A DNA stretch of 64,000 bases from Croceivirga sp. (GTDB taxonomy: Bacteria; Bacteroidota; Bacteroidia; Flavobacteriales; Flavobacteriaceae): positions 186,001 through 250,000 of the forward strand of contig JANQKR010000013.1 in the NCBI GenBank assembly GCA_028281025.1, given 5' to 3'. The notes below the pieces were generated by a model. That model was not told the origin of the DNA and made no database searches. It saw only the letters and a program-made list of their open reading frames with translations. Positions 1-64,000 of the stretch are shown here, piece after piece. The first letter of the stretch is position 1. Each line of letters begins with the position of its first letter. Position numbers and translations under genes: made by a program.

Positions 1-44
1 TCAAATCTTAGATTAACGCTTACAAGATTACGTAATAATTGTGT

Positions 45-79
45 AAATACCTATTTATTGAGTAGAAAATACCTATTTA
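45..79. repeat. 13-bp direct repeat, likely operator of the adjacent regulator
   Basis: The 13-mer AAATACCTATTTA occurs exactly at 45-57 and 67-79, 22 bp apart, which is about two helical turns on the same face. The second copy ends one base before the TTG start of the XRE-type regulator at 81. Paired sites of this kind next to a Cro/CI gene usually serve autoregulation. That role is inferred; the repeat itself is directly visible. Confidence 0.6.
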
Positions 80-80
80 A

Positions 81-653
81 TTGGATATTGATAATAACCT
101 GAAATATAATATTGAGTACATACTTAAGAATCGTAAGCTAACTCAATCTGATTTAGGAAAATTGATAGGTTCCAACCAAAGACAGATCAGTAATTGGTTA
201 ACGGGCAAAACCAGGGTTCCTATTGAAATGCTGGTGGCTATAGCCGCCAACTTCGATTTAAGTACGGACAAATTGCTGTTTGACCGTTTGGACAACCCCT
301 ATTCCCAAGAGGCAGCATTTGAAAAAGTGAACCAGGGGATAACCGTTTCGGATTATAATGAGGGTGGGCCTAGCTATAATATAAGTGAAAAGAAAATCAC
401 CAATGAAAGTCTCTTAAATTTCCTGCAATCAATCCTTGGAAATGAAGAATCAGTTGCCATTTTAACTGGCTTTTTAACAAAAAACCACCAGTATTTAAAG
501 AACCATTCTATTTATGGGATGTATGTTAAACAAATGAAACTTGAAGGGGAAAATGAAAAGGATGAATTGTGGTTGGATGTTAGGGAGAAGATTTCAGAAA
601 GCAAGTTAAAGCAGATTATGAAAATTTTGGATGACAAAAAAGTCAACCAATAA
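81..653 (+). CDS. XRE (Cro/CI) family helix-turn-helix regulator
   Basis: A 190-residue protein that probably binds DNA as a dimer. The HTH_3 fold spans about residues 10-66, with the recognition region around SNQRQISNWLTG. The remaining 120 residues are acidic and mixed, and I cannot assign them to a family. The start is taken as TTG at 81 because the HTH begins only ten codons in and no in-frame ATG occurs before residue 50. A 13-bp direct repeat ends just upstream, suggesting autoregulation. The 3' end overlaps the convergent small gene by 11 bp. The whole 1-1700 stretch is more AT-rich than the rest of the window, which fits an accessory islet. HTH assignment is firm; the regulatory target is unknown. 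Confidence 0.85.
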   Translation: MDIDNNLKYNIEYILKNRKLTQSDLGKLIGSNQRQISNWLTGKTRVPIEMLVAIAANFDLSTDKLLFDRLDNPYSQEAAFEKVNQGITVSDYNEGGPSYNISEKKITNESLLNFLQSILGNEESVAILTGFLTKNHQYLKNHSIYGMYVKQMKLEGENEKDELWLDVREKISESKLKQIMKILDDKKVNQ

Positions 654-951
654 CCCTGTGCCTTTTTAATTTTTGTTCTTCTTCTAGGGTAATTCTATCG
701 CCATTGTTTAGTTTATGATAAACTCTGTCTATCCATTTCCCTTTACTCTCGACCAAATGCCTCCTCACTTCCAATTGTTGTTTTTTTTCAATTTCCTGTT
801 GTAAGCTTTCTTTAACCTCTTTTAAACAATCATCGAGCAAGTTCCCTTCAACCACTTTATTTAGTTGGCTTTTGAGCATTTTCCTTGTACGATGTTTTTT
901 AGTCCAAAATATCCTTAGTTTTTTTGCGTAGGCTAGCTTTGAATTTTTCAT
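643..951 (-). CDS. Small basic coiled protein of unknown function
   Basis: A 102-residue lysine- and glutamate-rich protein, probably mainly helical, with no signal peptide or membrane segment. I do not recognise a family. Translation may start at 951, inside the 3' end of the upstream membrane protein gene (53-bp overlap), or at an internal ATG at 879, which would give 78 residues, sits just after that gene's stop and has an A-rich leader (AAGGAAA). The tight arrangement suggests one transcript with the membrane protein and the small lipoprotein upstream. The 3' end converges on the XRE regulator. Coding status is supported mainly by this operon-like packing. Confidence 0.5.
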   Translation of the reverse strand: MKNSKLAYAKKLRIFWTKKHRTRKMLKSQLNKVVEGNLLDDCLKEVKESLQQEIEKKQQLEVRRHLVESKGKWIDRVYHKLNNGDRITLEEEQKLKRHRVIG

Positions 952-1546
952 AATCTTTGGTAATCTCCTCTATGTTTTCATCCTTTTTCTCTTGCGTCAT
1001 TTCGTCAAAAGAATCGTCAATAAGATTGGGCTTTAAAGCATTATTCAACTGTTTTTTATAATGCACGTTTGTAATTTCATCGATTAAATCGACAATGGAT
1101 TTAATTTTCTTGTGTCTCACTCTTGCTACCAAAACCGTACTAATCACAATTGCCCATTTCATAAAAAAGACCATCGCCAAAAAGGACAATATAAACGCTA
1201 TTGTGTAGTATGTATAGTAATCACGTTGTATCCATAATTCATCCCGCCAAACATAAATTATTTGGATACTAAAAACCGTTAAGGGGGCAAGTAAGGACCA
1301 TTTGTAAGGTTTAAAAAAATAGGAAAAAATAAGCAGTAGCATCGCTACAGTTTGACCTATGGTCCATAAAAAAGTATCCAAGTCGTAATAATATTTGAAC
1401 TCATAATCGACCTGGATACCCCAAAATTCAACAAATTTATCGACGTACATTACCAATCCAGAAAGCAAGGCCAAGAAAGAGCCAAAGCTCCTTTTGATGA
1501 TTTCAGCTACCTCCCCCGGGCTTTTTGATTTCTCTAGGGTCAACAT
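899..1546 (-). CDS. Four-helix membrane protein of unknown function
   Basis: About 215 residues from the ATG at 1546; the frame stays open to 1600. Four hydrophobic stretches are visible (near SFLALLSGLVMYV, WTIGQTVAMLLLIFSYF, LLAPLTVFSIQIIYV and YTIAFILSFLAMVFFM), followed by a charged, coiled cytoplasmic-looking tail of about 80 residues. I do not recognise the family. The start is uncertain: the codons up to about 1503 overlap the end of the small lipoprotein gene in another frame, so translation could begin at 1546 or at a downstream TTG (1474) just before the first helix. Position suggests translational coupling with the lipoprotein upstream and the small basic protein downstream. Confidence 0.6.
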   Translation of the reverse strand: MLTLEKSKSPGEVAEIIKRSFGSFLALLSGLVMYVDKFVEFWGIQVDYEFKYYYDLDTFLWTIGQTVAMLLLIFSYFFKPYKWSLLAPLTVFSIQIIYVWRDELWIQRDYYTYYTIAFILSFLAMVFFMKWAIVISTVLVARVRHKKIKSIVDLIDEITNVHYKKQLNNALKPNLIDDSFDEMTQEKKDENIEEITKDYEKFKASLRKKTKDILD

Positions 1547-1673
1547 CCGCCGCGGGATCAATATTTTCATAAAGTGTTTGATCATCACTCGTTGAATCAT
1601 TAGAACATGAAATGTTCAGTAAAAAACTTGCTAAAACCAATGTTGAAATCGTGTAAAAAAAAGCTTTTTTCAT
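1503..1673 (-). CDS. Small lipoprotein (56 residues)
   Basis: Reading from the ATG at 1673 gives 56 residues with a textbook lipoprotein signal: MKKAFFYTIS, a hydrophobic stretch, then the lipobox LNISC with Cys23, followed by an acidic mature peptide of 34 residues ending in DPREIKKPGGGS. The mature part is too small for an enzyme. Its end overlaps the start region of the downstream membrane protein gene in a different frame. Upstream lie a perfect 10-bp inverted repeat (1681-1708) and an array of AGGAAAA boxes (1834-1905), so it appears to have its own regulated promoter. I have seen similar tiny lipoproteins with IK(K/R)P endings in flavobacteria but know of no assigned function. Confidence 0.75.
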   Translation of the reverse strand: MKKAFFYTISTLVLASFLLNISCSNDSTSDDQTLYENIDPAADVDPREIKKPGGGS

Positions 1674-1991
1674 GGTTAAAAATTTTAGGATTAATAATTC
1701 CTAAAATTATTTTTGAAACTTGCTGTTTTTACTTGAGTATCATTGTTTTATCCAAGAGTTTTCAGACATGAAAACCATAATGTAACAAGTGGCAGACCCG
1801 CAATATAAGTGATGTTGGCCGAAAACGCATTATAGGAAAACCGTCTTTTTTCTGGGGTTTTCCTACAAGCAGCGCTTTTTTCCTACAAAAAAACAGGGTT
1901 TTCCTTTGGGTCAACGGGAATATAAAAATGGAACGCTACCCACCTGGCAATTCCATGATAGCGGTTAGCACCGCAATGGTTTCCCTGCAGC
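1674..1991. promoter_or_regulatory. Control region upstream of the small lipoprotein
   Basis: This 318-bp gap has no convincing gene. It holds a perfect inverted repeat (AATTTTAGGA at 1681-1690 and its complement at 1699-1708, 8-bp spacer), only 8 bp from the lipoprotein start. Farther upstream, AGGAAAA occurs three times on the minus strand (1899-1905, 1878-1884, 1858-1864; steps of 20-21 bp) and once on the plus strand (1834-1840), which makes a 10-bp dyad TAGGAAAACC/GGTTTTCCTA (1833-1842 and 1856-1865). Helical-turn spacing suggests repeated binding of one regulator; its identity is unknown. Confidence 0.5.
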
Positions 1992-3821
1992 TTACAGATC
2001 AAAATCGAAGACCTTGCCCAGGTATACCAGTTTGCTCCCTTCTTTTATTTCCGCCATTTCGGTGCTGAACGAAGGGACAATTTCCAAATTGCCGTTGGGC
2101 ATTTTCAAAAAAACGGGGATGATGTCCTCATCGGTCCTTGTCATATCAATCAATGTCCTGTAATGCTCCAAATCCTTTATCCCCACTTCATTTATGGAGG
2201 GGTATTTCCGGGCGGTCTCCGAGAGCCGCGCAAAATCGGCGGTATAGGAAAACACACCGTCTTTTGCATTGTTTTCGGAATCGTTCATCTCATCGGTATC
2301 CACCAGCCTAAAGGAGCCATTTTCCCCAAATTGATTTTTGAATTTGTCAATGGCAAAACGGTTGATTTCCGAGTTTCCCGTCAAGGCCATTAAGTACCCC
2401 ACATCGTTCAATTCTATATTATCGGTAAGGGTGTCGGAATACACGTTTGCCGAAAAAGCCTCCAAACCCAGCCGTTTGGACTTTTCCACATTGGCCTCGT
2501 TATTGTCTATCAATACCACATGGCGGTCATTGTTCTTTAAATAATTGGCTATCAAGCGGGATACCTTGGAAGCACCGATAATCAAAATACCTTCCGATTT
2601 GGTGAGGAACACCCCAATAAGTTTTGAAAACAGCCTTGCCGTAGTGGCATTAAAAAGCACTGTTCCCAATACGATCATAAAAACCAGGGGCGTAATGTAT
2701 TCCGCACCGGGCTCTCCCTTGGCCAATAGCTTGGAACCAAAAAGGGAAGCAATTCCGGCAGCTACGATACCCCGTGGCCCCACCCAACCAATAAACAGTT
2801 TTTCATTGAGCTTTAGGCCCGAACCCTGCGTACTCAATAAGACCCCTAAAGGACGGATCAAAAAGACGACGATCAAAAAAAGCCAGGCCGTATCCCATGT
2901 TTTCAAAAGCTCCAAATCGCTCACATTGATGTTGGCCGCCAGGAGAATAAAAAGAATGGAAATCAACAGCACACTCAATGATTCCTTAAAATAAAGCAGT
3001 TCGTTTAAGTTGGGAAGGTTCATATTTCCCAGGACCATTCCCATGACCACCACGGCAAGCAGGCCGGATTCATGCGCAAAAACGTCCGATTCCACAAAAA
3101 CCAACAGCACCACGGAAAGGGAGACCACGTTCATCAAATAATGGGGAATCAAATCCTTTTTGATCGCAAAGGCCAGCGCATGGGCAAACGTAAAACCAAA
3201 AGTGGTTCCAAAGAGCAGGATCTTTCCAAATTCAATCAGTGCCGTCTGTGTAAAGGCACTGCCCTCCCCAACACTTATAAATTCAAATACCAAGACCGCA
3301 ACCAGGGCGCCAATGGGGTCGATAAGAATACCTTCCCATTTCAAAACGGTGGAGACATCCTTTTTTAAGGGTATGTTTCTAAGGATGGGCGTAATTACGG
3401 TAGGCCCCGTAACAATAATCAGTGACGAAAACAAAAAGGAAAGCTGCCAGGAAAGGTCAAAAATGTAGTGGGCGGCCACCCCTGCACCAAAGAAGGTCAC
3501 AATGGACCCAACGGTAATAAGTTTGGTGATCACAGGGCCAACAGTGGCAATTTCGGAACGCTTTAGGGTAAGCCCGCCTTCAAAAAGTATGATACTAATG
3601 GCCAGGGAAACAAAATAATACAGTCCCTCCCCCGGAAAAAGTCCTTTTTCCCCATTCCAAATGGGTTCAATCAGTTTACTGCCATCATCCGTATATAAGG
3701 TGGCAATGGGGCCGACCATCAAACCAATGAGAATCAGCGGTAAGATTGCAGGCAGTTTCAATCGCCATGCCACCCACTGCGCAATGATTCCCAAAATAAT
3801 GATTCCTGCCAGTTCTAACAT
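1992..3821 (-). CDS. Cation:proton antiporter with RCK/TrkA-N domain
   Basis: A 609-residue inner-membrane antiporter of the CPA1/NhaP2 type exchanging Na+ or K+ for H+. Residues 1-405 form about twelve hydrophobic helices with family motifs TGPTVITPIL (138-147), EGILIDPIGAL (163-173) and WVGPRGIVAAGIAS (346-359). From about 411 a Rossmann-like RCK_N domain begins (ILIIGASKVSRLIANYL), followed by a short TrkA-C-like end. The RCK region usually senses nucleotide or ions and gates transport. The gene stands alone, divergent from the MBL-fold hydrolase across about 185 bp. Ion specificity cannot be read from sequence. Confidence 0.88.
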   Translation of the reverse strand: MLELAGIIILGIIAQWVAWRLKLPAILPLILIGLMVGPIATLYTDDGSKLIEPIWNGEKGLFPGEGLYYFVSLAISIILFEGGLTLKRSEIATVGPVITKLITVGSIVTFFGAGVAAHYIFDLSWQLSFLFSSLIIVTGPTVITPILRNIPLKKDVSTVLKWEGILIDPIGALVAVLVFEFISVGEGSAFTQTALIEFGKILLFGTTFGFTFAHALAFAIKKDLIPHYLMNVVSLSVVLLVFVESDVFAHESGLLAVVVMGMVLGNMNLPNLNELLYFKESLSVLLISILFILLAANINVSDLELLKTWDTAWLFLIVVFLIRPLGVLLSTQGSGLKLNEKLFIGWVGPRGIVAAGIASLFGSKLLAKGEPGAEYITPLVFMIVLGTVLFNATTARLFSKLIGVFLTKSEGILIIGASKVSRLIANYLKNNDRHVVLIDNNEANVEKSKRLGLEAFSANVYSDTLTDNIELNDVGYLMALTGNSEINRFAIDKFKNQFGENGSFRLVDTDEMNDSENNAKDGVFSYTADFARLSETARKYPSINEVGIKDLEHYRTLIDMTRTDEDIIPVFLKMPNGNLEIVPSFSTEMAEIKEGSKLVYLGKVFDFDL

Positions 3822-4006
3822 CCGAGCTTTTTTCGGAAAAATAGGACTTTTATTTCAGAATATTGGGCCTTTTTGCGCCTTTGGTCACACCTATTGCACC
3901 CCAACACTTCATTTTGGCCGACTTTTGTTAAAAATGGGCTAATAATTCTATGTTTTTAAGGTAGTTATAGTGCTGTTTCTTATTTTGGGCGACCTTAATT
4001 TTTTTG

Positions 4007-4867
4007 ATGACCCTTTATCCCGTAGAAACTGGAAATTTTAAGTTGGATGGTGGCGCCATGTTTGGCGTGGTTCCCAAAACAATATGGACCAGAACAAACC
4101 CTGCTGATAGTAATAACTTGATTGACATGGCCGCAAGAAGCCTATTGATCGAGGATGGCGATAAGTTGATTCTGGTGGACACGGGCCTGGGAAACAAGCA
4201 ATCCGAAAAGTTTTTTGGCTACTATTACCTTTGGGGGGAGCACAATTTGGATGATTCCCTTAAAAAAATCGGGTTCCACCGTGACGATATCACGGATGTC
4301 TTCATGACACATCTACATTTTGACCATTGCGGGGGCAGCATCCAATGGAACAAGGACAGAACGGGATACGAACCTGCCTTTAAAAATGCCCAATTTTGGA
4401 CCAATGCCGAGCACTGGGAATGGGCCACCAAGCCAAATGCCCGGGAAAAGGCGTCGTTTTTTAAGGAAAACCTATACCCCATGCAGGAAAGTGGGCAGCT
4501 TCGCTTTATTGAGCGGGGCAATTCCAATTATGTGGCGGAATCAGAGCTGGGCTTTGGCATTCTTTTTGCAGATGGACATACGGAAAAACAAATGTTGCCC
4601 CATATAAAGTATCAGGGGAAAACCGTGGTCTTTACCGCGGATCTGCTTCCTACGGTAGGACACATTCCCCTGCCCTATGTGATGGGCTACGATACCAGAC
4701 CTTTACTCACCTTGTCCGAAAAATCCGTTTTTCTTGAGAAAGCGGTTGAAGAACAGTACGTTTTGTTTTTTGAACATGATGCGCACAATGAACTCTGTAC
4801 GTTAAAAGCAACGGAAAAGGGAGCTCGTCTCGATCAACTCTTTTCCTTTAAGGAACTTTTTACCTAA
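4007..4867 (+). CDS. MBL-fold metallo-hydrolase
   Basis: A 286-residue metallo-beta-lactamase superfamily hydrolase without a signal peptide. The zinc motif HLHFDH (about residues 102-107) is intact, with later ligands suggested by FADGHT, the Asp in FTADLLP and the His in FFEHD. The overall plan (GLLVDTG-like strand, HxHxDH, GHT) resembles the quorum-quenching lactonase-like branch, but the substrate is not predictable. The frame is open from a TTG at 4004; the adjacent ATG at 4007 is preferred. It is followed after 23 bp by the subtilase gene and then the M1 peptidase gene, so the three may be co-transcribed. Confidence 0.87.
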   Translation: MTLYPVETGNFKLDGGAMFGVVPKTIWTRTNPADSNNLIDMAARSLLIEDGDKLILVDTGLGNKQSEKFFGYYYLWGEHNLDDSLKKIGFHRDDITDVFMTHLHFDHCGGSIQWNKDRTGYEPAFKNAQFWTNAEHWEWATKPNAREKASFFKENLYPMQESGQLRFIERGNSNYVAESELGFGILFADGHTEKQMLPHIKYQGKTVVFTADLLPTVGHIPLPYVMGYDTRPLLTLSEKSVFLEKAVEEQYVLFFEHDAHNELCTLKATEKGARLDQLFSFKELFT

Positions 4868-4890
4868 TAAACCCTAAAAAAATCAGTTTG

Positions 4891-6534
4891 ATGAATTCAT
4901 ATTTTAAATGGTGCATTGCCCTTTTCTCCGGAAGTGTTCTGGTGGGTTGTGGTGCCACCAATCTCGTTTCCACTCCAATTGCGAATATTGACACCATTCC
5001 CTTAAAGATTTCGGAACTTACCGAAGAGGAACGGAAAAACTGGGGGCATTCCGATTTGTTGATGGATACCATTCCAGGCATGAGTTTGGATAAAGCCTAT
5101 AAAGAGATCATTGGCAACAAAAGGGGTAAAACGGTAATTGTGGCCGTTGTGGATTCTGGAATAGATTTGGAACACGAAGATTTGGATGGTGTGCTTTGGA
5201 CAAATTCCGGCGAACGTCCAGGAAATGGAAAAGACGATGACAATAATGGCTATGTAGACGATGTGCATGGCTATAACTTTCTTGGCGAAGCCTATCACGA
5301 GCAATTGGAATTCGCCAGGATGCTGCGCTTGGACATTGGTGATGCCCCAACCAGGGCAAAGGCCCAATTGGAGTTGGATGGGGAATACCCAAAAGCCGTA
5401 CAGAACAAACAACAGTACGAACAGATTTTACAGGTGGTCAACAATGCGGACGAAGCCGTAAAAAAAGAATTGGGCAAGGATTCCTATACCAAGGAAGACC
5501 TAATGGGCATTGAACCCAAGACCGAAGAAATGCAGCAAAATCTTGCCATACTCAAACAGATGTACCAATATGCCGAAACCATAGAGGAGGTAAAAAAAGA
5601 ACTTGGTGAGGGCATTACCTATTTCACGGAAAGGGTGAACTATAACCTGAACAAGGATTTTGACGGTCGAAAAATCGTAGGTGACGACCCCTATGACTTT
5701 GCAAGTAGGGGCTATGGCAACGGCAACCCCAAAAACAGGGTAGAAGATGAAAGTCATGGAACACACGTAGCGGGAATCATTGCTGCGGAAAGAAACAACG
5801 GAATTGGCACCAGAGGCGTGGCCAATAACGTAAAAATAATGGCCATAAGGGCCGTACCCAATGGTGATGAGTACGATAAGGATATTGCGCTGGCCATCAG
5901 GTATGCTTCCGACAACGGTGCAAAAGTCATCAATTGCAGTTTTGGAAAGTCATTTTCACCTAATGCGGAATGGGTGCATCAAGCCATCCAATACGCCGCT
6001 TCCAAAGATGTACTTATCGTTCATGCCGCCGGGAACGATGGGAACGATTTAGACGATGACAACAATCCAAATTATCCAAACGACCATAATTTTTCCGGTT
6101 CGGAAATCGCGGACAATGTCATCACCGTAGGTGCTCTATCCTCTTCCTATGGTTCCGAAATGGTAGCCACGTTTTCGAATTACGGAGCTGCAAACGTGGA
6201 TGTGTTCGCCCCTGGTGACGATATCTACTCCACCATGCCAAACAACAGCTATGATTTTCAGGGAGGTACTTCCATGGCCGCTCCCGCCGTTGCCGGCATT
6301 GCGGCGCTTATACGGTCACACTATCCTTCCTTAAAGGCCTCCCAGGTCAAGAACGTGATCATGCAATCCGGATTGACCTCCAAGGCTTCCGTAATACTGG
6401 GTGGGGAAACCGAAAATGCAAAGCCTTTTTCACAAATCTCCAAATCCGGAAAAATGGTCAACGCCTATAATGCCTTAATTTTAGCGGCAAATCTCTCCAA
6501 AGGAAAAACGACCCTGGACTACAACGCCGAATAA
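4891..6534 (+). CDS. S8 family serine protease (subtilase), lipoprotein
   Basis: A 547-residue subtilase with a lipoprotein signal (LVGC, Cys20), so probably anchored in an envelope membrane. The catalytic triad is visible: Asp88 in VVDSGID, His289 in ESHGTHVAG and Ser461 in GGTSMAAP, with the oxyanion Asn382 in AAGND. The unusual part is a segment of about 200 residues between Asp and His, rich in charged helices, where typical subtilisins have about 30; it also carries a DDDNNGYVDD stretch that looks calcium-binding. No T9SS C-terminal domain is present, in line with lipoprotein export. It ends one base before the M1 peptidase start, consistent with a peptide-degrading operon. Confidence 0.92.
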   Translation: MNSYFKWCIALFSGSVLVGCGATNLVSTPIANIDTIPLKISELTEEERKNWGHSDLLMDTIPGMSLDKAYKEIIGNKRGKTVIVAVVDSGIDLEHEDLDGVLWTNSGERPGNGKDDDNNGYVDDVHGYNFLGEAYHEQLEFARMLRLDIGDAPTRAKAQLELDGEYPKAVQNKQQYEQILQVVNNADEAVKKELGKDSYTKEDLMGIEPKTEEMQQNLAILKQMYQYAETIEEVKKELGEGITYFTERVNYNLNKDFDGRKIVGDDPYDFASRGYGNGNPKNRVEDESHGTHVAGIIAAERNNGIGTRGVANNVKIMAIRAVPNGDEYDKDIALAIRYASDNGAKVINCSFGKSFSPNAEWVHQAIQYAASKDVLIVHAAGNDGNDLDDDNNPNYPNDHNFSGSEIADNVITVGALSSSYGSEMVATFSNYGAANVDVFAPGDDIYSTMPNNSYDFQGGTSMAAPAVAGIAALIRSHYPSLKASQVKNVIMQSGLTSKASVILGGETENAKPFSQISKSGKMVNAYNALILAANLSKGKTTLDYNAE

Positions 6535-6535
6535 A

Positions 6536-8392
6536 ATGATAAAGATTGTAAAAAAGCTGGTCTATCTACTGTTCTGTGGTGCCGGAGCCCTACTGGCCCA
6601 AAACAATACGCCCTATTGGCAACAGCATGTGGATTATGACATGGAAGTGACCATGGATGTGGAAACCTATCAATACAATGGGACACAAAAACTGGTCTAC
6701 ACCAACAATTCCCCCGATACTTTGCAACGGATGTATTACCATTTGTACTTTAATGCCTTTCAACCGGGAAGTGAAATGGATCTCCGTCTACAAAACATCA
6801 AAGATGGGGACAAGCGAATGATGAAGGACGGTAAAAGCAGAATTGCTTCCTTGTCCAAAACTGAACAGGGGTATCTCCATGCCCTTACATTGACCCAAGA
6901 TGGGCAAAAGGTCGATTTTAGCGAAGAGGAGACCATTTTAGTTGTGGATCTGGCAAAACCTATTCCACCAGGTGGTAAAACCACTATGGACATGAGCTTT
7001 CAAGGGCAGGTCCCTTTACAGGTGCGCCGCTCTGGAAGAAACAGTACGGAAGGGGTCGCCTTGTCCATGAGCCAATGGTACCCCAAAGTAGTCGAATATG
7101 ATTTTGAAGGCTGGCATCCCAACCCCTATATTGCCAGGGAATTCCATGGGGTCTGGGGCGATTTTGATGTGAAAATTACCATTGACAAGGAATATACCAT
7201 AGGGGGAACAGGCTATTTACAAAACCCACAGGAAATTGGCCATGGTTATGAGGCTGCGGGAACCAAGGTAAAAACCAAGGGGAAAACCCTAACATGGCAT
7301 TTTAAGGCACCTATGGTCCATGACTTTATGTGGGGAGCGGACCCCGAATATGTACACGATACCTTTGAAATGCAAAACGGACCCCTACTGCACTTCTTCT
7401 ACAAGGACAAACCTGAGCTACAGGAAAACTGGAAAAACCTCCAGCCCAAAACTGCTGCCGCCATGGAGTTTTTCAACAAAAATATTGGCCCATATCCCTA
7501 CAAACAGTATTCTGTTGTACAGGGGGGTGACGGCGGTATGGAATATGCCATGAGCACCTTGATTACCGGTGAACGTTCTTTTGGTAGTCTTGTCGGTGTC
7601 ATGGTGCATGAGATGGCCCACTCCTGGTTCCAACACGTTTTGGCGACCAACGAGTCCAAACATTCCTGGATGGACGAAGGTTTTACCTCTTTTATCAGCA
7701 GCTTGTGTATGAATGAAATTATGGACCAGGGTAAGGACAATCCTTTCCAGGGTTCCTATAAAGGGTACTATGCCCTGGTAAAATCCGGAAAGGAACAACC
7801 ACAGACCACACATGCCGATCGATACGACTTGAATTTTGCCTACGGCATTGCAGCCTATAGCAAAGGAGCTGTCTTTTTATCCCAATTGGGCTATGTAATT
7901 GGTCAGGACAAACTAATGGAAACACTAAGGAAATACTACGATGACTTTAAGTTTAAACATCCTGTTCCCAATGATATCAAAAGAACGGCGGAAAAGGTGT
8001 CGGGCATGGAATTGGATTGGTATTTGACCGATTGGACCCAAACTACAAATACCATTGATTATGGAATTAAGGATGTAGTTTCCGAAGGTGGGAAGACCAA
8101 AGTGGTTTTTGAACGTATTGGCCTTATGCCCATGCCCTTGGATATTTTGGTGGTGGATGCCGAAGGAAATCGGGAAACCTATTATATTCCCTTACGCATG
8201 ATGCGCGCTGAAAAAGACAATCCGTATCCAAATTTGAAACGAACCGTTGTTGAGGACTGGCCGTGGGCCTACCCAACCTATGAGCTGGTTCTGGACATGC
8301 CCATAACGAATTTGGCGGGGCTCAATATAGACCCCTCCCAACTTATGGCGGACATCAATAGGGAGAATAACATTTGGCAAGCCCAGGAATAG
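6536..8392 (+). CDS. M1 family metallopeptidase
   Basis: A 618-residue zinc aminopeptidase-like protein with an N-terminal signal peptide (cut near ALLAQ), so exported. The exopeptidase motif reads GGMEYA (333-338; usually GAMEN), and the zinc site is HEMAH at 358-362 with the third ligand Glu381 in WMDEGF. The N-terminal beta domain and the helical C-terminal domain are both present, and length is normal for the short bacterial M1 group. It follows the subtilase gene with a one-base gap, so translation is probably coupled, and together they would break extracellular proteins into amino acids. Confidence 0.92.
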   Translation: MIKIVKKLVYLLFCGAGALLAQNNTPYWQQHVDYDMEVTMDVETYQYNGTQKLVYTNNSPDTLQRMYYHLYFNAFQPGSEMDLRLQNIKDGDKRMMKDGKSRIASLSKTEQGYLHALTLTQDGQKVDFSEEETILVVDLAKPIPPGGKTTMDMSFQGQVPLQVRRSGRNSTEGVALSMSQWYPKVVEYDFEGWHPNPYIAREFHGVWGDFDVKITIDKEYTIGGTGYLQNPQEIGHGYEAAGTKVKTKGKTLTWHFKAPMVHDFMWGADPEYVHDTFEMQNGPLLHFFYKDKPELQENWKNLQPKTAAAMEFFNKNIGPYPYKQYSVVQGGDGGMEYAMSTLITGERSFGSLVGVMVHEMAHSWFQHVLATNESKHSWMDEGFTSFISSLCMNEIMDQGKDNPFQGSYKGYYALVKSGKEQPQTTHADRYDLNFAYGIAAYSKGAVFLSQLGYVIGQDKLMETLRKYYDDFKFKHPVPNDIKRTAEKVSGMELDWYLTDWTQTTNTIDYGIKDVVSEGGKTKVVFERIGLMPMPLDILVVDAEGNRETYYIPLRMMRAEKDNPYPNLKRTVVEDWPWAYPTYELVLDMPITNLAGLNIDPSQLMADINRENNIWQAQE

Positions 8393-8507
8393 CGCCAAAA
8401 CCAAATCCCATAGCATTGGGCAATAGCGCCAAGTATCGCAATCCTTGGAGGTCATGGGCAAAATTCCGAACCCTAAATGTAAACATCGTAACTTACACTA
8501 AACAATT

Positions 8508-8533
8508 GTCCCCTTAGGGGGCTTCAGGGGTGT
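8508..8533. repeat. Left palindromic end of the DUF559 cassette
   Basis: The sequence holds a C4-TTA-G4 palindrome (8510-8520) followed by GGGGTGT (8527-8533), which contains the GTG start of the DUF559 reading frame. Read outward it goes ACACCCC, a short spacer, C-run, short loop, G-run. The right end of the DUF559 segment (8897-8928) has the same plan in inverted orientation. This looks like an imperfect terminal inverted repeat; mobility is inferred. Confidence 0.5.
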
Positions 8534-9327
8534 CAAAAAACAATAGCATTCCATATGACCCTAAACTAAAGGAATATGCCAGAGCGCTAAGACAAAACAG
8601 CACCTTGGCCGAGGTTTTGCTTTGGAACAACATTAAAAATGGTGTTCTTGGCGTTCAATTCCACAGACAGGTCCCCCTTCTTAACTTTATCGTGGATTTT
8701 TATTGTCATGAATTAATGTTGGCCATTGAAATCGATGGTCGTTCGCATGACTTTAAATATGGGTACGATGAAAAAAAACAGGGGCTCTTGGAACAAAAAG
8801 GGGTTCGCTTTCTTGGCTTTTCCGATAAGAAAATCAAAACGGACATGTCCCATGTAATGCTAACCATATCGGACGAGGTAAAAAAGCAGATGGCCAACAC
8901 CCCCCTTACGTTCCCCGAAAAGGGGGAATCCAAATCGGCACACGGGCCTGTTAGGAACACCTTCCCAAAAAAAGAACGATTAAAAAGCAAAAAACTCTTG
9001 GAGCAACTCTTTCTTAAGGGCAGCGCTATCTCTGCCTTTCCCCTAAAGCTCCTATACTTAAAAACTGCCCTACCCAAGGACGTGCCCTTCCAGGTTACCG
9101 TAGTGGCGCCGAAGCGGAATTTCAAATCAGCTGTGAAACGGAACCGCATAAAAAGGCTGCTCAGAGAGGCCTATCGCCTGAACAAACCCGCTTTTTTTAA
9201 CAATACAAAGGGACAATATGCGTTGGTGATTTTATACCTTGGAAAAGAAATGCCTTCTTTTTCCGAAATAGAATCAGGAACCAAAACCTTGCTTACCAAG
9301 CTCCTAAAAAAGATTTCAAATGAATAG
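8530..9327 (+). CDS. rnpA: DUF559 nuclease-like domain fused to RNase P protein (RnpA)
   Basis: A 265-residue two-part protein. Residues 1-120 are a DUF559/Vsr-like domain of the PD-(D/E)XK fold (STLAEVLLW, FIVDFY, AIEIDG). Residues about 143-265 are RnpA, the protein subunit of RNase P that binds precursor-tRNA leaders, with the RNR signature in VKRNRIKRLLREAYR. RnpA in this family is normally about 120-130 residues and stands alone. No ATG, GTG or TTG lies at the expected RnpA start: the codon before RNTFPKKERLK is GTT. Translation must begin at GTG 8530 or at the in-frame ATG 8890, which would give 145 residues. C/G-run palindromes bracket the DUF559 part, suggesting a cassette inserted in the first codons of rnpA. 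The gene overlaps the S41 peptidase by 8 bp. Confidence 0.88.
   Translation: MSKNNSIPYDPKLKEYARALRQNSTLAEVLLWNNIKNGVLGVQFHRQVPLLNFIVDFYCHELMLAIEIDGRSHDFKYGYDEKKQGLLEQKGVRFLGFSDKKIKTDMSHVMLTISDEVKKQMANTPLTFPEKGESKSAHGPVRNTFPKKERLKSKKLLEQLFLKGSAISAFPLKLLYLKTALPKDVPFQVTVVAPKRNFKSAVKRNRIKRLLREAYRLNKPAFFNNTKGQYALVILYLGKEMPSFSEIESGTKTLLTKLLKKISNE
8897..8928. repeat. Right palindromic end of the DUF559 cassette
   Basis: ACACCCC (8897-8903) is followed by the hairpin TTCCCC / GGGGAA (8911-8916 and 8923-8928). It mirrors the left end at 8508-8533 as an imperfect inverted repeat. Here the repeat is translated as the linker between the DUF559 and RnpA domains (around NTPLTFPEKGE) and contains no stop codon, which allows the fusion. 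Confidence 0.5.
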
Positions 9328-10945
9328 ACTCTTCAAAAGACGTTTGCTTATCCCTGTTTTTGCCGTTGTTTTTCTTGTTGTCGGAAGTGGTTTTAAAAGC
9401 GATTTTTTTGAGATTGCCAAACAAATAGAAATTTTTACAACGCTGTTCAAGGAACTCAACATGAATTATGTTGATGAAACAAATCCCGCGGAGTTAATGG
9501 ATTCCGCCATAAAAAACATGTTGGATGAATTGGATCCCTATACCAAATTTTTGAACGAGCAGGATGTTGAGGATTATAAAATAAGCAATGCCGGGGAATA
9601 CTCGGGCATTGGCGCCTTGGTGCGATCTTATGACGATAAATTGTTGATTGTGGAACCCTACCAGGATTATCCTGCCGATAAGGCTGGACTCAAAGCTGGG
9701 GATGAAATCATCCAGATTGGGGATATTAAGGTGTCCGATTTTAACGACAATGCCAGTGAACTCCTCAAAGGAACCAACGGGACGGAAGTTGAGGTTACCT
9801 ACCAAAGGCTGGGGGAAACCAAAAAAACGACCATTAAGCGGGAAGGCGTGGAAGTGGATGCGGTTCCCTATTACAGTATGGCAGATGACAAAACAGGATA
9901 TATTGTGCTGTCACGGTTCAACAGAAAAGCATCGGCACAGACCAAGGCCGCGATACTAGATCTAAAGGGGCAGGGTGCAGAACGCTTGATCCTTGATTTG
10001 CGCGGAAATCCCGGTGGCCTTCTTTCCGAAGCCATTAACGTCACCAATTTATTTGTGCCCAAAGGGGAATTGATAGTGACCACAAAATCCAAAGTAAAAA
10101 AGTTCAATCAACAGTACACGACCAAAAATCAGCCCATTGATGCGGAAATTCCCTTGGTGGTCCTTATCAATGGAAGCAGTGCTTCGGCCAGTGAGATTGT
10201 ATCCGGAGGGCTTCAAGATTTGGACCGTGCCGTGGTCATGGGCGCTAGAAGTTTTGGAAAAGGGCTGGTTCAGCGTCCACTGAAGTTAACCTATGGAACC
10301 CAATTAAAAGTCACCATATCCCGTTATTACACCCCTTCCGGTAGATGTATCCAGTCCTTGGATTATTGGAACAGGGATGAAGAAGGAAATGCGGTCAGAA
10401 ATACCAAATTCAATCAATTCAAGACCCGAAACGGAAGAATCGTGGAAGACGGAGGTGGTGTTATGCCGGATGTGGAAATTGCTTCGCTTAAAACCAATGA
10501 CCTCATCAAAGCCCTTGACAGAAACAGGGTCATTTTTGATTTTGCCACCGATTTTTTCTATAAAAACGATTTTGGCGCGGTTTCCGATTTTAGTTTTTCC
10601 GATACGGACTATACCGCTTTCAAGGGATTTGCCCAAAAAGCGGATTTTACCTTTAAAACAGATACCGAAAAACTATTGGAGGAACAACTCAATGCGGATG
10701 AGACCCTTTTGGGCTCCGAAGTACAGAACAGTTACAAAGATTTGCTATTGACCATCAACAAAGGAAAAATATCCGCCTTGGACACCTATAAGAAAGAGAT
10801 TTCCAAAAAACTTACCGATGAACTTGTGAAACGGTATTTCTACAGAAGGGGACTTTACGATTATAGCCTTAAACATGATGAGGGCATTTTAACGGCGGTG
10901 TCTTTGCTAAATGACAGCTCCAAGTACGCCAACATCCTGAAATGA
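9320..10945 (+). CDS. S41 family C-terminal processing peptidase
   Basis: A 541-residue CtpA/Prc-type serine protease acting in the periplasm, anchored or exported through the N-terminal hydrophobic segment (about residues 8-24). A PDZ domain lies at about 88-175 (with YSGIGA and KAGDEI). The catalytic Ser is in NGSSASASE (284-292) and the Lys is Lys314 in SFGKG. The C-terminal 180 residues form a helical extension common in Bacteroidota members. It overlaps the rnpA fusion gene by 8 bp, so the two are coupled; the rnpA/S41 pairing is common in flavobacteria. Such enzymes trim or degrade envelope proteins; the substrate here is unknown. Confidence 0.9.
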   Translation: MNRLFKRRLLIPVFAVVFLVVGSGFKSDFFEIAKQIEIFTTLFKELNMNYVDETNPAELMDSAIKNMLDELDPYTKFLNEQDVEDYKISNAGEYSGIGALVRSYDDKLLIVEPYQDYPADKAGLKAGDEIIQIGDIKVSDFNDNASELLKGTNGTEVEVTYQRLGETKKTTIKREGVEVDAVPYYSMADDKTGYIVLSRFNRKASAQTKAAILDLKGQGAERLILDLRGNPGGLLSEAINVTNLFVPKGELIVTTKSKVKKFNQQYTTKNQPIDAEIPLVVLINGSSASASEIVSGGLQDLDRAVVMGARSFGKGLVQRPLKLTYGTQLKVTISRYYTPSGRCIQSLDYWNRDEEGNAVRNTKFNQFKTRNGRIVEDGGGVMPDVEIASLKTNDLIKALDRNRVIFDFATDFFYKNDFGAVSDFSFSDTDYTAFKGFAQKADFTFKTDTEKLLEEQLNADETLLGSEVQNSYKDLLLTINKGKISALDTYKKEISKKLTDELVKRYFYRRGLYDYSLKHDEGILTAVSLLNDSSKYANILK

Positions 10946-10972
10946 TTTTTGGATTTCTCCCTACATTTGGGC

Positions 10973-12199
10973 ATGCAAAAATTAACCGTTTGCGAACTTT
11001 TTGCCGGTGTTGGGGGTTTCCGATTGGGATTGGAGGATACCGATAAATTTAAGGTTGTTTGGAGTAATCAATGGGAGCCTTCCACCAAAACACAACATGC
11101 TTCAACAGTCTATGAAGCGCGTTTTGGGGCACAGAACCACTCCAACCAAAATATTGAGGAGGTTCCTACCCAAGAAATTCCCGACCACAATGTCCTGGTG
11201 GGCGGATTTCCATGTCAGGACTATTCCGTTGCAGCAACCTTAAACAGTTCCAAGGGCCTTTTGGGTAAAAAAGGTGTGCTTTGGTGGTCCATATATCGCA
11301 TTTTAAAGGAAAAGAAAAAGAGGCCCCAATATTTGATCCTGGAAAATGTGGACCGCCTGTTAAAATCACCCGCTACACAACGCGGACGTGATTTTGCCGT
11401 GATGTTAAAGGGTCTTTCAGACTTGGGTTACGCCGTTGAATGGCGCGTGATCAATGCCGCGGAATACGGTTTTCCCCAACGCCGGAGGAGGGTGTTTCTG
11501 GTGGGCTATCACAAATCATCCCAAATTTTTAAAAACATCGGGGAAAACGATAAGGAGGAATGGATAACACGAAATGGGGTTTTGGCTACTGCCTTTCCCG
11601 TTCAACAAACCACGCAACAATCCACATTTTTTGATTTTAAGGGAGATTTGGTTTCCACATCCAACAATTTTAATCAAGGAAAAACCCATTCCCCCTTTGA
11701 AAATTCCGGTCTCTGTATTGAAAACACGGTAATTACCCAAAAGACTACCCCAAGTTTTGATGGTCCGCAACTTCCGCTTTCCTCAATATTGCTCAATGGA
11801 GCGGTCACGGCAGATTTCTATATTGATCCTGATGAACTTCCCAAATGGCAATATCTAAAAGGCAAGAAAAAAGAAATTAGAACCACAAAAACAGGTTATC
11901 AATACCAATATTCCGAGGGTTCCATGGTTTTTCCGGATGCTTTGGACAAACCTTCAAGAACCATCATTACCGGTGAAGGTGGAAAATCACCTTCACGTTT
12001 TAAACATGTGGTACAAACGGCCATGGGATATCGTCGCTTAACTCCAATAGAATTGGAACGACTCAACGGCTTTCCGGACAACCATACCAAACTTAAGGGA
12101 ATATCCGACACCAAACGGGCTTTCTTCATGGGAAATGCATTGGTGGTCGGTGTGGTAAAAAAAATAGGGGAATCCTTAATCTCCCTTTTGGCGGATTAA
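10973..12199 (+). CDS. C5 DNA cytosine methyltransferase
   Basis: A 408-residue Dcm-type enzyme transferring a methyl group from SAM to cytosine C5. Ordered motifs are visible: I (ELFAGVGGFRLG), IV with the catalytic Cys (GGFPCQDYS), VI (LENVDRLL), VIII (RRRRVFLVGY), IX (RRLTPIELERLNGFP) and X (GNALVVGVVKKIG). The variable target-recognition region lies between VIII and IX, so the recognised sequence cannot be inferred. The frame is open from TTG 10949, but ATG 10973 fits the family start MQKLTVCELFAG. No endonuclease gene adjoins it: the S41 peptidase precedes and an acetyltransferase converges. It is therefore an orphan methylase or the remnant of a restriction system. Confidence 0.9.
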   Translation: MQKLTVCELFAGVGGFRLGLEDTDKFKVVWSNQWEPSTKTQHASTVYEARFGAQNHSNQNIEEVPTQEIPDHNVLVGGFPCQDYSVAATLNSSKGLLGKKGVLWWSIYRILKEKKKRPQYLILENVDRLLKSPATQRGRDFAVMLKGLSDLGYAVEWRVINAAEYGFPQRRRRVFLVGYHKSSQIFKNIGENDKEEWITRNGVLATAFPVQQTTQQSTFFDFKGDLVSTSNNFNQGKTHSPFENSGLCIENTVITQKTTPSFDGPQLPLSSILLNGAVTADFYIDPDELPKWQYLKGKKKEIRTTKTGYQYQYSEGSMVFPDALDKPSRTIITGEGGKSPSRFKHVVQTAMGYRRLTPIELERLNGFPDNHTKLKGISDTKRAFFMGNALVVGVVKKIGESLISLLAD

Positions 12200-12271
12200 C
12201 CCTCGAAAAGCACCATCATACTGTATGTCGAATGGGATTTTGATTGAAACTGGTCTGGCAAAAACGCTTGC

Positions 12272-12712
12272 CTAACCGTAGATCATCTTCCTATGGGGAA
12301 TTCCGTCTTCCAAATACGCTTCCCCCACTATCTTAAATCCTAATTCCGTATAAAACCGGCTCAGGTACGTCTGTGCCGAAAGTTCAATTTTTCGCTCCTT
12401 TAAGCTATTGAAAATATGTTCCATGGCCGCTTTCATCATGATTTTGGCATAGCCCTTTTTTCGATCGGATTTAGCAACGACCACCCTCCCAATAGACGTA
12501 TTCGCAAAGTAATCCCCAGCTTTGAATATGCGTGAATACGCCACTATTTTTCCTTCCGATATTCCTAGGACATGCAATGCTTTCCAATCTTTACCATCAA
12601 TGTCCGGATAAATACATTTCTGCTCTACCACAAAAACTTCGCTCCTCAGTTTCAATAGGTCGTACAGCTCGGTAACCGAAAGATTATCGAACGTTTTTAT
12701 TTGAATCTTCAT
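12272..12712 (-). CDS. GNAT N-acetyltransferase, ElaA-like
   Basis: A 146-residue GNAT-fold protein of the ElaA branch, recognisable from the N-terminal pattern LYDLLKLRSEVFVVEQKC and the acetyl-CoA loop region GRVVVAKSDRKKGYAKIMM. Length matches the family. The physiological substrate of ElaA-type enzymes is not established. It starts one base after the stop of the CDF exporter gene upstream, so the two are probably co-transcribed. It converges on the cytosine methyltransferase across about 70 bp. Confidence 0.85.
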   Translation of the reverse strand: MKIQIKTFDNLSVTELYDLLKLRSEVFVVEQKCIYPDIDGKDWKALHVLGISEGKIVAYSRIFKAGDYFANTSIGRVVVAKSDRKKGYAKIMMKAAMEHIFNSLKERKIELSAQTYLSRFYTELGFKIVGEAYLEDGIPHRKMIYG

Positions 12713-12713
12713 A

Positions 12714-13622
12714 TTAATCCTGGACTATTATTTTTTTGGTATCACATTTACCAAATTCAGGTTGAATGTTTACATGATTGATGCCATGCCGGTGGTATAC
12801 CAATTCTTCTATGCCTTCCAAAATAACATCAAACTCGGATAATTTAATGTCCTCCTTAAAATCCACATGGGCCTCCAGGTGTATCTCCTCTTCATTCAAT
12901 TGCCAAACATGGACATGATGAACGTTTTTAATCCCCTTTATTTCACAAATACTGGAAACAATTTCCTGCACCGCAATTGATTTTGGTGTAAAAAGCATCA
13001 ATACCTTGGTTGACTCCTTTAATAAATCGTAACCCACATAAATCAAATAAAGGGCAATAATCAAGGTCAACAACGGGTCTATCCAAAAAATGGCGTAAAA
13101 TTTCATGAGCAGTCCTCCTACTAAAACCGCAATGGAAGCCATCATATCCGTCAATAAATGAAGATAGGCCGATTTCATATTCATATTTACGGAAGCATCC
13201 TTCTTTAATAACAGCACACTAAAACCATTGACCAATATCGCCAGGATAGAAAGCCATATCACCCAATTTGAAGCAACTTCCTGAGGTGCCAAAAACCGTT
13301 CTATTGCCTCAACAATAAGAAATAACGAAACCACCATTAAGGTGGCAGAATTCACAAAAGCGGCAATAATTTCCGCGCGCTTATATCCAAATGTCCTGTT
13401 GGTGGAAGCCTTTTTTTTTGATAACCTGTTCGCCAGAAAACTGATGATAAGGGAAAGTACATCGCTAAAATTATGGACTGCATCGGATAGTAGCGAAAGA
13501 CTACCTGAAATAAGACCTCCTATGATCTGGGCAATGGTAACAACAACATTTAGAACAATGGAAATCCCAAGATTTTTGCCGTCTACCCTATGGCTATGCG
13601 AATGATGGTGCTGATGTCCCAT
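12714..13622 (-). CDS. Cation diffusion facilitator (Zn/Co/Cd exporter)
   Basis: A 302-residue inner-membrane CDF transporter of the CzcD/ZitB group that exports divalent metals in exchange for protons. It has a His-rich N-terminus (GHQHHHSHSH), six hydrophobic helices, the site-A pattern LLSDAVHNFSDV in helix II and HLLTDMMAS in helix V, and a cytoplasmic C-terminal domain (HHVHVWQLNEEEIHLEAHV). The frame is open from TTG 13628; ATG 13622 is preferred. An 8-bp perfect inverted repeat at 13630-13648 lies just upstream and could be a metal-responsive operator. The ElaA-like gene follows one base after the stop. Confidence 0.9.
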   Translation of the reverse strand: MGHQHHHSHSHRVDGKNLGISIVLNVVVTIAQIIGGLISGSLSLLSDAVHNFSDVLSLIISFLANRLSKKKASTNRTFGYKRAEIIAAFVNSATLMVVSLFLIVEAIERFLAPQEVASNWVIWLSILAILVNGFSVLLLKKDASVNMNMKSAYLHLLTDMMASIAVLVGGLLMKFYAIFWIDPLLTLIIALYLIYVGYDLLKESTKVLMLFTPKSIAVQEIVSSICEIKGIKNVHHVHVWQLNEEEIHLEAHVDFKEDIKLSEFDVILEGIEELVYHRHGINHVNIQPEFGKCDTKKIIVQD

Positions 13623-13629
13623 AATCAAT

Positions 13630-13648
13630 TACCTTTATTTTAAAGGTA
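13630..13648. promoter_or_regulatory. Inverted repeat at the CDF exporter start
   Basis: TACCTTTA and TAAAGGTA form perfect 8-bp arms around a TTT spacer, 8 bp upstream of the CDF start codon. Such a dyad could bind a metal-sensing repressor or form a small leader hairpin. No regulator gene adjoins it, so the role is inferred from position only. Confidence 0.35.
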
Positions 13649-13695
13649 GGTAAGGCTATATACGACTCCTTTGGTGTATGGTACCGCAAAGTCAA

Positions 13696-14127
13696 TCAGG
13701 CACATGGGATTTTTTCTATTCTTCGCTCATGACGACCACCTTCGAATTCGGTGCTCAAAAAAGTCTCTACCATATCCAGCGCCTGGGGAAGTGCAATAAA
13801 TCTTGCCGGAAGACTCAAAATATTCGCGTCGTTATGTTCTCTTGCCAAGGCCGTGATTTCCTTGTTCCAACAAAGTGCCCCCCTTACTCCTTGATGCTTA
13901 TTAATGGTCATGGTCGCCCCGTTTCCACTGCCACATATCACAATGCCTAAATCCACGGTACCCTGTTCCACTTCCACCGCCACTGGATGCACAAAATCTG
14001 GATAGTCAACGCTGTCCGTTCCGTCCGTTCCGTAATTGATGACCTCAATTCCCTTGGATTTCAACAAACCAACAATGGCAAGTTTATATTCTGTACCAGC
14101 ATGGTCATTTCCTATAGCTATTTTCAT
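13696..14127 (-). CDS. rpiB: Ribose-5-phosphate isomerase B
   Basis: A 143-residue RpiB/LacAB-type sugar-phosphate isomerase interconverting ribose 5-phosphate and ribulose 5-phosphate in the pentose phosphate pathway. The family start MKIAIGNDHAG is at the ATG 14127, although the frame stays open to 14157. The active-site Cys is in ICGSGNG, the His in DHAG is present, and the end HERRIEKI is typical. A TAnnTTTG promoter box lies 28 bp upstream. It is divergent from rnr across a 556-bp AT-rich gap. Confidence 0.95.
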   Translation of the reverse strand: MKIAIGNDHAGTEYKLAIVGLLKSKGIEVINYGTDGTDSVDYPDFVHPVAVEVEQGTVDLGIVICGSGNGATMTINKHQGVRGALCWNKEITALAREHNDANILSLPARFIALPQALDMVETFLSTEFEGGRHERRIEKIPCA

Positions 14128-14154
14128 GGTTAATCCGCTTAATTTGGTTCCCCA

Positions 14155-14162
14155 CAAAAGTA
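14155..14162 (-). promoter_or_regulatory. Promoter -7 box of rpiB
   Basis: On the minus strand the octamer reads TACTTTTG, matching the Bacteroidota -7 consensus TAnnTTTG, 28 bp before the rpiB ATG at 14127. I see no clear -33 TTG at standard spacing. Confidence 0.45.
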
Positions 14163-14713
14163 CAATTCTTTTAGAAGCACACGGTTAATATGTATTCGTA
14201 GTTTTTTTCTACTTCTTTAAAATCAAGACATTATGAGCACCTTGAAATGTTAATAATACGTAAACAAAAGTGAATGAAAAAATTTGCGTTTTACCACTTT
14301 ATTTAACATTACGAACGCTCCCTTAATATCAAATTAATATTCAATTAAAATTTAATCAACACTTATCAATAGAAGTGCCGCACATATCAACAACCAATTC
14401 ATAAATAATTATCTAGGAATTCTGTTGATTTCGGTTATGAAGAGTTGTTAAGAAGTTCTATAACCTATTGATTTTAATATGCTTCATAAAATGATAATAG
14501 GTGAATAAAGTGAAAGGATTGTTCAATGCAACTTTTTAGGAAAAAAAGTGTTCCCCTTATTCACAGACTATAATCATAGCCATAGTTTCTTTAAATTTTA
14601 AAAAAGAAAATAGAGCTGTATTCTATTTGTTGATAAACTTAACTTTAGAACTAAGGTTTATGGTAAGATTTCCATAGCTCAAAATTTGTAATTTGGCACA
14701 AACTTTCATTTGA
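14158..14713. other. AT-rich divergent gap, candidate replication origin
   Basis: This 556-bp gap between rpiB and rnr has no plausible gene and is far more AT-rich than its neighbours. It holds three close matches to the DnaA box TTATNCACA within 140 bp: TTATTCACA at 14557-14565 (plus strand), TTATCAACA at 14628-14636 (minus strand) and TTATTCACC at 14500-14508 (minus strand). Divergent flanking genes, the presence of rnpA and mnmG in the same window and parS-like sites farther right fit an origin-proximal region. It could equally be a long promoter region for rnr; a genome-wide GC skew would decide. Confidence 0.4.
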
Positions 14714-16903
14714 ATGTCCAAAAAGAAAAAAAGGGCAAGGAGTCAGCGGAAAAATGAAATCACGAAAGGGATTTTTACCGTTCTGGAAGCTGAACCCAAC
14801 AAATCTTTCAATTATAAACAAATTGCTTCAAAACTTGGTATCACGGACACCAAGGAACGGAACGATTTAATTCAGCGTTTGGGACAACTAAAGGCCAAGA
14901 ATCGGATTGTGGAGCTCGAGCGCGGGAAATTTCAAAAAAAGCAAACGAAAAAAATACTTTTACAGGGAAAGGTGGATTTAGCCACCAATGGTAATGCCTA
15001 TATTATGGTAGATGGGGTTGAGGAGGATATTTTCGTTCCCAACAATCGGTTGAACAAGGCTTTTCATGGTGATATTGTAGAGGTATCCCTTAGGGACAGG
15101 AAAAATGGGCGTAGACCGGAAGGGGAGATTTCCAGAGTGCTGGAACGCAAAAAAAATGCCTATGTAGGTATAGTGGAAAAACACAAAACCTTTGTGTTTG
15201 TAAGACCGACCGACCCCAAAATGTATACGGATATCTTTGTGCCGATTGAGCGGTCAAAAAAAGCGGAGGACGGTACAAAAGTCTTGGTGGAGCTGGGGGA
15301 TTGGCCGGATGATACGGATTCTCCCTATGGTACCATCAAGGAAATTTTGGGTATGCCTGGGGAGCACCACACGGAAATTCACTCCATACTGGCGGAATAT
15401 GGACTTCCTTATGAGTTTCCGTATGAGGTAGAGCAGTATGCGAACACCTTGGATACTTCCATTAAAGAAGCGGAAATAGAGAACCGAAAGGATATGCGGG
15501 AGGTACTCACCTTCACCATCGATCCAAAGGATGCCAAGGATTTTGATGATGCCCTTTCGTTCCGGGAACTGGAAAATGGCAACTATGAAATAGGCGTGCA
15601 TATTGCCGATGTTTCGCATTACGTAATCCCGGGTTCCATTTTGGATGCGGAAGCCTTCAACAGGGCTACATCGGTGTACTTGGTGGACAGGGTTGTTCCC
15701 ATGTTACCGGAAGTATTGTCCAATAATGCCTGTTCATTAAGACCCAATGAGGAGAAATATACCTTCTCTGCGGTTTTTGAGATGGATAACAATGCCGTGG
15801 TGCGAAATCAGTGGTTTGGAAGGACGGTTATTTATTCAAATGAGCGCTTTGCATATGAGGAAGCGCAGCAAATCATTGAAAAAAAATCCAATACCATTCC
15901 AAAGGATATTTCCATACGGGAGGATGCATATCAAGTTTCAAATGAAATTAAGGAAGCAGTCCTGAAACTGGACGGCCTTGCTAAAATAATGCGGGAAAAG
16001 CGAATGGATTTCGGGGCTATTTCCTTTGATAAAATTGAGGTGAAATTCAATCTTGATGAACAGAACAATCCGGAAAGTGTTTTTTTCAAGGAATCCAAGG
16101 ATGCCAATAAGTTAATTGAGGAATTCATGTTACTGGCCAATAGAAAAGTAGCTGAATTCATAGGGAAGCAAAAGCCTAAGAAAACATTCGTTTATCGCGT
16201 ACACGACGAGCCGGATTTGGATAAACTCATGGCGCTTAATGGGGTAATCTCCAAATTTGGACATAGTGTGGATATAAGGGACAGAAAAACAATCAATACA
16301 TCTTTGAACCAATTGTTGGAAAATGTCAAAGGAAAGAAAGAGCAAAACTTAGTGGATACCCTTGCCATTCGAAGTATGAGCAAAGCCATGTATACCACGG
16401 ACAATATTGGACATTACGGACTGGCGTTTGATTATTATACGCACTTTACATCCCCCATACGAAGATATCCCGATGTAATGGTACATCGCCTTTTGCAGCA
16501 GTATTTGGATGGTGGAAAGTCTGCAGGGGAAGAGGTTTTGGAAGAACAGTGCAAACACTCTTCCAATATGGAATTATTGGCAGCAAATGCGGAACGTGAT
16601 TCCGTAAAGTACATGCAGATAAAATTTATGCAGGATCATTCGGATAAGGAATTTATAGGGGTGATTTCCGGTGTTACGGAGTGGGGGATCTATGTGGAAA
16701 TCATAGAGAATAAGTGTGAGGGAATGGTGAGGATTCGGGATATTAAAGACGATTATTATGTTTTTGATGAACGCCAATATGCGGTGGTTGGTGAGCGATT
16801 TAAAGAAATGTATCAATTGGGCGATGAAGTCATTGTTATGGTGAAAAACACGGATTTGGTGAAAAGGCATTTGGATTTTACCTTGATCGGTAGGAATGGG
16901 TGA
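14714..16903 (+). CDS. rnr: Ribonuclease R
   Basis: A 729-residue 3'-5' exoribonuclease of the RNB/RNase II family that degrades structured RNA in the cytoplasm. A basic N-terminal winged-helix segment (about 1-75) is followed by cold-shock/OB domains (75-220), the RNB catalytic domain (about 255-580) with the Mg-binding acidic cluster IDPKDAKDFDDALS, and a C-terminal S1 domain (about 645-728). Length is normal for RNase R rather than the shorter RNase II. The ATG at 14714 gives the typical lysine-rich start MSKKKKRAR. Confidence 0.96.
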   Translation: MSKKKKRARSQRKNEITKGIFTVLEAEPNKSFNYKQIASKLGITDTKERNDLIQRLGQLKAKNRIVELERGKFQKKQTKKILLQGKVDLATNGNAYIMVDGVEEDIFVPNNRLNKAFHGDIVEVSLRDRKNGRRPEGEISRVLERKKNAYVGIVEKHKTFVFVRPTDPKMYTDIFVPIERSKKAEDGTKVLVELGDWPDDTDSPYGTIKEILGMPGEHHTEIHSILAEYGLPYEFPYEVEQYANTLDTSIKEAEIENRKDMREVLTFTIDPKDAKDFDDALSFRELENGNYEIGVHIADVSHYVIPGSILDAEAFNRATSVYLVDRVVPMLPEVLSNNACSLRPNEEKYTFSAVFEMDNNAVVRNQWFGRTVIYSNERFAYEEAQQIIEKKSNTIPKDISIREDAYQVSNEIKEAVLKLDGLAKIMREKRMDFGAISFDKIEVKFNLDEQNNPESVFFKESKDANKLIEEFMLLANRKVAEFIGKQKPKKTFVYRVHDEPDLDKLMALNGVISKFGHSVDIRDRKTINTSLNQLLENVKGKKEQNLVDTLAIRSMSKAMYTTDNIGHYGLAFDYYTHFTSPIRRYPDVMVHRLLQQYLDGGKSAGEEVLEEQCKHSSNMELLAANAERDSVKYMQIKFMQDHSDKEFIGVISGVTEWGIYVEIIENKCEGMVRIRDIKDDYYVFDERQYAVVGERFKEMYQLGDEVIVMVKNTDLVKRHLDFTLIGRNG

Positions 16904-16960
16904 TACTATTTTAGTGGTAAAAGAGTTTATGTAATTGAGAATCAATCAAAATGTGAAATC

Positions 16961-17644
16961 ATGAGAAAAATGCTTTTTCCATTGTTATTCTTCTGTTTTA
17001 CTGCACCTTTTTATGCCCAAGGAGACAAAATCACCAGGGAACTCCAACCGTTCAATGAAGTCAAGGGTTTTGACGGAATTTCCATAGAATTGATAAAATC
17101 CAATGAAAACAAGGTAGAAATCACCGGGGCAAATACAGAAAAAGTGGCCATTGTCAACAATAGGGGCGTCTTAAAAATCCGAATGAAGATTGATAAAATT
17201 TTTAGTGGGTACAGAACTTTTGTAAAACTGTACCATTCCGGGGATTTAAAAGTAGTGGACGTAAACGAGGATGCCAGGATTTATTCAAAGGATACGTTAA
17301 TTCAGGATGTTCTTGATGTACGGGCACAAGAAAGTGGTGAGCTACAATTAAACTGCCAAACGGAACAGCTATTGGTAAAAGCGATCACGGGAGGGGATAT
17401 TCAAATTAGGGGCTTTACGGATAACCAGGATATCATTATCAATACGGGAGGAAGCTATAACGGAAAGGAGTTTAAAAGCAAATTCACGACCGTTGCGGTG
17501 AATGCAGGGGGAAACGCATCAATTTATGCAACCAAATATGTTAAGGCGGATGTCAAAGCTGGTGGAACGGTAAAAGTATTCGGTGATCCAGAGAAAATGG
17601 ATGAAAAAACGGTTTTTGGAGGAAAAGTGGAACGCGTTGAATAA
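16961..17644 (+). CDS. DUF2807 (GIN-domain) exported protein
   Basis: A 227-residue protein with a signal peptide (MRKMLFPLLF, cut near FYAQG) and one DUF2807 'head GIN' domain: repeated short beta strands of the type FDGISIEL, LKVVDVNEDA, DVLDVRAQESG, QIRGF. These form a beta-helix-like fold found in exported proteins of Bacteroidota, often beside regulators, with no established biochemical role. It follows rnr after 57 bp and precedes the LysE gene by 5 bp, so it is probably co-transcribed with the latter. Confidence 0.85.
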   Translation: MRKMLFPLLFFCFTAPFYAQGDKITRELQPFNEVKGFDGISIELIKSNENKVEITGANTEKVAIVNNRGVLKIRMKIDKIFSGYRTFVKLYHSGDLKVVDVNEDARIYSKDTLIQDVLDVRAQESGELQLNCQTEQLLVKAITGGDIQIRGFTDNQDIIINTGGSYNGKEFKSKFTTVAVNAGGNASIYATKYVKADVKAGGTVKVFGDPEKMDEKTVFGGKVERVE

Positions 17645-17649
17645 TATTT

Positions 17650-18339
17650 ATGATTGAAGATATACAGGCTGCAATTCCCTTGGGATTTCTTTTGAGCTTT
17701 ATGGTCGGTCCTGTTTTCTTTGTTCTTCTGGAAACGAGCGCAATAAAGGGTTTTCGTGCGGGACTTTTTTTTAATGTTGGGGTAATTGTTGCAGATGTTC
17801 TTTTCTTGTTCATTGCCTATTTCAGTAGCTTTCAATTATTGGAAAATCTCAGTAACCTTCCTGGACTTTATGTTTTTGGGGGAACCATTCTTTTTATATA
17901 CGGTGTCATCATATTTATAAAGAAGGAAACCAAAAAGGATAAGGTAAGACCTTCAAAAGGAACCTATCTGGGATTGGTTGTTAAAGGGTTTTTGCTGAAT
18001 TTCATCAATATAGGGGTTTTGGTTTTTTGGTTGGGAGTGCTAATTGTGGTGGGACCGAGTTTGGATAATAGTCCCAATCGTATCCTGGTGTTCTTTGGAA
18101 CGATGTTGACCACGTACTTTATTACCGATCTTTTTAAAATTCTTCTGGCAAAACAACTTAAGAGAAAATTGACAAGCAAAAGAATCGCCTACATAAAGAA
18201 GGTTTTGGGCCTTGTTCTTGTGGTTTGTGGTATTGTATTGATTATTAAGGGTTTTTTACCAAAGGATAAGTTCAATATAAAGGACGGCATAGAACGCATC
18301 AATGAACAAAAAAACCCAGCTTTAAAGCTGGGTCTATGA
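17650..18339 (+). CDS. LysE family translocator
   Basis: A 229-residue inner-membrane exporter of the LysE/RhtB family with six hydrophobic helices, beginning with the family pattern IPLGFLLSFMVGPVFFVLLETS. Members export amino acids or related small molecules; the substrate is not predictable. It starts 5 bp after the DUF2807 gene. The last eight codons (NPALKLGL) and stop coincide with the terminator hairpin of the oppositely transcribed tRNA-Cys gene, and the stop codon's last base is also the discriminator base of that tRNA. Confidence 0.88.
   Translation: MIEDIQAAIPLGFLLSFMVGPVFFVLLETSAIKGFRAGLFFNVGVIVADVLFLFIAYFSSFQLLENLSNLPGLYVFGGTILFIYGVIIFIKKETKKDKVRPSKGTYLGLVVKGFLLNFINIGVLVFWLGVLIVVGPSLDNSPNRILVFFGTMLTTYFITDLFKILLAKQLKRKLTSKRIAYIKKVLGLVLVVCGIVLIIKGFLPKDKFNIKDGIERINEQKNPALKLGL
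18308..18333 (-). terminator. Rho-independent terminator of tRNA-Cys, inside lysE-like CDS
   Basis: A perfect 10-bp inverted repeat (ACCCAGCTTT / AAAGCTGGGT, 18314-18333) is followed on the minus strand by a run of seven T (18314-18308). It lies directly downstream of the minus-strand tRNA-Cys and within the last codons of the plus-strand LysE gene, so the DNA is both coding and terminating. Confidence 0.8.
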
Positions 18340-18409
18340 GGCATCGAGCGGATTCGAACCGCTGTACAAGCTTTTGCAGAGCTGTGCCTAGCCACTCGGC
18401 CACGATGCC
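18339..18409 (-). tRNA. tRNA-Cys (GCA)
   Basis: A 71-nt cloverleaf on the minus strand. The acceptor stem pairs GGCATCG with CGATGCC, the T arm reads AGCGG-TTCGAAT-CCGCT, the D arm has the GTGGCTAGG-type loop, and the anticodon loop CTGCAAA gives anticodon GCA. The discriminator is U73, as expected for Cys. The 3' CCA is not fully encoded. It ends at the LysE stop codon and is followed by a strong terminator hairpin. Confidence 0.95.
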
Positions 18410-18458
18410 CAATAAGGTGCAAATGTAGCACTCTAAATCATCCTTTCCAAAATACGTG

Positions 18459-18818
18459 TTATTCGTTTTTGGCCGATAAAGTTACCGAAACACTTTCTAC
18501 GTCCCCTCCTATTGGCGGATTGATCTTTGAAACGGAAATTTCCGCCGATTTTATCTTTGGGATTTCCATGAAAATGCGATCAAGGATACGTTTGGCGACG
18601 TGCTCCAACAATTTGGATTTGATGTCCATTTCTTCCTTGATGATGGTATTTAAATGAACATAATCCACGGTATCCGAGAGCTTGTCGGTTTTGGAAGGGA
18701 CGGATAAATCAGCATGAACCTCCAAATCTACCCTATAATCACTGCCAATTATGCTTTCTTCCTTAAGACAGCCATGCCATGCATGAACACGGATATTATT
18801 GAGTTTTATTTTGCCCAT
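18459..18818 (-). CDS. folB: Dihydroneopterin aldolase
   Basis: A 119-residue FolB converting 7,8-dihydroneopterin to 6-hydroxymethyl-7,8-dihydropterin in cytoplasmic folate synthesis. Family features are the start IKLNNIRVHAWHG, the catalytic-region Glu in LKEE, DTVDYVHL in the middle and LLEHVAKRILDR before the KINPPIGGDVESV ending with a conserved Lys. Length is typical. It lies 44 bp downstream of the SprF-like gene on the same strand but has its own TAnnTTTG box, so it is probably a separate unit. Confidence 0.94.
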   Translation of the reverse strand: MGKIKLNNIRVHAWHGCLKEESIIGSDYRVDLEVHADLSVPSKTDKLSDTVDYVHLNTIIKEEMDIKSKLLEHVAKRILDRIFMEIPKIKSAEISVSKINPPIGGDVESVSVTLSAKNE

Positions 18819-18835
18819 TGTTTGTAAAAAGTAGG

Positions 18836-18843
18836 CAAAATTA
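18836..18843 (-). promoter_or_regulatory. Promoter -7 box of folB
   Basis: The minus-strand octamer TAATTTTG matches TAnnTTTG and lies 17 bp before the folB start, giving a short leader of about 14 nt. It sits in the 44-bp gap after the SprF-like stop. Confidence 0.5.
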
Positions 18844-18862
18844 CGGTAAAACTATGAAGGAT

Positions 18863-19819
18863 TTAATATGTACAGCGGCAATTACTGATTCCCTGGAACA
18901 AATCCATTCCAACGGTCAGGACATGTGTTCCCGAACTGTAGCCCAGAATTTCATTGGCAATCACCTGATACGAATAGCCAAAATAGAAATTGCTCTTCTT
19001 CAATCCCGCAATGGGAGCGATATAGAGCGGTGTTCCAATTTGGTCGTTCAAGAAACGATAGGTAAGGCCTAAATAGTAATAGTCCTCAAAATCATGAAAT
19101 CGGAATTTTGCGTTCAAATCCGTTACGGATCGACCATCATTTTCAAACCATTGAAAGAAAACGGAAGGTTCTATTTCTATTTTACTATTGTTGCTTTTGG
19201 AAAAACTATACCCTGTATATACATAGTAATTACGGAGCGTATTGGGCTCAAAAATGGGATTGAAATCGGCTAAATCCTTGTTCAATAGATTTGAAGCGTT
19301 TAAACTAAAGTAAAATTTGTCCAAACGATAAAGTACACCCACATCAAAATTGTGATTGGTGGTCGCACGATCGTCCGTTGGTGGTGGTGGACCATTTGGG
19401 TCCAGTTGCACAAAGTTTTCCGTGTCTATCCGAAACTGGTTAAAGTTATAGGAAAGGCCAAAGGACAGGAACTCATCATCATACCTATCCAAAATAAGGT
19501 GGTGGGCAAAGGAAACCCGGGAACCCCGCTGTTTGGTCTCGCCATTACTATCGTTGTACAATAGCATTCCTATTCCGGATCTATTTCCAATTCGGGCATC
19601 TGCTGCCAGGGTTTGGGTGTCCGGGGCATCTTCAATACCCACCCATTGTGTTAGTCCGTTGAGTCTGACCTTAATATGGTCTCCCACACCTGCGTAAGTT
19701 GGTGACATTATAAAAGGGTTGTCCGCAATGTATTGCGACAGCTGAGGTATGGTCAATTCTTGGGATTTGCCCGAAAAAAATACGAGCATCAGCAGGGTTA
19801 AGAGTAGGGACTTCTTCAT
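18863..19819 (-). CDS. sprF: PorP/SprF family outer-membrane protein (SprF-like)
   Basis: A 318-residue PorP/SprF beta-barrel-like protein with a signal peptide (MKKSLLLTLL, cut near GKSQE) and the family opening LTIPQLSQYIADNPFIMSPTYAG. Alternating beta segments and an aromatic end are typical. In Flavobacterium johnsoniae, SprF is encoded right after sprB and is needed to secrete SprB to the surface. Here it lies 25 bp downstream of the giant adhesin gene, the same position, which is why I use the name. It is the last member of the adhesin operon. Confidence 0.85.
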   Translation of the reverse strand: MKKSLLLTLLMLVFFSGKSQELTIPQLSQYIADNPFIMSPTYAGVGDHIKVRLNGLTQWVGIEDAPDTQTLAADARIGNRSGIGMLLYNDSNGETKQRGSRVSFAHHLILDRYDDEFLSFGLSYNFNQFRIDTENFVQLDPNGPPPPTDDRATTNHNFDVGVLYRLDKFYFSLNASNLLNKDLADFNPIFEPNTLRNYYVYTGYSFSKSNNSKIEIEPSVFFQWFENDGRSVTDLNAKFRFHDFEDYYYLGLTYRFLNDQIGTPLYIAPIAGLKKSNFYFGYSYQVIANEILGYSSGTHVLTVGMDLFQGISNCRCTY

Positions 19820-19844
19820 GGCGCTGTAGGTTAATACGATTTGG

Positions 19845-22800
19845 TTATCTGTACAACGTGAAATGTCCTACAAATTCTCGGTCGTCATTTTCTCCTTTTA
19901 ATTTGATGACATACCAATAATCACCTGTGGGCAATTCACTATTGTTGTAAATTCCATTCCATCCTTGGTCCCCGTAGCCCATTCTATAGAGCTCTCTACC
20001 ATAACGATCAAATATGATAATTAGTACATTGGGAAACACTTCTAAATTCTCTGGAACCCAGAAATCATTTGAACCATTTCCATCTGGGGTAAAATAGTTC
20101 GGAATTTCGATATCAATGAACTCCATGAAAATCTCGGCCATGGCCTCACAGCCATTTTGATCGACCACCCTTACGGTGTAGGTATCCGTTCTATTGATAT
20201 AGATGGTATTGTCGGTTCCATTGGCAACGTCATCAAAATAGAAGGTATAATCCTCCAATCCACCACTGGCAATAGCGGTAATTTCGTTAATGTTACGCTG
20301 TTCCAGGGCAAGGACCAGTGGTTCGAATGCGACTATTTCAAAATCGATGGTATTCATGCAGCCATTGGCGTGGGCAATGGTCAACGAATGTAATCCGGGC
20401 AACAGGTTTGTAAAATCCGCAGTTAATTGCATATCCAGGGGATCGGTGGAGTCCAGGGCATAGAGGACATCGGCACTAACGGAAGCATCCTCAAACACGA
20501 TTTCCAATGCATTTTCAGGGATATTGCCCGTACAGGTATAGATGGGCCGGACTGTGGCATTTAGGTTCACCCCAGGGTTGATTTCCGCAACTACCGTAGC
20601 TTCACATCCTTGGGCATCCCTAATGAACACCACATGGGTGCCGGAAGCCAAGCCATTGAACAGGATTTGGTCCTGTACAAATCCCACATCGTCATTGGAG
20701 TTTAAATTTGTACTGTAGGGAGCCGTACCTCCCGTAATCTGTACCTCAAAAGAACCGTCCGCACTACCGGCACAGATTTCAGGTAAGATGTTGATAGCCT
20801 GGCCCATAAGGGGTTCGGGAGCTTCAATGGTAAACTGAAATGGAATAAAACAGCCATTTCGATCTTGGGCAATTACATCATAGACCCCTGGGGCCAAATC
20901 CGTAAAAATGTGCTGTGAATCAAATTGGTTCAGATTCGGTGTAATGGCATAAAGAATTTCTCCGGTTCCTCCGGAAACTTCAACCGTAATGGTTCCATCG
21001 TCAATACCGGCACAACTGGTATCCGTGGATGTTTCCTGATCTATTTGCAAGGGAGCGGGATCCACAATACGAATTTCCTCCGAAACTTCTTCGCAGTCGT
21101 CACTGGTCACACGCACAACATAGGTTCCTGCAGGAAGGCCGCTAAACGTATTGGAAGATTGGGGACCACTAAGCAAATTGGTAAGGGCAAGATCGTCATA
21201 AAGTTCAAAGCTATAATTGCCCAACCCGCCAGTGGCACGGGCTAAGATTGTTGCCGAAGCTTCACCGGTACAATTGATGAAGGCTGCAGTGTCATCAATG
21301 GCAATGGTCAGTGGAGGGACCATATCCACGCTTACCTGGTTGGAAATCATGGCCTCACAGCTATTGGCATCCCGAATCATAAATTGATAATCCCCGGGTG
21401 GAATATTGTTGAAGGTATGCGAATTGCCCCCATTGAAGTTGATCCATGTGGCTGTCATGTCATCAAAGTACTGGTACGTTCCGCTTGTATCGCCCCCAGT
21501 AGCGGTGAGCAATAGACTTGCATTGGTGGTACACCTCATTTGGACCGTTTGAATAAGGTTGGCCCCTACTTCCTGGGGTTCATCGATTTGAACTTGAGGG
21601 GTGGTTACATCACAGTTCCATCCATCGGAAACGGTAATACTATAGACTCCGGCACCCAAATTGTTGAATACGTTACTAGGTTGAAGGCCCGTACTGAAAA
21701 TAGGGGTCAAATCACCAAAATTGGCGAACACATTCAGTTGATACTGGTAGGTACCACTTCCTCCTACGGGAAGATTGGCCCATACGGAAGCATTGTCATC
21801 CCTATAACAGGTCAAGAGGCCTGTGGAAGCATTGATATCCGTAATAATCGGGTTAGGGATGGAGAGTGTCAATGATGGGGGACTAAATGGACAACCGCCA
21901 TCATCGGTAACCAAAACATCATAGGTCCCTGCTGAAAGTCCTGTAAATACATAGCCGGTTACATCATTCGCAGTATAAACCTGTGAAGTTGTCGTATTGG
22001 TCAGGACAATATCGTACGGAGGATATCCCCCCTCCGGGATGACTTCAATTTCCCCCTGGTCATCGGTACAGGTAACACTGGCAATTTCCCTGGGGGTAAC
22101 GTCCAGCATCATGTCTGGGGAAACTATGGTAATGGTATTGGAGTTAGCACTACAAAAAGTACTTCCCAAATCGGTTTCCGTGACCCGAACATAATAATTT
22201 CCACCGGTAAGACCGGGTATGGGGAAAGGGTTGACCGAGGTATTTCCAGTACCTGTCAAAATACTGGTTCCAGTCGGGTCAAACACTTCATAGTCATAGC
22301 CACCCGTATATCCCGTTACCATTATTTCAAGTGCACCATTGGTATCCCCAAAGCAAATGGAAGGTGCCGTTGGTGTGGCCATTACCGCAATGGTATTGTA
22401 TGGGGCAATGGTATACGGGGCGGTGTCCACATAACAGTTTGTTGTGGTATTGGTAACCCGAAATACGTAATTTCCGGGTTGTGTAAGGTCATAATCAGCC
22501 GTGGTGGCCGTACTTCCCGTTTGAACCCCGGAAGTATTGCCCAAAGGCAGTAGTGCAAAGGTATAAATGTCACCGGGTGCAGCACTTTCGTTAACAGTTA
22601 TTTGAATCTGCTCCACGTTGGGTGCGGCGCAGGTTATGGGATTTATTTGGGTAACCTGTGCCGTAAACGTATTCAAGGGTTCGATTGTTTGTGTGGGCAA
22701 AGCGAAAAGACATCCATTGGCATCCCGGACAACAATATCATAATTACCGGATGTGTTCACGGAGTGGACAAATACATTTCCTCCCGTAGGCAGAAAGCTG

Positions 22801-25800
22801 CCCCCGTTTACACTGTAGAAATAATCCGGTGTTCCCGATCCTGCTGGAATGGTCACCTCAATTTGTGCGGATTGCTGTGCATTGTTCATATCACAGGCAA
22901 AAGGGGTCACGTTTGTTATGGTTGCGAACAAAGCAGTGGGTTCGCCAATGGAAACTTGGTCCGTGGCCACACAGTTCCGGTTTGATGTAACGGTAATATC
23001 ATAGGTGCCTGAGGGAAGACCCGTAAATAGGCCGTTGTTTTGGGTAAAAGTGTTGGTCCCATCGGTGATTTCAAAAGTGTATGGCGGGTTATCATTGACG
23101 CCAATACCCGTTGGTGCCAGATTCACGGTTATTGAACCATCGGAAGCACCAAAACAACTTACATCAGTAACTCCCGTAGCCAAAAGGGTCACTGCTGTGG
23201 GTTCTTCCAAGCTGATAGCAACATCAACAAAACAATTGGGGATGCCCAATGTAGCGTCGGTCACCCTTACAATATAGTTTCCAAAGGCAACGCCCGTAAA
23301 TTGGGAACCTACGGGAACAAGCCCGGTATCGGTTAGGTCCGTCCTAAGCAACTGAACGGTGTTCGTTCCGGATCCCCCGGCAACCACAAAATCTATTATA
23401 CCATCTGCCGTGTTACAACTGGGTTGTGTATTGACCATGGCGGAAAGGGTCAGCTGTGGTGAAATGGTTATGTTTTCCGTTTCCCCACACCCATTGGCGT
23501 CCCTAATCGTTACGGTATGGCCTCCTGAGGCCAGATTGGCATAGGTATGGGCAAAGCTTGTAATGCTCTGGAATGCAGCACCATCAAGGCTCATAGTGTA
23601 GGGTCCCACGCCCGTATTTACGGCATCCAATACTACGGAAATGGCGAAGTTCCCCTCTGGTGCGCATTCGTCCACAATGGCCAAAGTGATATCCGGTGTG
23701 GTATCGGCGGCTATGGTTACGGCCAAAGGCGTATTGATGATACATCCGTTGGCGTCCCTTACATAGATGTCCCATGCGGTAGCCGTCAATGGATTCAGTT
23801 CCACGGTACTATCAAATGGGAACGTTGCGGGAACACCGGTTCCACTCTGCGAAGCGCCATAGGTATAGGGTCCCGTTCCACCCGATGCCAGTACGGTGAC
23901 GATGGAGTTGGCCTCGTTACAGTTGGCATTTAGGTTGTCCAGGAGTGTAAGGACCAAAGGCTGTGGGGCATCAATGGTCACGGCATTGGTCGCTGTAGTG
24001 CACAGTGGGTCTGCTGTTTCCGTAATACGTATGGCGTAGGTCCCGGCACCAAGCGTAGTGGAAACGGTAAACGTATAGGGATCGGTTGTGGCGTTATCGG
24101 AATCGTTGGTTCCCGCTATGGGATTGCCGAGGTTATCCAGTACGATATAGTCAAACGTTCCAGTATATCCCGTAACGGTGACTTCAATTGTGCCATCCGT
24201 AGCGTCGCTACAGGTGGCATCAGAAGTTACGGTTGCCACAGCATTTATAAGGTCATAAGGGTCGACCACATGTTGAACGATAAAGGAACAATTCGTGGTT
24301 GTATCGGTCACTTCGTATACATAGGTACCGGGAGCGGTAATGACGATGTTTGTTGGATCGGTAACGGTACTTCCGCTTGGTAACTGTGTATAGGAATAGT
24401 TACCCGAACCGTTGGCAGCAATAATCTGGATGATTTCCTGGCCGTTGTTACAGTCTATATCCTGGAGTTCGGTAATGGTTGCCGTTACATCCTCCCGTAC
24501 AGGAATAGGGACGTTTACCGTATCAGTACAACCATTGTCATCGCGTACCACGACTACAACAGCTGGGCTTCCATAGGCTACCGCGAAAGTGTTCCCACCA
24601 CCAAAGGCACCTCCATTGAAACTATACTGGTACGGCGCGGTACCAGAAGGGTTTCCAAATGCGTCATTGTTGATGCCCACCGTTACGGTACTTACGGCAT
24701 CATTACAGGTAAATACCGAAGCACTTGCGGTGATATCAAGTTGCGAGGGTTCATCAATGGTTATGGGCAGTGTGGTACTGCACCCTTTGGTAGAGATAAC
24801 GGTGACATTGTAAGTTCCTTGAGTGAGTCCGGTGAATACATTCGAGGCCTGTGTTGTTGTCCCGCCGTCCAAACTATACAGGTAAGGGATATCTATATTT
24901 CCGGGATTTAGGGTGGCCGTTAGGGTCCCATCATTACCACCAAAACAGCTGACATCAGTCTTGGCAAGGGTAAAGGTAGGGTTCACTGGCGCTGGCAGGG
25001 TAATGGTCACGGGAACAATACATCCGGTATTGTTGTCCGCCACTTGAAAGGTGTACGCAATGCTATGGGTAAGCCCACTGAACACGCCGGTCGCATTGGA
25101 AGCGCCTGCAGGAGTGGTCTGGGTAAAAGTGTATGCGGCCGACCCTCCATTGGCGGTTATGGTGACCTCCCCGGAGTTGGCGGGGTCACAGTTTTCGTTG
25201 GCCGTTATATTGGCAATAACTTCCAAGGGGGGAAATATGGTGATGTTTTCCAGTTCGCCACACCCATTGGCATCCACGATTTGTATGGTATGATTGCCTG
25301 AGCTTAAATTCGAAACGGTAACGACATCACCGATATTCGTCCAGGATGTGGTTTGGGGCGCACCACCATCAACACTGATCCTATAGGGAGCGGTCCCTGC
25401 CACGGTCAAAGTCACATTAATGGCAAAGTTTCCTTCGGTTACACATTCGTTGGCAATGACGGAAGAAATCTCTGGTGAGGCATCAACGCTTATGGTTACG
25501 TCCAAAGGCGGAGAAACGCATCCAGCGGCATCCTGTGCGTAAATATCCCAGTTTAAATTAACGGAAGGATCCAAAGTAAATGTTTGTCCTTCAGGAAAAA
25601 CTACGGGAGCTGGATTTCCATCTTCCACATAAGCGTAACTATAGCCTGCTGTTCCTCCGGAAGCCCTAACCGTAACTTCGGCATCGGTGTTACAGTTGGC
25701 AGCAAGCTGACTCAGTAAGGAAACCGCAACGGGGGAAGGCTCCGTAATCCTAAAAGTTGCTGTGGCCGTACAGGACGGAGCAGTGGCTTCCCGTACCACC

Positions 25801-28800
25801 AGGACGTAATCCCCAGGTGGAATTTGGGTCACAGTTGCGGTCTGCGGACCTCCGGCGGGGCCGGGACCAACACTACCCGTATACGTACCGGGACCGGTTA
25901 CCGCGGTATTGGTAAGTGCATTTAAAATCTCCCAATTGATGGTTGTGACCGAAGCATCATAATTGCCCACGGTAAAAGTCATGGTGCCGTCATCGTCCCC
26001 AACACAGGTAATATCACTTGTACTGTCCACCACAACGGATATGGCAGAAACAGGGGGGATGGTTACTTCCAGAAAACTTACACATCCGTTGGTGACATCT
26101 TCAGCTCTAATAATATAGGTCTGTCCTGGATTTAAACTGGTAAAGGTTGCTACCTCGGTATCGGGAGCGGTGGTTATTTCGCTAGTGGGCCCAGGCCCTC
26201 CATTGTAAATTTCAAAGTTATAATTGCCAGACCCTCCGGAAGCGGTAATATCCACGCTACCACCGGTAATACAGTCTGGAGGGGTTGGGTTTGCGGTCAA
26301 GGTCAAAAATGGATTGGAACTGACCCTAACAGAACCCAGATCGCTCTCACAGCCATTGGCATCAATAATACGTATGTAATAATCACCAAAATCAAGATTA
26401 TTAAAAGTATGGGTAGTGCTCGCAGAAACAACAGTACCTATAACGGTATTGGAACTATCGTAAAGCGTATAGGTAAAGTTGGGTACGCCCCCCTGTGTAA
26501 TGGTAACATCAATACTGCCCGGCACCGTAGCCCCGGTAGCAGGATTACAGGTTACATCGGTAGCAACCATATTGGATAACAATTGCAAGGGCTCGCCCAC
26601 AATGGCATCATCCGTAAATTCACAACCCCTACTATCGCGAACAATAAATGGATAAGTGCCTGCACCGAGCCCAGAGTAGGTCCGGGTAGCGGTAAATGCA
26701 CTACCATCAAAACTCACGGTATACGGGGCCACACCAAAGTTTTCATCGATATCGATAACTACGGAACCATCGGCATATCCGAAGCATGCGGCATTGGTCA
26801 CTACTGCTGCGGCCTGGGGATTCACGGTAGGGCTAACGATAATTTCATTGGTCTCAACAGTACAACCGTTGTTGTCCGTGATTTGGAACTGGTACGTTCC
26901 TGCCGCTGCTGCACCCGAATAGGTAAAAGCGTTTCCGGCTATTGCGGTGGTTGCACCGTAACCACCACCATTTAGCTGTACCTGATAGCTGGCATAAGGA
27001 GTATACCCACCGCTTATGGTGACATCGATTACAGCATTTGCCGTACAGAACAAGTCCTGCGTAAGGACGGCATTGGCAATAAGCTGAGGTTCAATAGTTT
27101 GTGTAATGACATTGGACACACAACCGTAGGCATCCGTTACTTGAATATTGTAGGTTCCCGGAGTTAGATTGCCTATGGTGAAAGGGTTACCACCAGCTGC
27201 TATCAGTCCGCCACCATTTATGGTGTAGGAATAGGGGGCTACGCCGTCGGTAACGCTCACTTGCAGGGAAGCCTGGTTCGTACTGTCATAACATAGGTCC
27301 GAAGGATTAAATGCGATTACGGGCGTCTCCGCGGGGTCTATGGTAATGGGCCGTGTATGCACACACCCACGGGCGTCCCTCACATAGATGGTATAGGTCC
27401 CGGGCGCTACATCGGCAAATGAGTTTCCGCTTTGGTACGCATATATGACCGTTGGCCCTGTGGTATCTTCCAATTGGTACTCATAACCGCCCCACCCGCC
27501 AGTGGCGTTAACGGTTATGGTCGCGTCGGCGATACAGGTGTCGTCCGTATTGGAAAAGGTAAAATCAAGGGCCAACGCAGGCTCTGCAATGGTCTGGTTG
27601 AGCGTAACGGTGCAATTGGTGATATCATCGGTAATGGTTATCACATAGGTATCGGCCCCAAGCCCGGATACGGATATTGGGGTAATGGTATTTATGGTAT
27701 TGGCAGACTGAACGGTGCCACCAAGGCCATCCAGTACAACATAGCTATAAGTGGTGTCGAAGTCCGATACCGTAAAATTAAATGCGCCATCCGAACCTCC
27801 CACACAGCTAACATTGCTGATGAGTTGTGAAACGGCATCCACTTGCGGGATGGGGTTTACCGTATAGTCTTCGGTGATAGCACAGTTCTTGCTATCCGTT
27901 ACCCGGAAGGTATAGGTTCCCGGGGCAAGTCCCATAAAGATGGCGTTGTTGCCATTGTTGGTGGCACTTCCCGCGGGGGCAATGATTTCGTATACAAAAG
28001 GCGTGTTGCCGCCCGTAACCGAAACGGTGACGTCGCCCACGATTGTTGGACAGGTCAGTGCCGTTTGTGCAAAGGCCAAATCTGTTGGCGGATTTAATGG
28101 CGCTATGGTTTGTGCACTGGTAGCGGTACAATTGTTGGCGTCCCGTACCGTAATGGTATGGGTCCCGTCAGTAAGCCCGGAAAAGGAGGTTGAAGGTCCA
28201 AAGTTGACCCCATCAATGCTGTACATATAAGGAGCGGTACCACCACTAGTGGTGGTTACTTCTATAGTGGCGTCCGCATCACAGGTATAATCTACGGTAA
28301 TGCTTGTGCCCAGGCTAAGCAAGGCAGGTTCATTTACAGTAACGGTATTTGTGGTCATACAGTTCTTGCTGTCCGTGACGGTATAGGTATAGGTGCCCGC
28401 CGCAAGACCGCTATAGACTTGCTGTGTTGAGGGCGCACTGCCATCGAAGACAATCGAATAGGGAGCAAGACCACCTGAAATGTTCAGGTCTACGGAACCG
28501 TTGGACTCCCCATTACAACGCACGTCCGTGACCAATGGGGCAACTGTGGGGAGTGGATTGTCGGTTACAACAACCTGATTTGTCGTGAAGGTGCAAGACT
28601 CACTATCGGTAATGGTAAACGTATAGGTTCCTGGCGTGGTGGTAAGATAACTAAAGGGAATACTCGGAACGGGAGTACTTGCCTGATGCGGCGTACCATT
28701 TAAGAAAACTTCATAGGTAAAACCTGGATTTCCTCCTGTAATGGAGAGGGAAATTTCCGCATCGGGGGAAACACTGCAATCCAGATCCTTTACCAAACTG

Positions 28801-31800
28801 GCGCTTGCATTTAATGTGGGAAAAACGGTTATGCCTGCCGTTGCCGTGCAATTTCTACTGTCAATGACCTCAACGGTATAACTCCCGGGCCCTAAGCCTG
28901 TAAAAATAGGGTTGGATTGGTATGCCCCACTGCCTAAACGGTACTGGAATGGAGCAACACCTCCCGAGCTAACGCTGGCGGTAAGCTCCAGGCCAATACT
29001 GCTATCATAACAGAGGCTATTTGCCGTAAGATCGAGTACTGGGGAGACCGTTGGTGTTAAACTGAACGTTTGGGTGACTTCGCAACCGCCGGCATCACGA
29101 ACGGTTACCGTATAATTGCCTGAAGTATCGGTAAGACCGGTAAAAGGATTTGTTCCCTGTGGGCCCGTAACGGTACTTGAGGGATCTTCAATTTCATATG
29201 CATATCCTCCCCATCCGCCAGTAGCGGTTATCGCAACGGAACCGGGCACCGTCCCGGAAGACGAACAGGTTAAATCAACGACGTCCAAACTTGATATGAC
29301 CAAGGCGGACGGAGGGGCAGCTACGGTTATGGTGCTTGTATCCGTGCAGTTGGTATCATTATCGGTCACCACAATGGTATAATCGCCTGCGATTAAAGTG
29401 GTCAAGGGAATTGTACCCAACGTTTCCCCCGCTCCATTAAAGGTCATTGGACCGGTAACGGCGTAATCAAAGGAATTGACAAAGTCGGTTACCGTAAAGG
29501 TTATGTCCCCATTGTTGCCGCCCAGGCAATCCACATTGGAATTGAGCTGTCCAACAACGGAAATCTGGTCAACCGGCGAAATGGTAAAGTCTTCCTGTAG
29601 GGTACAGCCCTTGGCATCGGTCGCCAAAAAGGTATAGGTCCCTGGATCCAATCCTGAAAACACATTCGTATTGCCATTATTGATGACCGCTGCGGCCGGG
29701 GCAATGATTTCATACGTAAAATTGGGATTTCCATCAACCACGGTAACGGTTACGTCCGACGTTAGTGCAGGGCAGGTAAGTGCTGTGGTCGCAAAAGTCA
29801 AATCCGTTGGCGGGTTCAATGGATCTATCGCAATGGAATTGGTTACAAAAACGCAACCATTCGCATCCCTGATACTAATGGAGTACGTACCATCCGTAAG
29901 ATTTTCGAACCTATGGGCATTTGGCGTGGTGTCTGGGATAAAATTGACCCCATCAATGCTATATGCATACGGAGCGGTGCCTCCCAACACGTTCTGGGCT
30001 TCGATGATTCCATTCTGCAAACAGGTATAATCCTGAACCAAGGCAAGCGTTCCGGATGGAAGGTCAGCTGGACCGCCTATTGTAAAAGTTTCCACAAAAT
30101 CGCAGGAAACAACACCTTGTGTTTGGATGATACGAAGGGAATAATTCCCCTGTCCAAGTCCCGTGAAGCTGCCGGAAGCGTTTGTTGAGGTTGAGGCATC
30201 GGGATAGGTGAGCTCGTAAGACAATGAATACCCATTGCTATTGGTCACGTTGATGGATACGGAACCATCGGCGGCACCAAAACAGTTTTCATCGGTTACG
30301 GTCAAAGGATCATATTCCACAGCAGGGGCAACACCTATGGTTACCACATTGGAAATATGGAAGCACCCATTTCCATCCACTACCACAAATTCATAATCCC
30401 CTTCTTCACCATTGGTAAAATTAAAAGCACTGGTCACCTGATAATCAGGTCCGGGGATGTTGAGCACCTTGGCAGCGTCATCAGCACCACTGTAACGGTC
30501 CACACCATTGTAGCTCCAAATGGCATAATTGTAATCGGGATTTGGAAACCCCCCAGATCCGGTAACGGTGATTACACCATCCGTACAATCTATATTTTTG
30601 GTCAGAACGGCGGCAAGGTCCAAATCGGTCCGATCCAGAATAGTGACCTGTTCCGAGTAACTACATCCATCATCCGTGGTGACCAAAACATCATATGTCC
30701 CATCATTGAGGTTTTCAAAAGTATAGTTGTTGTCGTTGGAGGGACCAAAGGTGTCAATTGTGGTCCCACCCTGCGAAATCTCATAGTAATATTGCGGATT
30801 TACATCCAAAACGGAAATGGCAATTTCCCCTAGACCATTACAATTGGTATCCGTTGTGGTGATATCCACCGCGAAGTCCCTTCTAAGAATTCCGATATTA
30901 TCCAGTATAAACACACAGCCATCAACTACGCCTTGCTGCCGCATTTCCACACGATAGGCCCCATTGTTGGTTATGGTAAAGCTTGGGCCATTATTGTCAC
31001 TATAGGGGGTAATAATGGTGTTGTTGGAAGCATTAACCAATTGATATTCATAATCGATGGGCATATTGGTTACCGTAATGTTTCCTGGGGTGTTACAGAC
31101 GATATCGGTGCTATTGAACTGAGGATCCAAAGGATTTTTGAACACATTGAAATAAAACCGGGTGAAACAACCATTTTGATAATTAATGATCAAACGATAT
31201 TGGCCTGCATCCGAAGCCAGGAAATCACTGCCATTGCCCACATTGTTCCATGTACATCCATTGTTGGTGTTGGCACAGTCCGGTGTGGCCGCCGCACAGC
31301 TGGTCTCATCCAATTGTTCCCAGACAATACTGTCCGCATCCGGAATGTTGATTTGAATCAGCTCCGAATCGTTCAATCCACAAAGGAAGATTTCAGGTAA
31401 TTCCTCACCATCATTGGGACAAACAAGAACGTTGCCCTCAACGGTATTACTGGTGTCATTGATTAGGGCGGTTATTGGATTGGATTGTGTAGCCCCGAAG
31501 AATTCCACAATTATAATTTCCTGGAAGCCTTTACAGGGGTCGGCCACCTGTTTGTCCACAATATAGGTTCCGGTACTGGAAACCAGGAGGGTACTTGGGT
31601 CGTTATCGGAATCACCATCGGTGATAACGGTGTCCCCGGCATCGATCAGGCGGTCTCCATTCTCATCGATATACCAGATATAGGCATCAAAATTGTCTCC
31701 TGCGTCCAGCAATACATTTTCCCCACAAAGTTGGACCGTACGGGCGTAGTCACAGTTTTCGAGGTCATCCAAAAGAAAGTTGGTGGCCCCGGGGGTAACA

Positions 31801-33383
31801 AAACCGCAATCATCAAAGTCGGACACACTGGGATCATCGGAAATTTGGTTGTCGTTAATAAGGCCCTCGTAGGTTGAAAAGGCCACATTTTCAATTTGAT
31901 CGGTACAGGCGTCAATAAAGTCAAAGCAGTTTTCCGCGACTTGGACGTTGATTCGAATTTCGGTTATCGGATCTCCTTCTTCCACCAGGCGTTCGGGAAT
32001 GTCAAAAACGAGTTCCCTGGTTGTGGAATCATAGGTATAGGTGATATCCGTGTTTGCCCCAAGGTCTACCCCTAAAAAAGAAGTATTTACAGGGAGGACG
32101 TCCCTAATGGTATAATTAACGGCATCATCGTTTCCCGTATTGACAAAGGAGAGCACATAATCCAAATATTGTCCCAGGTTTACACCAGCTCCCGTGATAT
32201 CGTTACCGCCAATATCCTCCACTTTTTTTTCGAGAATGATATTGGGTTCAATAATTTCCACCCCAAAGGTTACAAGAAAGGCACCAAAGGCATCCCCTTG
32301 GGTAAACAACCGTAAGGTAGCATCGGTTTCTTCGTTGGCAATGATGCTATTTAGAGGGTTGTTGATTTCAAAGATGTCGGAGTCAAAACCCAGGGTATTG
32401 GTACTGGCGATATTTCGGGTAGTTACGTCGGCACCATCTATGGTAATATTGGAATTGAAAAAGTTGTTTGTGGGGTTTGAGGCATTGGATAGGCTTGTGA
32501 AACCGGGGTTTAAAGGGGTTTCAATTCGAAAGGCATCACCAGTAATGCTTCTATCCCCTTCTACCACACTGGCACCCAGCCGCGCACGTACCGGCCCAAC
32601 AGGGATGGTATTAAAACCCGCGACGGTGATATCTGCACTTGAGCTTCCCCTAACACCGGCGTAGCCGTCAAATACGGAGATGTATTTTCCGGTAAGTGTT
32701 GGATTTTCATAAATGATGACCAAGGTCCAACCACCGGCTCCACCAACACTTCTTCCCCTTGTGGCCCTTACGTTTCCAACAAAATACTCGCCGTTGGGGT
32801 CCGCCAGGGATTGTAACAAGCCGGTAACATTTCTGTAACAGGTATATGGAGAGTCTTTAAAATTGACATCATCATGGATTATTTCGTCTTCCTCCCCCAC
32901 TGGGTCGGGATTATTGTCCGCCGTTATATCGATATAGCTTCCCCCGGGCATCCGAAATTTGATGGTCGTGAAATCCAGGCGTTGGGTATCATTTTGTGGA
33001 AGCCCTGAAATCTGTGTGTTGTTTAAAACCTCTTGTTGGTAATTTGCGGACCAGTACAAGCCGGCGTAGTAGATTCTGGAGCAAAAGGGAAGGCTGAGCG
33101 TGGAACTGCTCGAGCTAAAAGTGGTTGGATCCCCATCAATATCAATATAATCCCGGTGAAAACCGTTATTATTGGATCCACCGTTGTAGGGGTCGTTGGC
33201 CGAGTTACTCGAATCGACCCTATTCAAAATACCATTTGATAAAAATGTATAGTCCCCCTTTATGTTAACATAGGAATTGTCCAATCTCGGGGTAAAGGGC
33301 ACCTCTACTTGTGCCCAACCCGTGACGAACAAGAGGAGGGTAGTAAAGAGCGCTAATGCGCCCTTGACGTCTATGGTTTTCAT
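19845..33383 (-). CDS. sprB: SprB-like giant gliding/adhesion protein with T9SS type B domain
   Basis: A 4512-residue cell-surface adhesin. It has a signal peptide (cut near VTGWAQ), an N-terminal non-repeat region of about 700 residues that includes a DUF11-like segment (FVNTGNDDAVNYTIRDVLP), then about forty SprB-type modules of 80-90 residues, each with a Cys near its start (DVSCFGGNDG-type), a GG..PYxY core and an F.GL..GTYT.TV.D..GC end. The C-terminus is a gliding-associated T9SS type B domain (NYFTPDGNGSNDFW ... GDYWYVIKL). SprB moves along the cell surface and drives gliding in F. johnsoniae. The stalk shows a seven-module super-repeat of about 1.74-1.84 kb. It abuts the SPOR/PorP gene upstream and the SprF-like gene downstream. 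Confidence 0.93.
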   Translation of the reverse strand: MKTIDVKGALALFTTLLLFVTGWAQVEVPFTPRLDNSYVNIKGDYTFLSNGILNRVDSSNSANDPYNGGSNNNGFHRDYIDIDGDPTTFSSSSSTLSLPFCSRIYYAGLYWSANYQQEVLNNTQISGLPQNDTQRLDFTTIKFRMPGGSYIDITADNNPDPVGEEDEIIHDDVNFKDSPYTCYRNVTGLLQSLADPNGEYFVGNVRATRGRSVGGAGGWTLVIIYENPTLTGKYISVFDGYAGVRGSSSADITVAGFNTIPVGPVRARLGASVVEGDRSITGDAFRIETPLNPGFTSLSNASNPTNNFFNSNITIDGADVTTRNIASTNTLGFDSDIFEINNPLNSIIANEETDATLRLFTQGDAFGAFLVTFGVEIIEPNIILEKKVEDIGGNDITGAGVNLGQYLDYVLSFVNTGNDDAVNYTIRDVLPVNTSFLGVDLGANTDITYTYDSTTRELVFDIPERLVEEGDPITEIRINVQVAENCFDFIDACTDQIENVAFSTYEGLINDNQISDDPSVSDFDDCGFVTPGATNFLLDDLENCDYARTVQLCGENVLLDAGDNFDAYIWYIDENGDRLIDAGDTVITDGDSDNDPSTLLVSSTGTYIVDKQVADPCKGFQEIIIVEFFGATQSNPITALINDTSNTVEGNVLVCPNDGEELPEIFLCGLNDSELIQINIPDADSIVWEQLDETSCAAATPDCANTNNGCTWNNVGNGSDFLASDAGQYRLIINYQNGCFTRFYFNVFKNPLDPQFNSTDIVCNTPGNITVTNMPIDYEYQLVNASNNTIITPYSDNNGPSFTITNNGAYRVEMRQQGVVDGCVFILDNIGILRRDFAVDITTTDTNCNGLGEIAISVLDVNPQYYYEISQGGTTIDTFGPSNDNNYTFENLNDGTYDVLVTTDDGCSYSEQVTILDRTDLDLAAVLTKNIDCTDGVITVTGSGGFPNPDYNYAIWSYNGVDRYSGADDAAKVLNIPGPDYQVTSAFNFTNGEEGDYEFVVVDGNGCFHISNVVTIGVAPAVEYDPLTVTDENCFGAADGSVSINVTNSNGYSLSYELTYPDASTSTNASGSFTGLGQGNYSLRIIQTQGVVSCDFVETFTIGGPADLPSGTLALVQDYTCLQNGIIEAQNVLGGTAPYAYSIDGVNFIPDTTPNAHRFENLTDGTYSISIRDANGCVFVTNSIAIDPLNPPTDLTFATTALTCPALTSDVTVTVVDGNPNFTYEIIAPAAAVINNGNTNVFSGLDPGTYTFLATDAKGCTLQEDFTISPVDQISVVGQLNSNVDCLGGNNGDITFTVTDFVNSFDYAVTGPMTFNGAGETLGTIPLTTLIAGDYTIVVTDNDTNCTDTSTITVAAPPSALVISSLDVVDLTCSSSGTVPGSVAITATGGWGGYAYEIEDPSSTVTGPQGTNPFTGLTDTSGNYTVTVRDAGGCEVTQTFSLTPTVSPVLDLTANSLCYDSSIGLELTASVSSGGVAPFQYRLGSGAYQSNPIFTGLGPGSYTVEVIDSRNCTATAGITVFPTLNASASLVKDLDCSVSPDAEISLSITGGNPGFTYEVFLNGTPHQASTPVPSIPFSYLTTTPGTYTFTITDSESCTFTTNQVVVTDNPLPTVAPLVTDVRCNGESNGSVDLNISGGLAPYSIVFDGSAPSTQQVYSGLAAGTYTYTVTDSKNCMTTNTVTVNEPALLSLGTSITVDYTCDADATIEVTTTSGGTAPYMYSIDGVNFGPSTSFSGLTDGTHTITVRDANNCTATSAQTIAPLNPPTDLAFAQTALTCPTIVGDVTVSVTGGNTPFVYEIIAPAGSATNNGNNAIFMGLAPGTYTFRVTDSKNCAITEDYTVNPIPQVDAVSQLISNVSCVGGSDGAFNFTVSDFDTTYSYVVLDGLGGTVQSANTINTITPISVSGLGADTYVITITDDITNCTVTLNQTIAEPALALDFTFSNTDDTCIADATITVNATGGWGGYEYQLEDTTGPTVIYAYQSGNSFADVAPGTYTIYVRDARGCVHTRPITIDPAETPVIAFNPSDLCYDSTNQASLQVSVTDGVAPYSYTINGGGLIAAGGNPFTIGNLTPGTYNIQVTDAYGCVSNVITQTIEPQLIANAVLTQDLFCTANAVIDVTISGGYTPYASYQVQLNGGGYGATTAIAGNAFTYSGAAAAGTYQFQITDNNGCTVETNEIIVSPTVNPQAAAVVTNAACFGYADGSVVIDIDENFGVAPYTVSFDGSAFTATRTYSGLGAGTYPFIVRDSRGCEFTDDAIVGEPLQLLSNMVATDVTCNPATGATVPGSIDVTITQGGVPNFTYTLYDSSNTVIGTVVSASTTHTFNNLDFGDYYIRIIDANGCESDLGSVRVSSNPFLTLTANPTPPDCITGGSVDITASGGSGNYNFEIYNGGPGPTSEITTAPDTEVATFTSLNPGQTYIIRAEDVTNGCVSFLEVTIPPVSAISVVVDSTSDITCVGDDDGTMTFTVGNYDASVTTINWEILNALTNTAVTGPGTYTGSVGPGPAGGPQTATVTQIPPGDYVLVVREATAPSCTATATFRITEPSPVAVSLLSQLAANCNTDAEVTVRASGGTAGYSYAYVEDGNPAPVVFPEGQTFTLDPSVNLNWDIYAQDAAGCVSPPLDVTISVDASPEISSVIANECVTEGNFAINVTLTVAGTAPYRISVDGGAPQTTSWTNIGDVVTVSNLSSGNHTIQIVDANGCGELENITIFPPLEVIANITANENCDPANSGEVTITANGGSAAYTFTQTTPAGASNATGVFSGLTHSIAYTFQVADNNTGCIVPVTITLPAPVNPTFTLAKTDVSCFGGNDGTLTATLNPGNIDIPYLYSLDGGTTTQASNVFTGLTQGTYNVTVISTKGCSTTLPITIDEPSQLDITASASVFTCNDAVSTVTVGINNDAFGNPSGTAPYQYSFNGGAFGGGNTFAVAYGSPAVVVVVRDDNGCTDTVNVPIPVREDVTATITELQDIDCNNGQEIIQIIAANGSGNYSYTQLPSGSTVTDPTNIVITAPGTYVYEVTDTTTNCSFIVQHVVDPYDLINAVATVTSDATCSDATDGTIEVTVTGYTGTFDYIVLDNLGNPIAGTNDSDNATTDPYTFTVSTTLGAGTYAIRITETADPLCTTATNAVTIDAPQPLVLTLLDNLNANCNEANSIVTVLASGGTGPYTYGASQSGTGVPATFPFDSTVELNPLTATAWDIYVRDANGCIINTPLAVTIAADTTPDITLAIVDECAPEGNFAISVVLDAVNTGVGPYTMSLDGAAFQSITSFAHTYANLASGGHTVTIRDANGCGETENITISPQLTLSAMVNTQPSCNTADGIIDFVVAGGSGTNTVQLLRTDLTDTGLVPVGSQFTGVAFGNYIVRVTDATLGIPNCFVDVAISLEEPTAVTLLATGVTDVSCFGASDGSITVNLAPTGIGVNDNPPYTFEITDGTNTFTQNNGLFTGLPSGTYDITVTSNRNCVATDQVSIGEPTALFATITNVTPFACDMNNAQQSAQIEVTIPAGSGTPDYFYSVNGGSFLPTGGNVFVHSVNTSGNYDIVVRDANGCLFALPTQTIEPLNTFTAQVTQINPITCAAPNVEQIQITVNESAAPGDIYTFALLPLGNTSGVQTGSTATTADYDLTQPGNYVFRVTNTTTNCYVDTAPYTIAPYNTIAVMATPTAPSICFGDTNGALEIMVTGYTGGYDYEVFDPTGTSILTGTGNTSVNPFPIPGLTGGNYYVRVTETDLGSTFCSANSNTITIVSPDMMLDVTPREIASVTCTDDQGEIEVIPEGGYPPYDIVLTNTTTSQVYTANDVTGYVFTGLSAGTYDVLVTDDGGCPFSPPSLTLSIPNPIITDINASTGLLTCYRDDNASVWANLPVGGSGTYQYQLNVFANFGDLTPIFSTGLQPSNVFNNLGAGVYSITVSDGWNCDVTTPQVQIDEPQEVGANLIQTVQMRCTTNASLLLTATGGDTSGTYQYFDDMTATWINFNGGNSHTFNNIPPGDYQFMIRDANSCEAMISNQVSVDMVPPLTIAIDDTAAFINCTGEASATILARATGGLGNYSFELYDDLALTNLLSGPQSSNTFSGLPAGTYVVRVTSDDCEEVSEEIRIVDPAPLQIDQETSTDTSCAGIDDGTITVEVSGGTGEILYAITPNLNQFDSQHIFTDLAPGVYDVIAQDRNGCFIPFQFTIEAPEPLMGQAINILPEICAGSADGSFEVQITGGTAPYSTNLNSNDDVGFVQDQILFNGLASGTHVVFIRDAQGCEATVVAEINPGVNLNATVRPIYTCTGNIPENALEIVFEDASVSADVLYALDSTDPLDMQLTADFTNLLPGLHSLTIAHANGCMNTIDFEIVAFEPLVLALEQRNINEITAIASGGLEDYTFYFDDVANGTDNTIYINRTDTYTVRVVDQNGCEAMAEIFMEFIDIEIPNYFTPDGNGSNDFWVPENLEVFPNVLIIIFDRYGRELYRMGYGDQGWNGIYNNSELPTGDYWYVIKLKGENDDREFVGHFTLYR
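22893..30023 (-). repeat. Seven-module super-repeat within the adhesin stalk
   Basis: Equivalent 'first' modules of successive super-units have their conserved Cys codon at 30021, 28281, 26547, 24705 and 22893, giving steps of 1740, 1734, 1842 and 1812 bp (about 580-614 residues, seven modules each). Within units, the order of module types is kept: for example the type with YSIDGVNF or YSFNGGAF is followed by a type ending EIIAPA or QLPSG, then one with D-G-x-(I/F)-x-(F/V)-T-V. The first two units are visibly similar in DNA, the later ones more diverged. Confidence 0.7.
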
Positions 33384-35579
33384 TTAGCCGGTTTGGTTTG
33401 GTTTTACACGCATTATCCATATAGGTTCGTTGTAAGCGTTATTTAGTTTGGAGTAGTAGTTGGTCAATGCCGCGGTCCAGTCTTCATGTTTCTTCAAATA
33501 GACGTAGCGGTATTTGTTTTCTGGATTAATAAAATAACTGGCGTTGAGCCCCTTGCTATTGAGTTCTTTTACAAAACGAGTGGCATTATTGGGATTGGCA
33601 AACACGTTGGCGATGATATAAAAGCCAGAGCCAACACCATTCATCCTAACCGTTTTTAGTGAGGGTTTTCCAGGACGCCCCATGCCATTGTTGACGACAT
33701 TCTTTTGAAGCACGTTGTTATCATACCTACTGGTATTTTCTGCCAATCCGGAGTTATCCATAGTGCCTTGTACCCGCATTACCCAAGTATCCTCATGGTA
33801 TTGTCCGTTCATATTGGACTTGTGGGCCGCAATGGCTTCCGATTTATTGTCAAAGTTTTTGAGGTAGACGTAGTTAAGGCCGTTTCTTGGATTTGTAAAA
33901 TAATCGGCTTCAATACCTTTGGCCTCAAGTTCCTTCATGAAAATATTCATATACTTTGTGCCCTTGTACACGTTGGCTATTAAGTAATGCCCGGACTCCA
34001 CATTTGGAATGCTGAAGTTTTTAAACCTTGACTTCCTAACCGTGGTCTTTGGGGCACTGGTCTTGTCCTTTTTGGTGTTTGCCAACGCCACTTTGTCAAC
34101 CTTTACCTCGGAGGGTTTGCTCAGGTTTTTAACGTTGCTCATTCGTTTGGCGGTGGAAGTGCTTGTGAACTGTTTGTCCAGGCCTGTTGTGTTTTGGGCA
34201 ACAGCTTCCGTTTCATTCGCATTGGCCGTTCCGCTGGCATTATTAATTCCGTCTTTTAGATTAATGACCCGTTTGGAAGCGGTGGTATTGGTCAAACCGT
34301 GGTTGGACAGCGGGGCTTGGGAACGGGTCTGTACAAGTTCATCACTTTCTGCATTCTGGAAGTACAGCTGTTTTGCCTTCTCTTCCAACTCGGGACGGTT
34401 TCCTTTGGTTTCCCGGCGCACCATTTTCATGACGGTATTGAACCTTCTTTCCAAATCCGATCTACGGTTCCTTTCAATGGAATCCTGTCGTAGCAACAGC
34501 TCATCCAAAATGGCATCATTTTCGGCAAGCTTCTGCTCCAATTCCGCAATTTTTAAGTCCTTTTCGGTAAGGCTCAATTCCTCCATGGGGACTTCTTCCT
34601 CCCCATTGCTCACTAAGTCTTCGTTGCCCTTTTCAAGCAGCACCCTGTCCTCGGTAAGGTTGGGCACGAAGGAATAGGCCAATGATATTTCGTGATTTAC
34701 GCCAAAGTTTTCAAAATTGTTGGACAACCCCTTTTCAACCGTATACCCCAGGGAAAGACGTTTGTTCAGGTTAAAACCAATCCCTGCCGCTGCACCATAA
34801 ATGTCGTCATAACCCGCTTGCAACCACCCTAATTTTGGGAGGTCCAGAATAAGGCTTCCACTTAGGGAAATATCCTCACCCTCTACATTTCGTACGCGGG
34901 CCAAGGGCATTAACCTACCACTTTCCAAAATCCCGTAGGCCTTTTTAAACTGATGGGTATATTGTAAATGCCCGGTAAACGTTTTTTGATCGAACGTCGT
35001 AATGGACTCACTGGTTTTTAGGTTGTAGTCGAACAGATTGTCCGCCAGCACCCCAAAATCGAAATTCCCATAACTGATATTGAAACCGGGCTGAAACGTA
35101 ATGAGCGCACTATCGTCCAAACTGTCCAATAAGGGATCGTCATCCACCGGATTGGCCCTTCCTTCATTGAACCCACTGTTGTAATAGGAAAAATTGGCCC
35201 CAAAGGTAAAGTTGCTTTTATCGCTCAATTTAACCCCGTAGGCATAGTTGGCCAACAGCCCAAAGTTATCGATCAAGCCTTCGCGCTGCGTGTAAAGGCT
35301 AAGCCCTACTCCACTTCTATCCCCAATCCTACCACTATAGCTCAAAAAATAGGTTTGAAAATTATCATCAAAAGAAACCGATTGGTTTCTATGAAATAGA
35401 TTGATGTACGATTTGTCCTCCCGAACCGTGGAAAAGGTGGGGTTCAATAAGAACCGATTAAATTTCAACAAGTTCTGTGAGGGCACGTCGTAAGCTATAA
35501 AGGGGGCTTCCTCCTGCGCCTTGGTCGTCCCAAAGACAAGAAAAAATAGGATAATGAGTATGGGGCTATACTTTCGCAT
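33384..35579 (-). CDS. PorP/SprF-type protein with coiled coil and two SPOR-like modules (SprD position)
   Basis: A 731-residue protein. A signal peptide (cut near GTTKAQ) and a PorP/SprF barrel-like domain (to about 315, with NRFLLNPTFSTV near the start) are followed by a coiled coil (about 335-395, LKIAELEQKLAEND), a low-complexity Ser/Thr/Asn linker, and two similar 70-80-residue modules (GHYLIANVYKGTKYMN ... and GFYIIANVFANPNNAT ..., each ending WVMRV or WIMRV) that look like SPOR repeats. SPOR domains normally bind denuded peptidoglycan glycans. It lies immediately upstream of the SprB-like gene, the position of sprD in F. johnsoniae; equivalence is by synteny only. Confidence 0.8.
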   Translation of the reverse strand: MRKYSPILIILFFLVFGTTKAQEEAPFIAYDVPSQNLLKFNRFLLNPTFSTVREDKSYINLFHRNQSVSFDDNFQTYFLSYSGRIGDRSGVGLSLYTQREGLIDNFGLLANYAYGVKLSDKSNFTFGANFSYYNSGFNEGRANPVDDDPLLDSLDDSALITFQPGFNISYGNFDFGVLADNLFDYNLKTSESITTFDQKTFTGHLQYTHQFKKAYGILESGRLMPLARVRNVEGEDISLSGSLILDLPKLGWLQAGYDDIYGAAAGIGFNLNKRLSLGYTVEKGLSNNFENFGVNHEISLAYSFVPNLTEDRVLLEKGNEDLVSNGEEEVPMEELSLTEKDLKIAELEQKLAENDAILDELLLRQDSIERNRRSDLERRFNTVMKMVRRETKGNRPELEEKAKQLYFQNAESDELVQTRSQAPLSNHGLTNTTASKRVINLKDGINNASGTANANETEAVAQNTTGLDKQFTSTSTAKRMSNVKNLSKPSEVKVDKVALANTKKDKTSAPKTTVRKSRFKNFSIPNVESGHYLIANVYKGTKYMNIFMKELEAKGIEADYFTNPRNGLNYVYLKNFDNKSEAIAAHKSNMNGQYHEDTWVMRVQGTMDNSGLAENTSRYDNNVLQKNVVNNGMGRPGKPSLKTVRMNGVGSGFYIIANVFANPNNATRFVKELNSKGLNASYFINPENKYRYVYLKKHEDWTAALTNYYSKLNNAYNEPIWIMRVKPNQTG

Positions 35580-35586
35580 GTTTGGT

Positions 35587-37833
35587 TTATCTGATCACCG
35601 TAATGGTACCTTGCTTTAAGGTTTGGTTGGCTCTTCTAATTTTATAATAGAACAATTGGTTTTTTTGACGGAAGCCCAAAGATGAGGGCGGCCAATTGTT
35701 TGTATATCCCGTTTGGTTCAAGAGCTCATCACCCAATTCATTGTAAATGATTACAGTGACATCGGGTTGCCTTGAATAGGTATTGGGAATGACCCATAAA
35801 TCATTGATGCCATCTCCGTTGGCCGTAATTACATTGGGAATCTGAAAATCATCCCTGAAGGTCACGGTAAAATTCCTGGTGATTTGACAGTTGTCTATAG
35901 TTGCAATCAACAGGTAGTTCCCTTCCTGTTCAAGGGTAACGGAATCGGTAGACGATAAAAGGGTATTGGATTCCCCATACCACTCGTAGGAAGAACCGCC
36001 GCTTGCGGTAACGGTTTGCGATTCACCTTCGGGGAAAATAATGTTTTCCTCGGCATCCACGGTGATTACGGATTCATCGAAATTTACCAGGGTAATTTCA
36101 TTGGACAGGATTGGACATCCATCCGTTACTACGGACAGCTGGTAAACCCCGGCCTCATTTGCCGTAAGTGCTGTGGAAGAGGCATCGATGTTCTGGCCAT
36201 TACGGCTCCAATTAAAGGTTGTCCCGGTTAAATCATAAGTCGTGGATAGCGTAACAGTAACCCCGTTGCACAACTGGGTTCCATTACTGGAAATCGCAAT
36301 CGAAGCTCCGGAATTGAGCACGACTTCCAGGGTGTTTGACGTTTCGGAAAAGGCCCCTAAATTGGCCTCCAGGGAGTATATTCCATTTTCTGCAGAGGAC
36401 GTCAATGAGAGCGAGGCACCTGTACTTCCGCCAACGGCAGTGCCATCCTTGAACCATTGATACGTAAAATCATCGATTAGCTGAGCCGTGACATCAAAGG
36501 TATTGCCGTTTTCCGTGGCATTAATTTGACTGACCTCCAATACCACACTGCTATTGGCACAATTGGTATAGCTGCCGTTATAGTCAACCGTAATGTCAAA
36601 GGCATTGGGAAATACTGCGGTTGTGGTTTCCGAGGTTTTGGTGGAAACACCACAGGACCCACCGGTTTCAGTTACTGTGGCATAGTAGTCGCCAGGCGTC
36701 GAAATCGATAATGTGGTGTTGGTTTCCCCTGCCACGGGAGCACCATCCTTGAACCATTGAATATCCGGGTTGCTTGCATTGGTGCTTATGGTCAGGGTTT
36801 CATTTTGGCCTGGGAGCAGTACGAGCCTTGCCGCATTGTCCCGGTTTACCGTAAAGCTTCCCGGGTTGGATATGGCGGTTGGGGCCGACTGTTCCAAACA
36901 AATGCCCGTACCGGAAATCTCTACGCTATAATCGCCTTCAAACCCAACAATTCCACCGTCTACAACGTAGGTGTACGCATCAACCGTGGGTGCGGATATG
37001 GCCGTGCCATCCTTGTACCAGGTATAGGTATAGCCCATGCCGGAAACATTGGCTTCCAAAGTAACGGTATCATCCGGACACAGGGTGGTCAATGCCGGCG
37101 GGTTTATGGAAAGGCCCAATGGGCTACTGATGATGATGTCAATGGCATTGGATAGTGTATTGGCAGATCCAGAGCAATTGGGACCATAATCAATTTCCAC
37201 ATAGTACATTCCGGACTGATTTATGGTAAGGGAGGTTGAACTTTCTGATAATCTGGTTCCGCTTCTGTACCATATGTATCGGTAGTTCCCTGCAGAGGGG
37301 ATATTATGGGGCCTTAAGGTTAGGGATTCCCCACTGCATAGGCTTATTTGCCCTCCTGGGGGAAGCGTTCCGTTGCCGTCCCGGCTAATCAGGATGGGAA
37401 GGTTAAAGCCGATGTAGTACATCGAAAAGGCATCCGATGCCTCACTGACCAGTTCGGGGGCCGTACTCCTTACCCTGAAACGATAATTATCGCCCTGGGT
37501 ATCTTGCGGCAAAATGAATTGAAAGTCAAAATCGAAGTTCGTGTTCTTGTCGGAGACCCTGGATAGTTCAACAGGGCTACCGAAATTCCCATTGGCATCG
37601 GACAGTTCCAAAATAAATTCATTGGTACTGCCCACCACTGGGGGGTTCCAGGTAAAGTTCACAAAGTATTCGTTAAAATCATCCGAGGCACAGGCAGCGG
37701 TCCAGGCTGAGTTACCGGGAAGGTTCGGGTTGTCTGCGGGAACGGGCTTGTTCAACACCTGTCCACTGGCAATTTGCATGGCAAAAGCGCAGCACATTGT
37801 TCGTAGGATACTGTTTAGCATTTTAGGTCTCAT
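35587..37833 (-). CDS. Ig-like surface protein with T9SS type B domain (SprC position)
   Basis: A 748-residue exported protein: signal peptide (cut near IASGQ), a fibronectin-like N-terminal part (FNEYFVNFTWNPP), several Ig-like repeats with a YxWYKDG / IQWFKDG / YQWFKDG core, and a C-terminal T9SS type B gliding-associated domain (NVITANGDGINDLW ... KQGTITVIR). It is the first gene of the adhesin operon, 7 bp ahead of the SPOR/PorP gene, matching sprC in F. johnsoniae by position. It would be exported by the T9SS and assist or accompany SprB at the surface; the specific role is inferred. Confidence 0.82.
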   Translation of the reverse strand: MRPKMLNSILRTMCCAFAMQIASGQVLNKPVPADNPNLPGNSAWTAACASDDFNEYFVNFTWNPPVVGSTNEFILELSDANGNFGSPVELSRVSDKNTNFDFDFQFILPQDTQGDNYRFRVRSTAPELVSEASDAFSMYYIGFNLPILISRDGNGTLPPGGQISLCSGESLTLRPHNIPSAGNYRYIWYRSGTRLSESSTSLTINQSGMYYVEIDYGPNCSGSANTLSNAIDIIISSPLGLSINPPALTTLCPDDTVTLEANVSGMGYTYTWYKDGTAISAPTVDAYTYVVDGGIVGFEGDYSVEISGTGICLEQSAPTAISNPGSFTVNRDNAARLVLLPGQNETLTISTNASNPDIQWFKDGAPVAGETNTTLSISTPGDYYATVTETGGSCGVSTKTSETTTAVFPNAFDITVDYNGSYTNCANSSVVLEVSQINATENGNTFDVTAQLIDDFTYQWFKDGTAVGGSTGASLSLTSSAENGIYSLEANLGAFSETSNTLEVVLNSGASIAISSNGTQLCNGVTVTLSTTYDLTGTTFNWSRNGQNIDASSTALTANEAGVYQLSVVTDGCPILSNEITLVNFDESVITVDAEENIIFPEGESQTVTASGGSSYEWYGESNTLLSSTDSVTLEQEGNYLLIATIDNCQITRNFTVTFRDDFQIPNVITANGDGINDLWVIPNTYSRQPDVTVIIYNELGDELLNQTGYTNNWPPSSLGFRQKNQLFYYKIRRANQTLKQGTITVIR

Positions 37834-38055
37834 GGTATGTTAGCTTAAGTTGATGGCACTTTGGGGATGCCATCACGCATTTTTATAGTTAGTAGGTGCC
37901 TTTGGGGGCCATTTTCATACAGTATTCATAAAACAAATATTTTAAATAATCCATAGAGGATAAACTTAATGTTGTGCTTGGCCCTTATTCTGTTGTGAAA
38001 CAGTGAATTTGTAGGATGAAGGATTTAAAAATATCGTCAAAATGCGCATTTTCAC

Positions 38056-38063
38056 TACATTTG
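38056..38063 (+). promoter_or_regulatory. Promoter -7 box of glnS
   Basis: TACATTTG matches TAnnTTTG and lies 16 bp before the glnS ATG. The 246-bp gap 37834-38079 also has to contain the promoter of the divergent adhesin operon, but I see only an imperfect box (AATATTTG, minus strand, about 37931-37938) for that direction. Confidence 0.5.
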
Positions 38064-38079
38064 CACCTCAATTTTAGGT

Positions 38080-39765
38080 ATGGCCAACGAGGAAAAATCC
38101 CTGAATTTTATTGAACACATTATTGAGGACGATCTTAAAAGTGGGTACTCCGATGAGCAGCTTAGATTTCGGTTCCCACCAGAGCCGAATGGCTATTTGC
38201 ACATAGGCCATGCGAGTTCCATTTGCCTGAATTTTGGGCTGGGAGAGCGCTACAAAGCCCCCGTAAACCTTAGGTTTGATGATACCAATCCGGAAAAGGA
38301 GGAAAAGGAATTTGTGGATGCCATAAAACGGGATATTGAATGGTTGGGCTTTACATGGGCTCAGGAGTGTTATGCATCGGACTATTTTCAGCAATTGTAT
38401 GATTGGGCAATTGGCTTGATTAAGGCCGGAAAAGCCTATGTTGACAGTCAATCCTCCGAAGAAATGGCCAATCAAAAAGGTACGCCAACAGAACCGGGAA
38501 CCCATAGTCCTTTTAGAAACCGAAGTATCGAAGAGAACTTAGCACTTTTTGAACGAATGAAGAATGGGGAATTTGAGGAAGGGGTGCATGTGCTGAGGGC
38601 TAAAATTGATATGGCTTCGCCCAATATGCTGATGAGGGACCCCATCCTTTACAGGGTTTTGAACAAAGCGCACCACCGCACAAATACCGATTGGTGTATT
38701 TATCCGATGTATGATTGGGCACACGGTCAGGGGGATTATATCGAACAAGTTTCACATTCGCTTTGCACCCTTGAATTTTTACCCCATAGGGAACTGTACG
38801 ATTGGTGTTTGGACCAATTGGTATCTTCCGAAAAATTGAGGCCCAAACAGCGGGAATTTGCCCGTAGGAACCTGAGTCATACCGTTGTAAGTAAAAGAAA
38901 ACTGTTGCAATTGGTCAACGATGGCGTGGTTGCAGGGTGGGATGACCCAAGAATGCCCACTATTTCCGGTCTTCGTAGAAGAGGGTATACACCGGAATCC
39001 ATTCGCAACTTCGCAGATACCATTGGTATTGCCAAACGGGAGAATTTGGTGGACGTTTCCCTTTTGGAATTCCACGCCAGGGAGCACTTAAATAAAATTG
39101 CCCCAAGGGTAATGGCCGTGTTAAACCCCCTAAAAGTTGTTATTACCAACTATCCCGAAGGAGAGGAAGAGTGGTTGGATGCGGAGAACAACCCCGAAGA
39201 TGAAACCGCGGGCTCCAGAAAAGTCCCCTTTTCCAGAACGCTTTATATAGAACGGGAAGATTTTAGGGAACAGGCCAACCGAAAGTTTTTCCGATTGAAG
39301 TTGGACGGCGAGGTACGGTTGAAGAACGGCTATATCATAAAAGCGGAAAGCTGCACCAAAGATACCGATGGGAATATTATTGAGGTGCAATGTACCTATG
39401 ACCCAAAGAGTAAAAGTGGCAGTGGCACGGAAGAGAGCCTGCGAAAAGTAAAGGGCACCTTGCACTGGGTCTCTGTGGCACATGCCACTGAGGCTGAAGT
39501 CCGCATTTATGACCGATTGTTTACCGATGAGAATCCGGATGGTCACAAGGACCGGGATTTTATGGAATTCGTGAATAGGGACTCACTCAAAGTGGTCACG
39601 GGGTTTTTGGAACCAAGCTTAAGGGAGGCCAAAGTTGGCGAACGGTTTCAATTTCAACGATTGGGCTATTTTAATGTGGACAACGACTCCAAACCGGGAA
39701 ATCTGGTTTTTAACAGAACCGTGACACTGCGGGATACCTGGGCCAAAATTCAGCAGAAAAGCTGA
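38080..39765 (+). CDS. glnS: Glutaminyl-tRNA synthetase
   Basis: A 561-residue class I synthetase charging tRNA-Gln in the cytoplasm. The HIGH motif is in FPPEPNGYLHIGHASS and the KMSKS-like motif is VVSKRKLL. The two C-terminal anticodon-binding beta barrels are present (LYIEREDF, VQCTYDPKSKSGSGTEE), so this is true GlnS, not a second GltX. The ATG at 38080 gives the family-type start with the catalytic domain beginning about residue 25. It has its own TAnnTTTG promoter and is divergent from the adhesin operon. Confidence 0.97.
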   Translation: MANEEKSLNFIEHIIEDDLKSGYSDEQLRFRFPPEPNGYLHIGHASSICLNFGLGERYKAPVNLRFDDTNPEKEEKEFVDAIKRDIEWLGFTWAQECYASDYFQQLYDWAIGLIKAGKAYVDSQSSEEMANQKGTPTEPGTHSPFRNRSIEENLALFERMKNGEFEEGVHVLRAKIDMASPNMLMRDPILYRVLNKAHHRTNTDWCIYPMYDWAHGQGDYIEQVSHSLCTLEFLPHRELYDWCLDQLVSSEKLRPKQREFARRNLSHTVVSKRKLLQLVNDGVVAGWDDPRMPTISGLRRRGYTPESIRNFADTIGIAKRENLVDVSLLEFHAREHLNKIAPRVMAVLNPLKVVITNYPEGEEEWLDAENNPEDETAGSRKVPFSRTLYIEREDFREQANRKFFRLKLDGEVRLKNGYIIKAESCTKDTDGNIIEVQCTYDPKSKSGSGTEESLRKVKGTLHWVSVAHATEAEVRIYDRLFTDENPDGHKDRDFMEFVNRDSLKVVTGFLEPSLREAKVGERFQFQRLGYFNVDNDSKPGNLVFNRTVTLRDTWAKIQQKS

Positions 39766-39867
39766 TGTACGACGTTTTCTGGCGCTTGGGAATTTTCAAA
39801 ATTTGACCGATTTTTCGTAGGGAAGTGCATTTTTTTTCGTCTTATAGCTTCTAAAGCTATGATTAAG

Positions 39868-41145
39868 ATGAAAAAAATAGTTCAGCTCGTACTATTTTTT
39901 AGTGTTGTGCTGCTCAGCGCACAGGAAAGGAACATATCCAAAATTGAATTTGAAGGACTTAAGCGCACCAAGGCGCGTTTTCTGGAGCGCTTGATAAAAA
40001 GCAAGGTGGACGAAGCTTATAGTGAGGAAAAGGTTGCCGAGGATGTGGAGCGATTGAAACGGTTACCGGGTATTGCTTATGCTGAGGCCAAGACAGAGGA
40101 GGGTTCCCAAGGCATTGGTGTAACCTATACCATAGAAGAAAACTTTACATTGATTCCTGGGGCGCGTATAGCCACGGCACCCGACGAAAGCTTCGCCTAC
40201 CGCCTCTCCTTATTTGAGTTTAATTTTTTGGGAAACAATCAATTGGTAGGGGGCTTTTTTGAAAGAAATGTCTTTAATTCATTCGGTTTCTTTTGGGAAC
40301 ATCCCTTTTTGTTCAGCGATAAACTGGGTATAGGCTTTAACTATCAGGACATCACCCGCCAGGAACCCATTTTCTTTGAAGAAGGGAATAAGGATTACCG
40401 CTTTAATTCCCAAATGTTTGAGGGCGCCCTGCTGTTCTCCTTTGATTTTAACAATGAAGCAGAGTTGGGCGTGGTCTGGGTGAGGGAAAACTACCTTTTT
40501 GATGGGGAAGAACCCTTATTGGACAGGCCTTTGGAACTCAATGCGGATAAGATTTTTTATAGGGCGATCTATCGTTATGTAAATATTGACATTGACTATC
40601 AATATGTGGATGGCGTACAAAGTGAATTTACGGGACAGTATATTCAACAAACGGATGGAGATGTGGCTGGAAGGGCTTTTTTGCAAAATTTTCTATCCTT
40701 GCGGAATGATTTCATTTACTACAAGAAATTGGGAAGTCGTGGCAATTGGGCCAGTAGATTGCGCCTGGCGGCGACTATTGGTAATGAAGATTCGCCATTT
40801 GCCCCCTTTACACTGGACAATCAATTGAATATACGGGGAGTGGGCAATGTGGTCGATCGCGGAACGGCCGCTATTGTGCTAAATACGGAATACAGACATA
40901 CTTTTTATGAGAAAGGTTGGTTTGTGGTTCAGGGGAATGCTTTCATTGATGCGGGCTCATGGCGTAATCCCGGAAACCCTTTCTCCCAATTGTTCGATGG
41001 ATCGTCCACTAGATTGTCACCAGGAATAGGGTTTCGATTGATCCATAAGCGAATTTTCAACGCGGTTTTTCGACTTGATTATGGTTTTGGGATAGGCGAT
41101 AATGCGTCCAGCGGAATCGTTTTTGGAATAGGTCAGTACTTTTAG
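39868..41145 (+). CDS. BamA/TamA family outer-membrane protein
   Basis: A protein of about 425 residues with a signal peptide (MKKIVQLVLF, cut near LLSAQ), one POTRA-like domain (about 20-90: KIEFEGLKRTKARFLERLI) and a C-terminal surface-antigen (D15) beta barrel ending in FGIGQYF. BamA has five POTRA domains and about 800 residues, so this is a short single-POTRA relative, not the main Bam insertase; the role is probably in outer-membrane protein assembly or export. ATG 39859 is also in frame, but it lies in a small hairpin (39844-39860) and ATG 39868 gives the better signal peptide. Confidence 0.82.
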   Translation: MKKIVQLVLFFSVVLLSAQERNISKIEFEGLKRTKARFLERLIKSKVDEAYSEEKVAEDVERLKRLPGIAYAEAKTEEGSQGIGVTYTIEENFTLIPGARIATAPDESFAYRLSLFEFNFLGNNQLVGGFFERNVFNSFGFFWEHPFLFSDKLGIGFNYQDITRQEPIFFEEGNKDYRFNSQMFEGALLFSFDFNNEAELGVVWVRENYLFDGEEPLLDRPLELNADKIFYRAIYRYVNIDIDYQYVDGVQSEFTGQYIQQTDGDVAGRAFLQNFLSLRNDFIYYKKLGSRGNWASRLRLAATIGNEDSPFAPFTLDNQLNIRGVGNVVDRGTAAIVLNTEYRHTFYEKGWFVVQGNAFIDAGSWRNPGNPFSQLFDGSSTRLSPGIGFRLIHKRIFNAVFRLDYGFGIGDNASSGIVFGIGQYF

Positions 41146-41283
41146 GACACTAAAAATGGGTCCCCATGTGGCTCAGCGCCCAAAAAATACCAATTGGCAT
41201 TTAGAAAAGAAACGGTCCTTTTAGTTTTAGGGAAAGGCACTTTCCATTCCAATTGGAATTCAAAATTTTGGGTCGGTAAAAAA

Positions 41284-41314
41284 CATCGCCCTCCATGATT
41301 CATGGAGGGCGATG
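41284..41314 (-). terminator. Rho-independent terminator of the SPFH gene
   Basis: A perfect 15-bp inverted repeat (41284-41298 and 41300-41314) is followed on the minus strand by TTTTTT. It lies between the convergent BamA-like and SPFH genes, and the T run is only on the side that serves the minus-strand SPFH gene. Confidence 0.8.
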
Positions 41315-41354
41315 CCCAAAGTTCAACTATTAGGTTTTCAAAATGGGATTAGGC

Positions 41355-42284
41355 CTACTTGCCCCCGCTTTTAGGACTGGATTTTTTCATCTGTTCTCCA
41401 ATCATATTGCTAGCGGTAAAAGAAGCCACCATATTGTTGAGCATATCACTGCCGGCTTGTGGAGAGTTGGGCAGTAGGATCAAATTGGTATTGGTTTCCT
41501 CCCCAATGGATTGTAGGGTATCGTAATGTTGGGTTACCACAATCAGGGCCGAAGCCTCTTGGGAGTTGATACCCACTTTGTTCAATACTTCCACGGATTC
41601 TTCCAGGCCCCGGGCAATCTCACGTCGTTGATCGGCAATACCCTGCCCCTGTAATCGTTTGCTTTCGGCCTCGGCCTTTGCTTTTTCCACAATTAGGATT
41701 CGAGCGGCATCACCTTCAAATTGGGCAGCAATCTTTTCCCTTTCGGAAGCATTGATTCGATTCATGGCTTCCTTTACCTGGGCATCGGGATCAATATCGG
41801 TCACCAGGGTTTTAATGATATCATACCCATATTCGGACATGTACTCCTGGAGTTCACGTTTTACGGCGATGGCAATATCATCTTTTTTGACAAAGACATC
41901 ATCCAGTTTCATTTTGGGTACTTCGGCACGGACCACATCAAAAACAAATGAAGTGATCTGATCATGGGGGTATTCCAATTTATAAAAGGCATCATACACT
42001 TTGTCACGTATCACAACATACTGTACGGACACCTTTAGTTTTACAAAAACATCGTCGAGGGTTTTGGTCTCAATGATAACGTCCAACTGTTGGATTTTTA
42101 AACTTAATCTTCCGGCAATGCGGTCAACAAGGGGAATTTTCATTTGTAGCCCAGAGTTGCGAATGCTTTGGAAACGCCCAAAACGCTCAACAACGACCGC
42201 GGTCTGCTGCTTGACGATAAAAAAGGAGGCAAATAAAATAATAAGCCCAAAAAAAACGATTGGTATTAGAAAGAAAGTGCTCAT
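41355..42284 (-). CDS. SPFH/Band 7 membrane protein (stomatin-like)
   Basis: A 309-residue prohibitin/stomatin-type protein with an N-terminal membrane helix (about residues 4-24) and an SPFH domain beginning QQTAVVVERFGRFQSIRNSG, then a long Ala/Glu-rich coiled segment (EKAKAEAESKRLQGQGIADQ, within about 190-235) and a flexible end. It corresponds to the QmcA-type scaffold proteins that oligomerise in the inner membrane and organise membrane microdomains or proteases. No NfeD partner adjoins it. It has a strong terminator downstream. Confidence 0.9.
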   Translation of the reverse strand: MSTFFLIPIVFFGLIILFASFFIVKQQTAVVVERFGRFQSIRNSGLQMKIPLVDRIAGRLSLKIQQLDVIIETKTLDDVFVKLKVSVQYVVIRDKVYDAFYKLEYPHDQITSFVFDVVRAEVPKMKLDDVFVKKDDIAIAVKRELQEYMSEYGYDIIKTLVTDIDPDAQVKEAMNRINASEREKIAAQFEGDAARILIVEKAKAEAESKRLQGQGIADQRREIARGLEESVEVLNKVGINSQEASALIVVTQHYDTLQSIGEETNTNLILLPNSPQAGSDMLNNMVASFTASNMIGEQMKKSSPKSGGK

Positions 42285-42383
42285 TGCATAGTGTTTTTGA
42301 TGAATATGGAAAATACAAAAGTCTTGGATAGCATAGGTCTTTAAAATGAAAGTTTTGTTACAGTACCCAATGGCTGTAACAAA

Positions 42384-42854
42384 ATGGGGACGGCAAAGTC
42401 TTATGGGATAAACCCGTCACTAATGGCTATACCATCCAACCCATTGTGCAACCCTAAAGTGAACATCAAAACAAAACTGGCTTGCTTTTGGGCTTCCCTG
42501 ATGTTTTTATATATCTACGCTGATTATTTTGGTCTGATGACTCCTGGAGATCTGGAGGATATGATGAATCTAAAAACGCCAATGGGCCCTACCACACCTG
42601 GAATGTTGATCGGTTTTTCCGTTTTGCTCATCATTCCCGCATTGATGATAATGGCCTCGGTCGTTCTAGGACCCCAATGGAATAAATGGTTGAACATTGT
42701 GGTGGCACTATTGTATGCGGTGATTTCCATTTTGATTATTATCGGCGATATGGGAAATGAATGGAAGAAATTCTTCGTGCTCTACCAATTTGTGGAACTA
42801 TTTGTTTTTGGGATAATTATCTGGCACGCCATAAAATGGCCCAGAACACCTTAG
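42384..42854 (+). CDS. Four-helix membrane protein, DUF6326-like
   Basis: A 156-residue integral membrane protein with four hydrophobic segments; the first is FWASLMFLYIYADYFGLM, followed by the loop motif TPGDLEDMMN and later PTTPGMLIGFSVLL and the polar FFVLYQFVELFVFG. This pattern is what I associate with DUF6326, with no known function; the family assignment is from memory. The start may be ATG 42384 or the in-frame ATG 42423, which gives 143 residues. It lies alone between the SPFH gene (divergent) and gltX (convergent). Confidence 0.72.
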   Translation: MGTAKSYGINPSLMAIPSNPLCNPKVNIKTKLACFWASLMFLYIYADYFGLMTPGDLEDMMNLKTPMGPTTPGMLIGFSVLLIIPALMIMASVVLGPQWNKWLNIVVALLYAVISILIIIGDMGNEWKKFFVLYQFVELFVFGIIIWHAIKWPRTP

Positions 42855-42922
42855 ATAGCACCCTTTTGGAGGAAGATTTAGGGTTTCACGCACCAAAAAA
42901 GTATACAACGGAAAGAAATTGA

Positions 42923-44431
42923 CTAAGTGAGGGTATCAATTGCTTTGCGAATCCTTAGCAAAGACTCTTCTTTCCCCAATACCGCCATAATATCAAATAA
43001 ATGGGGTCCCATCATATCCCCAACAATGACCAAACGTAAAGGAGGCATTACTTTTCCAAAGGAATGCCCTTGTTCCCCAATCCATTTCTTAATGGTAACC
43101 TCAACCGTAGCGGAGGAAAAGTCTTCCACGGACCCTAATACTTCCGCAAGGTGTTCCATGATGGTGGGGGTATCTTCTTTCCATTGTTTTTTGACTGCTT
43201 TTTCCGCATAAGTGGCCGGGGTTTGAAAGAAGTAGCTTCCCAATTCCCATAAGTCCTGGACAAAGTTCGCCCGCTCTTTGATGAGTGAAATCACTTTTTC
43301 CACATAGCCGTCGTGCCGAACATTGCCGGAAATCGTATGATCATCCAAAAGCGGATTAAATAAATCCACCAACTCCCCATCGTTCTTTTTCTGTAACCAT
43401 TGATGGTTATACCATTTGGTTTTTTCTGGGTCGAATCGAGCGCCGGATTTATTGACCCGCTCCAGTGAGAACTCCTGGACAAGTTCTTCCAGGGAGAACA
43501 ATTCCTGTTCTGTTCCCGGGTTCCAACCCAAAAACGCCAGAAAATTTAGAACGGCCTCAGGAAAATACCCGGCTTCCCTATATCCCTGGGATTCCTTCCA
43601 GGACAATGGAAAGACCGGAAAACCGCCTTTTTCACCATCGCGTTTGCTCAGTTTACCTTTTCCGGTAGGCTTCATAATTAAAGGTAAATGGGCAAAAATG
43701 GGTTTCTCCCAGCCAAAAGCATCATATAACAAATGATGCAAAGCCAAAGAAGGAAGCCATTCTTCTCCCCTAATGACATGACTTATCTCCATGAGATGGT
43801 CATCTACAATATTGGCCAAATGGTAGGTGGGCATACCATCGCTTTTAAAGAGTACTTTATCATCCAGCACGTTGGTATCAATTTCGATGGCCCCTCGGAT
43901 CACATCCTGTAAGACCAGTTTTTGGTCCTGCGGGGATTTAAATCGAATAACATAGGGTTGGCCGGAATTGAGTTTGGCATGGGTTTCTTGTTCCGATAGG
44001 GAAAGGGAATTGTCCAGTTTTAAACGATTGTGCCAGTTGTAGATAAAGGTTTTGCCCTTGGCCTCATGATTTTTTCGATGAAAATCCAATTTTTCAGCGG
44101 TATCGAAGGCATAGTACGCATGCCCTTTGGTTATCAGTTCCAAGGCATATTGTTTGTACAAGTGCTTGCGCTCACTTTGTCGGTAGGGTCCAAATGCCCC
44201 GGGCTTGGCAGGATCTTCATCAAAAGGGATTCCGCACCATTTCATGGCTTCAATGATGTATTCCTCCGCGCCTTCCACCCGGCGGCTTTGATCGGTATCC
44301 TCTATGCGAAGGACGAAATCACCACCGTTTTTTTTGGCGAACAAATAATTGAAAAGTGCGGTGCGGACACCTCCAATATGTAAAGGTCCGGTAGGACTTG
44401 GCGCAAAGCGAACACGAGTTTTTTTACCCAT
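42923..44431 (-). CDS. gltX: Glutamyl-tRNA synthetase
   Basis: A 502-residue class I synthetase charging tRNA-Glu. The HIGH region is APSPTGPLHIGGVRTALFNY, KMSKS is KLSKRDG, and the helical anticodon-binding domain follows. Length is normal for bacterial GltX. A TAnnTTTG box lies 18 bp upstream of the ATG. glnS is 3 kb away in the same window, so tRNA-Gln is charged directly. The divergent DUF4175-like gene follows the common flavobacterial order. Confidence 0.97.
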   Translation of the reverse strand: MGKKTRVRFAPSPTGPLHIGGVRTALFNYLFAKKNGGDFVLRIEDTDQSRRVEGAEEYIIEAMKWCGIPFDEDPAKPGAFGPYRQSERKHLYKQYALELITKGHAYYAFDTAEKLDFHRKNHEAKGKTFIYNWHNRLKLDNSLSLSEQETHAKLNSGQPYVIRFKSPQDQKLVLQDVIRGAIEIDTNVLDDKVLFKSDGMPTYHLANIVDDHLMEISHVIRGEEWLPSLALHHLLYDAFGWEKPIFAHLPLIMKPTGKGKLSKRDGEKGGFPVFPLSWKESQGYREAGYFPEAVLNFLAFLGWNPGTEQELFSLEELVQEFSLERVNKSGARFDPEKTKWYNHQWLQKKNDGELVDLFNPLLDDHTISGNVRHDGYVEKVISLIKERANFVQDLWELGSYFFQTPATYAEKAVKKQWKEDTPTIMEHLAEVLGSVEDFSSATVEVTIKKWIGEQGHSFGKVMPPLRLVIVGDMMGPHLFDIMAVLGKEESLLRIRKAIDTLT

Positions 44432-44448
44432 AACTTGAAATTCAATTG

Positions 44449-44456
44449 CAAATATA
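44449..44456 (-). promoter_or_regulatory. Promoter -7 box of gltX
   Basis: The minus-strand octamer TATATTTG matches TAnnTTTG and implies a leader of about 14 nt before the gltX ATG at 44431. Confidence 0.5.
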
Positions 44457-44569
44457 GGGCAAGGTATGCATGGCTACAGACAGATGAATTTGGGAAATTG
44501 GACTTATTTAACATAATATTTTGGGGTGGATTTTTGTTCAATAACTAATTTGGAAGAAAGAATTGAGTA

Positions 44570-47500
44570 TTGAGTAGTTTTCAACACGTTGTAGTGAAAT
44601 TGGAAGCCTTTAGTAAAAGGTACTACAGCAAGGTGCTTGTAAAGGGGATTTTGTTGTTCTTGACCTTTGGCTTGCTACTTTTTCTGCTGGTTACCGCTAC
44701 GGAATACCTGCTTTGGCTATCCACAACAACACGATCCATCCTTTTCTTCGGCTTCTTGGCTTTACTTGTGGGGCTGGGATACCAATATGTATTGGTACCG
44801 ATACTATATTTGGTAAAACTCAAAAAGGGTATCACGGAAAGGGAGGCTTCACGGTTGATAGGGAAGCATTTTCCAAAAGTGGGGGACAAATTGCTTAATT
44901 TATTGGAGCTTTCTAAAAATTCAGTGAAAACGGACCTGCTTCTGGCTGCAATTGAGCAGCGTTCCGTTGAGTTAAAACCATTGCCTTTTGGCGACGCCGT
45001 AAACTTCAAGGAAGGATTTAGGTATGGGCGTTATCTGGTCATTCCCATATTGATTCTGGGTTTGGTATGGGTTTCTGGAAGTATTGCCGATTTTTTCAAC
45101 TCCTACAATAGGGTAGTCAATTATGATGTGGCCTATGAGCCTCCAGCCCCGTTTCAATTCATCTTAAAGAATGGGGATTTAACGGTTTTGGAGGATACTC
45201 CCTTGAAAATCGTGGTGGGCACACATGGCGAAATGGTTCCGGAAGCGGTATTCATGGAAGTTGGGGGAGAACGAATGTTAATGCAGGCAACAGGGAACGG
45301 GACGCATGAATTTACCTTGGAACCGCCGCTTACAAACTTTACATTTCGTTTTAGCGCCAATGAAGTGGACTCTCGGGACTATACGGTAAAGGTGACCAAA
45401 GTTCCGGCAATTGCGGATTTTAGGGTTAAGGTAAATTACCCAAATTATTTAGGGCTGGGGGAAAAGGAAATTAAGGGAACCGGTAATATGACCATTCCGG
45501 AGGGAAGTCAAATTGCCTGGTATTTGGAAGGCCTAAATACAACGACCATTGAATTTATTACCAGGGATACCACCGAATCCTTTGACCGAATGGAAAACCA
45601 GTTTGTTTTTTCAAAACGGGTTTTTAATACGACGGATTACGAGCTCTCCACTTCCAACCAAGAGGTAAGTCATTATGAACGTTTGGGTTATCGATTGAAT
45701 GTTTTGAAGGATGCAGCGCCAAGGATCAAGGTAGAACAGCTATTGGACTCATTGAGACCCAATGAAATCTATTTTTCCGGTGGGGCATCCGATGATAATA
45801 TGGTGGACAGGATCGACTTGGTGTATTATGAAGCGGAAAGGCCGAATGAGGAAAAGAAGATTGAATTATTACGGCCAAACACCAATGTTGCACAATTCTA
45901 CTACACCTTTCCATCGGGCATTGCCATTGAAGAAGGGAAGGTGTATGAGTTATATTTTGAAGCTGTGGACAATGATGGGCTCAGAGGGGGAAAACGAGTG
46001 AAAAGTCAAGTGTTTAAAACTGCCTTATTGGACGATAAAGAATTGAAAGACAAGGATTTAGAAAACCAAGAATCGTTGATTAAGGGATTGGATAAGAGCT
46101 TGGAACAGCTGAAAGAGCAGAGCGATGTCTTAGAGGAAATCAACGTGCAACAAAAGCAGAAAGACAATCTGGAATACAAGGAACGGGAAAGGATACGGCA
46201 GTTCTTGAACAAGCAGCAACAGCAGGAAGAACTGATGGAGAAGTTTAGCAAGGAACTAAGGGAAAACTTGGGAAAAGAGGAGAAGGATAGCGAAATGAAC
46301 CAATTGCTGCAGGAACGGTTGGAGCGACAGGAATTGGAAGCGAAAAAGAACCAGAAGCTGTTGGAGGAGTTGGATCGGGTAGCGGATAAAATTGAAAAGG
46401 AAGAACTGAAGAAACGATTGGAGGACTTGGCCAAATCCCAAAGTTCGGGAAAAAGGAATTTGGAGCAGCTATTGGAGCTTACCAAGCGCTATTATGTAAC
46501 CGAAAAAGCGGCGCAACTTGGCGAGAAACTCAGTGAACTTTCGGAGAAGCAAGAAAGGTTGTCAGAACGTAAAATAGAGGATGGTTTTTCAAAAAGTGAA
46601 CAACAAAAACTAAATGAAGCGTTTGAAGGAATCTCCAAGGAGTTGGATGAATTAAAAGGGGATAACCGGGCATTAAAAAAGCCAATGGAACTGGACTTTA
46701 ACAAAAACCAACAGGAGTCCATCAAAAAGGATCAGCGCGAGGCATTGGAGGAAATCAACAAACATCAGGGGGAGGAAAACGCAGGGTTGACAGGAGAGGA
46801 AAAGAAACAAATGGAGAACAAGGCGTCTCAAAGGCAGAAGTCTGCAGCGCAAAAGATGAAGGAACTTTCTGAAAAACTTCAGGAAAGTATGGCGGGGGCG
46901 GCCGGGGGGTCAAGTGTGGTGGAGGATGCCGAAATGCTACGCCAGATTCTGGATAATTTGGTAACATTTTCCTTTAAACAGGAGAACTTATTGGACAAGG
47001 TCAATGGGAGCCATGTGGAGATTGGTGAGTTTTCTACCACGGTAAGAAAGCAAAAGGAACTACGGCAGCTTTTTGAACATGTGGACGACAGTTTATTTGC
47101 ACTTTCATTGCGAAGGGCAGAACTATCTGAATTTGTGAACGAACAGATAACCGAAGTGTACTATAATGTGGACAAGACCCTTGAGAGTGTTGCCGAGAAC
47201 CAAATTTACCAGGCAGCGTCCTATCAGCAGTATGTGTTGAATGCTTCCAATGCCCTGGCGGATTTTTTGGCGGATATCCTGGACAATATGCAACAAAGTA
47301 TGATGAGCGGACAAGGCCAGGGACAAGGGGAAGGTTTTCAATTGCCAGATATCATTAAGAGCCAGGGTGAACTTCAAGAAAAGATGAATGGTTCCCAGGG
47401 TTCGGGGAAGGGTCAACAAGAGGGTGAAGGAAAGGAAGGCGAGCAAAGTGGAGAGGGAAAAAGAGAAGGGGGCATGGAGGAAGATGGAAATGAGGGCAAA

Positions 47501-48058
47501 CAGGGAGAGGGAGAGTCCGAAGGAGAAGGACAAAAAGGAAAACCGGGAAAAAATGGAAATGAAAATGGAGGCAAAGGAAAGGGGAATGGCGATGGAGAAT
47601 CTGATGGATCTGGAAATAATGGGTTATCAGAAGAACAGCTAAAGGAGATCTATGAGATTTACCAGGAACAGCAAACCATTCGGCGAACGCTGGAGGAACA
47701 ATTGCAGAATATCATTGATCGGGACAAAAGGGACCTGGCAAAGAAACTGGTCATTCAAATGGAACAGTTTGAGGATGCCTTGTTGGAAAACGGGATTACG
47801 GAGCGGACGGTTAACCGAATGAATCAGATTCAACATCAGTTGTTGAAATTGGAGAATGCTGCCTTGAAACAGGGAGAGAAAAAGGAACGCGAAAGTAATA
47901 CGAACAAAAAGGATTTCAGTACACCCATCTTGACCAAACCTGAGTTGTTATCCCCTAGAAACAATGAAATTGAGATTTTAAACCGACAAGCATTACCTTT
48001 GCGGCCTGATTTTCAGAATAAAGTGAAGGAATACTTTGGTAATGGCAATCCATTATAA
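44570..48058 (+). CDS. DUF4175-like large membrane/coiled-coil protein
   Basis: A 1162-residue protein. Two or three hydrophobic helices lie within the first 170 residues (VLVKGILLFLTFGLLLFLLV; ILFFGFLALLVGLGYQYVLV; YLVIPILILGLVWVSG). They are followed by beta-rich, probably periplasmic domains (about 190-480), long charged coiled coils (490-780) and a Gly/Glu/Gln-rich low-complexity stretch (about 925-1020, positions 47300-47630). Architecture and neighbourhood match flavobacterial proteins labelled DUF4175, of unknown function. An in-frame stop just upstream leaves TTG 44570 as the likely start. The 3' end overlaps ybeY by 17 bp. Confidence 0.8.
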   Translation: MSSFQHVVVKLEAFSKRYYSKVLVKGILLFLTFGLLLFLLVTATEYLLWLSTTTRSILFFGFLALLVGLGYQYVLVPILYLVKLKKGITEREASRLIGKHFPKVGDKLLNLLELSKNSVKTDLLLAAIEQRSVELKPLPFGDAVNFKEGFRYGRYLVIPILILGLVWVSGSIADFFNSYNRVVNYDVAYEPPAPFQFILKNGDLTVLEDTPLKIVVGTHGEMVPEAVFMEVGGERMLMQATGNGTHEFTLEPPLTNFTFRFSANEVDSRDYTVKVTKVPAIADFRVKVNYPNYLGLGEKEIKGTGNMTIPEGSQIAWYLEGLNTTTIEFITRDTTESFDRMENQFVFSKRVFNTTDYELSTSNQEVSHYERLGYRLNVLKDAAPRIKVEQLLDSLRPNEIYFSGGASDDNMVDRIDLVYYEAERPNEEKKIELLRPNTNVAQFYYTFPSGIAIEEGKVYELYFEAVDNDGLRGGKRVKSQVFKTALLDDKELKDKDLENQESLIKGLDKSLEQLKEQSDVLEEINVQQKQKDNLEYKERERIRQFLNKQQQQEELMEKFSKELRENLGKEEKDSEMNQLLQERLERQELEAKKNQKLLEELDRVADKIEKEELKKRLEDLAKSQSSGKRNLEQLLELTKRYYVTEKAAQLGEKLSELSEKQERLSERKIEDGFSKSEQQKLNEAFEGISKELDELKGDNRALKKPMELDFNKNQQESIKKDQREALEEINKHQGEENAGLTGEEKKQMENKASQRQKSAAQKMKELSEKLQESMAGAAGGSSVVEDAEMLRQILDNLVTFSFKQENLLDKVNGSHVEIGEFSTTVRKQKELRQLFEHVDDSLFALSLRRAELSEFVNEQITEVYYNVDKTLESVAENQIYQAASYQQYVLNASNALADFLADILDNMQQSMMSGQGQGQGEGFQLPDIIKSQGELQEKMNGSQGSGKGQQEGEGKEGEQSGEGKREGGMEEDGNEGKQGEGESEGEGQKGKPGKNGNENGGKGKGNGDGESDGSGNNGLSEEQLKEIYEIYQEQQTIRRTLEEQLQNIIDRDKRDLAKKLVIQMEQFEDALLENGITERTVNRMNQIQHQLLKLENAALKQGEKKERESNTNKKDFSTPILTKPELLSPRNNEIEILNRQALPLRPDFQNKVKEYFGNGNPL

Positions 48059-48464
48059 TTACGAGACGGATTTTAGACTGCCATCAGAATTCGATTATTC
48101 CGATTGGGTAAGTAGGATAGTATCTTCTGAGGGATATGTTATGGGAGAGTTGTCCTTTATTTTTTGTGGGGACGACTATTTACATAAGATGAATAAAACC
48201 TATTTAGATCACGACACCCTAACGGATATCATCACTTTTGATTATTCGACAGGAAAAACGATTTCGGGGGATGTTTTTATATCCATTGAACGGGTGTCGG
48301 ATAACGCCAAAGGGTTTCATGTTGAAGAGGAAGAAGAATTGCAGCGAGTAATGGCTCATGGTGTCTTGCACCTGTTGGGGTACAAGGATAAAACCGAGGA
48401 AGAGGCATTGGTGATGCGCGCAAAGGAAAATGAAAAAATGAAATTGTTCCACGTGGAACATTGA
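48042..48464 (+). CDS. ybeY: Endoribonuclease YbeY (16S rRNA maturation)
   Basis: A 140-residue UPF0054 metalloprotein that acts in 16S rRNA 3'-end maturation and ribosome quality control. The zinc motif is MAHGVLHLLGYKDKTEEE: the first two His ligands are present, while the third, usually the final His of a GYDH pattern, is replaced by the KDK sequence, which I believe is usual in flavobacterial YbeY. The ATG 48042 lies inside the end of the DUF4175-like gene. The last codons, encoding FHVEH, are a parS-like palindrome (48445-48460). mnmG starts 3 bp after the stop. Confidence 0.93.
   Translation: MAIHYNYETDFRLPSEFDYSDWVSRIVSSEGYVMGELSFIFCGDDYLHKMNKTYLDHDTLTDIITFDYSTGKTISGDVFISIERVSDNAKGFHVEEEEELQRVMAHGVLHLLGYKDKTEEEALVMRAKENEKMKLFHVEH
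48445..48460. other. parS-like ParB-binding site 1
   Basis: TGTTCCACGTGGAACA is a perfect 16-bp palindrome matching the bacterial parS form TGTTNCACGTGNAACA. It overlaps the final codons of ybeY, and a near-identical copy lies just after mnmG (50344-50359). parS sites mark the origin region for ParABS segregation. ParA and ParB are not encoded in this window. Confidence 0.8.
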
Positions 48465-48467
48465 GGT

Positions 48468-50336
48468 ATGTTTGAAAAAGAGTATGATGTAATCGTCGTT
48501 GGAGGTGGCCACGCTGGAGCGGAGGCGGTGGCTGCTGCGGCCAACATGGGCTCTAGGACGTTGCTGGTAACAATGAACCTGCAAACCATTGGACAGATGT
48601 CCTGCAACCCGGCTATGGGCGGTATTGCAAAAGGACAGATTGTTCGCGAAATAGACGCCTTGGGGGGCTACAGTGGAATCGTTACGGACAAATCGGCCAT
48701 TCAGTTTAAAATGCTCAACAAATCCAAAGGCCCTGCAATGTGGAGTCCTCGAGCCCAGAACGATAGGATGCGTTTTGCAGAGGAATGGCGGTTGGCCCTT
48801 GAGCAAACACCCAATGTTGATTTTTATCAGGAGATGGTTTCGGGCCTGTTGGTCGATAATGACAAGGTGGTTGGGGTTAGGACATCTTTGGGCATTGATG
48901 TGAAGGGAAAGGCGGTTGTGCTTACCAATGGTACTTTTTTGAATGGATTGATCCACATTGGGGAGAAACAATTTGGAGGCGGAAGAGCAGGTGAAAGAGC
49001 GGCAACGGGCATCACGGAGCAATTGGTGGATATTGGGTTCGATAGCGGACGAATGAAAACCGGCACACCCCCAAGGGTTGATGGGAGATCTTTGGACTAT
49101 GAGGTTATGATTCCACAACCAGGGGACCAAAACCCGGAAAAGTTTTCCTATTTGAATACACCTGTTTTGGAAAAGCAGCGTGATTGCCATATGACGCACA
49201 CAAGCACTTTAGTGCATGATTTACTTAGGGAAGGATTTGATCGCTCACCAATGTTCAATGGACGAATCAAAAGTATAGGGCCCAGATATTGCCCTTCCAT
49301 AGAGGATAAAATACACCGTTTTTCCGATAAGGATTCGCATCAGATTTTTGTGGAACCAGAGGGATGGAACACTGTTGAGGTTTATGTAAATGGATTTTCA
49401 ACCTCGCTGCCGGAAGATGTTCAGTATAGGGCATTGCGTTCCGTAAAGGGTTTTGAAAATGTAAAGTTTTTTAGACCGGGCTACGCAATTGAGTATGATT
49501 ATTTCCCGCCGACACAGTTAAAACACACCTTGGAAACCAAGTTGATCAAAAATCTGTATTTCGCAGGGCAGATCAATGGTACCACCGGCTATGAAGAAGC
49601 TGCTTCGCAAGGCTTGATGGCGGGAATAAATGCCCATTTACAAATCAATGAAAAGGAGCCCTTTATTTTAAAAAGGGACGAGGCCTATATCGGGGTATTA
49701 ATAGATGATCTGATTACCAAAGGAACCGAGGAACCGTATCGAATGTTTACCTCCCGGGCGGAATATCGGACATTATTACGGCAAGACAATGCGGATATTC
49801 GGTTAACCCCGAAAGGGTATGCATTGGGTTTGGCAAAAGAGGAGCGTTTATATAGAATGGAGGAAAAAAAGGAAAAGTCCGATGCTTTTGTTTCTTTTTT
49901 TAGGAAAACGAGTTTTTCTCCCGACGAAATCAACCCGATTTTAGAAGAGATTGGTACTGCCAAAGTCAAGCAATCGGACAAAATGTTCAAGGTGTTTTCC
50001 AGACCAAAAGTGACCATGGACCATATGATGCAGTTGGATTCGGTCATGGAATATGTTAGCAGCAATAGCCTGGACACCGAAGTAATGGAGCAAGCAGAAA
50101 TTCAGGTCAAGTACTCGGGATATATTGAAAAGGAAAAAAACAATGCCGACAAACTGCAACGTCTGGAAAATATTAAAATTCCGGAAGGCTTCGATTATTC
50201 AAGATTGAAGTCGCTTTCTTCCGAGGCGAGGGAAAAATTACAGGAAATTCAGCCCGTTACCATTTCACAGGCTTCCAGAATTAGCGGCGTGTCCCCATCG
50301 GACATTAGTGTGCTCCTGGTGTTTTTGGGAAGATAA
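48468..50336 (+). CDS. mnmG: tRNA uridine-5-carboxymethylaminomethyl modification enzyme MnmG
   Basis: A 622-residue FAD enzyme (GidA) that with MnmE installs carboxymethylaminomethyl groups on U34 of certain tRNAs. The N-terminal dinucleotide motif is [11 protein letters not shown], with family signatures [12 protein letters not shown] and [11 protein letters not shown]. The C-terminal helical domain is complete, ending [20 protein letters not shown]. It starts 3 bp after ybeY and is bracketed by two parS-like palindromes. mnmG is often origin-proximal in bacteria, which fits. Confidence 0.97.
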
Positions 50337-50343
50337 TGCGGAT

Positions 50344-50359
50344 CGTTCCACGTGGAACA
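50344..50359. other. parS-like ParB-binding site 2
   Basis: CGTTCCACGTGGAACA contains the perfect 14-bp palindrome GTTCCACGTGGAAC (50345-50358), the same core as the site before mnmG. It is intergenic, 8 bp after the mnmG stop, so coding constraint cannot explain it. Confidence 0.8.
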
Positions 50360-50417
50360 ATTTAACTTTTTGGCTTGGTTTTTGATTTGTTTTTGTAACC
50401 AAAAAACCTAGGCCAAA

Positions 50418-50981
50418 ATGAGAAACCTTTCCATTATCCTTTTGGGATTTTTTCTAGTGTCCTCCTGTATACCATTACGTATTGCCCCAAGGATTTCCGA
50501 CTATAAAACCGTTACAGGAAAACGCTTTAAAAAAGGACTTCCAAAGAAAACGGTCTTCGTTTTTGAAGACCCAAAACAAGCTGGGGATTTTTATGATTAT
50601 ATCAACACAAAATTTAATCTCCAAGACTATTATGTAGATGTGGAAGTGCCATTTCAAATTGATGACAACCATTATTTCTTTTCCTTTTATGAAGTGGAAA
50701 AAAAGGATAAGGCAATCAATTTGATTCCTCTTCTTTTTGATGTGACCATGAATGCCGCATTTGCCAATGAGGAGTTTGAAACCTATACGGCCACCGACGA
50801 AAATACCATTTATAGAAGTGGCAATTACTATATTGTAATGGAGGTGTTCTCCAAATTGGAAAAAGACTGTTTGCGCGATGATTATGCCAATCGGGCAAGG
50901 GTTTTGACCTATCTTCGCAGCCTAAAAGAAGAATACCTTTCCACGCATAATTACAATGAAGTCGTATTTAAAAACGAATGA
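50418..50981 (+). CDS. Conserved lipoprotein of unknown function
   Basis: A 187-residue lipoprotein (signal MRNLSIILLGFF, lipobox VSSC, Cys17). The mature part is mixed alpha/beta with many aromatic and acidic residues and no motif that I recognise. It sits between mnmG and a SAM methyltransferase in a gene order common in flavobacteria. Its end overlaps the methyltransferase start by 26 bp, suggesting translational coupling. Envelope localisation is supported; function is unknown. Confidence 0.75.
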   Translation: MRNLSIILLGFFLVSSCIPLRIAPRISDYKTVTGKRFKKGLPKKTVFVFEDPKQAGDFYDYINTKFNLQDYYVDVEVPFQIDDNHYFFSFYEVEKKDKAINLIPLLFDVTMNAAFANEEFETYTATDENTIYRSGNYYIVMEVFSKLEKDCLRDDYANRARVLTYLRSLKEEYLSTHNYNEVVFKNE

Positions 50982-51786
50982 CTTTTTTCTTTCCAATGAA
51001 GCTTTTGAATTGCTTTATGATGAGACATTGGACATGCTGGTCACCTCTCCACAACCCGTCAACATAGAAAAGTATTACGAAACCGACAACTACATTTCCC
51101 ATTCCGATGGAGAAGGCACGCTTCTGGAAAAGGTGTACCAATCGATTAAAAAGCGGAACCTTCAAAAAAAAGTTGCTTTGATCGAAAAATACACTAAAGA
51201 CCATAAGACCCTTTTGGATGTTGGAGCGGGAACAGGGGACTTTTTACGTTATGCAAAAAATAAAGCTTGGAAGGTTTTTGGAACGGAACCCAACGCAAAT
51301 GCACGAAAACTGGCATCACAAAAAGGAATTGACCTGGAAGGTGATTTGGACAATATTCGAGGAATGAAGTTTTCGGTCATTACCTTATGGCATGTGTTGG
51401 AACATTTGCCCAACCTCAAGGAAGATATTGAACGGTTGTCCCATATGTTGGAAGAAGAAGGAACCCTTATTGTCGCAGTACCCAATTTCAAATCGTACGA
51501 TGCCAAATACTATGGACGGTTTTGGGCGGCCTATGACGTGCCCCGCCACTTATGGCATTTTTCCAGAACGGCGATGGCGCGATTGTTCCTAAAGCAAGGA
51601 ATGGAACTGAAAAAGGTAAAACCCATGTGGTTTGATTCCTTTTATGTTTCCCTTTTAAGTGAGGAATATAAAACTGGAAAAAAGAATTGGATAAAGGCTG
51701 GATTGCTCGGTTTGGTTTCCAATATCAGTGGCATGATGACCAAAGAATACAGTTCCCATATCTATATCTTGCAAAAAAGCAAATAG
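50956..51786 (+). CDS. Class I SAM-dependent methyltransferase
   Basis: A 276-residue Methyltransf_23-type enzyme. The SAM-binding motif I is LLDVGAGTGDFLRYA (about residue 80), followed by GTEPNANAR (acidic residue binding ribose) and LWHVLEHLPNL, a common post-III pattern. The N-terminal 60 residues are a family-specific cap. Substrate is unknown; related proteins act on small molecules, lipids or glycans. It overlaps the upstream lipoprotein gene by 26 bp. Confidence 0.87.
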   Translation: MKSYLKTNDFFLSNEAFELLYDETLDMLVTSPQPVNIEKYYETDNYISHSDGEGTLLEKVYQSIKKRNLQKKVALIEKYTKDHKTLLDVGAGTGDFLRYAKNKAWKVFGTEPNANARKLASQKGIDLEGDLDNIRGMKFSVITLWHVLEHLPNLKEDIERLSHMLEEEGTLIVAVPNFKSYDAKYYGRFWAAYDVPRHLWHFSRTAMARLFLKQGMELKKVKPMWFDSFYVSLLSEEYKTGKKNWIKAGLLGLVSNISGMMTKEYSSHIYILQKSK

Positions 51787-51981
51787 AGGGCCGTAGAAGG
51801 CAGTTTTGGGCAACTTCCTATATCTTGTCAAGGGGATTGTGAGAAACGTGCTGAAGGGTTCTTTAAATCACACAAAAACCATAATGTCCATCTATATTTT
51901 TCCCTCATGCCCATAAACAATACTTATGACGCTTGAAACAAACAATTTCCTTTAGCGCAAGGTCAGAGCCAAGGCTTTTGT

Positions 51982-51989
51982 TATTTTTG
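51982..51989 (+). promoter_or_regulatory. Promoter -7 box of the OmpH-like gene
   Basis: TATTTTTG matches TAnnTTTG and lies 20 bp before the ATG at 52010. It sits at the end of the 223-bp gap 51787-52009, in which I see no other feature. Confidence 0.5.
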
Positions 51990-52009
51990 CGTGCTTATAA
52001 AACACAAAC

Positions 52010-52516
52010 ATGAAAAAGTTCCTTTATACTGCTCTGGTTTTGGGCCTCGTTTCCTGCCAACAAGATAAGATCGGTTTTGTTGACAACGTGAAATTGATGG
52101 ACGGCTATCAGGAGAAAATAGAAGTGGAGAATAAGTTCAAGGCCAAAGCAGAGCTCATGAACAAAAAGCGGGACAGTATTACCCAAGCGTTTCAGCTGGA
52201 GTATCAAGCTTTACAGACCAAAGCACAGAGTTGGTCCCAGAAAAAAGCACAGGAAGAACTGGGACTGTTGCAGCAAAAGAGCCAGTTTCTTGGACAACAG
52301 ATTCAACAAGAAGAACAACAGTTACAAATCGAAGGCCAGACAGAAATGGATAGTGTGGTCAGTAAGGTGAAAAAAGAAATCAAAGCTTACGGAGAGGCCA
52401 ATGGTTATACGTATATCCTAACAGGAGGTGAAGGGGGAAGTGTACTTTATGGGGTTGAAGCAAAAAACCTGACAACTGATGTCCTCAAAATACTAAATGA
52501 TAAGTACAAGCAATAA
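52010..52516 (+). CDS. OmpH/Skp family lipoprotein
   Basis: A 168-residue OmpH/Skp-like protein with a lipoprotein signal (LGLVSC, Cys16). The fold is two strands around a long Gln-rich helical pair (about 35-125, with many KAQ and QQ runs), typical of the Skp tentacle, followed by the end region YTYILTGGEGGSVLYG. Soluble Skp chaperones carry unfolded outer-membrane proteins across the periplasm; this copy would be membrane-tethered. It has its own promoter box and ends before a strong bidirectional terminator. Confidence 0.86.
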   Translation: MKKFLYTALVLGLVSCQQDKIGFVDNVKLMDGYQEKIEVENKFKAKAELMNKKRDSITQAFQLEYQALQTKAQSWSQKKAQEELGLLQQKSQFLGQQIQQEEQQLQIEGQTEMDSVVSKVKKEIKAYGEANGYTYILTGGEGGSVLYGVEAKNLTTDVLKILNDKYKQ

Positions 52517-52536
52517 AAAGCGCACAGAACACAAAT

Positions 52537-52560
52537 AAAACCCTGATAATCAGGGTTTTT
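52537..52560. terminator. Bidirectional terminator between OmpH-like and DoxX genes
   Basis: A perfect 11-bp inverted repeat (AAAACCCTGAT and its complement, 52537-52547 and 52549-52559) with A and T runs at both ends lies between convergent genes and should stop transcription from either side. The DoxX stop codon overlaps its right edge. Confidence 0.8.
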
Positions 52561-52957
52561 ATTGCAATAAAAATAACAAAAGCACTGTGGGCACCAAATA
52601 AATGACTATGGTTTTGGCCCCCTCATAATCTTTGGCCACACGCTGTCCCAATAAAAGCATTAAAAGGGTAATCCCGGAAACCAAGGCACCATACAAGGCA
52701 AAAACGGCGTTGTCATGCAGCAGCAAATGCACCAATCCCAAAACACATAGCATCCCCGCGGCAATTTCCATCACGGTGATGGTTCCCAACAAAAAAGGAA
52801 CCCCATTTTTAAAGGGAGATTTCGCAAAATGGCCCTTTAACCAGGAAAGGTTGCCTTTCCAATCCATTACTTTATCAATACCGCTCTGTAAAAACACAAT
52901 GATCAAAAAAACGAGTAAGATACCCTGGGCATAATTTCCCTCAAGATGTAGGTGCAT
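52559..52957 (-). CDS. DoxX family membrane protein
   Basis: A 132-residue inner-membrane protein with four hydrophobic helices. The first carries the DoxX pattern FLIIVFLQSGIDKVMDW, and the second module starts LLGTITVMEIAAGMLCVLG. DoxX members are linked to quinone/thiol redox chemistry in some bacteria, but function is not established here. It follows holB by 12 bp on the same strand, so it is probably co-transcribed. Confidence 0.82.
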   Translation of the reverse strand: MHLHLEGNYAQGILLVFLIIVFLQSGIDKVMDWKGNLSWLKGHFAKSPFKNGVPFLLGTITVMEIAAGMLCVLGLVHLLLHDNAVFALYGALVSGITLLMLLLGQRVAKDYEGAKTIVIYLVPTVLLLFLLQ

Positions 52958-52969
52958 AGTATTTAAAGT

Positions 52970-54118
52970 TTAAGAAGCCTTTACATGCAAAAGGCGGGTT
53001 AATTTAATGGATAAATCCGTAAAAATAAGCCTTGAATTTCCATTACGTTCCACATGGAGCATTGCCGATTCCAATTCTCCAAAAATTGCCTGGATATTGT
53101 TTTCGTGAATGAACGGAGCAAATTTTTTCAGCTCAAAATTGTCCATATGCATTTTGGAATAGACCAGTTCAGGTGCATTATAATTCAATAATAGTGCCTG
53201 TCTAATAATGGAAATACAATATTTCAGAAACTTTTTCTGAACTTCACGACCAACTTTGGCAAGCTCTTCGCTCCATAGGATCAAATCGCGAATGGCCGCT
53301 TTGTTCCCTTTGGCCTTAAATGCACTCCGAACCCACTGCACAAACCATTTTTCAAAGATCAGGTCCTCAGAATCCTGGTTCATCAAATCCAAGGCCTTAT
53401 TAAAATTTCCATTGGCTTCGTGTGCCAATTGTTTTGCCTGGTCCCGATCCAAGCCTTTTTCCACTAAACCCTCTGCAATAATCGCTTCCGGCAATGGCGG
53501 GAAGTGAAGGACCTGACAGCGGGATTTAATGGTGCTGATCAATTGTTCCTCTTCTTCGACCAACAACAGGATCACCGTCTGTTTTGGAGGCTCTTCAATT
53601 AGCTTTAGAAGTTTGTTGGAGGCGGCAACATTCATTTTTTCGGCCATCCAAACAATTAGGATCTTATAACCCCCTTCATAAGACTTTAAAGAGAGTTTCT
53701 TGACAATATCCTGGGCTTCGTCCACCCCGATCTGTCCCTGCTTTTTTTCAATCCCCACAGAACGGTACCAATCAAAGAGGTTTCCATAAGGCTGTTCCGA
53801 TAAAAACTGCCGCCATTCCTGAAGGTAATTGTCGCTGACGGCGTGACTTTTTATCTTGTCGGAATTGGAAACTGGAAACGCAAAATGAATGTCCGGATGC
53901 GTAAAGGTGGTACATTTATGCAAACAACTATTATAGGCGTCGGAGTCCTTTGGATGGGACTTACTTATCACATATTGGGCATAGGCCAATGCAATGGGGA
54001 GGGATCCGCAGCCTTCCGGACCCACAAAAAGTTGGGCGTGCGGAATTCGACCCCTATCGGCAGAGGTGATCAGATGACTTTTTAGGTGTTTTTGGCCTAA
54101 GGCATTTTTAAAAAGCAT
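52970..54118 (-). CDS. holB: DNA polymerase III delta' subunit
   Basis: A 382-residue AAA+ clamp-loader subunit. The start LGQKHLKSHLI, the degenerate P-loop region LFVGPEGCGS, a Cys-rich zinc loop (SCLHKCTTF), the sensor region KMNVAASNKLLKLIEEPP and the SRC motif (TIKSRCQVL) are all present. Delta' is the non-hydrolysing stator of the clamp loader that places the sliding clamp on DNA. A TAnnTTTG box 6 bp upstream implies an almost leaderless transcript. DoxX follows on the same strand. Confidence 0.93.
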   Translation of the reverse strand: MLFKNALGQKHLKSHLITSADRGRIPHAQLFVGPEGCGSLPIALAYAQYVISKSHPKDSDAYNSCLHKCTTFTHPDIHFAFPVSNSDKIKSHAVSDNYLQEWRQFLSEQPYGNLFDWYRSVGIEKKQGQIGVDEAQDIVKKLSLKSYEGGYKILIVWMAEKMNVAASNKLLKLIEEPPKQTVILLLVEEEEQLISTIKSRCQVLHFPPLPEAIIAEGLVEKGLDRDQAKQLAHEANGNFNKALDLMNQDSEDLIFEKWFVQWVRSAFKAKGNKAAIRDLILWSEELAKVGREVQKKFLKYCISIIRQALLLNYNAPELVYSKMHMDNFELKKFAPFIHENNIQAIFGELESAMLHVERNGNSRLIFTDLSIKLTRLLHVKAS

Positions 54119-54123
54119 AGACC

Positions 54124-54131
54124 CAAATATA
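54124..54131 (-). promoter_or_regulatory. Promoter -7 box of holB
   Basis: The minus-strand octamer TATATTTG matches TAnnTTTG, only 6 bp before the holB ATG. If used, the transcript is nearly leaderless. Confidence 0.4.
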
Positions 54132-54213
54132 GCGTATTTAAGGGCGTTAACTTGAATTTAAAACCCAGTCCGAATTGAGGCCTAAATTTGTTTCGACAGG
54201 ACTCGGAATTACT

Positions 54214-54221
54214 TACTTTTG
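54214..54221 (+). promoter_or_regulatory. Promoter -7 box of pgk
   Basis: TACTTTTG matches TAnnTTTG, with a TTTG at 54187-54190 as a possible -33 element (23-bp spacer, slightly long). It implies a leader of about 18 nt before ATG 54243 and argues against translation from the upstream in-frame TTG 54219. Confidence 0.5.
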
Positions 54222-54242
54222 AAACTCAAACCAAGAAAACCT

Positions 54243-55433
54243 ATGAAAACAATAGACGACTATATTTTTGAAGATAAAAAGGCTTTGATCCGTGTAGATT
54301 TTAATGTGCCTTTGGATGGGGAATTCAATGTAACCGATACCAGTAGGATCGAAGCGGCAAAACCTACCATTCTAAAAGTTTTGGAGGACGGGGGCAGCGC
54401 CGTTTTAATGAGCCATTTGGGGAGACCAAAAGGGCAACGGAATGAGGATATGTCCCTAAAACATATTAGTGAAAAGGTTTCTGAAATCATAGGGGTACAG
54501 GTAAAGTTTGTGGATGACTGTGTGGGTGAAAAAGTAGAACAGGCCTATGGAAATTTACAAAGTGGGGAAATTCTATTGTTGGACAACCTTCGGTTTTACA
54601 GTGAGGAAACCAGTGGGGATAAGGATTTTGCCGAAAAACTTTCAAAATTTGGGGATGTCTATGTGAACGATGCTTTCGGTACTGCCCACCGTGCACACGC
54701 CTCTACTACAATTGTTGCACAGTTCTTTCCGGAAAACAAATGCTTTGGCTATTTGTTGGCCAAGGAAATAAAAGCTATAGAAAAGGTAATGCAGACCGGG
54801 GAAAAACCGGTGACCGCAATTCTTGGGGGAGCAAAGGTTTCTTCCAAAATCACCATAATTGAGAACATCCTGGACAAGGTAGACCATCTTATTATTGGCG
54901 GGGGTATGACATATACCTTTGTCAAAGCACAAGGGGGACAGGTTGGGGATTCCATTTGCGAGGACGATAAATTGGACCTGGCCTTGGACATTCTAAAAAA
55001 AGCCGCGGAAAAGAATGTTATGGTGCACCTACCCGTGGATGTGGTGGCCGCCGATGCTTTTGATAATGGGGCCAATACACAGACCGTTTCAGTAAACGAA
55101 ATTCCGGAGGGATGGCAAGGATTGGATGCAGGACCAAAAACCCTGGAGAGATTCAAAGAGGTCATTTTACAGTCCAAAACCATTTTATGGAACGGCCCCG
55201 TTGGCGTTTTTGAAATGGAGAGCTTTGCCAAAGGAACGATTGCCGTGGGAAATTACGTTGATGAGGCTACACAAAAAGGGGCCTTTTCATTGGTCGGTGG
55301 GGGTGACTCAGTGGCAGCGGTCAAACAATTTGGCTTTCAGGACAAGGTAAGCTATGTATCTACCGGTGGAGGTGCGATGCTAGAAAGTTTGGAAGGGAAA
55401 ACACTGCCAGGTATCGCTGCAATATTGGGCTAA
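54243..55433 (+). CDS. pgk: Phosphoglycerate kinase
   Basis: A 396-residue glycolytic kinase transferring phosphate between 1,3-bisphosphoglycerate and ADP. The N-terminal signature [29 protein letters not shown] and the C-terminal nucleotide loop [10 protein letters not shown] are intact. Start ATG 54243 gives the family start MKTIDDY; an in-frame TTG 24 bp earlier lies in the promoter box. A weak hairpin with T run (about 55453-55472) may terminate it. Confidence 0.98.
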
Positions 55434-55550
55434 TCAATACGTTATCGATTAACGGAATTTATCCGATTTTTTTAGTTTTTGACCCTATTGTTTTTGAATT
55501 AGGGAAAAAAACTGCATTTTAGTTGGTCCCGAACCAAACTGTGTACAACG

Positions 55551-57164
55551 ATGAACGTAAGATTTTTTGCCCTACTCCTGTTATGTGCATTTCTTGGCCC
55601 CTATTCGCTAAGTGCCCAAGAAGAAAAAAAAGATAGCCTAAACGTAGTGGTTGATTCCTTGAATAGGGAGCAGCCCATTCTGCTACAAACCCAGGACAAC
55701 ACTATTCAAGATGCTTCCTTACAGGTTCCAGTGGCAAAAACGGAAACCGAACAAGCTTCGCTCAAGGATATGGCGCAAGCCTATACTTATGACAGCCTTT
55801 GGCTAAAGGAACTGGCAAAACACGAGGATTATTTCAAGGAAATGTATGCCCAGGTTACCCAAATGGATGTGGACACCACGGAATTCTTGGAACTCCCTAC
55901 GGATACCTTAAAGGCCCGCTTACAACGGTTGGATGAAAAAACACCGTTCAACATTGCTTACAACCCTTCCTTGGAACGGGTGATAAAAACCTTTTTGACC
56001 AAAAAAAGGGGGCTAATGCAACGCATGTTAACGGCAAGCCAATTCTATTTTCCGTTGTTTGAACAAGAGTTGGACAATCAAAATATTCCTTTGGAAGTTA
56101 AATATCTGGCCATTGTGGAGTCTGCACTTAATCCCAGGGCAAAGTCCAGGGTAGGCGCTACAGGCCTTTGGCAATTTATGTTTTCCACGGGAAAGATATA
56201 CGGATTGGATGTTAGTAGCTATGTGGATGAACGTAGTGATCCCATCGCATCAACCAAAGCAGCGGGCAAATACCTGGCCAAATTGTATGACATATTCAAC
56301 GATTGGGATTTGGCCTTAGCGGCCTACAATTCCGGCCCCGGAAATGTCAATAAGGCCATCCGTCGTTCGGGAGGATATAAAAACTATTGGAACATCCGTA
56401 GGAACCTTCCACGTGAAACGGCAGGTTACGTACCGGCTTTTTTGGCGGCCATGTATCTTTTTGAGTATGCCGAAGAGCACGGCTTAAAGGGTGAAAAGAT
56501 TGAGAGGCCCTATTTTGAAACGGATACCGTTCATGTAAAGGAGCTCATTACCTTTGATCAGATTTCGAGCCTGGTTGGGGTTTCCAAAGAAGAACTTGAA
56601 GTACTGAACCCACAATACAAATTGAATATCATCCCCAAAGTAAAGGGAAAGACCTATACCTTGCGCCTTCCGGTGAAACATATGGGCAAATTCGTATCCA
56701 ATGAACAGGCCATCTACGCTTACGCAAAGACTGAGCTGGACAAACAGGAAAAACCCCTTCCACGCCTTGTCAATAGCAGTGATCGTATTCGGTATAAGGT
56801 AAAAAGTGGGGATTATTTGGGGAAAATTGCCCAACGGTACGGTGTTGGCATAAGTCAGATCAAACGATGGAACGGATTGCGAAGCAATAACCTCCGTATT
56901 GGACAGCGCTTGACCATTTATCCAAGAAAACCCGTTACCACAACACAGCCTAAAGCGGTGGCCACGAATCAACCCAAACCCAAACCAATTGCACTTCCCA
57001 ACGACCCTTCCAAGGTGCACGAAGTTCAATCCGGGGACTCCCTTTGGACCATTTCCAGAAAATATCCAGGAATTAGTATTGAAAACTTACGAGAATGGAA
57101 CGGTATTCGCGGTAACAACCTGAAACCGGGAACAAAGTTGAGACTGTGCAATTGTTCTTCGTAA
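55551..57164 (+). CDS. Membrane-bound lytic transglycosylase D-like with two LysM domains
   Basis: A 537-residue exported peptidoglycan-cleaving enzyme. It has a signal peptide (cut near SLSAQ), an SLT domain (about 180-300) with catalytic Glu in AIVESALNP and the signature VGATGLWQFM and LALAAYNSGPGN, then two LysM domains (about 405-450, RYKVKSGDYLGKIAQRYG; and 490-533, HEVQSGDSLWTISRKYP) that bind glycan strands. This is the MltD layout. It is followed by the DUF4837 lipoprotein gene after 9 bp. A CTTCCACGTGAAAC stretch at 56406-56419 resembles parS but falls in the conserved LPRETAGYVPAF coding region. Confidence 0.93.
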   Translation: MNVRFFALLLLCAFLGPYSLSAQEEKKDSLNVVVDSLNREQPILLQTQDNTIQDASLQVPVAKTETEQASLKDMAQAYTYDSLWLKELAKHEDYFKEMYAQVTQMDVDTTEFLELPTDTLKARLQRLDEKTPFNIAYNPSLERVIKTFLTKKRGLMQRMLTASQFYFPLFEQELDNQNIPLEVKYLAIVESALNPRAKSRVGATGLWQFMFSTGKIYGLDVSSYVDERSDPIASTKAAGKYLAKLYDIFNDWDLALAAYNSGPGNVNKAIRRSGGYKNYWNIRRNLPRETAGYVPAFLAAMYLFEYAEEHGLKGEKIERPYFETDTVHVKELITFDQISSLVGVSKEELEVLNPQYKLNIIPKVKGKTYTLRLPVKHMGKFVSNEQAIYAYAKTELDKQEKPLPRLVNSSDRIRYKVKSGDYLGKIAQRYGVGISQIKRWNGLRSNNLRIGQRLTIYPRKPVTTTQPKAVATNQPKPKPIALPNDPSKVHEVQSGDSLWTISRKYPGISIENLREWNGIRGNNLKPGTKLRLCNCSS

Positions 57165-57173
57165 ATTAGGAGC

Positions 57174-58154
57174 ATGAAAAATCTGGGAACACTATGGGTC
57201 GCAGCGGTATTGCTGGTGGCCATTTCTTGTAAGGAATCCAAAAAAAAAGAACGTTTTCTACCGCCTTCCACAGGGAGCGTTAACTCCGTGATGGTGGTTA
57301 TGGACAATGAACTGTGGAGGGGTGCCATTGGGGACAAGGTACGTGAACTTTTTGCCAGGCCTGCCCTGAGCTTAATGCCGGAACAGCCCATCCTATCCTT
57401 GACACAGATCCCCCCCAATGTGTTTTTGGGGGCAACTGCCCATTCCCGATCTGTACTGTTCGTGCAGCAGGATTCCGTTACGGTTTCCCATGTCAAAACG
57501 GATGTATATGCCCAGCCCCAAAAAGTGGCTGTGGTAAAAGGAACAAATTATGCAGAACTGGTCGGCGGTCTTGAAAGTGTAGCTGAAAACGCCATAACCG
57601 AATTTAAAAGGATTGAAATATCCGAAGCCCAGGAACGATTCAAACGCTCATTGAACAAGGAGAAGGCGCTACAAGAGACTTTTGGTGTATCCATGACCAT
57701 TCCTTCTGCGTATAGGGTGGGAAAACAGGAGGCCAACTTTGTTTGGTTGGACAGGCAAATTCCCAAAGGCAATATGAACATTGTGGTGTACAGTATGCCA
57801 GAAAGTAGTTTTTCCAATGATTCCACTTTTGTACGGGACATTGTTTCCATGCGCGATTCCATAGGTAAAAAATATATTCCCGGACCGGATGATGGCACTT
57901 TTATGATAACGGAAAAAGCCTTTGCCCCCTATTTGTTCCCTGCCGAGGTTGGCGGCCTAAAGGGCGCTGAGGCCCGAGGGATATGGGAAATAAACGGTTA
58001 TCCTATGGCAGGCCCATTTTTGACCTATATCCTGAATGATCAAAACAATAGCCGTAAGCTGATCGTGGAGGGCTTTACCTTTGCCCCTTCCACCCAAAAA
58101 AGGGATTATATGTTTGAGCTTGAAGCCATTCTAAAAACACTGAGAGTGCAATAA
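57174..58154 (+). CDS. DUF4837 family lipoprotein
   Basis: A 326-residue lipoprotein (LVAISC, Cys19) of the DUF4837 type, recognised by the opening PPSTGSVNSVMVVMDNELW. This family is restricted to Bacteroidota and has no known function. It starts 9 bp after the MltD-like gene, so a role in cell-wall or envelope upkeep is plausible by context. A strong palindromic terminator follows directly. Confidence 0.85.
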   Translation: MKNLGTLWVAAVLLVAISCKESKKKERFLPPSTGSVNSVMVVMDNELWRGAIGDKVRELFARPALSLMPEQPILSLTQIPPNVFLGATAHSRSVLFVQQDSVTVSHVKTDVYAQPQKVAVVKGTNYAELVGGLESVAENAITEFKRIEISEAQERFKRSLNKEKALQETFGVSMTIPSAYRVGKQEANFVWLDRQIPKGNMNIVVYSMPESSFSNDSTFVRDIVSMRDSIGKKYIPGPDDGTFMITEKAFAPYLFPAEVGGLKGAEARGIWEINGYPMAGPFLTYILNDQNNSRKLIVEGFTFAPSTQKRDYMFELEAILKTLRVQ

Positions 58155-58180
58155 AAAAGGCGGGAAATTTCCCGCCTTTT
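58155..58180. terminator. Bidirectional rho-independent terminator
   Basis: A perfect 26-bp palindrome (AAAAGGCGGG, centre AAATTT, CCCGCCTTTT) directly follows the DUF4837 stop codon, between it and the convergent OmpA/PD40 gene. A and T runs at the two sides allow termination from both directions. Confidence 0.85.
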
Positions 58181-58207
58181 CAGTGTTGTGTATTGGTGTG
58201 GTTTATT

Positions 58208-60250
58208 CTATTCGTACACAAAAATGAACTCCGAACGCCTATTCAACTGGTGTGCCTGCCTTGAACAAGAGGCACCATCATGACAATCGTTCAACAATCG
58301 GTCTTCCCCATATCCCTCGGCACTGACAATTTGATCGGCGGATACGCCTTTTGACAACAGATAATCCTTGGATGCCTGGGCACGTTTTCCAGATAGGTAC
58401 TTATTGTAAACGGCACTACCCCTGGAATCTGTGTGCGATTCAATCTTCAGTTTTATATTTTGATTATCCACTAAGTAATCTGCCAATCTATCCAATTCCT
58501 TTTTGGCATCTTCACGGATGTTGGAGCTATCAAAATTGAAGTATACGGCTTTGGTCTTGAATGCGGGAAGGCCTTCCGCATTTTGGGCCACTATGGCATC
58601 TGCAGGCCTTAGTTTGTGTGTAAACGTAATTTCAATATTGTCTTTGGTGGTTACGGACTCCAGGGCTTCCTGATAATCGTCTTTGGTAATGGCGAGGGTA
58701 TAATTGTAGTTTGAAATCAAGTTTTCAAGTTTAAAAGCCCCATCTTCCCCAGTTTCCAATTCAGCAATCTTAAGATTATTGGAATCGAATAAAGTAACAT
58801 TCGCATTTGGCACAGGCGCAGCGGTGACGGCATCAATGACCATTCCATTAACACGGTTCCTGTTTTCAATACTATTTTCGGGCTGTTCCATTTTGAAGTA
58901 ATAAATGTCATCATCACCCTTCCCCCCTTTTCTGTTGGAAGCCAAATAACCGGTTTCCTTGTCCTTTAGGAGCATAAATGAGAAATCGTCCCTAATACTG
59001 TTAAAGGGCTTGCCCAGATTTATGGGTTTTTCGGCAACACCGTTCCCAATATTACTTTGGTAGATATCCAGTCCGCCCAGCCCGGATTTTCTATTGGAGG
59101 AAAAGTAGAGCTTATCTTCGGTAACAAACGGGAACATTTCCTTTCTGGTGGAATTGATTTCCGGCCCAAGGTTCCTAGGCTCCGAAAAGGTGCCGTTTTC
59201 ATCAATATCCACAACATAAAGGTCAGTGTAGCCATACCCCCCGGGCATATCGGATACAAAATACAACTGCTTTCCGTCCTTGCTAAGGGCTGGATGGCCC
59301 GTAGAGTAATTCTCGTTGTTAAAGGAAACCTCTTTTGCCGGACCCCATTTTTCATTGTCATATTTGGACCTAAAAATCTTTAAATGGTTAACGTTCTTTT
59401 TGTCCCTTTTTTTTCTGTTGTTATTGTTTCGGGTAAAGTACATGGTATTTCCATCCGGGGAAAACGAAGCAGAGGCTTCATGATGCTTTGTGTTTATGGT
59501 CTTTGACAATTTTTTCACATCACTGAACTCGTAACCATCCCCTTTTGTTTTGGCCTCGTAAAGATCCAGAAATGGTTGATTGTTCCATTTATACCGTTTG
59601 GTTTTTAAGAATCCCGTATCGGCCGAAGAAGAAAAAACGATTCGCCCGTCAGGTTTGGAGATGGGACTGAACTCCGAATACTTGGTGTTTATCTTTAGGT
59701 TTTTGAGCACAATCTGTTCCCGGTACTTGAGATAACTTGGGGTCGTATTTTCAAAATCCTTTCCGGCTATAATATTTAGGACCCTATCCGCATTTTGCTT
59801 TCTTCCAATGCCCTTAAGGACATGTGAATATTTGAATAGGTCATCTTTGGATAGAACGTCTTCATAATTTTCAAAAAGGACTTTATACCACCTGGAAGCA
59901 TTTTCCATATCCCCTATAAAATAATAGGAGTCCGCAGCCTTTTGCAGCGTTTGCATGGCCGGAACACCAGTCATATAGGAAAAAGCCTGTTCATAGTGTT
60001 CGGCAGCTTCCGAATACCACATATTATCAAATGCCTTATCCGCTATTTTTAATAGCTTTTTGGCCGTTCTATTTTGGATTGGGGATGACGTAGTGGTCTT
60101 GTGAGCAAAATCAGCAGTACCTACTTCATCAATAGTGGGGTTGAGCGATACCTCTTCTTCCATAGTTGTTTGAAGATCGGTAACTGTAACCTCTTGGGCT
60201 TTTAGGGAGATTAAACCAAGAGAAAAAAGGGATACCAAGAAAAGCCTCAT
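58208..60250 (-). CDS. OmpA family protein with TPR and PD40 repeats
   Basis: A 680-residue envelope protein starting at ATG 60250, which gives a clean signal peptide (MRLFLVSLFS, cut near LKAQE); the frame is open to 60328. It has TPR-like helices (about 50-170), four PD40/WD40-like strands (IVFSSS, SPDGNTMYFTR, KDGKQLYFVSD, KLYFSSNRKSG), a carboxypeptidase-regulatory-like Ig domain (about 480-560), and a C-terminal OmpA peptidoglycan-binding domain (YFNFDSSNI ... IESHTDSRGS). This layout is common in Bacteroidota next to PorP/SprF genes and is shared by the T9SS protein PorE, although no PorP partner adjoins it. It probably links the outer membrane to peptidoglycan. Confidence 0.88.
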   Translation of the reverse strand: MRLFLVSLFSLGLISLKAQEVTVTDLQTTMEEEVSLNPTIDEVGTADFAHKTTTSSPIQNRTAKKLLKIADKAFDNMWYSEAAEHYEQAFSYMTGVPAMQTLQKAADSYYFIGDMENASRWYKVLFENYEDVLSKDDLFKYSHVLKGIGRKQNADRVLNIIAGKDFENTTPSYLKYREQIVLKNLKINTKYSEFSPISKPDGRIVFSSSADTGFLKTKRYKWNNQPFLDLYEAKTKGDGYEFSDVKKLSKTINTKHHEASASFSPDGNTMYFTRNNNNRKKRDKKNVNHLKIFRSKYDNEKWGPAKEVSFNNENYSTGHPALSKDGKQLYFVSDMPGGYGYTDLYVVDIDENGTFSEPRNLGPEINSTRKEMFPFVTEDKLYFSSNRKSGLGGLDIYQSNIGNGVAEKPINLGKPFNSIRDDFSFMLLKDKETGYLASNRKGGKGDDDIYYFKMEQPENSIENRNRVNGMVIDAVTAAPVPNANVTLFDSNNLKIAELETGEDGAFKLENLISNYNYTLAITKDDYQEALESVTTKDNIEITFTHKLRPADAIVAQNAEGLPAFKTKAVYFNFDSSNIREDAKKELDRLADYLVDNQNIKLKIESHTDSRGSAVYNKYLSGKRAQASKDYLLSKGVSADQIVSAEGYGEDRLLNDCHDGASCSRQAHQLNRRSEFIFVYE

Positions 60251-60440
60251 TACATTAAAGATTAGGACTGGGCATGAATCCTTGCGACAACGAAATTCAA
60301 CGGATACCTGCCAAAACGTTAACGCCAAATTAAGGCCTTGGTTATAAGTAAATTAATTTTTGTTGTGAAATGGAAAATAAGTGCTGTAAAAGCGAAATTC
60401 CAGAAGATTTTAAATCAAGGATAGCGTAAGAAAGTTCCCT

Positions 60441-60635
60441 TTAGGAGCTTGCCCCATTTTTATCCTCCAACTTTTCATCTTCCTTTGAGGCATCCTTAAA
60501 TTCTTTGATACCACTACCAAGCCCTCGCATAAGCTCTGGGATTTTCTTTCCTCCGAAAAGCAAAAGAACCACCACAACTATAAGGACAATTTGCCAAGGA
60601 CCAAGCATACCTAGAAAAAAAGATAGGGAAATCAT
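60441..60635 (-). CDS. tatA: Twin-arginine translocase subunit TatA/E
   Basis: A 64-residue protein with one N-terminal membrane helix ([17 protein letters not shown]), the [14 protein letters not shown] hinge and amphipathic helix, and a charged tail, the standard TatA/E plan and length. It forms the pore component for folded proteins with twin-arginine signals. tatC is not in the window. The gene is divergent from the M23 peptidase gene and lies upstream of the OmpA/PD40 gene on the same strand. Confidence 0.93.
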
Positions 60636-60804
60636 ATTGTTAAATTCTCTTGTTAAGGTTGTAAAAATACAAAAAACCCATGTGCTTTGCTGTTAAAGAA
60701 CGAAATTGGGCCATAAACATTGTAAAGGAAAGCATAAAACTACTTGTAAATTCCAAAAACTTTTACAACTTCGGTGTTTTGGCCCAACAAGTCAAATCTA
60801 AAAT

Positions 60805-60812
60805 TATCTTTG
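60805..60812 (+). promoter_or_regulatory. Promoter -7 box of the M23 peptidase gene
   Basis: TATCTTTG matches TAnnTTTG, with TTTTG (60777-60781) as a possible -33 element. It lies 6 bp before ATG 60818 and supports that start over the open frame extending to 60680. Confidence 0.4.
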
Positions 60813-60817
60813 CGTCC

Positions 60818-61687
60818 ATGGCAAACAAGAAAAGGAAGAGAAGGGAAATCAAAAAAAAACTGCTGCATAAGTATCGATTGGTGATACTTAATGAGAGTAC
60901 CTTCGAAGAGAAGATTTCCTTTAAACTGAACAGACTCAATGTTTTTGTTACCGGTACGCTATTCATTATTGTCTTAATTGGCCTGACCACTTTATTGATA
61001 GCCTTTACCCCGCTCCGGGAATATATTCCGGGATATTCCTCAACAAGGCTCAAAAGACAGGCTACCGAACTTACCTATAGGACCGATTCCCTGGTCACCG
61101 TCCTAAATTATACCAACAGGTATTTAGACAATGTGCGGTTGGTACTCCGTGGGGAGGTGGAGAACAATGAAACCAATCGTGATTCCCTCTTTGAGCGCTA
61201 TAAGTTGGATCCTTCAAAAGTTAACCTGGATCCCATTGAACAAGATTTAAGATTACGGGAAGAAGTGGCCTTGGAAGATAAATACAATTTGTTCGAACGA
61301 AATCTGGAGGATTTTGGCAATGCGCTTTTCCCCCCGGTGACAGGGACCATATCCCAAGGTTTTGAGGCGGAAAAAAAGCATTTCGCCATTGATGTTGTGG
61401 CAGCTCAGGGCTCTCCTGTAAAAGCAGTTGCGGATGGGACCGTGATTTTTTCGGAATGGACGGCAGAAACGGGCTATGTCATTATCCTGGAGCACAGGGA
61501 CAACATTATTTCCGTTTATAAACATAATGGTTCCTTAAGCAAGTCCCAAGGGGATCTCGTGCGCTCGGGAGAAGTTATTGCATCCGTTGGCAATACTGGG
61601 GAACTTACCACAGGGCCCCACCTTCATTTTGAACTATGGCTGGACGGAAAACCAAAAGACCCTGCAGATTTTATTGACTTTAATTAG
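60818..61687 (+). CDS. M23 family metallopeptidase, membrane-anchored
   Basis: A 289-residue protein. A lysine-rich cytoplasmic start (ANKKRKRREIKKKLL) is followed by a membrane helix (about 40-62, VTGTLFIIVLIGLTTLLIAF), a coiled periplasmic segment and a C-terminal M23/LytM domain. The zinc ligands are in HFAID (HxxxD) and HLHFE (HxH), so it is probably an active endopeptidase rather than an EnvC-like activator. It would cleave peptidoglycan crosslinks. Its 3' end is 4 bp before the GH3-like gene. Confidence 0.9.
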   Translation: MANKKRKRREIKKKLLHKYRLVILNESTFEEKISFKLNRLNVFVTGTLFIIVLIGLTTLLIAFTPLREYIPGYSSTRLKRQATELTYRTDSLVTVLNYTNRYLDNVRLVLRGEVENNETNRDSLFERYKLDPSKVNLDPIEQDLRLREEVALEDKYNLFERNLEDFGNALFPPVTGTISQGFEAEKKHFAIDVVAAQGSPVKAVADGTVIFSEWTAETGYVIILEHRDNIISVYKHNGSLSKSQGDLVRSGEVIASVGNTGELTTGPHLHFELWLDGKPKDPADFIDFN

Positions 61688-61691
61688 CGTT

Positions 61692-63188
61692 ATGTCCCTA
61701 AAGTCGTTCGCCGCCAAAATTTTTGCCCGCAGGATCGTAAGGAGAAACCTTAAGTGGATAGCGAATCCCGTTACCACGCAGAAGAGGGTTTTTGAAGAAT
61801 TGATTACACGCGCCAAGGGGACAAAGTTTGGGATGGACCATGATTTTTCCAATATCAAAACCCATCAGGATTTTGTAAAGAACGTCCCTATAAGGGATTA
61901 CGAGCAATTAAAGCCCTATGTAGAACTCATCAAAGAAGGAAAAACGGATATCCTATGGCCGGGAAAGCCCCTGTATTTTGCCAAAACCTCGGGCACTACA
62001 TCGGGAGCAAAGTACATTCCCATTACCAAAGAATCCATTAAACATCAGGTAAATGCGTCCAGGGACGCCATCCTAACCTATATTCATGAAACCCGAAATT
62101 CCAAGTTTGTGGATGGAAGGATGATTTTCTTGCAGGGCAGCCCGGAACTTGATGAGATTGGAGGTATAAAAATGGGGAGGCTATCCGGTATATCTGCCCA
62201 TTATGTCCCCAACTACCTGCAAAAAAACCGTTTGCCCAGTTGGGAGACCAATTGTATTGAAGACTGGGAAACCAAGGTGAATGCCATAATAGAGGAGACC
62301 GAAAATGAGGATATGACCGTTATTGCGGGAATACCTTCATGGGTGCAGATGTATTTTGAAAAGCTTAAGGAAAAACACGGTAAGGACGTTGGAGCGCTCT
62401 TTGGGAATTTTGAGCTCTTCATTTATGGGGGAGTGAATTATGAACCGTACAGGGCCAAGTTTGAAGGGTTGATCGGTAGGCCCGTGGACAGCATTGAACT
62501 TTTTCCGGCAAGCGAAGGGTTCTTTGCCTATCAGGATACCCAAAGGGAAAAAGGGATGCTTTTACTTTTGAATTCAGGTATCTTTTATGAGTTCGTAAAA
62601 GCAGACGATTTTTTTGGGCCGGACCCTGAACGCCTGACCATTGGGGAGGTGGAATTGGGCGTTAATTATGTTATGATCATTAGCACGGATGCCGGGCTTT
62701 GGAGCTATAACCTAGGGGATACCGTTCAGTTTATTTCTTTGGAACCCTTTAAAGTAATAGTATCTGGGCGAATTAAGCACTTTATTTCCGCTTTTGGGGA
62801 ACATGTTATCGCCAAGGAAGTGGAACAGGCCATGCAGGAAGGCATCAAAAACACGGATGCTGAAGTGAACGAGTTTACCGTGGCCCCACAAATTACGCCA
62901 ACGGATGGCGGACTTCCCTATCATGAATGGTTGATAGAATTTGGGAAGCTTCCTTCGGACATGGAAAAGTTCATAGCAATTCTGGATCAATCCCTCCAGG
63001 ACCAAAACAGCTATTATTTTGATTTGATTGACGGAAAAATCCTTCAGACACTAAAAGTATCCTGTATTGAAAAGGACGGATTCAAGAACTATATGAAGTC
63101 CATTGGAAAATTGGGGGGCCAGAACAAGATCCAGCGCTTGTCCAACGACCGAAAATTGGCAGATTCCCTTCAATCCTATACCATTTAG
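61692..63188 (+). CDS. GH3 family acyl-adenylate enzyme
   Basis: A 498-residue protein related to plant GH3 auxin-amido synthetases, which belong to the ANL adenylating superfamily. The phosphate-binding motif is AKTSGTTSGAKYIPIT, followed by YGGVNYEPY and the C-terminal GRIKHFISAFGEHV. Plant GH3 enzymes join acids such as auxin or jasmonate to amino acids; the bacterial substrates are unknown. ATG 61692 gives the family start MSLKSFAAKIFARRI; the open frame from 61578 overlaps the M23 gene. It follows M23 by 4 bp and is likely co-transcribed. Confidence 0.88.
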   Translation: MSLKSFAAKIFARRIVRRNLKWIANPVTTQKRVFEELITRAKGTKFGMDHDFSNIKTHQDFVKNVPIRDYEQLKPYVELIKEGKTDILWPGKPLYFAKTSGTTSGAKYIPITKESIKHQVNASRDAILTYIHETRNSKFVDGRMIFLQGSPELDEIGGIKMGRLSGISAHYVPNYLQKNRLPSWETNCIEDWETKVNAIIEETENEDMTVIAGIPSWVQMYFEKLKEKHGKDVGALFGNFELFIYGGVNYEPYRAKFEGLIGRPVDSIELFPASEGFFAYQDTQREKGMLLLLNSGIFYEFVKADDFFGPDPERLTIGEVELGVNYVMIISTDAGLWSYNLGDTVQFISLEPFKVIVSGRIKHFISAFGEHVIAKEVEQAMQEGIKNTDAEVNEFTVAPQITPTDGGLPYHEWLIEFGKLPSDMEKFIAILDQSLQDQNSYYFDLIDGKILQTLKVSCIEKDGFKNYMKSIGKLGGQNKIQRLSNDRKLADSLQSYTI

Positions 63189-63274
63189 CTGTAAGCAAGG
63201 CGTGTTTTACCGCGGGCAGGTTTGTACAAAAAAGAATACATAAAGACCTTACTTTATGCAATACTTCCCATAAA

Positions 63275-63297
63275 TACGAACTCGTCTTGAGTTCGTA
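63275..63297. repeat. Inverted repeat upstream of the last gene
   Basis: TACGAACTC and GAGTTCGTA form perfect 9-bp arms around GTCTT. It lies between the GH3-like stop and the next promoter box. It lacks a clear T run, so it may be an operator rather than a terminator. Confidence 0.4.
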
Positions 63298-63321
63298 GGG
63301 TTTAGTTATGACCAATTCGTG

Positions 63322-63329
63322 TATTTTTG
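63322..63329 (+). promoter_or_regulatory. Promoter -7 box of the last gene
   Basis: TATTTTTG matches TAnnTTTG and lies 15 bp before ATG 63345, giving a short leader. A 9-bp inverted repeat ends 24 bp upstream of it. Confidence 0.5.
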
Positions 63330-63344
63330 TGCGGAAATAATTAC

Positions 63345-64000
63345 ATGGACGCCAAAACAAAGGAAACGACAAGGGCCCAGGAGTCCACAAATGCCATTGA
63401 ACGTTTGTACGTGACCATGAGACATTTGTTCAACCGGGGGTTTTACAAACCCTCCGGAGTCTCTGGGAATGCCCTTAAAAATGCACTTCTTGTCCTTAGG
63501 CCGGAAATATATGGCTCAGTGGCAGAGGAAAAAGGGGAGCTCAATGGATTGATTTATGTTTTGGAACGTTTGCCGGATGGGATAGAGCAATGCCGCTTTA
63601 TCAATTTAACGTCTGATGAAGGCTTCTCAAAATCACATTTAAAGCCTATTATTCCCCCAAAAAGAAGAAGGAACTGTTATCGGATCGACGAGGAACAGAT
63701 GAATATTGAGATTACCAGGGGGCGATCGGACATCTATGATATTCTTACCCATCTTACCTTTCTCTTTATAGAATCGAACAAAATTTGTGAACGGGTCTTT
63801 TTTGAGGAAGATCAATCCACCGTACGGGATTGGGATAAATTGGTTGCCTTTGTGCAAAGCAGGAAGAAAACCGAGCACGCCCGGGAAGTTGCCTTGATCC
63901 ATGCCGCCAATATCCTGGGAAGGACTTTTGAGGAAGTTGTGGAAGTGCACAACAAGCTAAGTACGGAAAAGCAAAAAGACCGTTTTCTTGAAATTATCTA
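63345..64000 (+). CDS. Conserved protein of unknown function, cut by window end
   Basis: The first 218 codons of a longer gene; the frame is still open at the right edge. No signal peptide or membrane helix. The sequence is well-formed and conserved-looking (AIERLYVTMRHLFNRGFY, ALLVLRPEIYGS, FEEVVEVHNKLS). I associate this start with a Bacteroidota-only family (possibly DUF6909) but cannot confirm it. It has its own TAnnTTTG promoter box and an inverted repeat upstream. No function can be offered. Confidence 0.75.
   Translation, partial: MDAKTKETTRAQESTNAIERLYVTMRHLFNRGFYKPSGVSGNALKNALLVLRPEIYGSVAEEKGELNGLIYVLERLPDGIEQCRFINLTSDEGFSKSHLKPIIPPKRRRNCYRIDEEQMNIEITRGRSDIYDILTHLTFLFIESNKICERVFFEEDQSTVRDWDKLVAFVQSRKKTEHAREVALIHAANILGRTFEEVVEVHNKLSTEKQKDRFLEII

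Follow-up and report, generated by a model that had tools for sequence, protein, structure and literature searches.

The gene for the RNase P protein, rnpA, is read in this Croceivirga genome as the C-terminal part of a longer open frame, the first part of which is a DUF559 domain. We interpret positions 8506–8928 of the window (the whole stretch of 64,000 nucleotides that was analysed) as a nuclease cassette of the homing type, which would escape splicing and be tolerated in fused form, with a probability of roughly 60%. The interpretation rests on direct observations: the fusion itself, empty sites, the cassette ends, the in-frame occurrence of the domain in other host genes, cassette lineages that are host-specific, filled and empty sites in near relatives, and the fold of a homing nuclease.

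The fused rnpA gene

Two families meet in one open frame (table 1). The window protein scores 86.5 bits against PF04480 (curated threshold 20.6) and 69.2 bits against PF00825 (curated threshold 22.3), so that membership of both DUF559 and RnpA is satisfied; NCBIfam TIGR00188, at 38.0 bits, stays slightly below its threshold of 38.35. The sequence-only reading had placed a DUF559 domain in frame before an RnpA body that lacks a start codon of its own. Both statements hold, the codon at which relatives have Met being GTT. The sequence leaves room for two forms of RnpA, the fusion or a shorter protein begun at 8890.

Table 1. Features of the rnpA locus; positions are those of the window.
Feature	Position	Strand	Evidence
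Upstream gene, 618 aa	6536..8392	+	3' end conserved at empty rnpA loci
Left cassette end, type-B palindrome TTGTCCCCTT-AGGGGGCTTCAGGGGTGT, contains the GTG start of the fusion	8506..8533	+	alignment to L038
Fused ORF DUF559–RnpA, 265 aa, GTG start	8530..9327	+	single open frame; also in G004, G005
DUF559 (EDxHD/Vsr-like nuclease) domain, residues 12–117	8563..8880	+	PF04480 E 1.4e-24; Foldseek 3hrl, 3r3p
Putative internal ATG for a short RnpA	8890..8892	+	sequence; GTG in G005, ATG in G004
Right cassette end, decayed palindrome, translated as linker NTPLTFPEKGES	8897..8928	+	score 11; 15/6,336 windows equally good
Stretch within which 51 bp are missing in G004 and G005, between two TTCCC repeats (8911–8915, 8962–8966)	8911..8966	+	alignment
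GTT AGG AAC ACC where the native start is expected	8950..8961	+	compared with L009–L014
RnpA domain, residues 145–258	8962..9303	+	PF00825 (Ribonuclease_P) E 3.8e-19
Downstream gene, 541 aa	9320..10945	+	overlaps end of the DUF559–RnpA fusion

The upstream neighbour we take to be an M1-type and the downstream one an S41-type peptidase, in both cases without a family search. Two genes downstream of the fusion, at 10949–12199, lies a gene whose translation we read, again without a family search, as C5-cytosine-methylase-like. PADLOC returned nothing but a weak DpdF match (E 0.027). A tblastn search of plasmids gave 40 records, none covering 80% of the query; the 15 listed match the DUF559 part.

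The rnpA locus within the genus

If the DUF559 domain was inserted, what does the locus look like without it? We compared rnpA, RecG and MetH in 11 genomes of the genus, G000 being the genome of the window. The fusion occurs in three of them (G000, G004 and G005), at 91% (G004) and 94% (G005) identity. Because the same fusion is present in three separate assemblies, one of which (G005) is a single contig, sequencing or assembly error is ruled out as its source. In the remaining eight, a stand-alone rnpA with its own ATG stands at the same locus, preceded by the conserved 3' end of the upstream gene, so relatives with an empty site do exist, as the sequence-only reading required.

Six of the eight stand-alone genes begin ATG GAY TTT NNN TTY CC, where the fusion has GTT AGG AAC ACC TTC CC; L015 and L016 have different first codons after the ATG. 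Insertion in the first codons of rnpA had been suggested: the cassette is indeed there, but the native start codons were replaced, not merely preceded. The loss of 51 bp from G004 and G005 removes the right hairpin and the linker and keeps the frame. We infer that the cassette probably entered rnpA once, in the ancestor of the three species, and that its right end was lost in two of them.

The nuclease domain

What kind of nuclease is this? Foldseek ranked 3hrl first for the predicted DUF559 fold (E 1.1e-4), the sole match passing E 0.001, and 3hrl is also matched by sequence (E 8.2e-9). The second-best PDB match is the homing endonuclease I-Bth0305I (3r3p_B; E 1.3e-3, probability 1.00, TM-score 0.72 by target), a fold match that we accept as meeting the definition of an EDxHD catalytic fold. 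At rank 11 (E 0.23, TM-score 0.48 by target), 1vsr stands behind I-Bth0305I, and identity of the window gene with Vsr was rejected. Vsr goes together with Dcm and is not known to form cassettes. Elsewhere in the genome of the window a separate gene, L005, was read as Vsr. The AF2 model is fairly confident in the DUF559 half, with block means of 78–90 in 10 of the first 12 blocks. Confidence is low in the RnpA half because there were too few sequences; the alignment used left out rows with RnpA only.

The window copy retains E16, D44, E55, D57 and H61 (numbering of the domain alignment). An Arg that is kept in 182 of 189 domains is replaced in the three fusions by Gly, Gly and His (Gly in the window), and is missing from four other domains of the 189. 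Omega for the DUF559 part is 0.19, 0.41 and 0.25 in the three fusion pairs, exceeding in every pair that of RnpA (0.06–0.16). The rnpA copy, without this near-invariant Arg, may have a damaged nuclease, and we infer that it may be largely a passenger.

The cassette ends

By eye we read the flanks of 28 of 68 DUF559 loci. In Winogradskyella and Flavobacterium, DUF559 genes are bracketed by TTGTCCCCTTGAGGGGACTTTAGGGGTGT and its inverse, which we call type B. A related form, CCCCCTTTGAAGGGGG, brackets some DUF559 genes from Scalindua, Calditrichaeota and Capnocytophaga, while L041, L045, L051, L066, L101 and others have other or differently oriented repeats, or none visible. The left end in the window resembles the ends of free DUF559 genes in Winogradskyella (a score of 22 of 29 against type B). 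Aligned to the 29-base left end of L038 it scores 22, the best of 6,336 other sequence windows reaching 12. The right end lies in the expected place, and its reading frame is the one in which the right end of L037 is translated (KTPLKSPQGDS).

The two ends had been described as imperfect and inverted, of one plan. That part of the description survives which concerns the left end, and this end is convincing only because it was compared with the ends of relatives; as a pair the two ends of the window are not significant. Against each other they score 7 inverted and 7.5 direct, where the median for control genes is 9, and a repeat search over 8300–9500 reported no repeat pair. Folding as single-stranded DNA is not unusual for the left end (z −1.09) and moderately so for the right end (z −2.72); in the relative L038 it is unremarkable for the right end (z −1.29). 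The exact type-A pattern occurs at one place in the genome of the window. Type B has no match in G000, and none in the window even when three mismatches are allowed, a search that misses the left end because of an indel in it. As to the expectation that other DUF559 genes of this genome would carry the same ends, hairpins of similar plan do occur, but their sequence and orientation are different (by eye).

How general are such ends? Among 88 free DUF559 copies, 52 have a repeat (score ≥14) common to their flanks; control genes reach 13 of 145, and cross-locus pairs 39 of 434. The 88 come from the genus and the family, three of them from the array L024; identical copies, short flanks and frames above 200 codons were dropped, and control genes score up to 47.5 where repeats lie nearby. 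Direct repeats outnumber inverted ones in the free copies (39 and 28 of 88 at the same score). Short GC-rich hairpins stand on both sides of 33/65 internal, 16/28 N-terminal and 61/138 free cassettes and of 0/36 window ORFs, six of which have a downstream hairpin; per single sequence window the rate is 11/441 in host coding DNA and 2/247 inside DUF559. With 33 of 65 internal cassettes so flanked, palindromic DNA lies in frame within genes, a property shared with Rickettsia palindromic elements. L024, in G005, has an intact copy next to which DUF559 fragments and repeated flanks form a local array, and this suggests repeated local duplication.

DUF559 in frame in other host genes

PF04480 matches (E ≤ 0.001) were found in 119 of 249 Flavobacteriaceae genomes, 28 of them with weak matches only; by our own count 91 have a strong match (E < 1e-8). 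Among 395 Bacteroidota genomes, 163 have a match at E ≤ 1e-10. Many matches sit in frames of 350–1484 codons. Pfam or NCBIfam identifies at least 22 host protein families with DUF559 in frame: RnpA, LeuRS, IleRS, MetH, RecG, HemD, HisD, QueG, a threonine-dehydratase-like enzyme, methylmalonyl-CoA mutase, a His_biosynth (HisF-like) enzyme, coproporphyrinogen oxidase, RNase H, UvrD-type helicases, a GATase_5 protein, an M23 peptidase, N-formylglutamate amidohydrolase and five restriction-modification types, in which last the nuclease domain could be native. Beside many in-frame cassettes the palindromes are translated (by eye). Dozens of in-frame insertions, the empty sites of eight congeners and a left end like that of free cassettes support the suggestion of a small mobile nuclease-like cassette.

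LeuRS has two insertion sites, the second (L372, L376, L380) immediately before the YELSTMPGWAGSSWYW stretch. In the MetH of G224 (L106/L134) one frame holds two DUF559 cassettes, separated by some 410 residues; each of them falls in the MetH group of the tree described below.

Are these inserts removed by splicing? Pfam shows no splicing-domain family in the window protein (E ≤ 1) or in 30 other in-frame DUF559 proteins (E ≤ 1e-5), and an intein was rejected for them. At rnpA a group I or II intron was likewise rejected, Rfam giving no match at E ≤ 1 over 8000–9800; the window site alone was scanned.

Filled and empty sites

Empty sites in close relatives, which we required of a mobile cassette, are present at rnpA (8 of 11 genomes), RecG (9 of 11) and MetH (9 of 11). 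RecG is filled in G004 and G005 and empty in G000 and eight others, the empty RecG of G000 being 96% identical in protein to the filled ones. By our reading of the alignment, 9 bp of RecG gave way to the insertion, with no sign of a target duplication. At MetH the filled genomes are G003 and G005, and the other nine are empty. Compared with the empty gene of G002, the filled MetH gene of G003 is 94–100% identical in each 100-bp bin up to the cassette; the exceptions are some 45 bp on its left (35/45) and some 30 bp on its right (21/30). These short flanks resemble those of other species: on the right 29 of 30 positions agree with G010, and the left is nearer to G005 and G010 (by eye). From the alignment alone we take the G003 cassette to have been copied in recently, with short conversion tracts; exchange by ordinary recombination remains possible. 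In G256 the empty LeuRS site (L406) has a slightly longer loop, TLPSPGNG, possibly the relic of a removed cassette.

A tree of 189 DUF559 domains over 107 columns contains 127 labelled 'free' and 62 labelled by host. Since loci with long frames were deliberately included, these numbers are not frequencies; three ORFs above 230 aa had no label, and their domains, if kept, count as 'free'. The ten labels (nine hosts and 'free') need nine changes, the minimum, where shuffling gives a mean of 60.6. The MetH, RecG, HemD, ThrDH, RnpA and QueG cassettes each fall on one side of a branch (support 87–100). Those of LeuRS are not one clade, their group of 38 including MetH, RecG, IleRS and HisD (support 88), and 91 of 186 inner branches are unresolved. 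Host-specific lineages would be predicted by homing, but vertical descent would give them too.

Cassettes are more alike than their hosts in 9/28 MetH, 24/28 HemD and 38/55 ThrDH pairs, but in just 1/153 LeuRS and 0/36 RecG pairs. Much of the cassette distribution can be vertical, to judge from the LeuRS pairs, from RecG, where cassette and host identity are correlated (r 0.94, 36 pairs), and from the LeuRS host tree, in which 19 filled and 28 empty rows need 6 state changes against 15 by shuffling. For that tree 242 genomes had a match and the 30 loci with the best matches to G060 were used, so that its empty sites are unevenly sampled.

Palindromes without a nuclease gene

Type-B palindromes occur in 25 of 249 genomes, up to 27 copies in one, and the reversed control pattern in none; some have no adjoining DUF559. 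A strong DUF559 match (E < 1e-8, our own count) is present in 21 of these 25 genomes and in 70 of the 224 others, the remaining four having weak PF04480 matches only. Of 20 stretches around palindromes in G087, G144 and G167, 19 have no frame above 150 codons over the palindrome, and in one it lies at a frame edge. Arrays of type-B palindromes occur in G144 (L314–L317), with units of about 141 bp in L314 and 104 bp in L317, L315 and L316 being less regular. G167 has 13 type-B palindromes and a weak PF04480 match only; these may be relics, or moved by something else.

No type-B palindrome, the only kind sought, lies within 1.5 kb of any of 30 RAYT loci, fetched from 46 listed matches in seven genomes and in part truncated by contig ends. 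G177 has nine palindromes and no Y1_Tnp match. A RAYT/REP element, with a Y1 transposase between the same palindromes, is not what these loci contain.

A proposed explanation and its rivals

We propose that the segment is a cassette made up of a small EDxHD/Vsr-like nuclease gene (DUF559) and its palindromic ends. It would have taken the place of the rnpA start in an ancestor shared by three sister species, leaving RnpA as the C-terminal part of a fusion or as the product of the internal start. Its spread would be homing-like: the nuclease would cut alleles from which the cassette is absent, and a copy bearing it would serve as repair template, so that the cassette is installed with only short conversion of the flanks. 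Unlike introns and inteins, the cassette would stay in. An insertion that puts an essential gene out of frame would be lost; a cassette would survive because its ends and nuclease are read through in frame and its site is a loop or terminus. Cutting, copying, the absence of splicing and the largely passenger state of the rnpA copy are all inferred, and there are no data on nuclease activity.

Might the nuclease part instead have been domesticated, serving RnpA or the cell, for example as an aid in RNA or DNA processing? Its frame is intact in three species, the five residues listed above are retained in the window and its omega is 0.19–0.41. Yet a requirement to stay in frame upstream of an essential protein can account for such a purifying signal; the DUF559 part has a higher omega than RnpA in all pairs, the near-invariant Arg has gone from all three fusions, and the same domain sits in unrelated hosts. 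We think it unlikely that function keeps the fusion. We are equally doubtful that the palindromes are passive REP-like sequences moved by another enzyme, such as the Y1 transposase RAYT, with DUF559 as cargo. Their plan is REP-like, solo copies exist and four palindrome-bearing genomes have only weak PF04480 matches, but the 30 RAYT loci fetched lack the palindrome, G177 has palindromes without a Y1_Tnp match, strong DUF559 matches concentrate in the genomes with palindromes, and the DUF559 tree tracks the host gene.

That these are ordinary old domain fusions, vertically inherited, with terminators for hairpins, would suit the co-divergence of RecG and its cassette, and the intergenic position of free DUF559 genes, where terminators are common (compare the downstream hairpins of the window ORFs). 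Near-relative empty sites contradict it for RecG and MetH, hairpins flank cassettes on both sides within open frames as well, and one type of end is common to different genera; we consider it quite improbable. Least credible of all is that Vsr-like repair enzymes linked to cytosine methylases have come to lie near or in genes by chance. There is a methylase-like gene in the window, and Caulobacter VsrA, a DUF559 protein, is linked in its function with a methylase (PMC12907096). The poor rank of 1vsr behind I-Bth0305I and the separate Vsr-like gene L005 speak against it, and in-frame insertion in so many hosts would be left unexplained.

Relation to known elements

Setting these rivals aside, we return to the homing-type cassette and ask what it resembles. 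I-Bth0305I is intron-encoded, and Rickettsia palindromic elements are not known to carry a nuclease gene. The catalytic-domain fold matches that of I-Bth0305I; the window cassette differs from it in being a domain of about 105 residues with palindromic ends, read through in frame, with no intron or intein found. RAYT/REP elements likewise have a nuclease-type gene flanked by REP-like palindromes, with solo copies elsewhere, but no Y1 transposase is linked to the loci examined and the nuclease fold differs. To Vsr there is only the weak fold match.

A DUF559 gene of Thermosynechococcus has been assigned to the EDxHD homing family (PMC9403480). I-Bth0305I has long DNA-binding regions, and homing endonucleases are commonly described as depending on an intron or intein for a safe place within a conserved gene (PMC3943268). 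Vsr is linked with Dcm, and Caulobacter cells without a methylase need a DUF559 protein for their SOS response (PMC12907096). In-frame unspliced insertions without a detectable splicing domain are known from phage methylases: ShiLan, with a homing-like distribution, and a lone LAGLIDADG (PMC11855218). There the nuclease is an HNH enzyme hidden in another frame (ShiLan) or apparently vertically inherited (the lone LAGLIDADG), in a phage gene in both cases (PMC11855218), whereas DUF559 shares the frame of its hosts, which include many housekeeping genes of bacteria, and lies between palindromic ends. Rickettsia palindromic elements and in-gene REPs also place palindromic DNA in frame in functional genes (PMC3733652), but the palindromes of the DUF559 cassette bracket a nuclease gene. 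We found no description of DUF559 cassettes with this combination in the open-access PMC literature, seen in part, outside which most subscription papers lie.

A wider claim we advance only tentatively, at somewhat under even odds: DUF559 cassettes, together with the solo palindromes that share their ends, would be an unrecognised class of bacterial mobile element with autonomous and non-autonomous members, a homing nuclease without splicing that invades essential and housekeeping genes in frame. If true, such a class would also explain part of the REP-like palindromes in genomes without RAYT. DUF559 cassettes appear to be permanent in-frame domains in RnpA, LeuRS, IleRS, MetH and RecG, with neither intron nor intein, and the filled and empty sites of near relatives make the mechanism directly testable. 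Should it hold, a domain of unknown function would gain a role and part of the bacterial REP-like palindromes an origin, and many odd insertion domains of housekeeping enzymes would be parasites, not functions.
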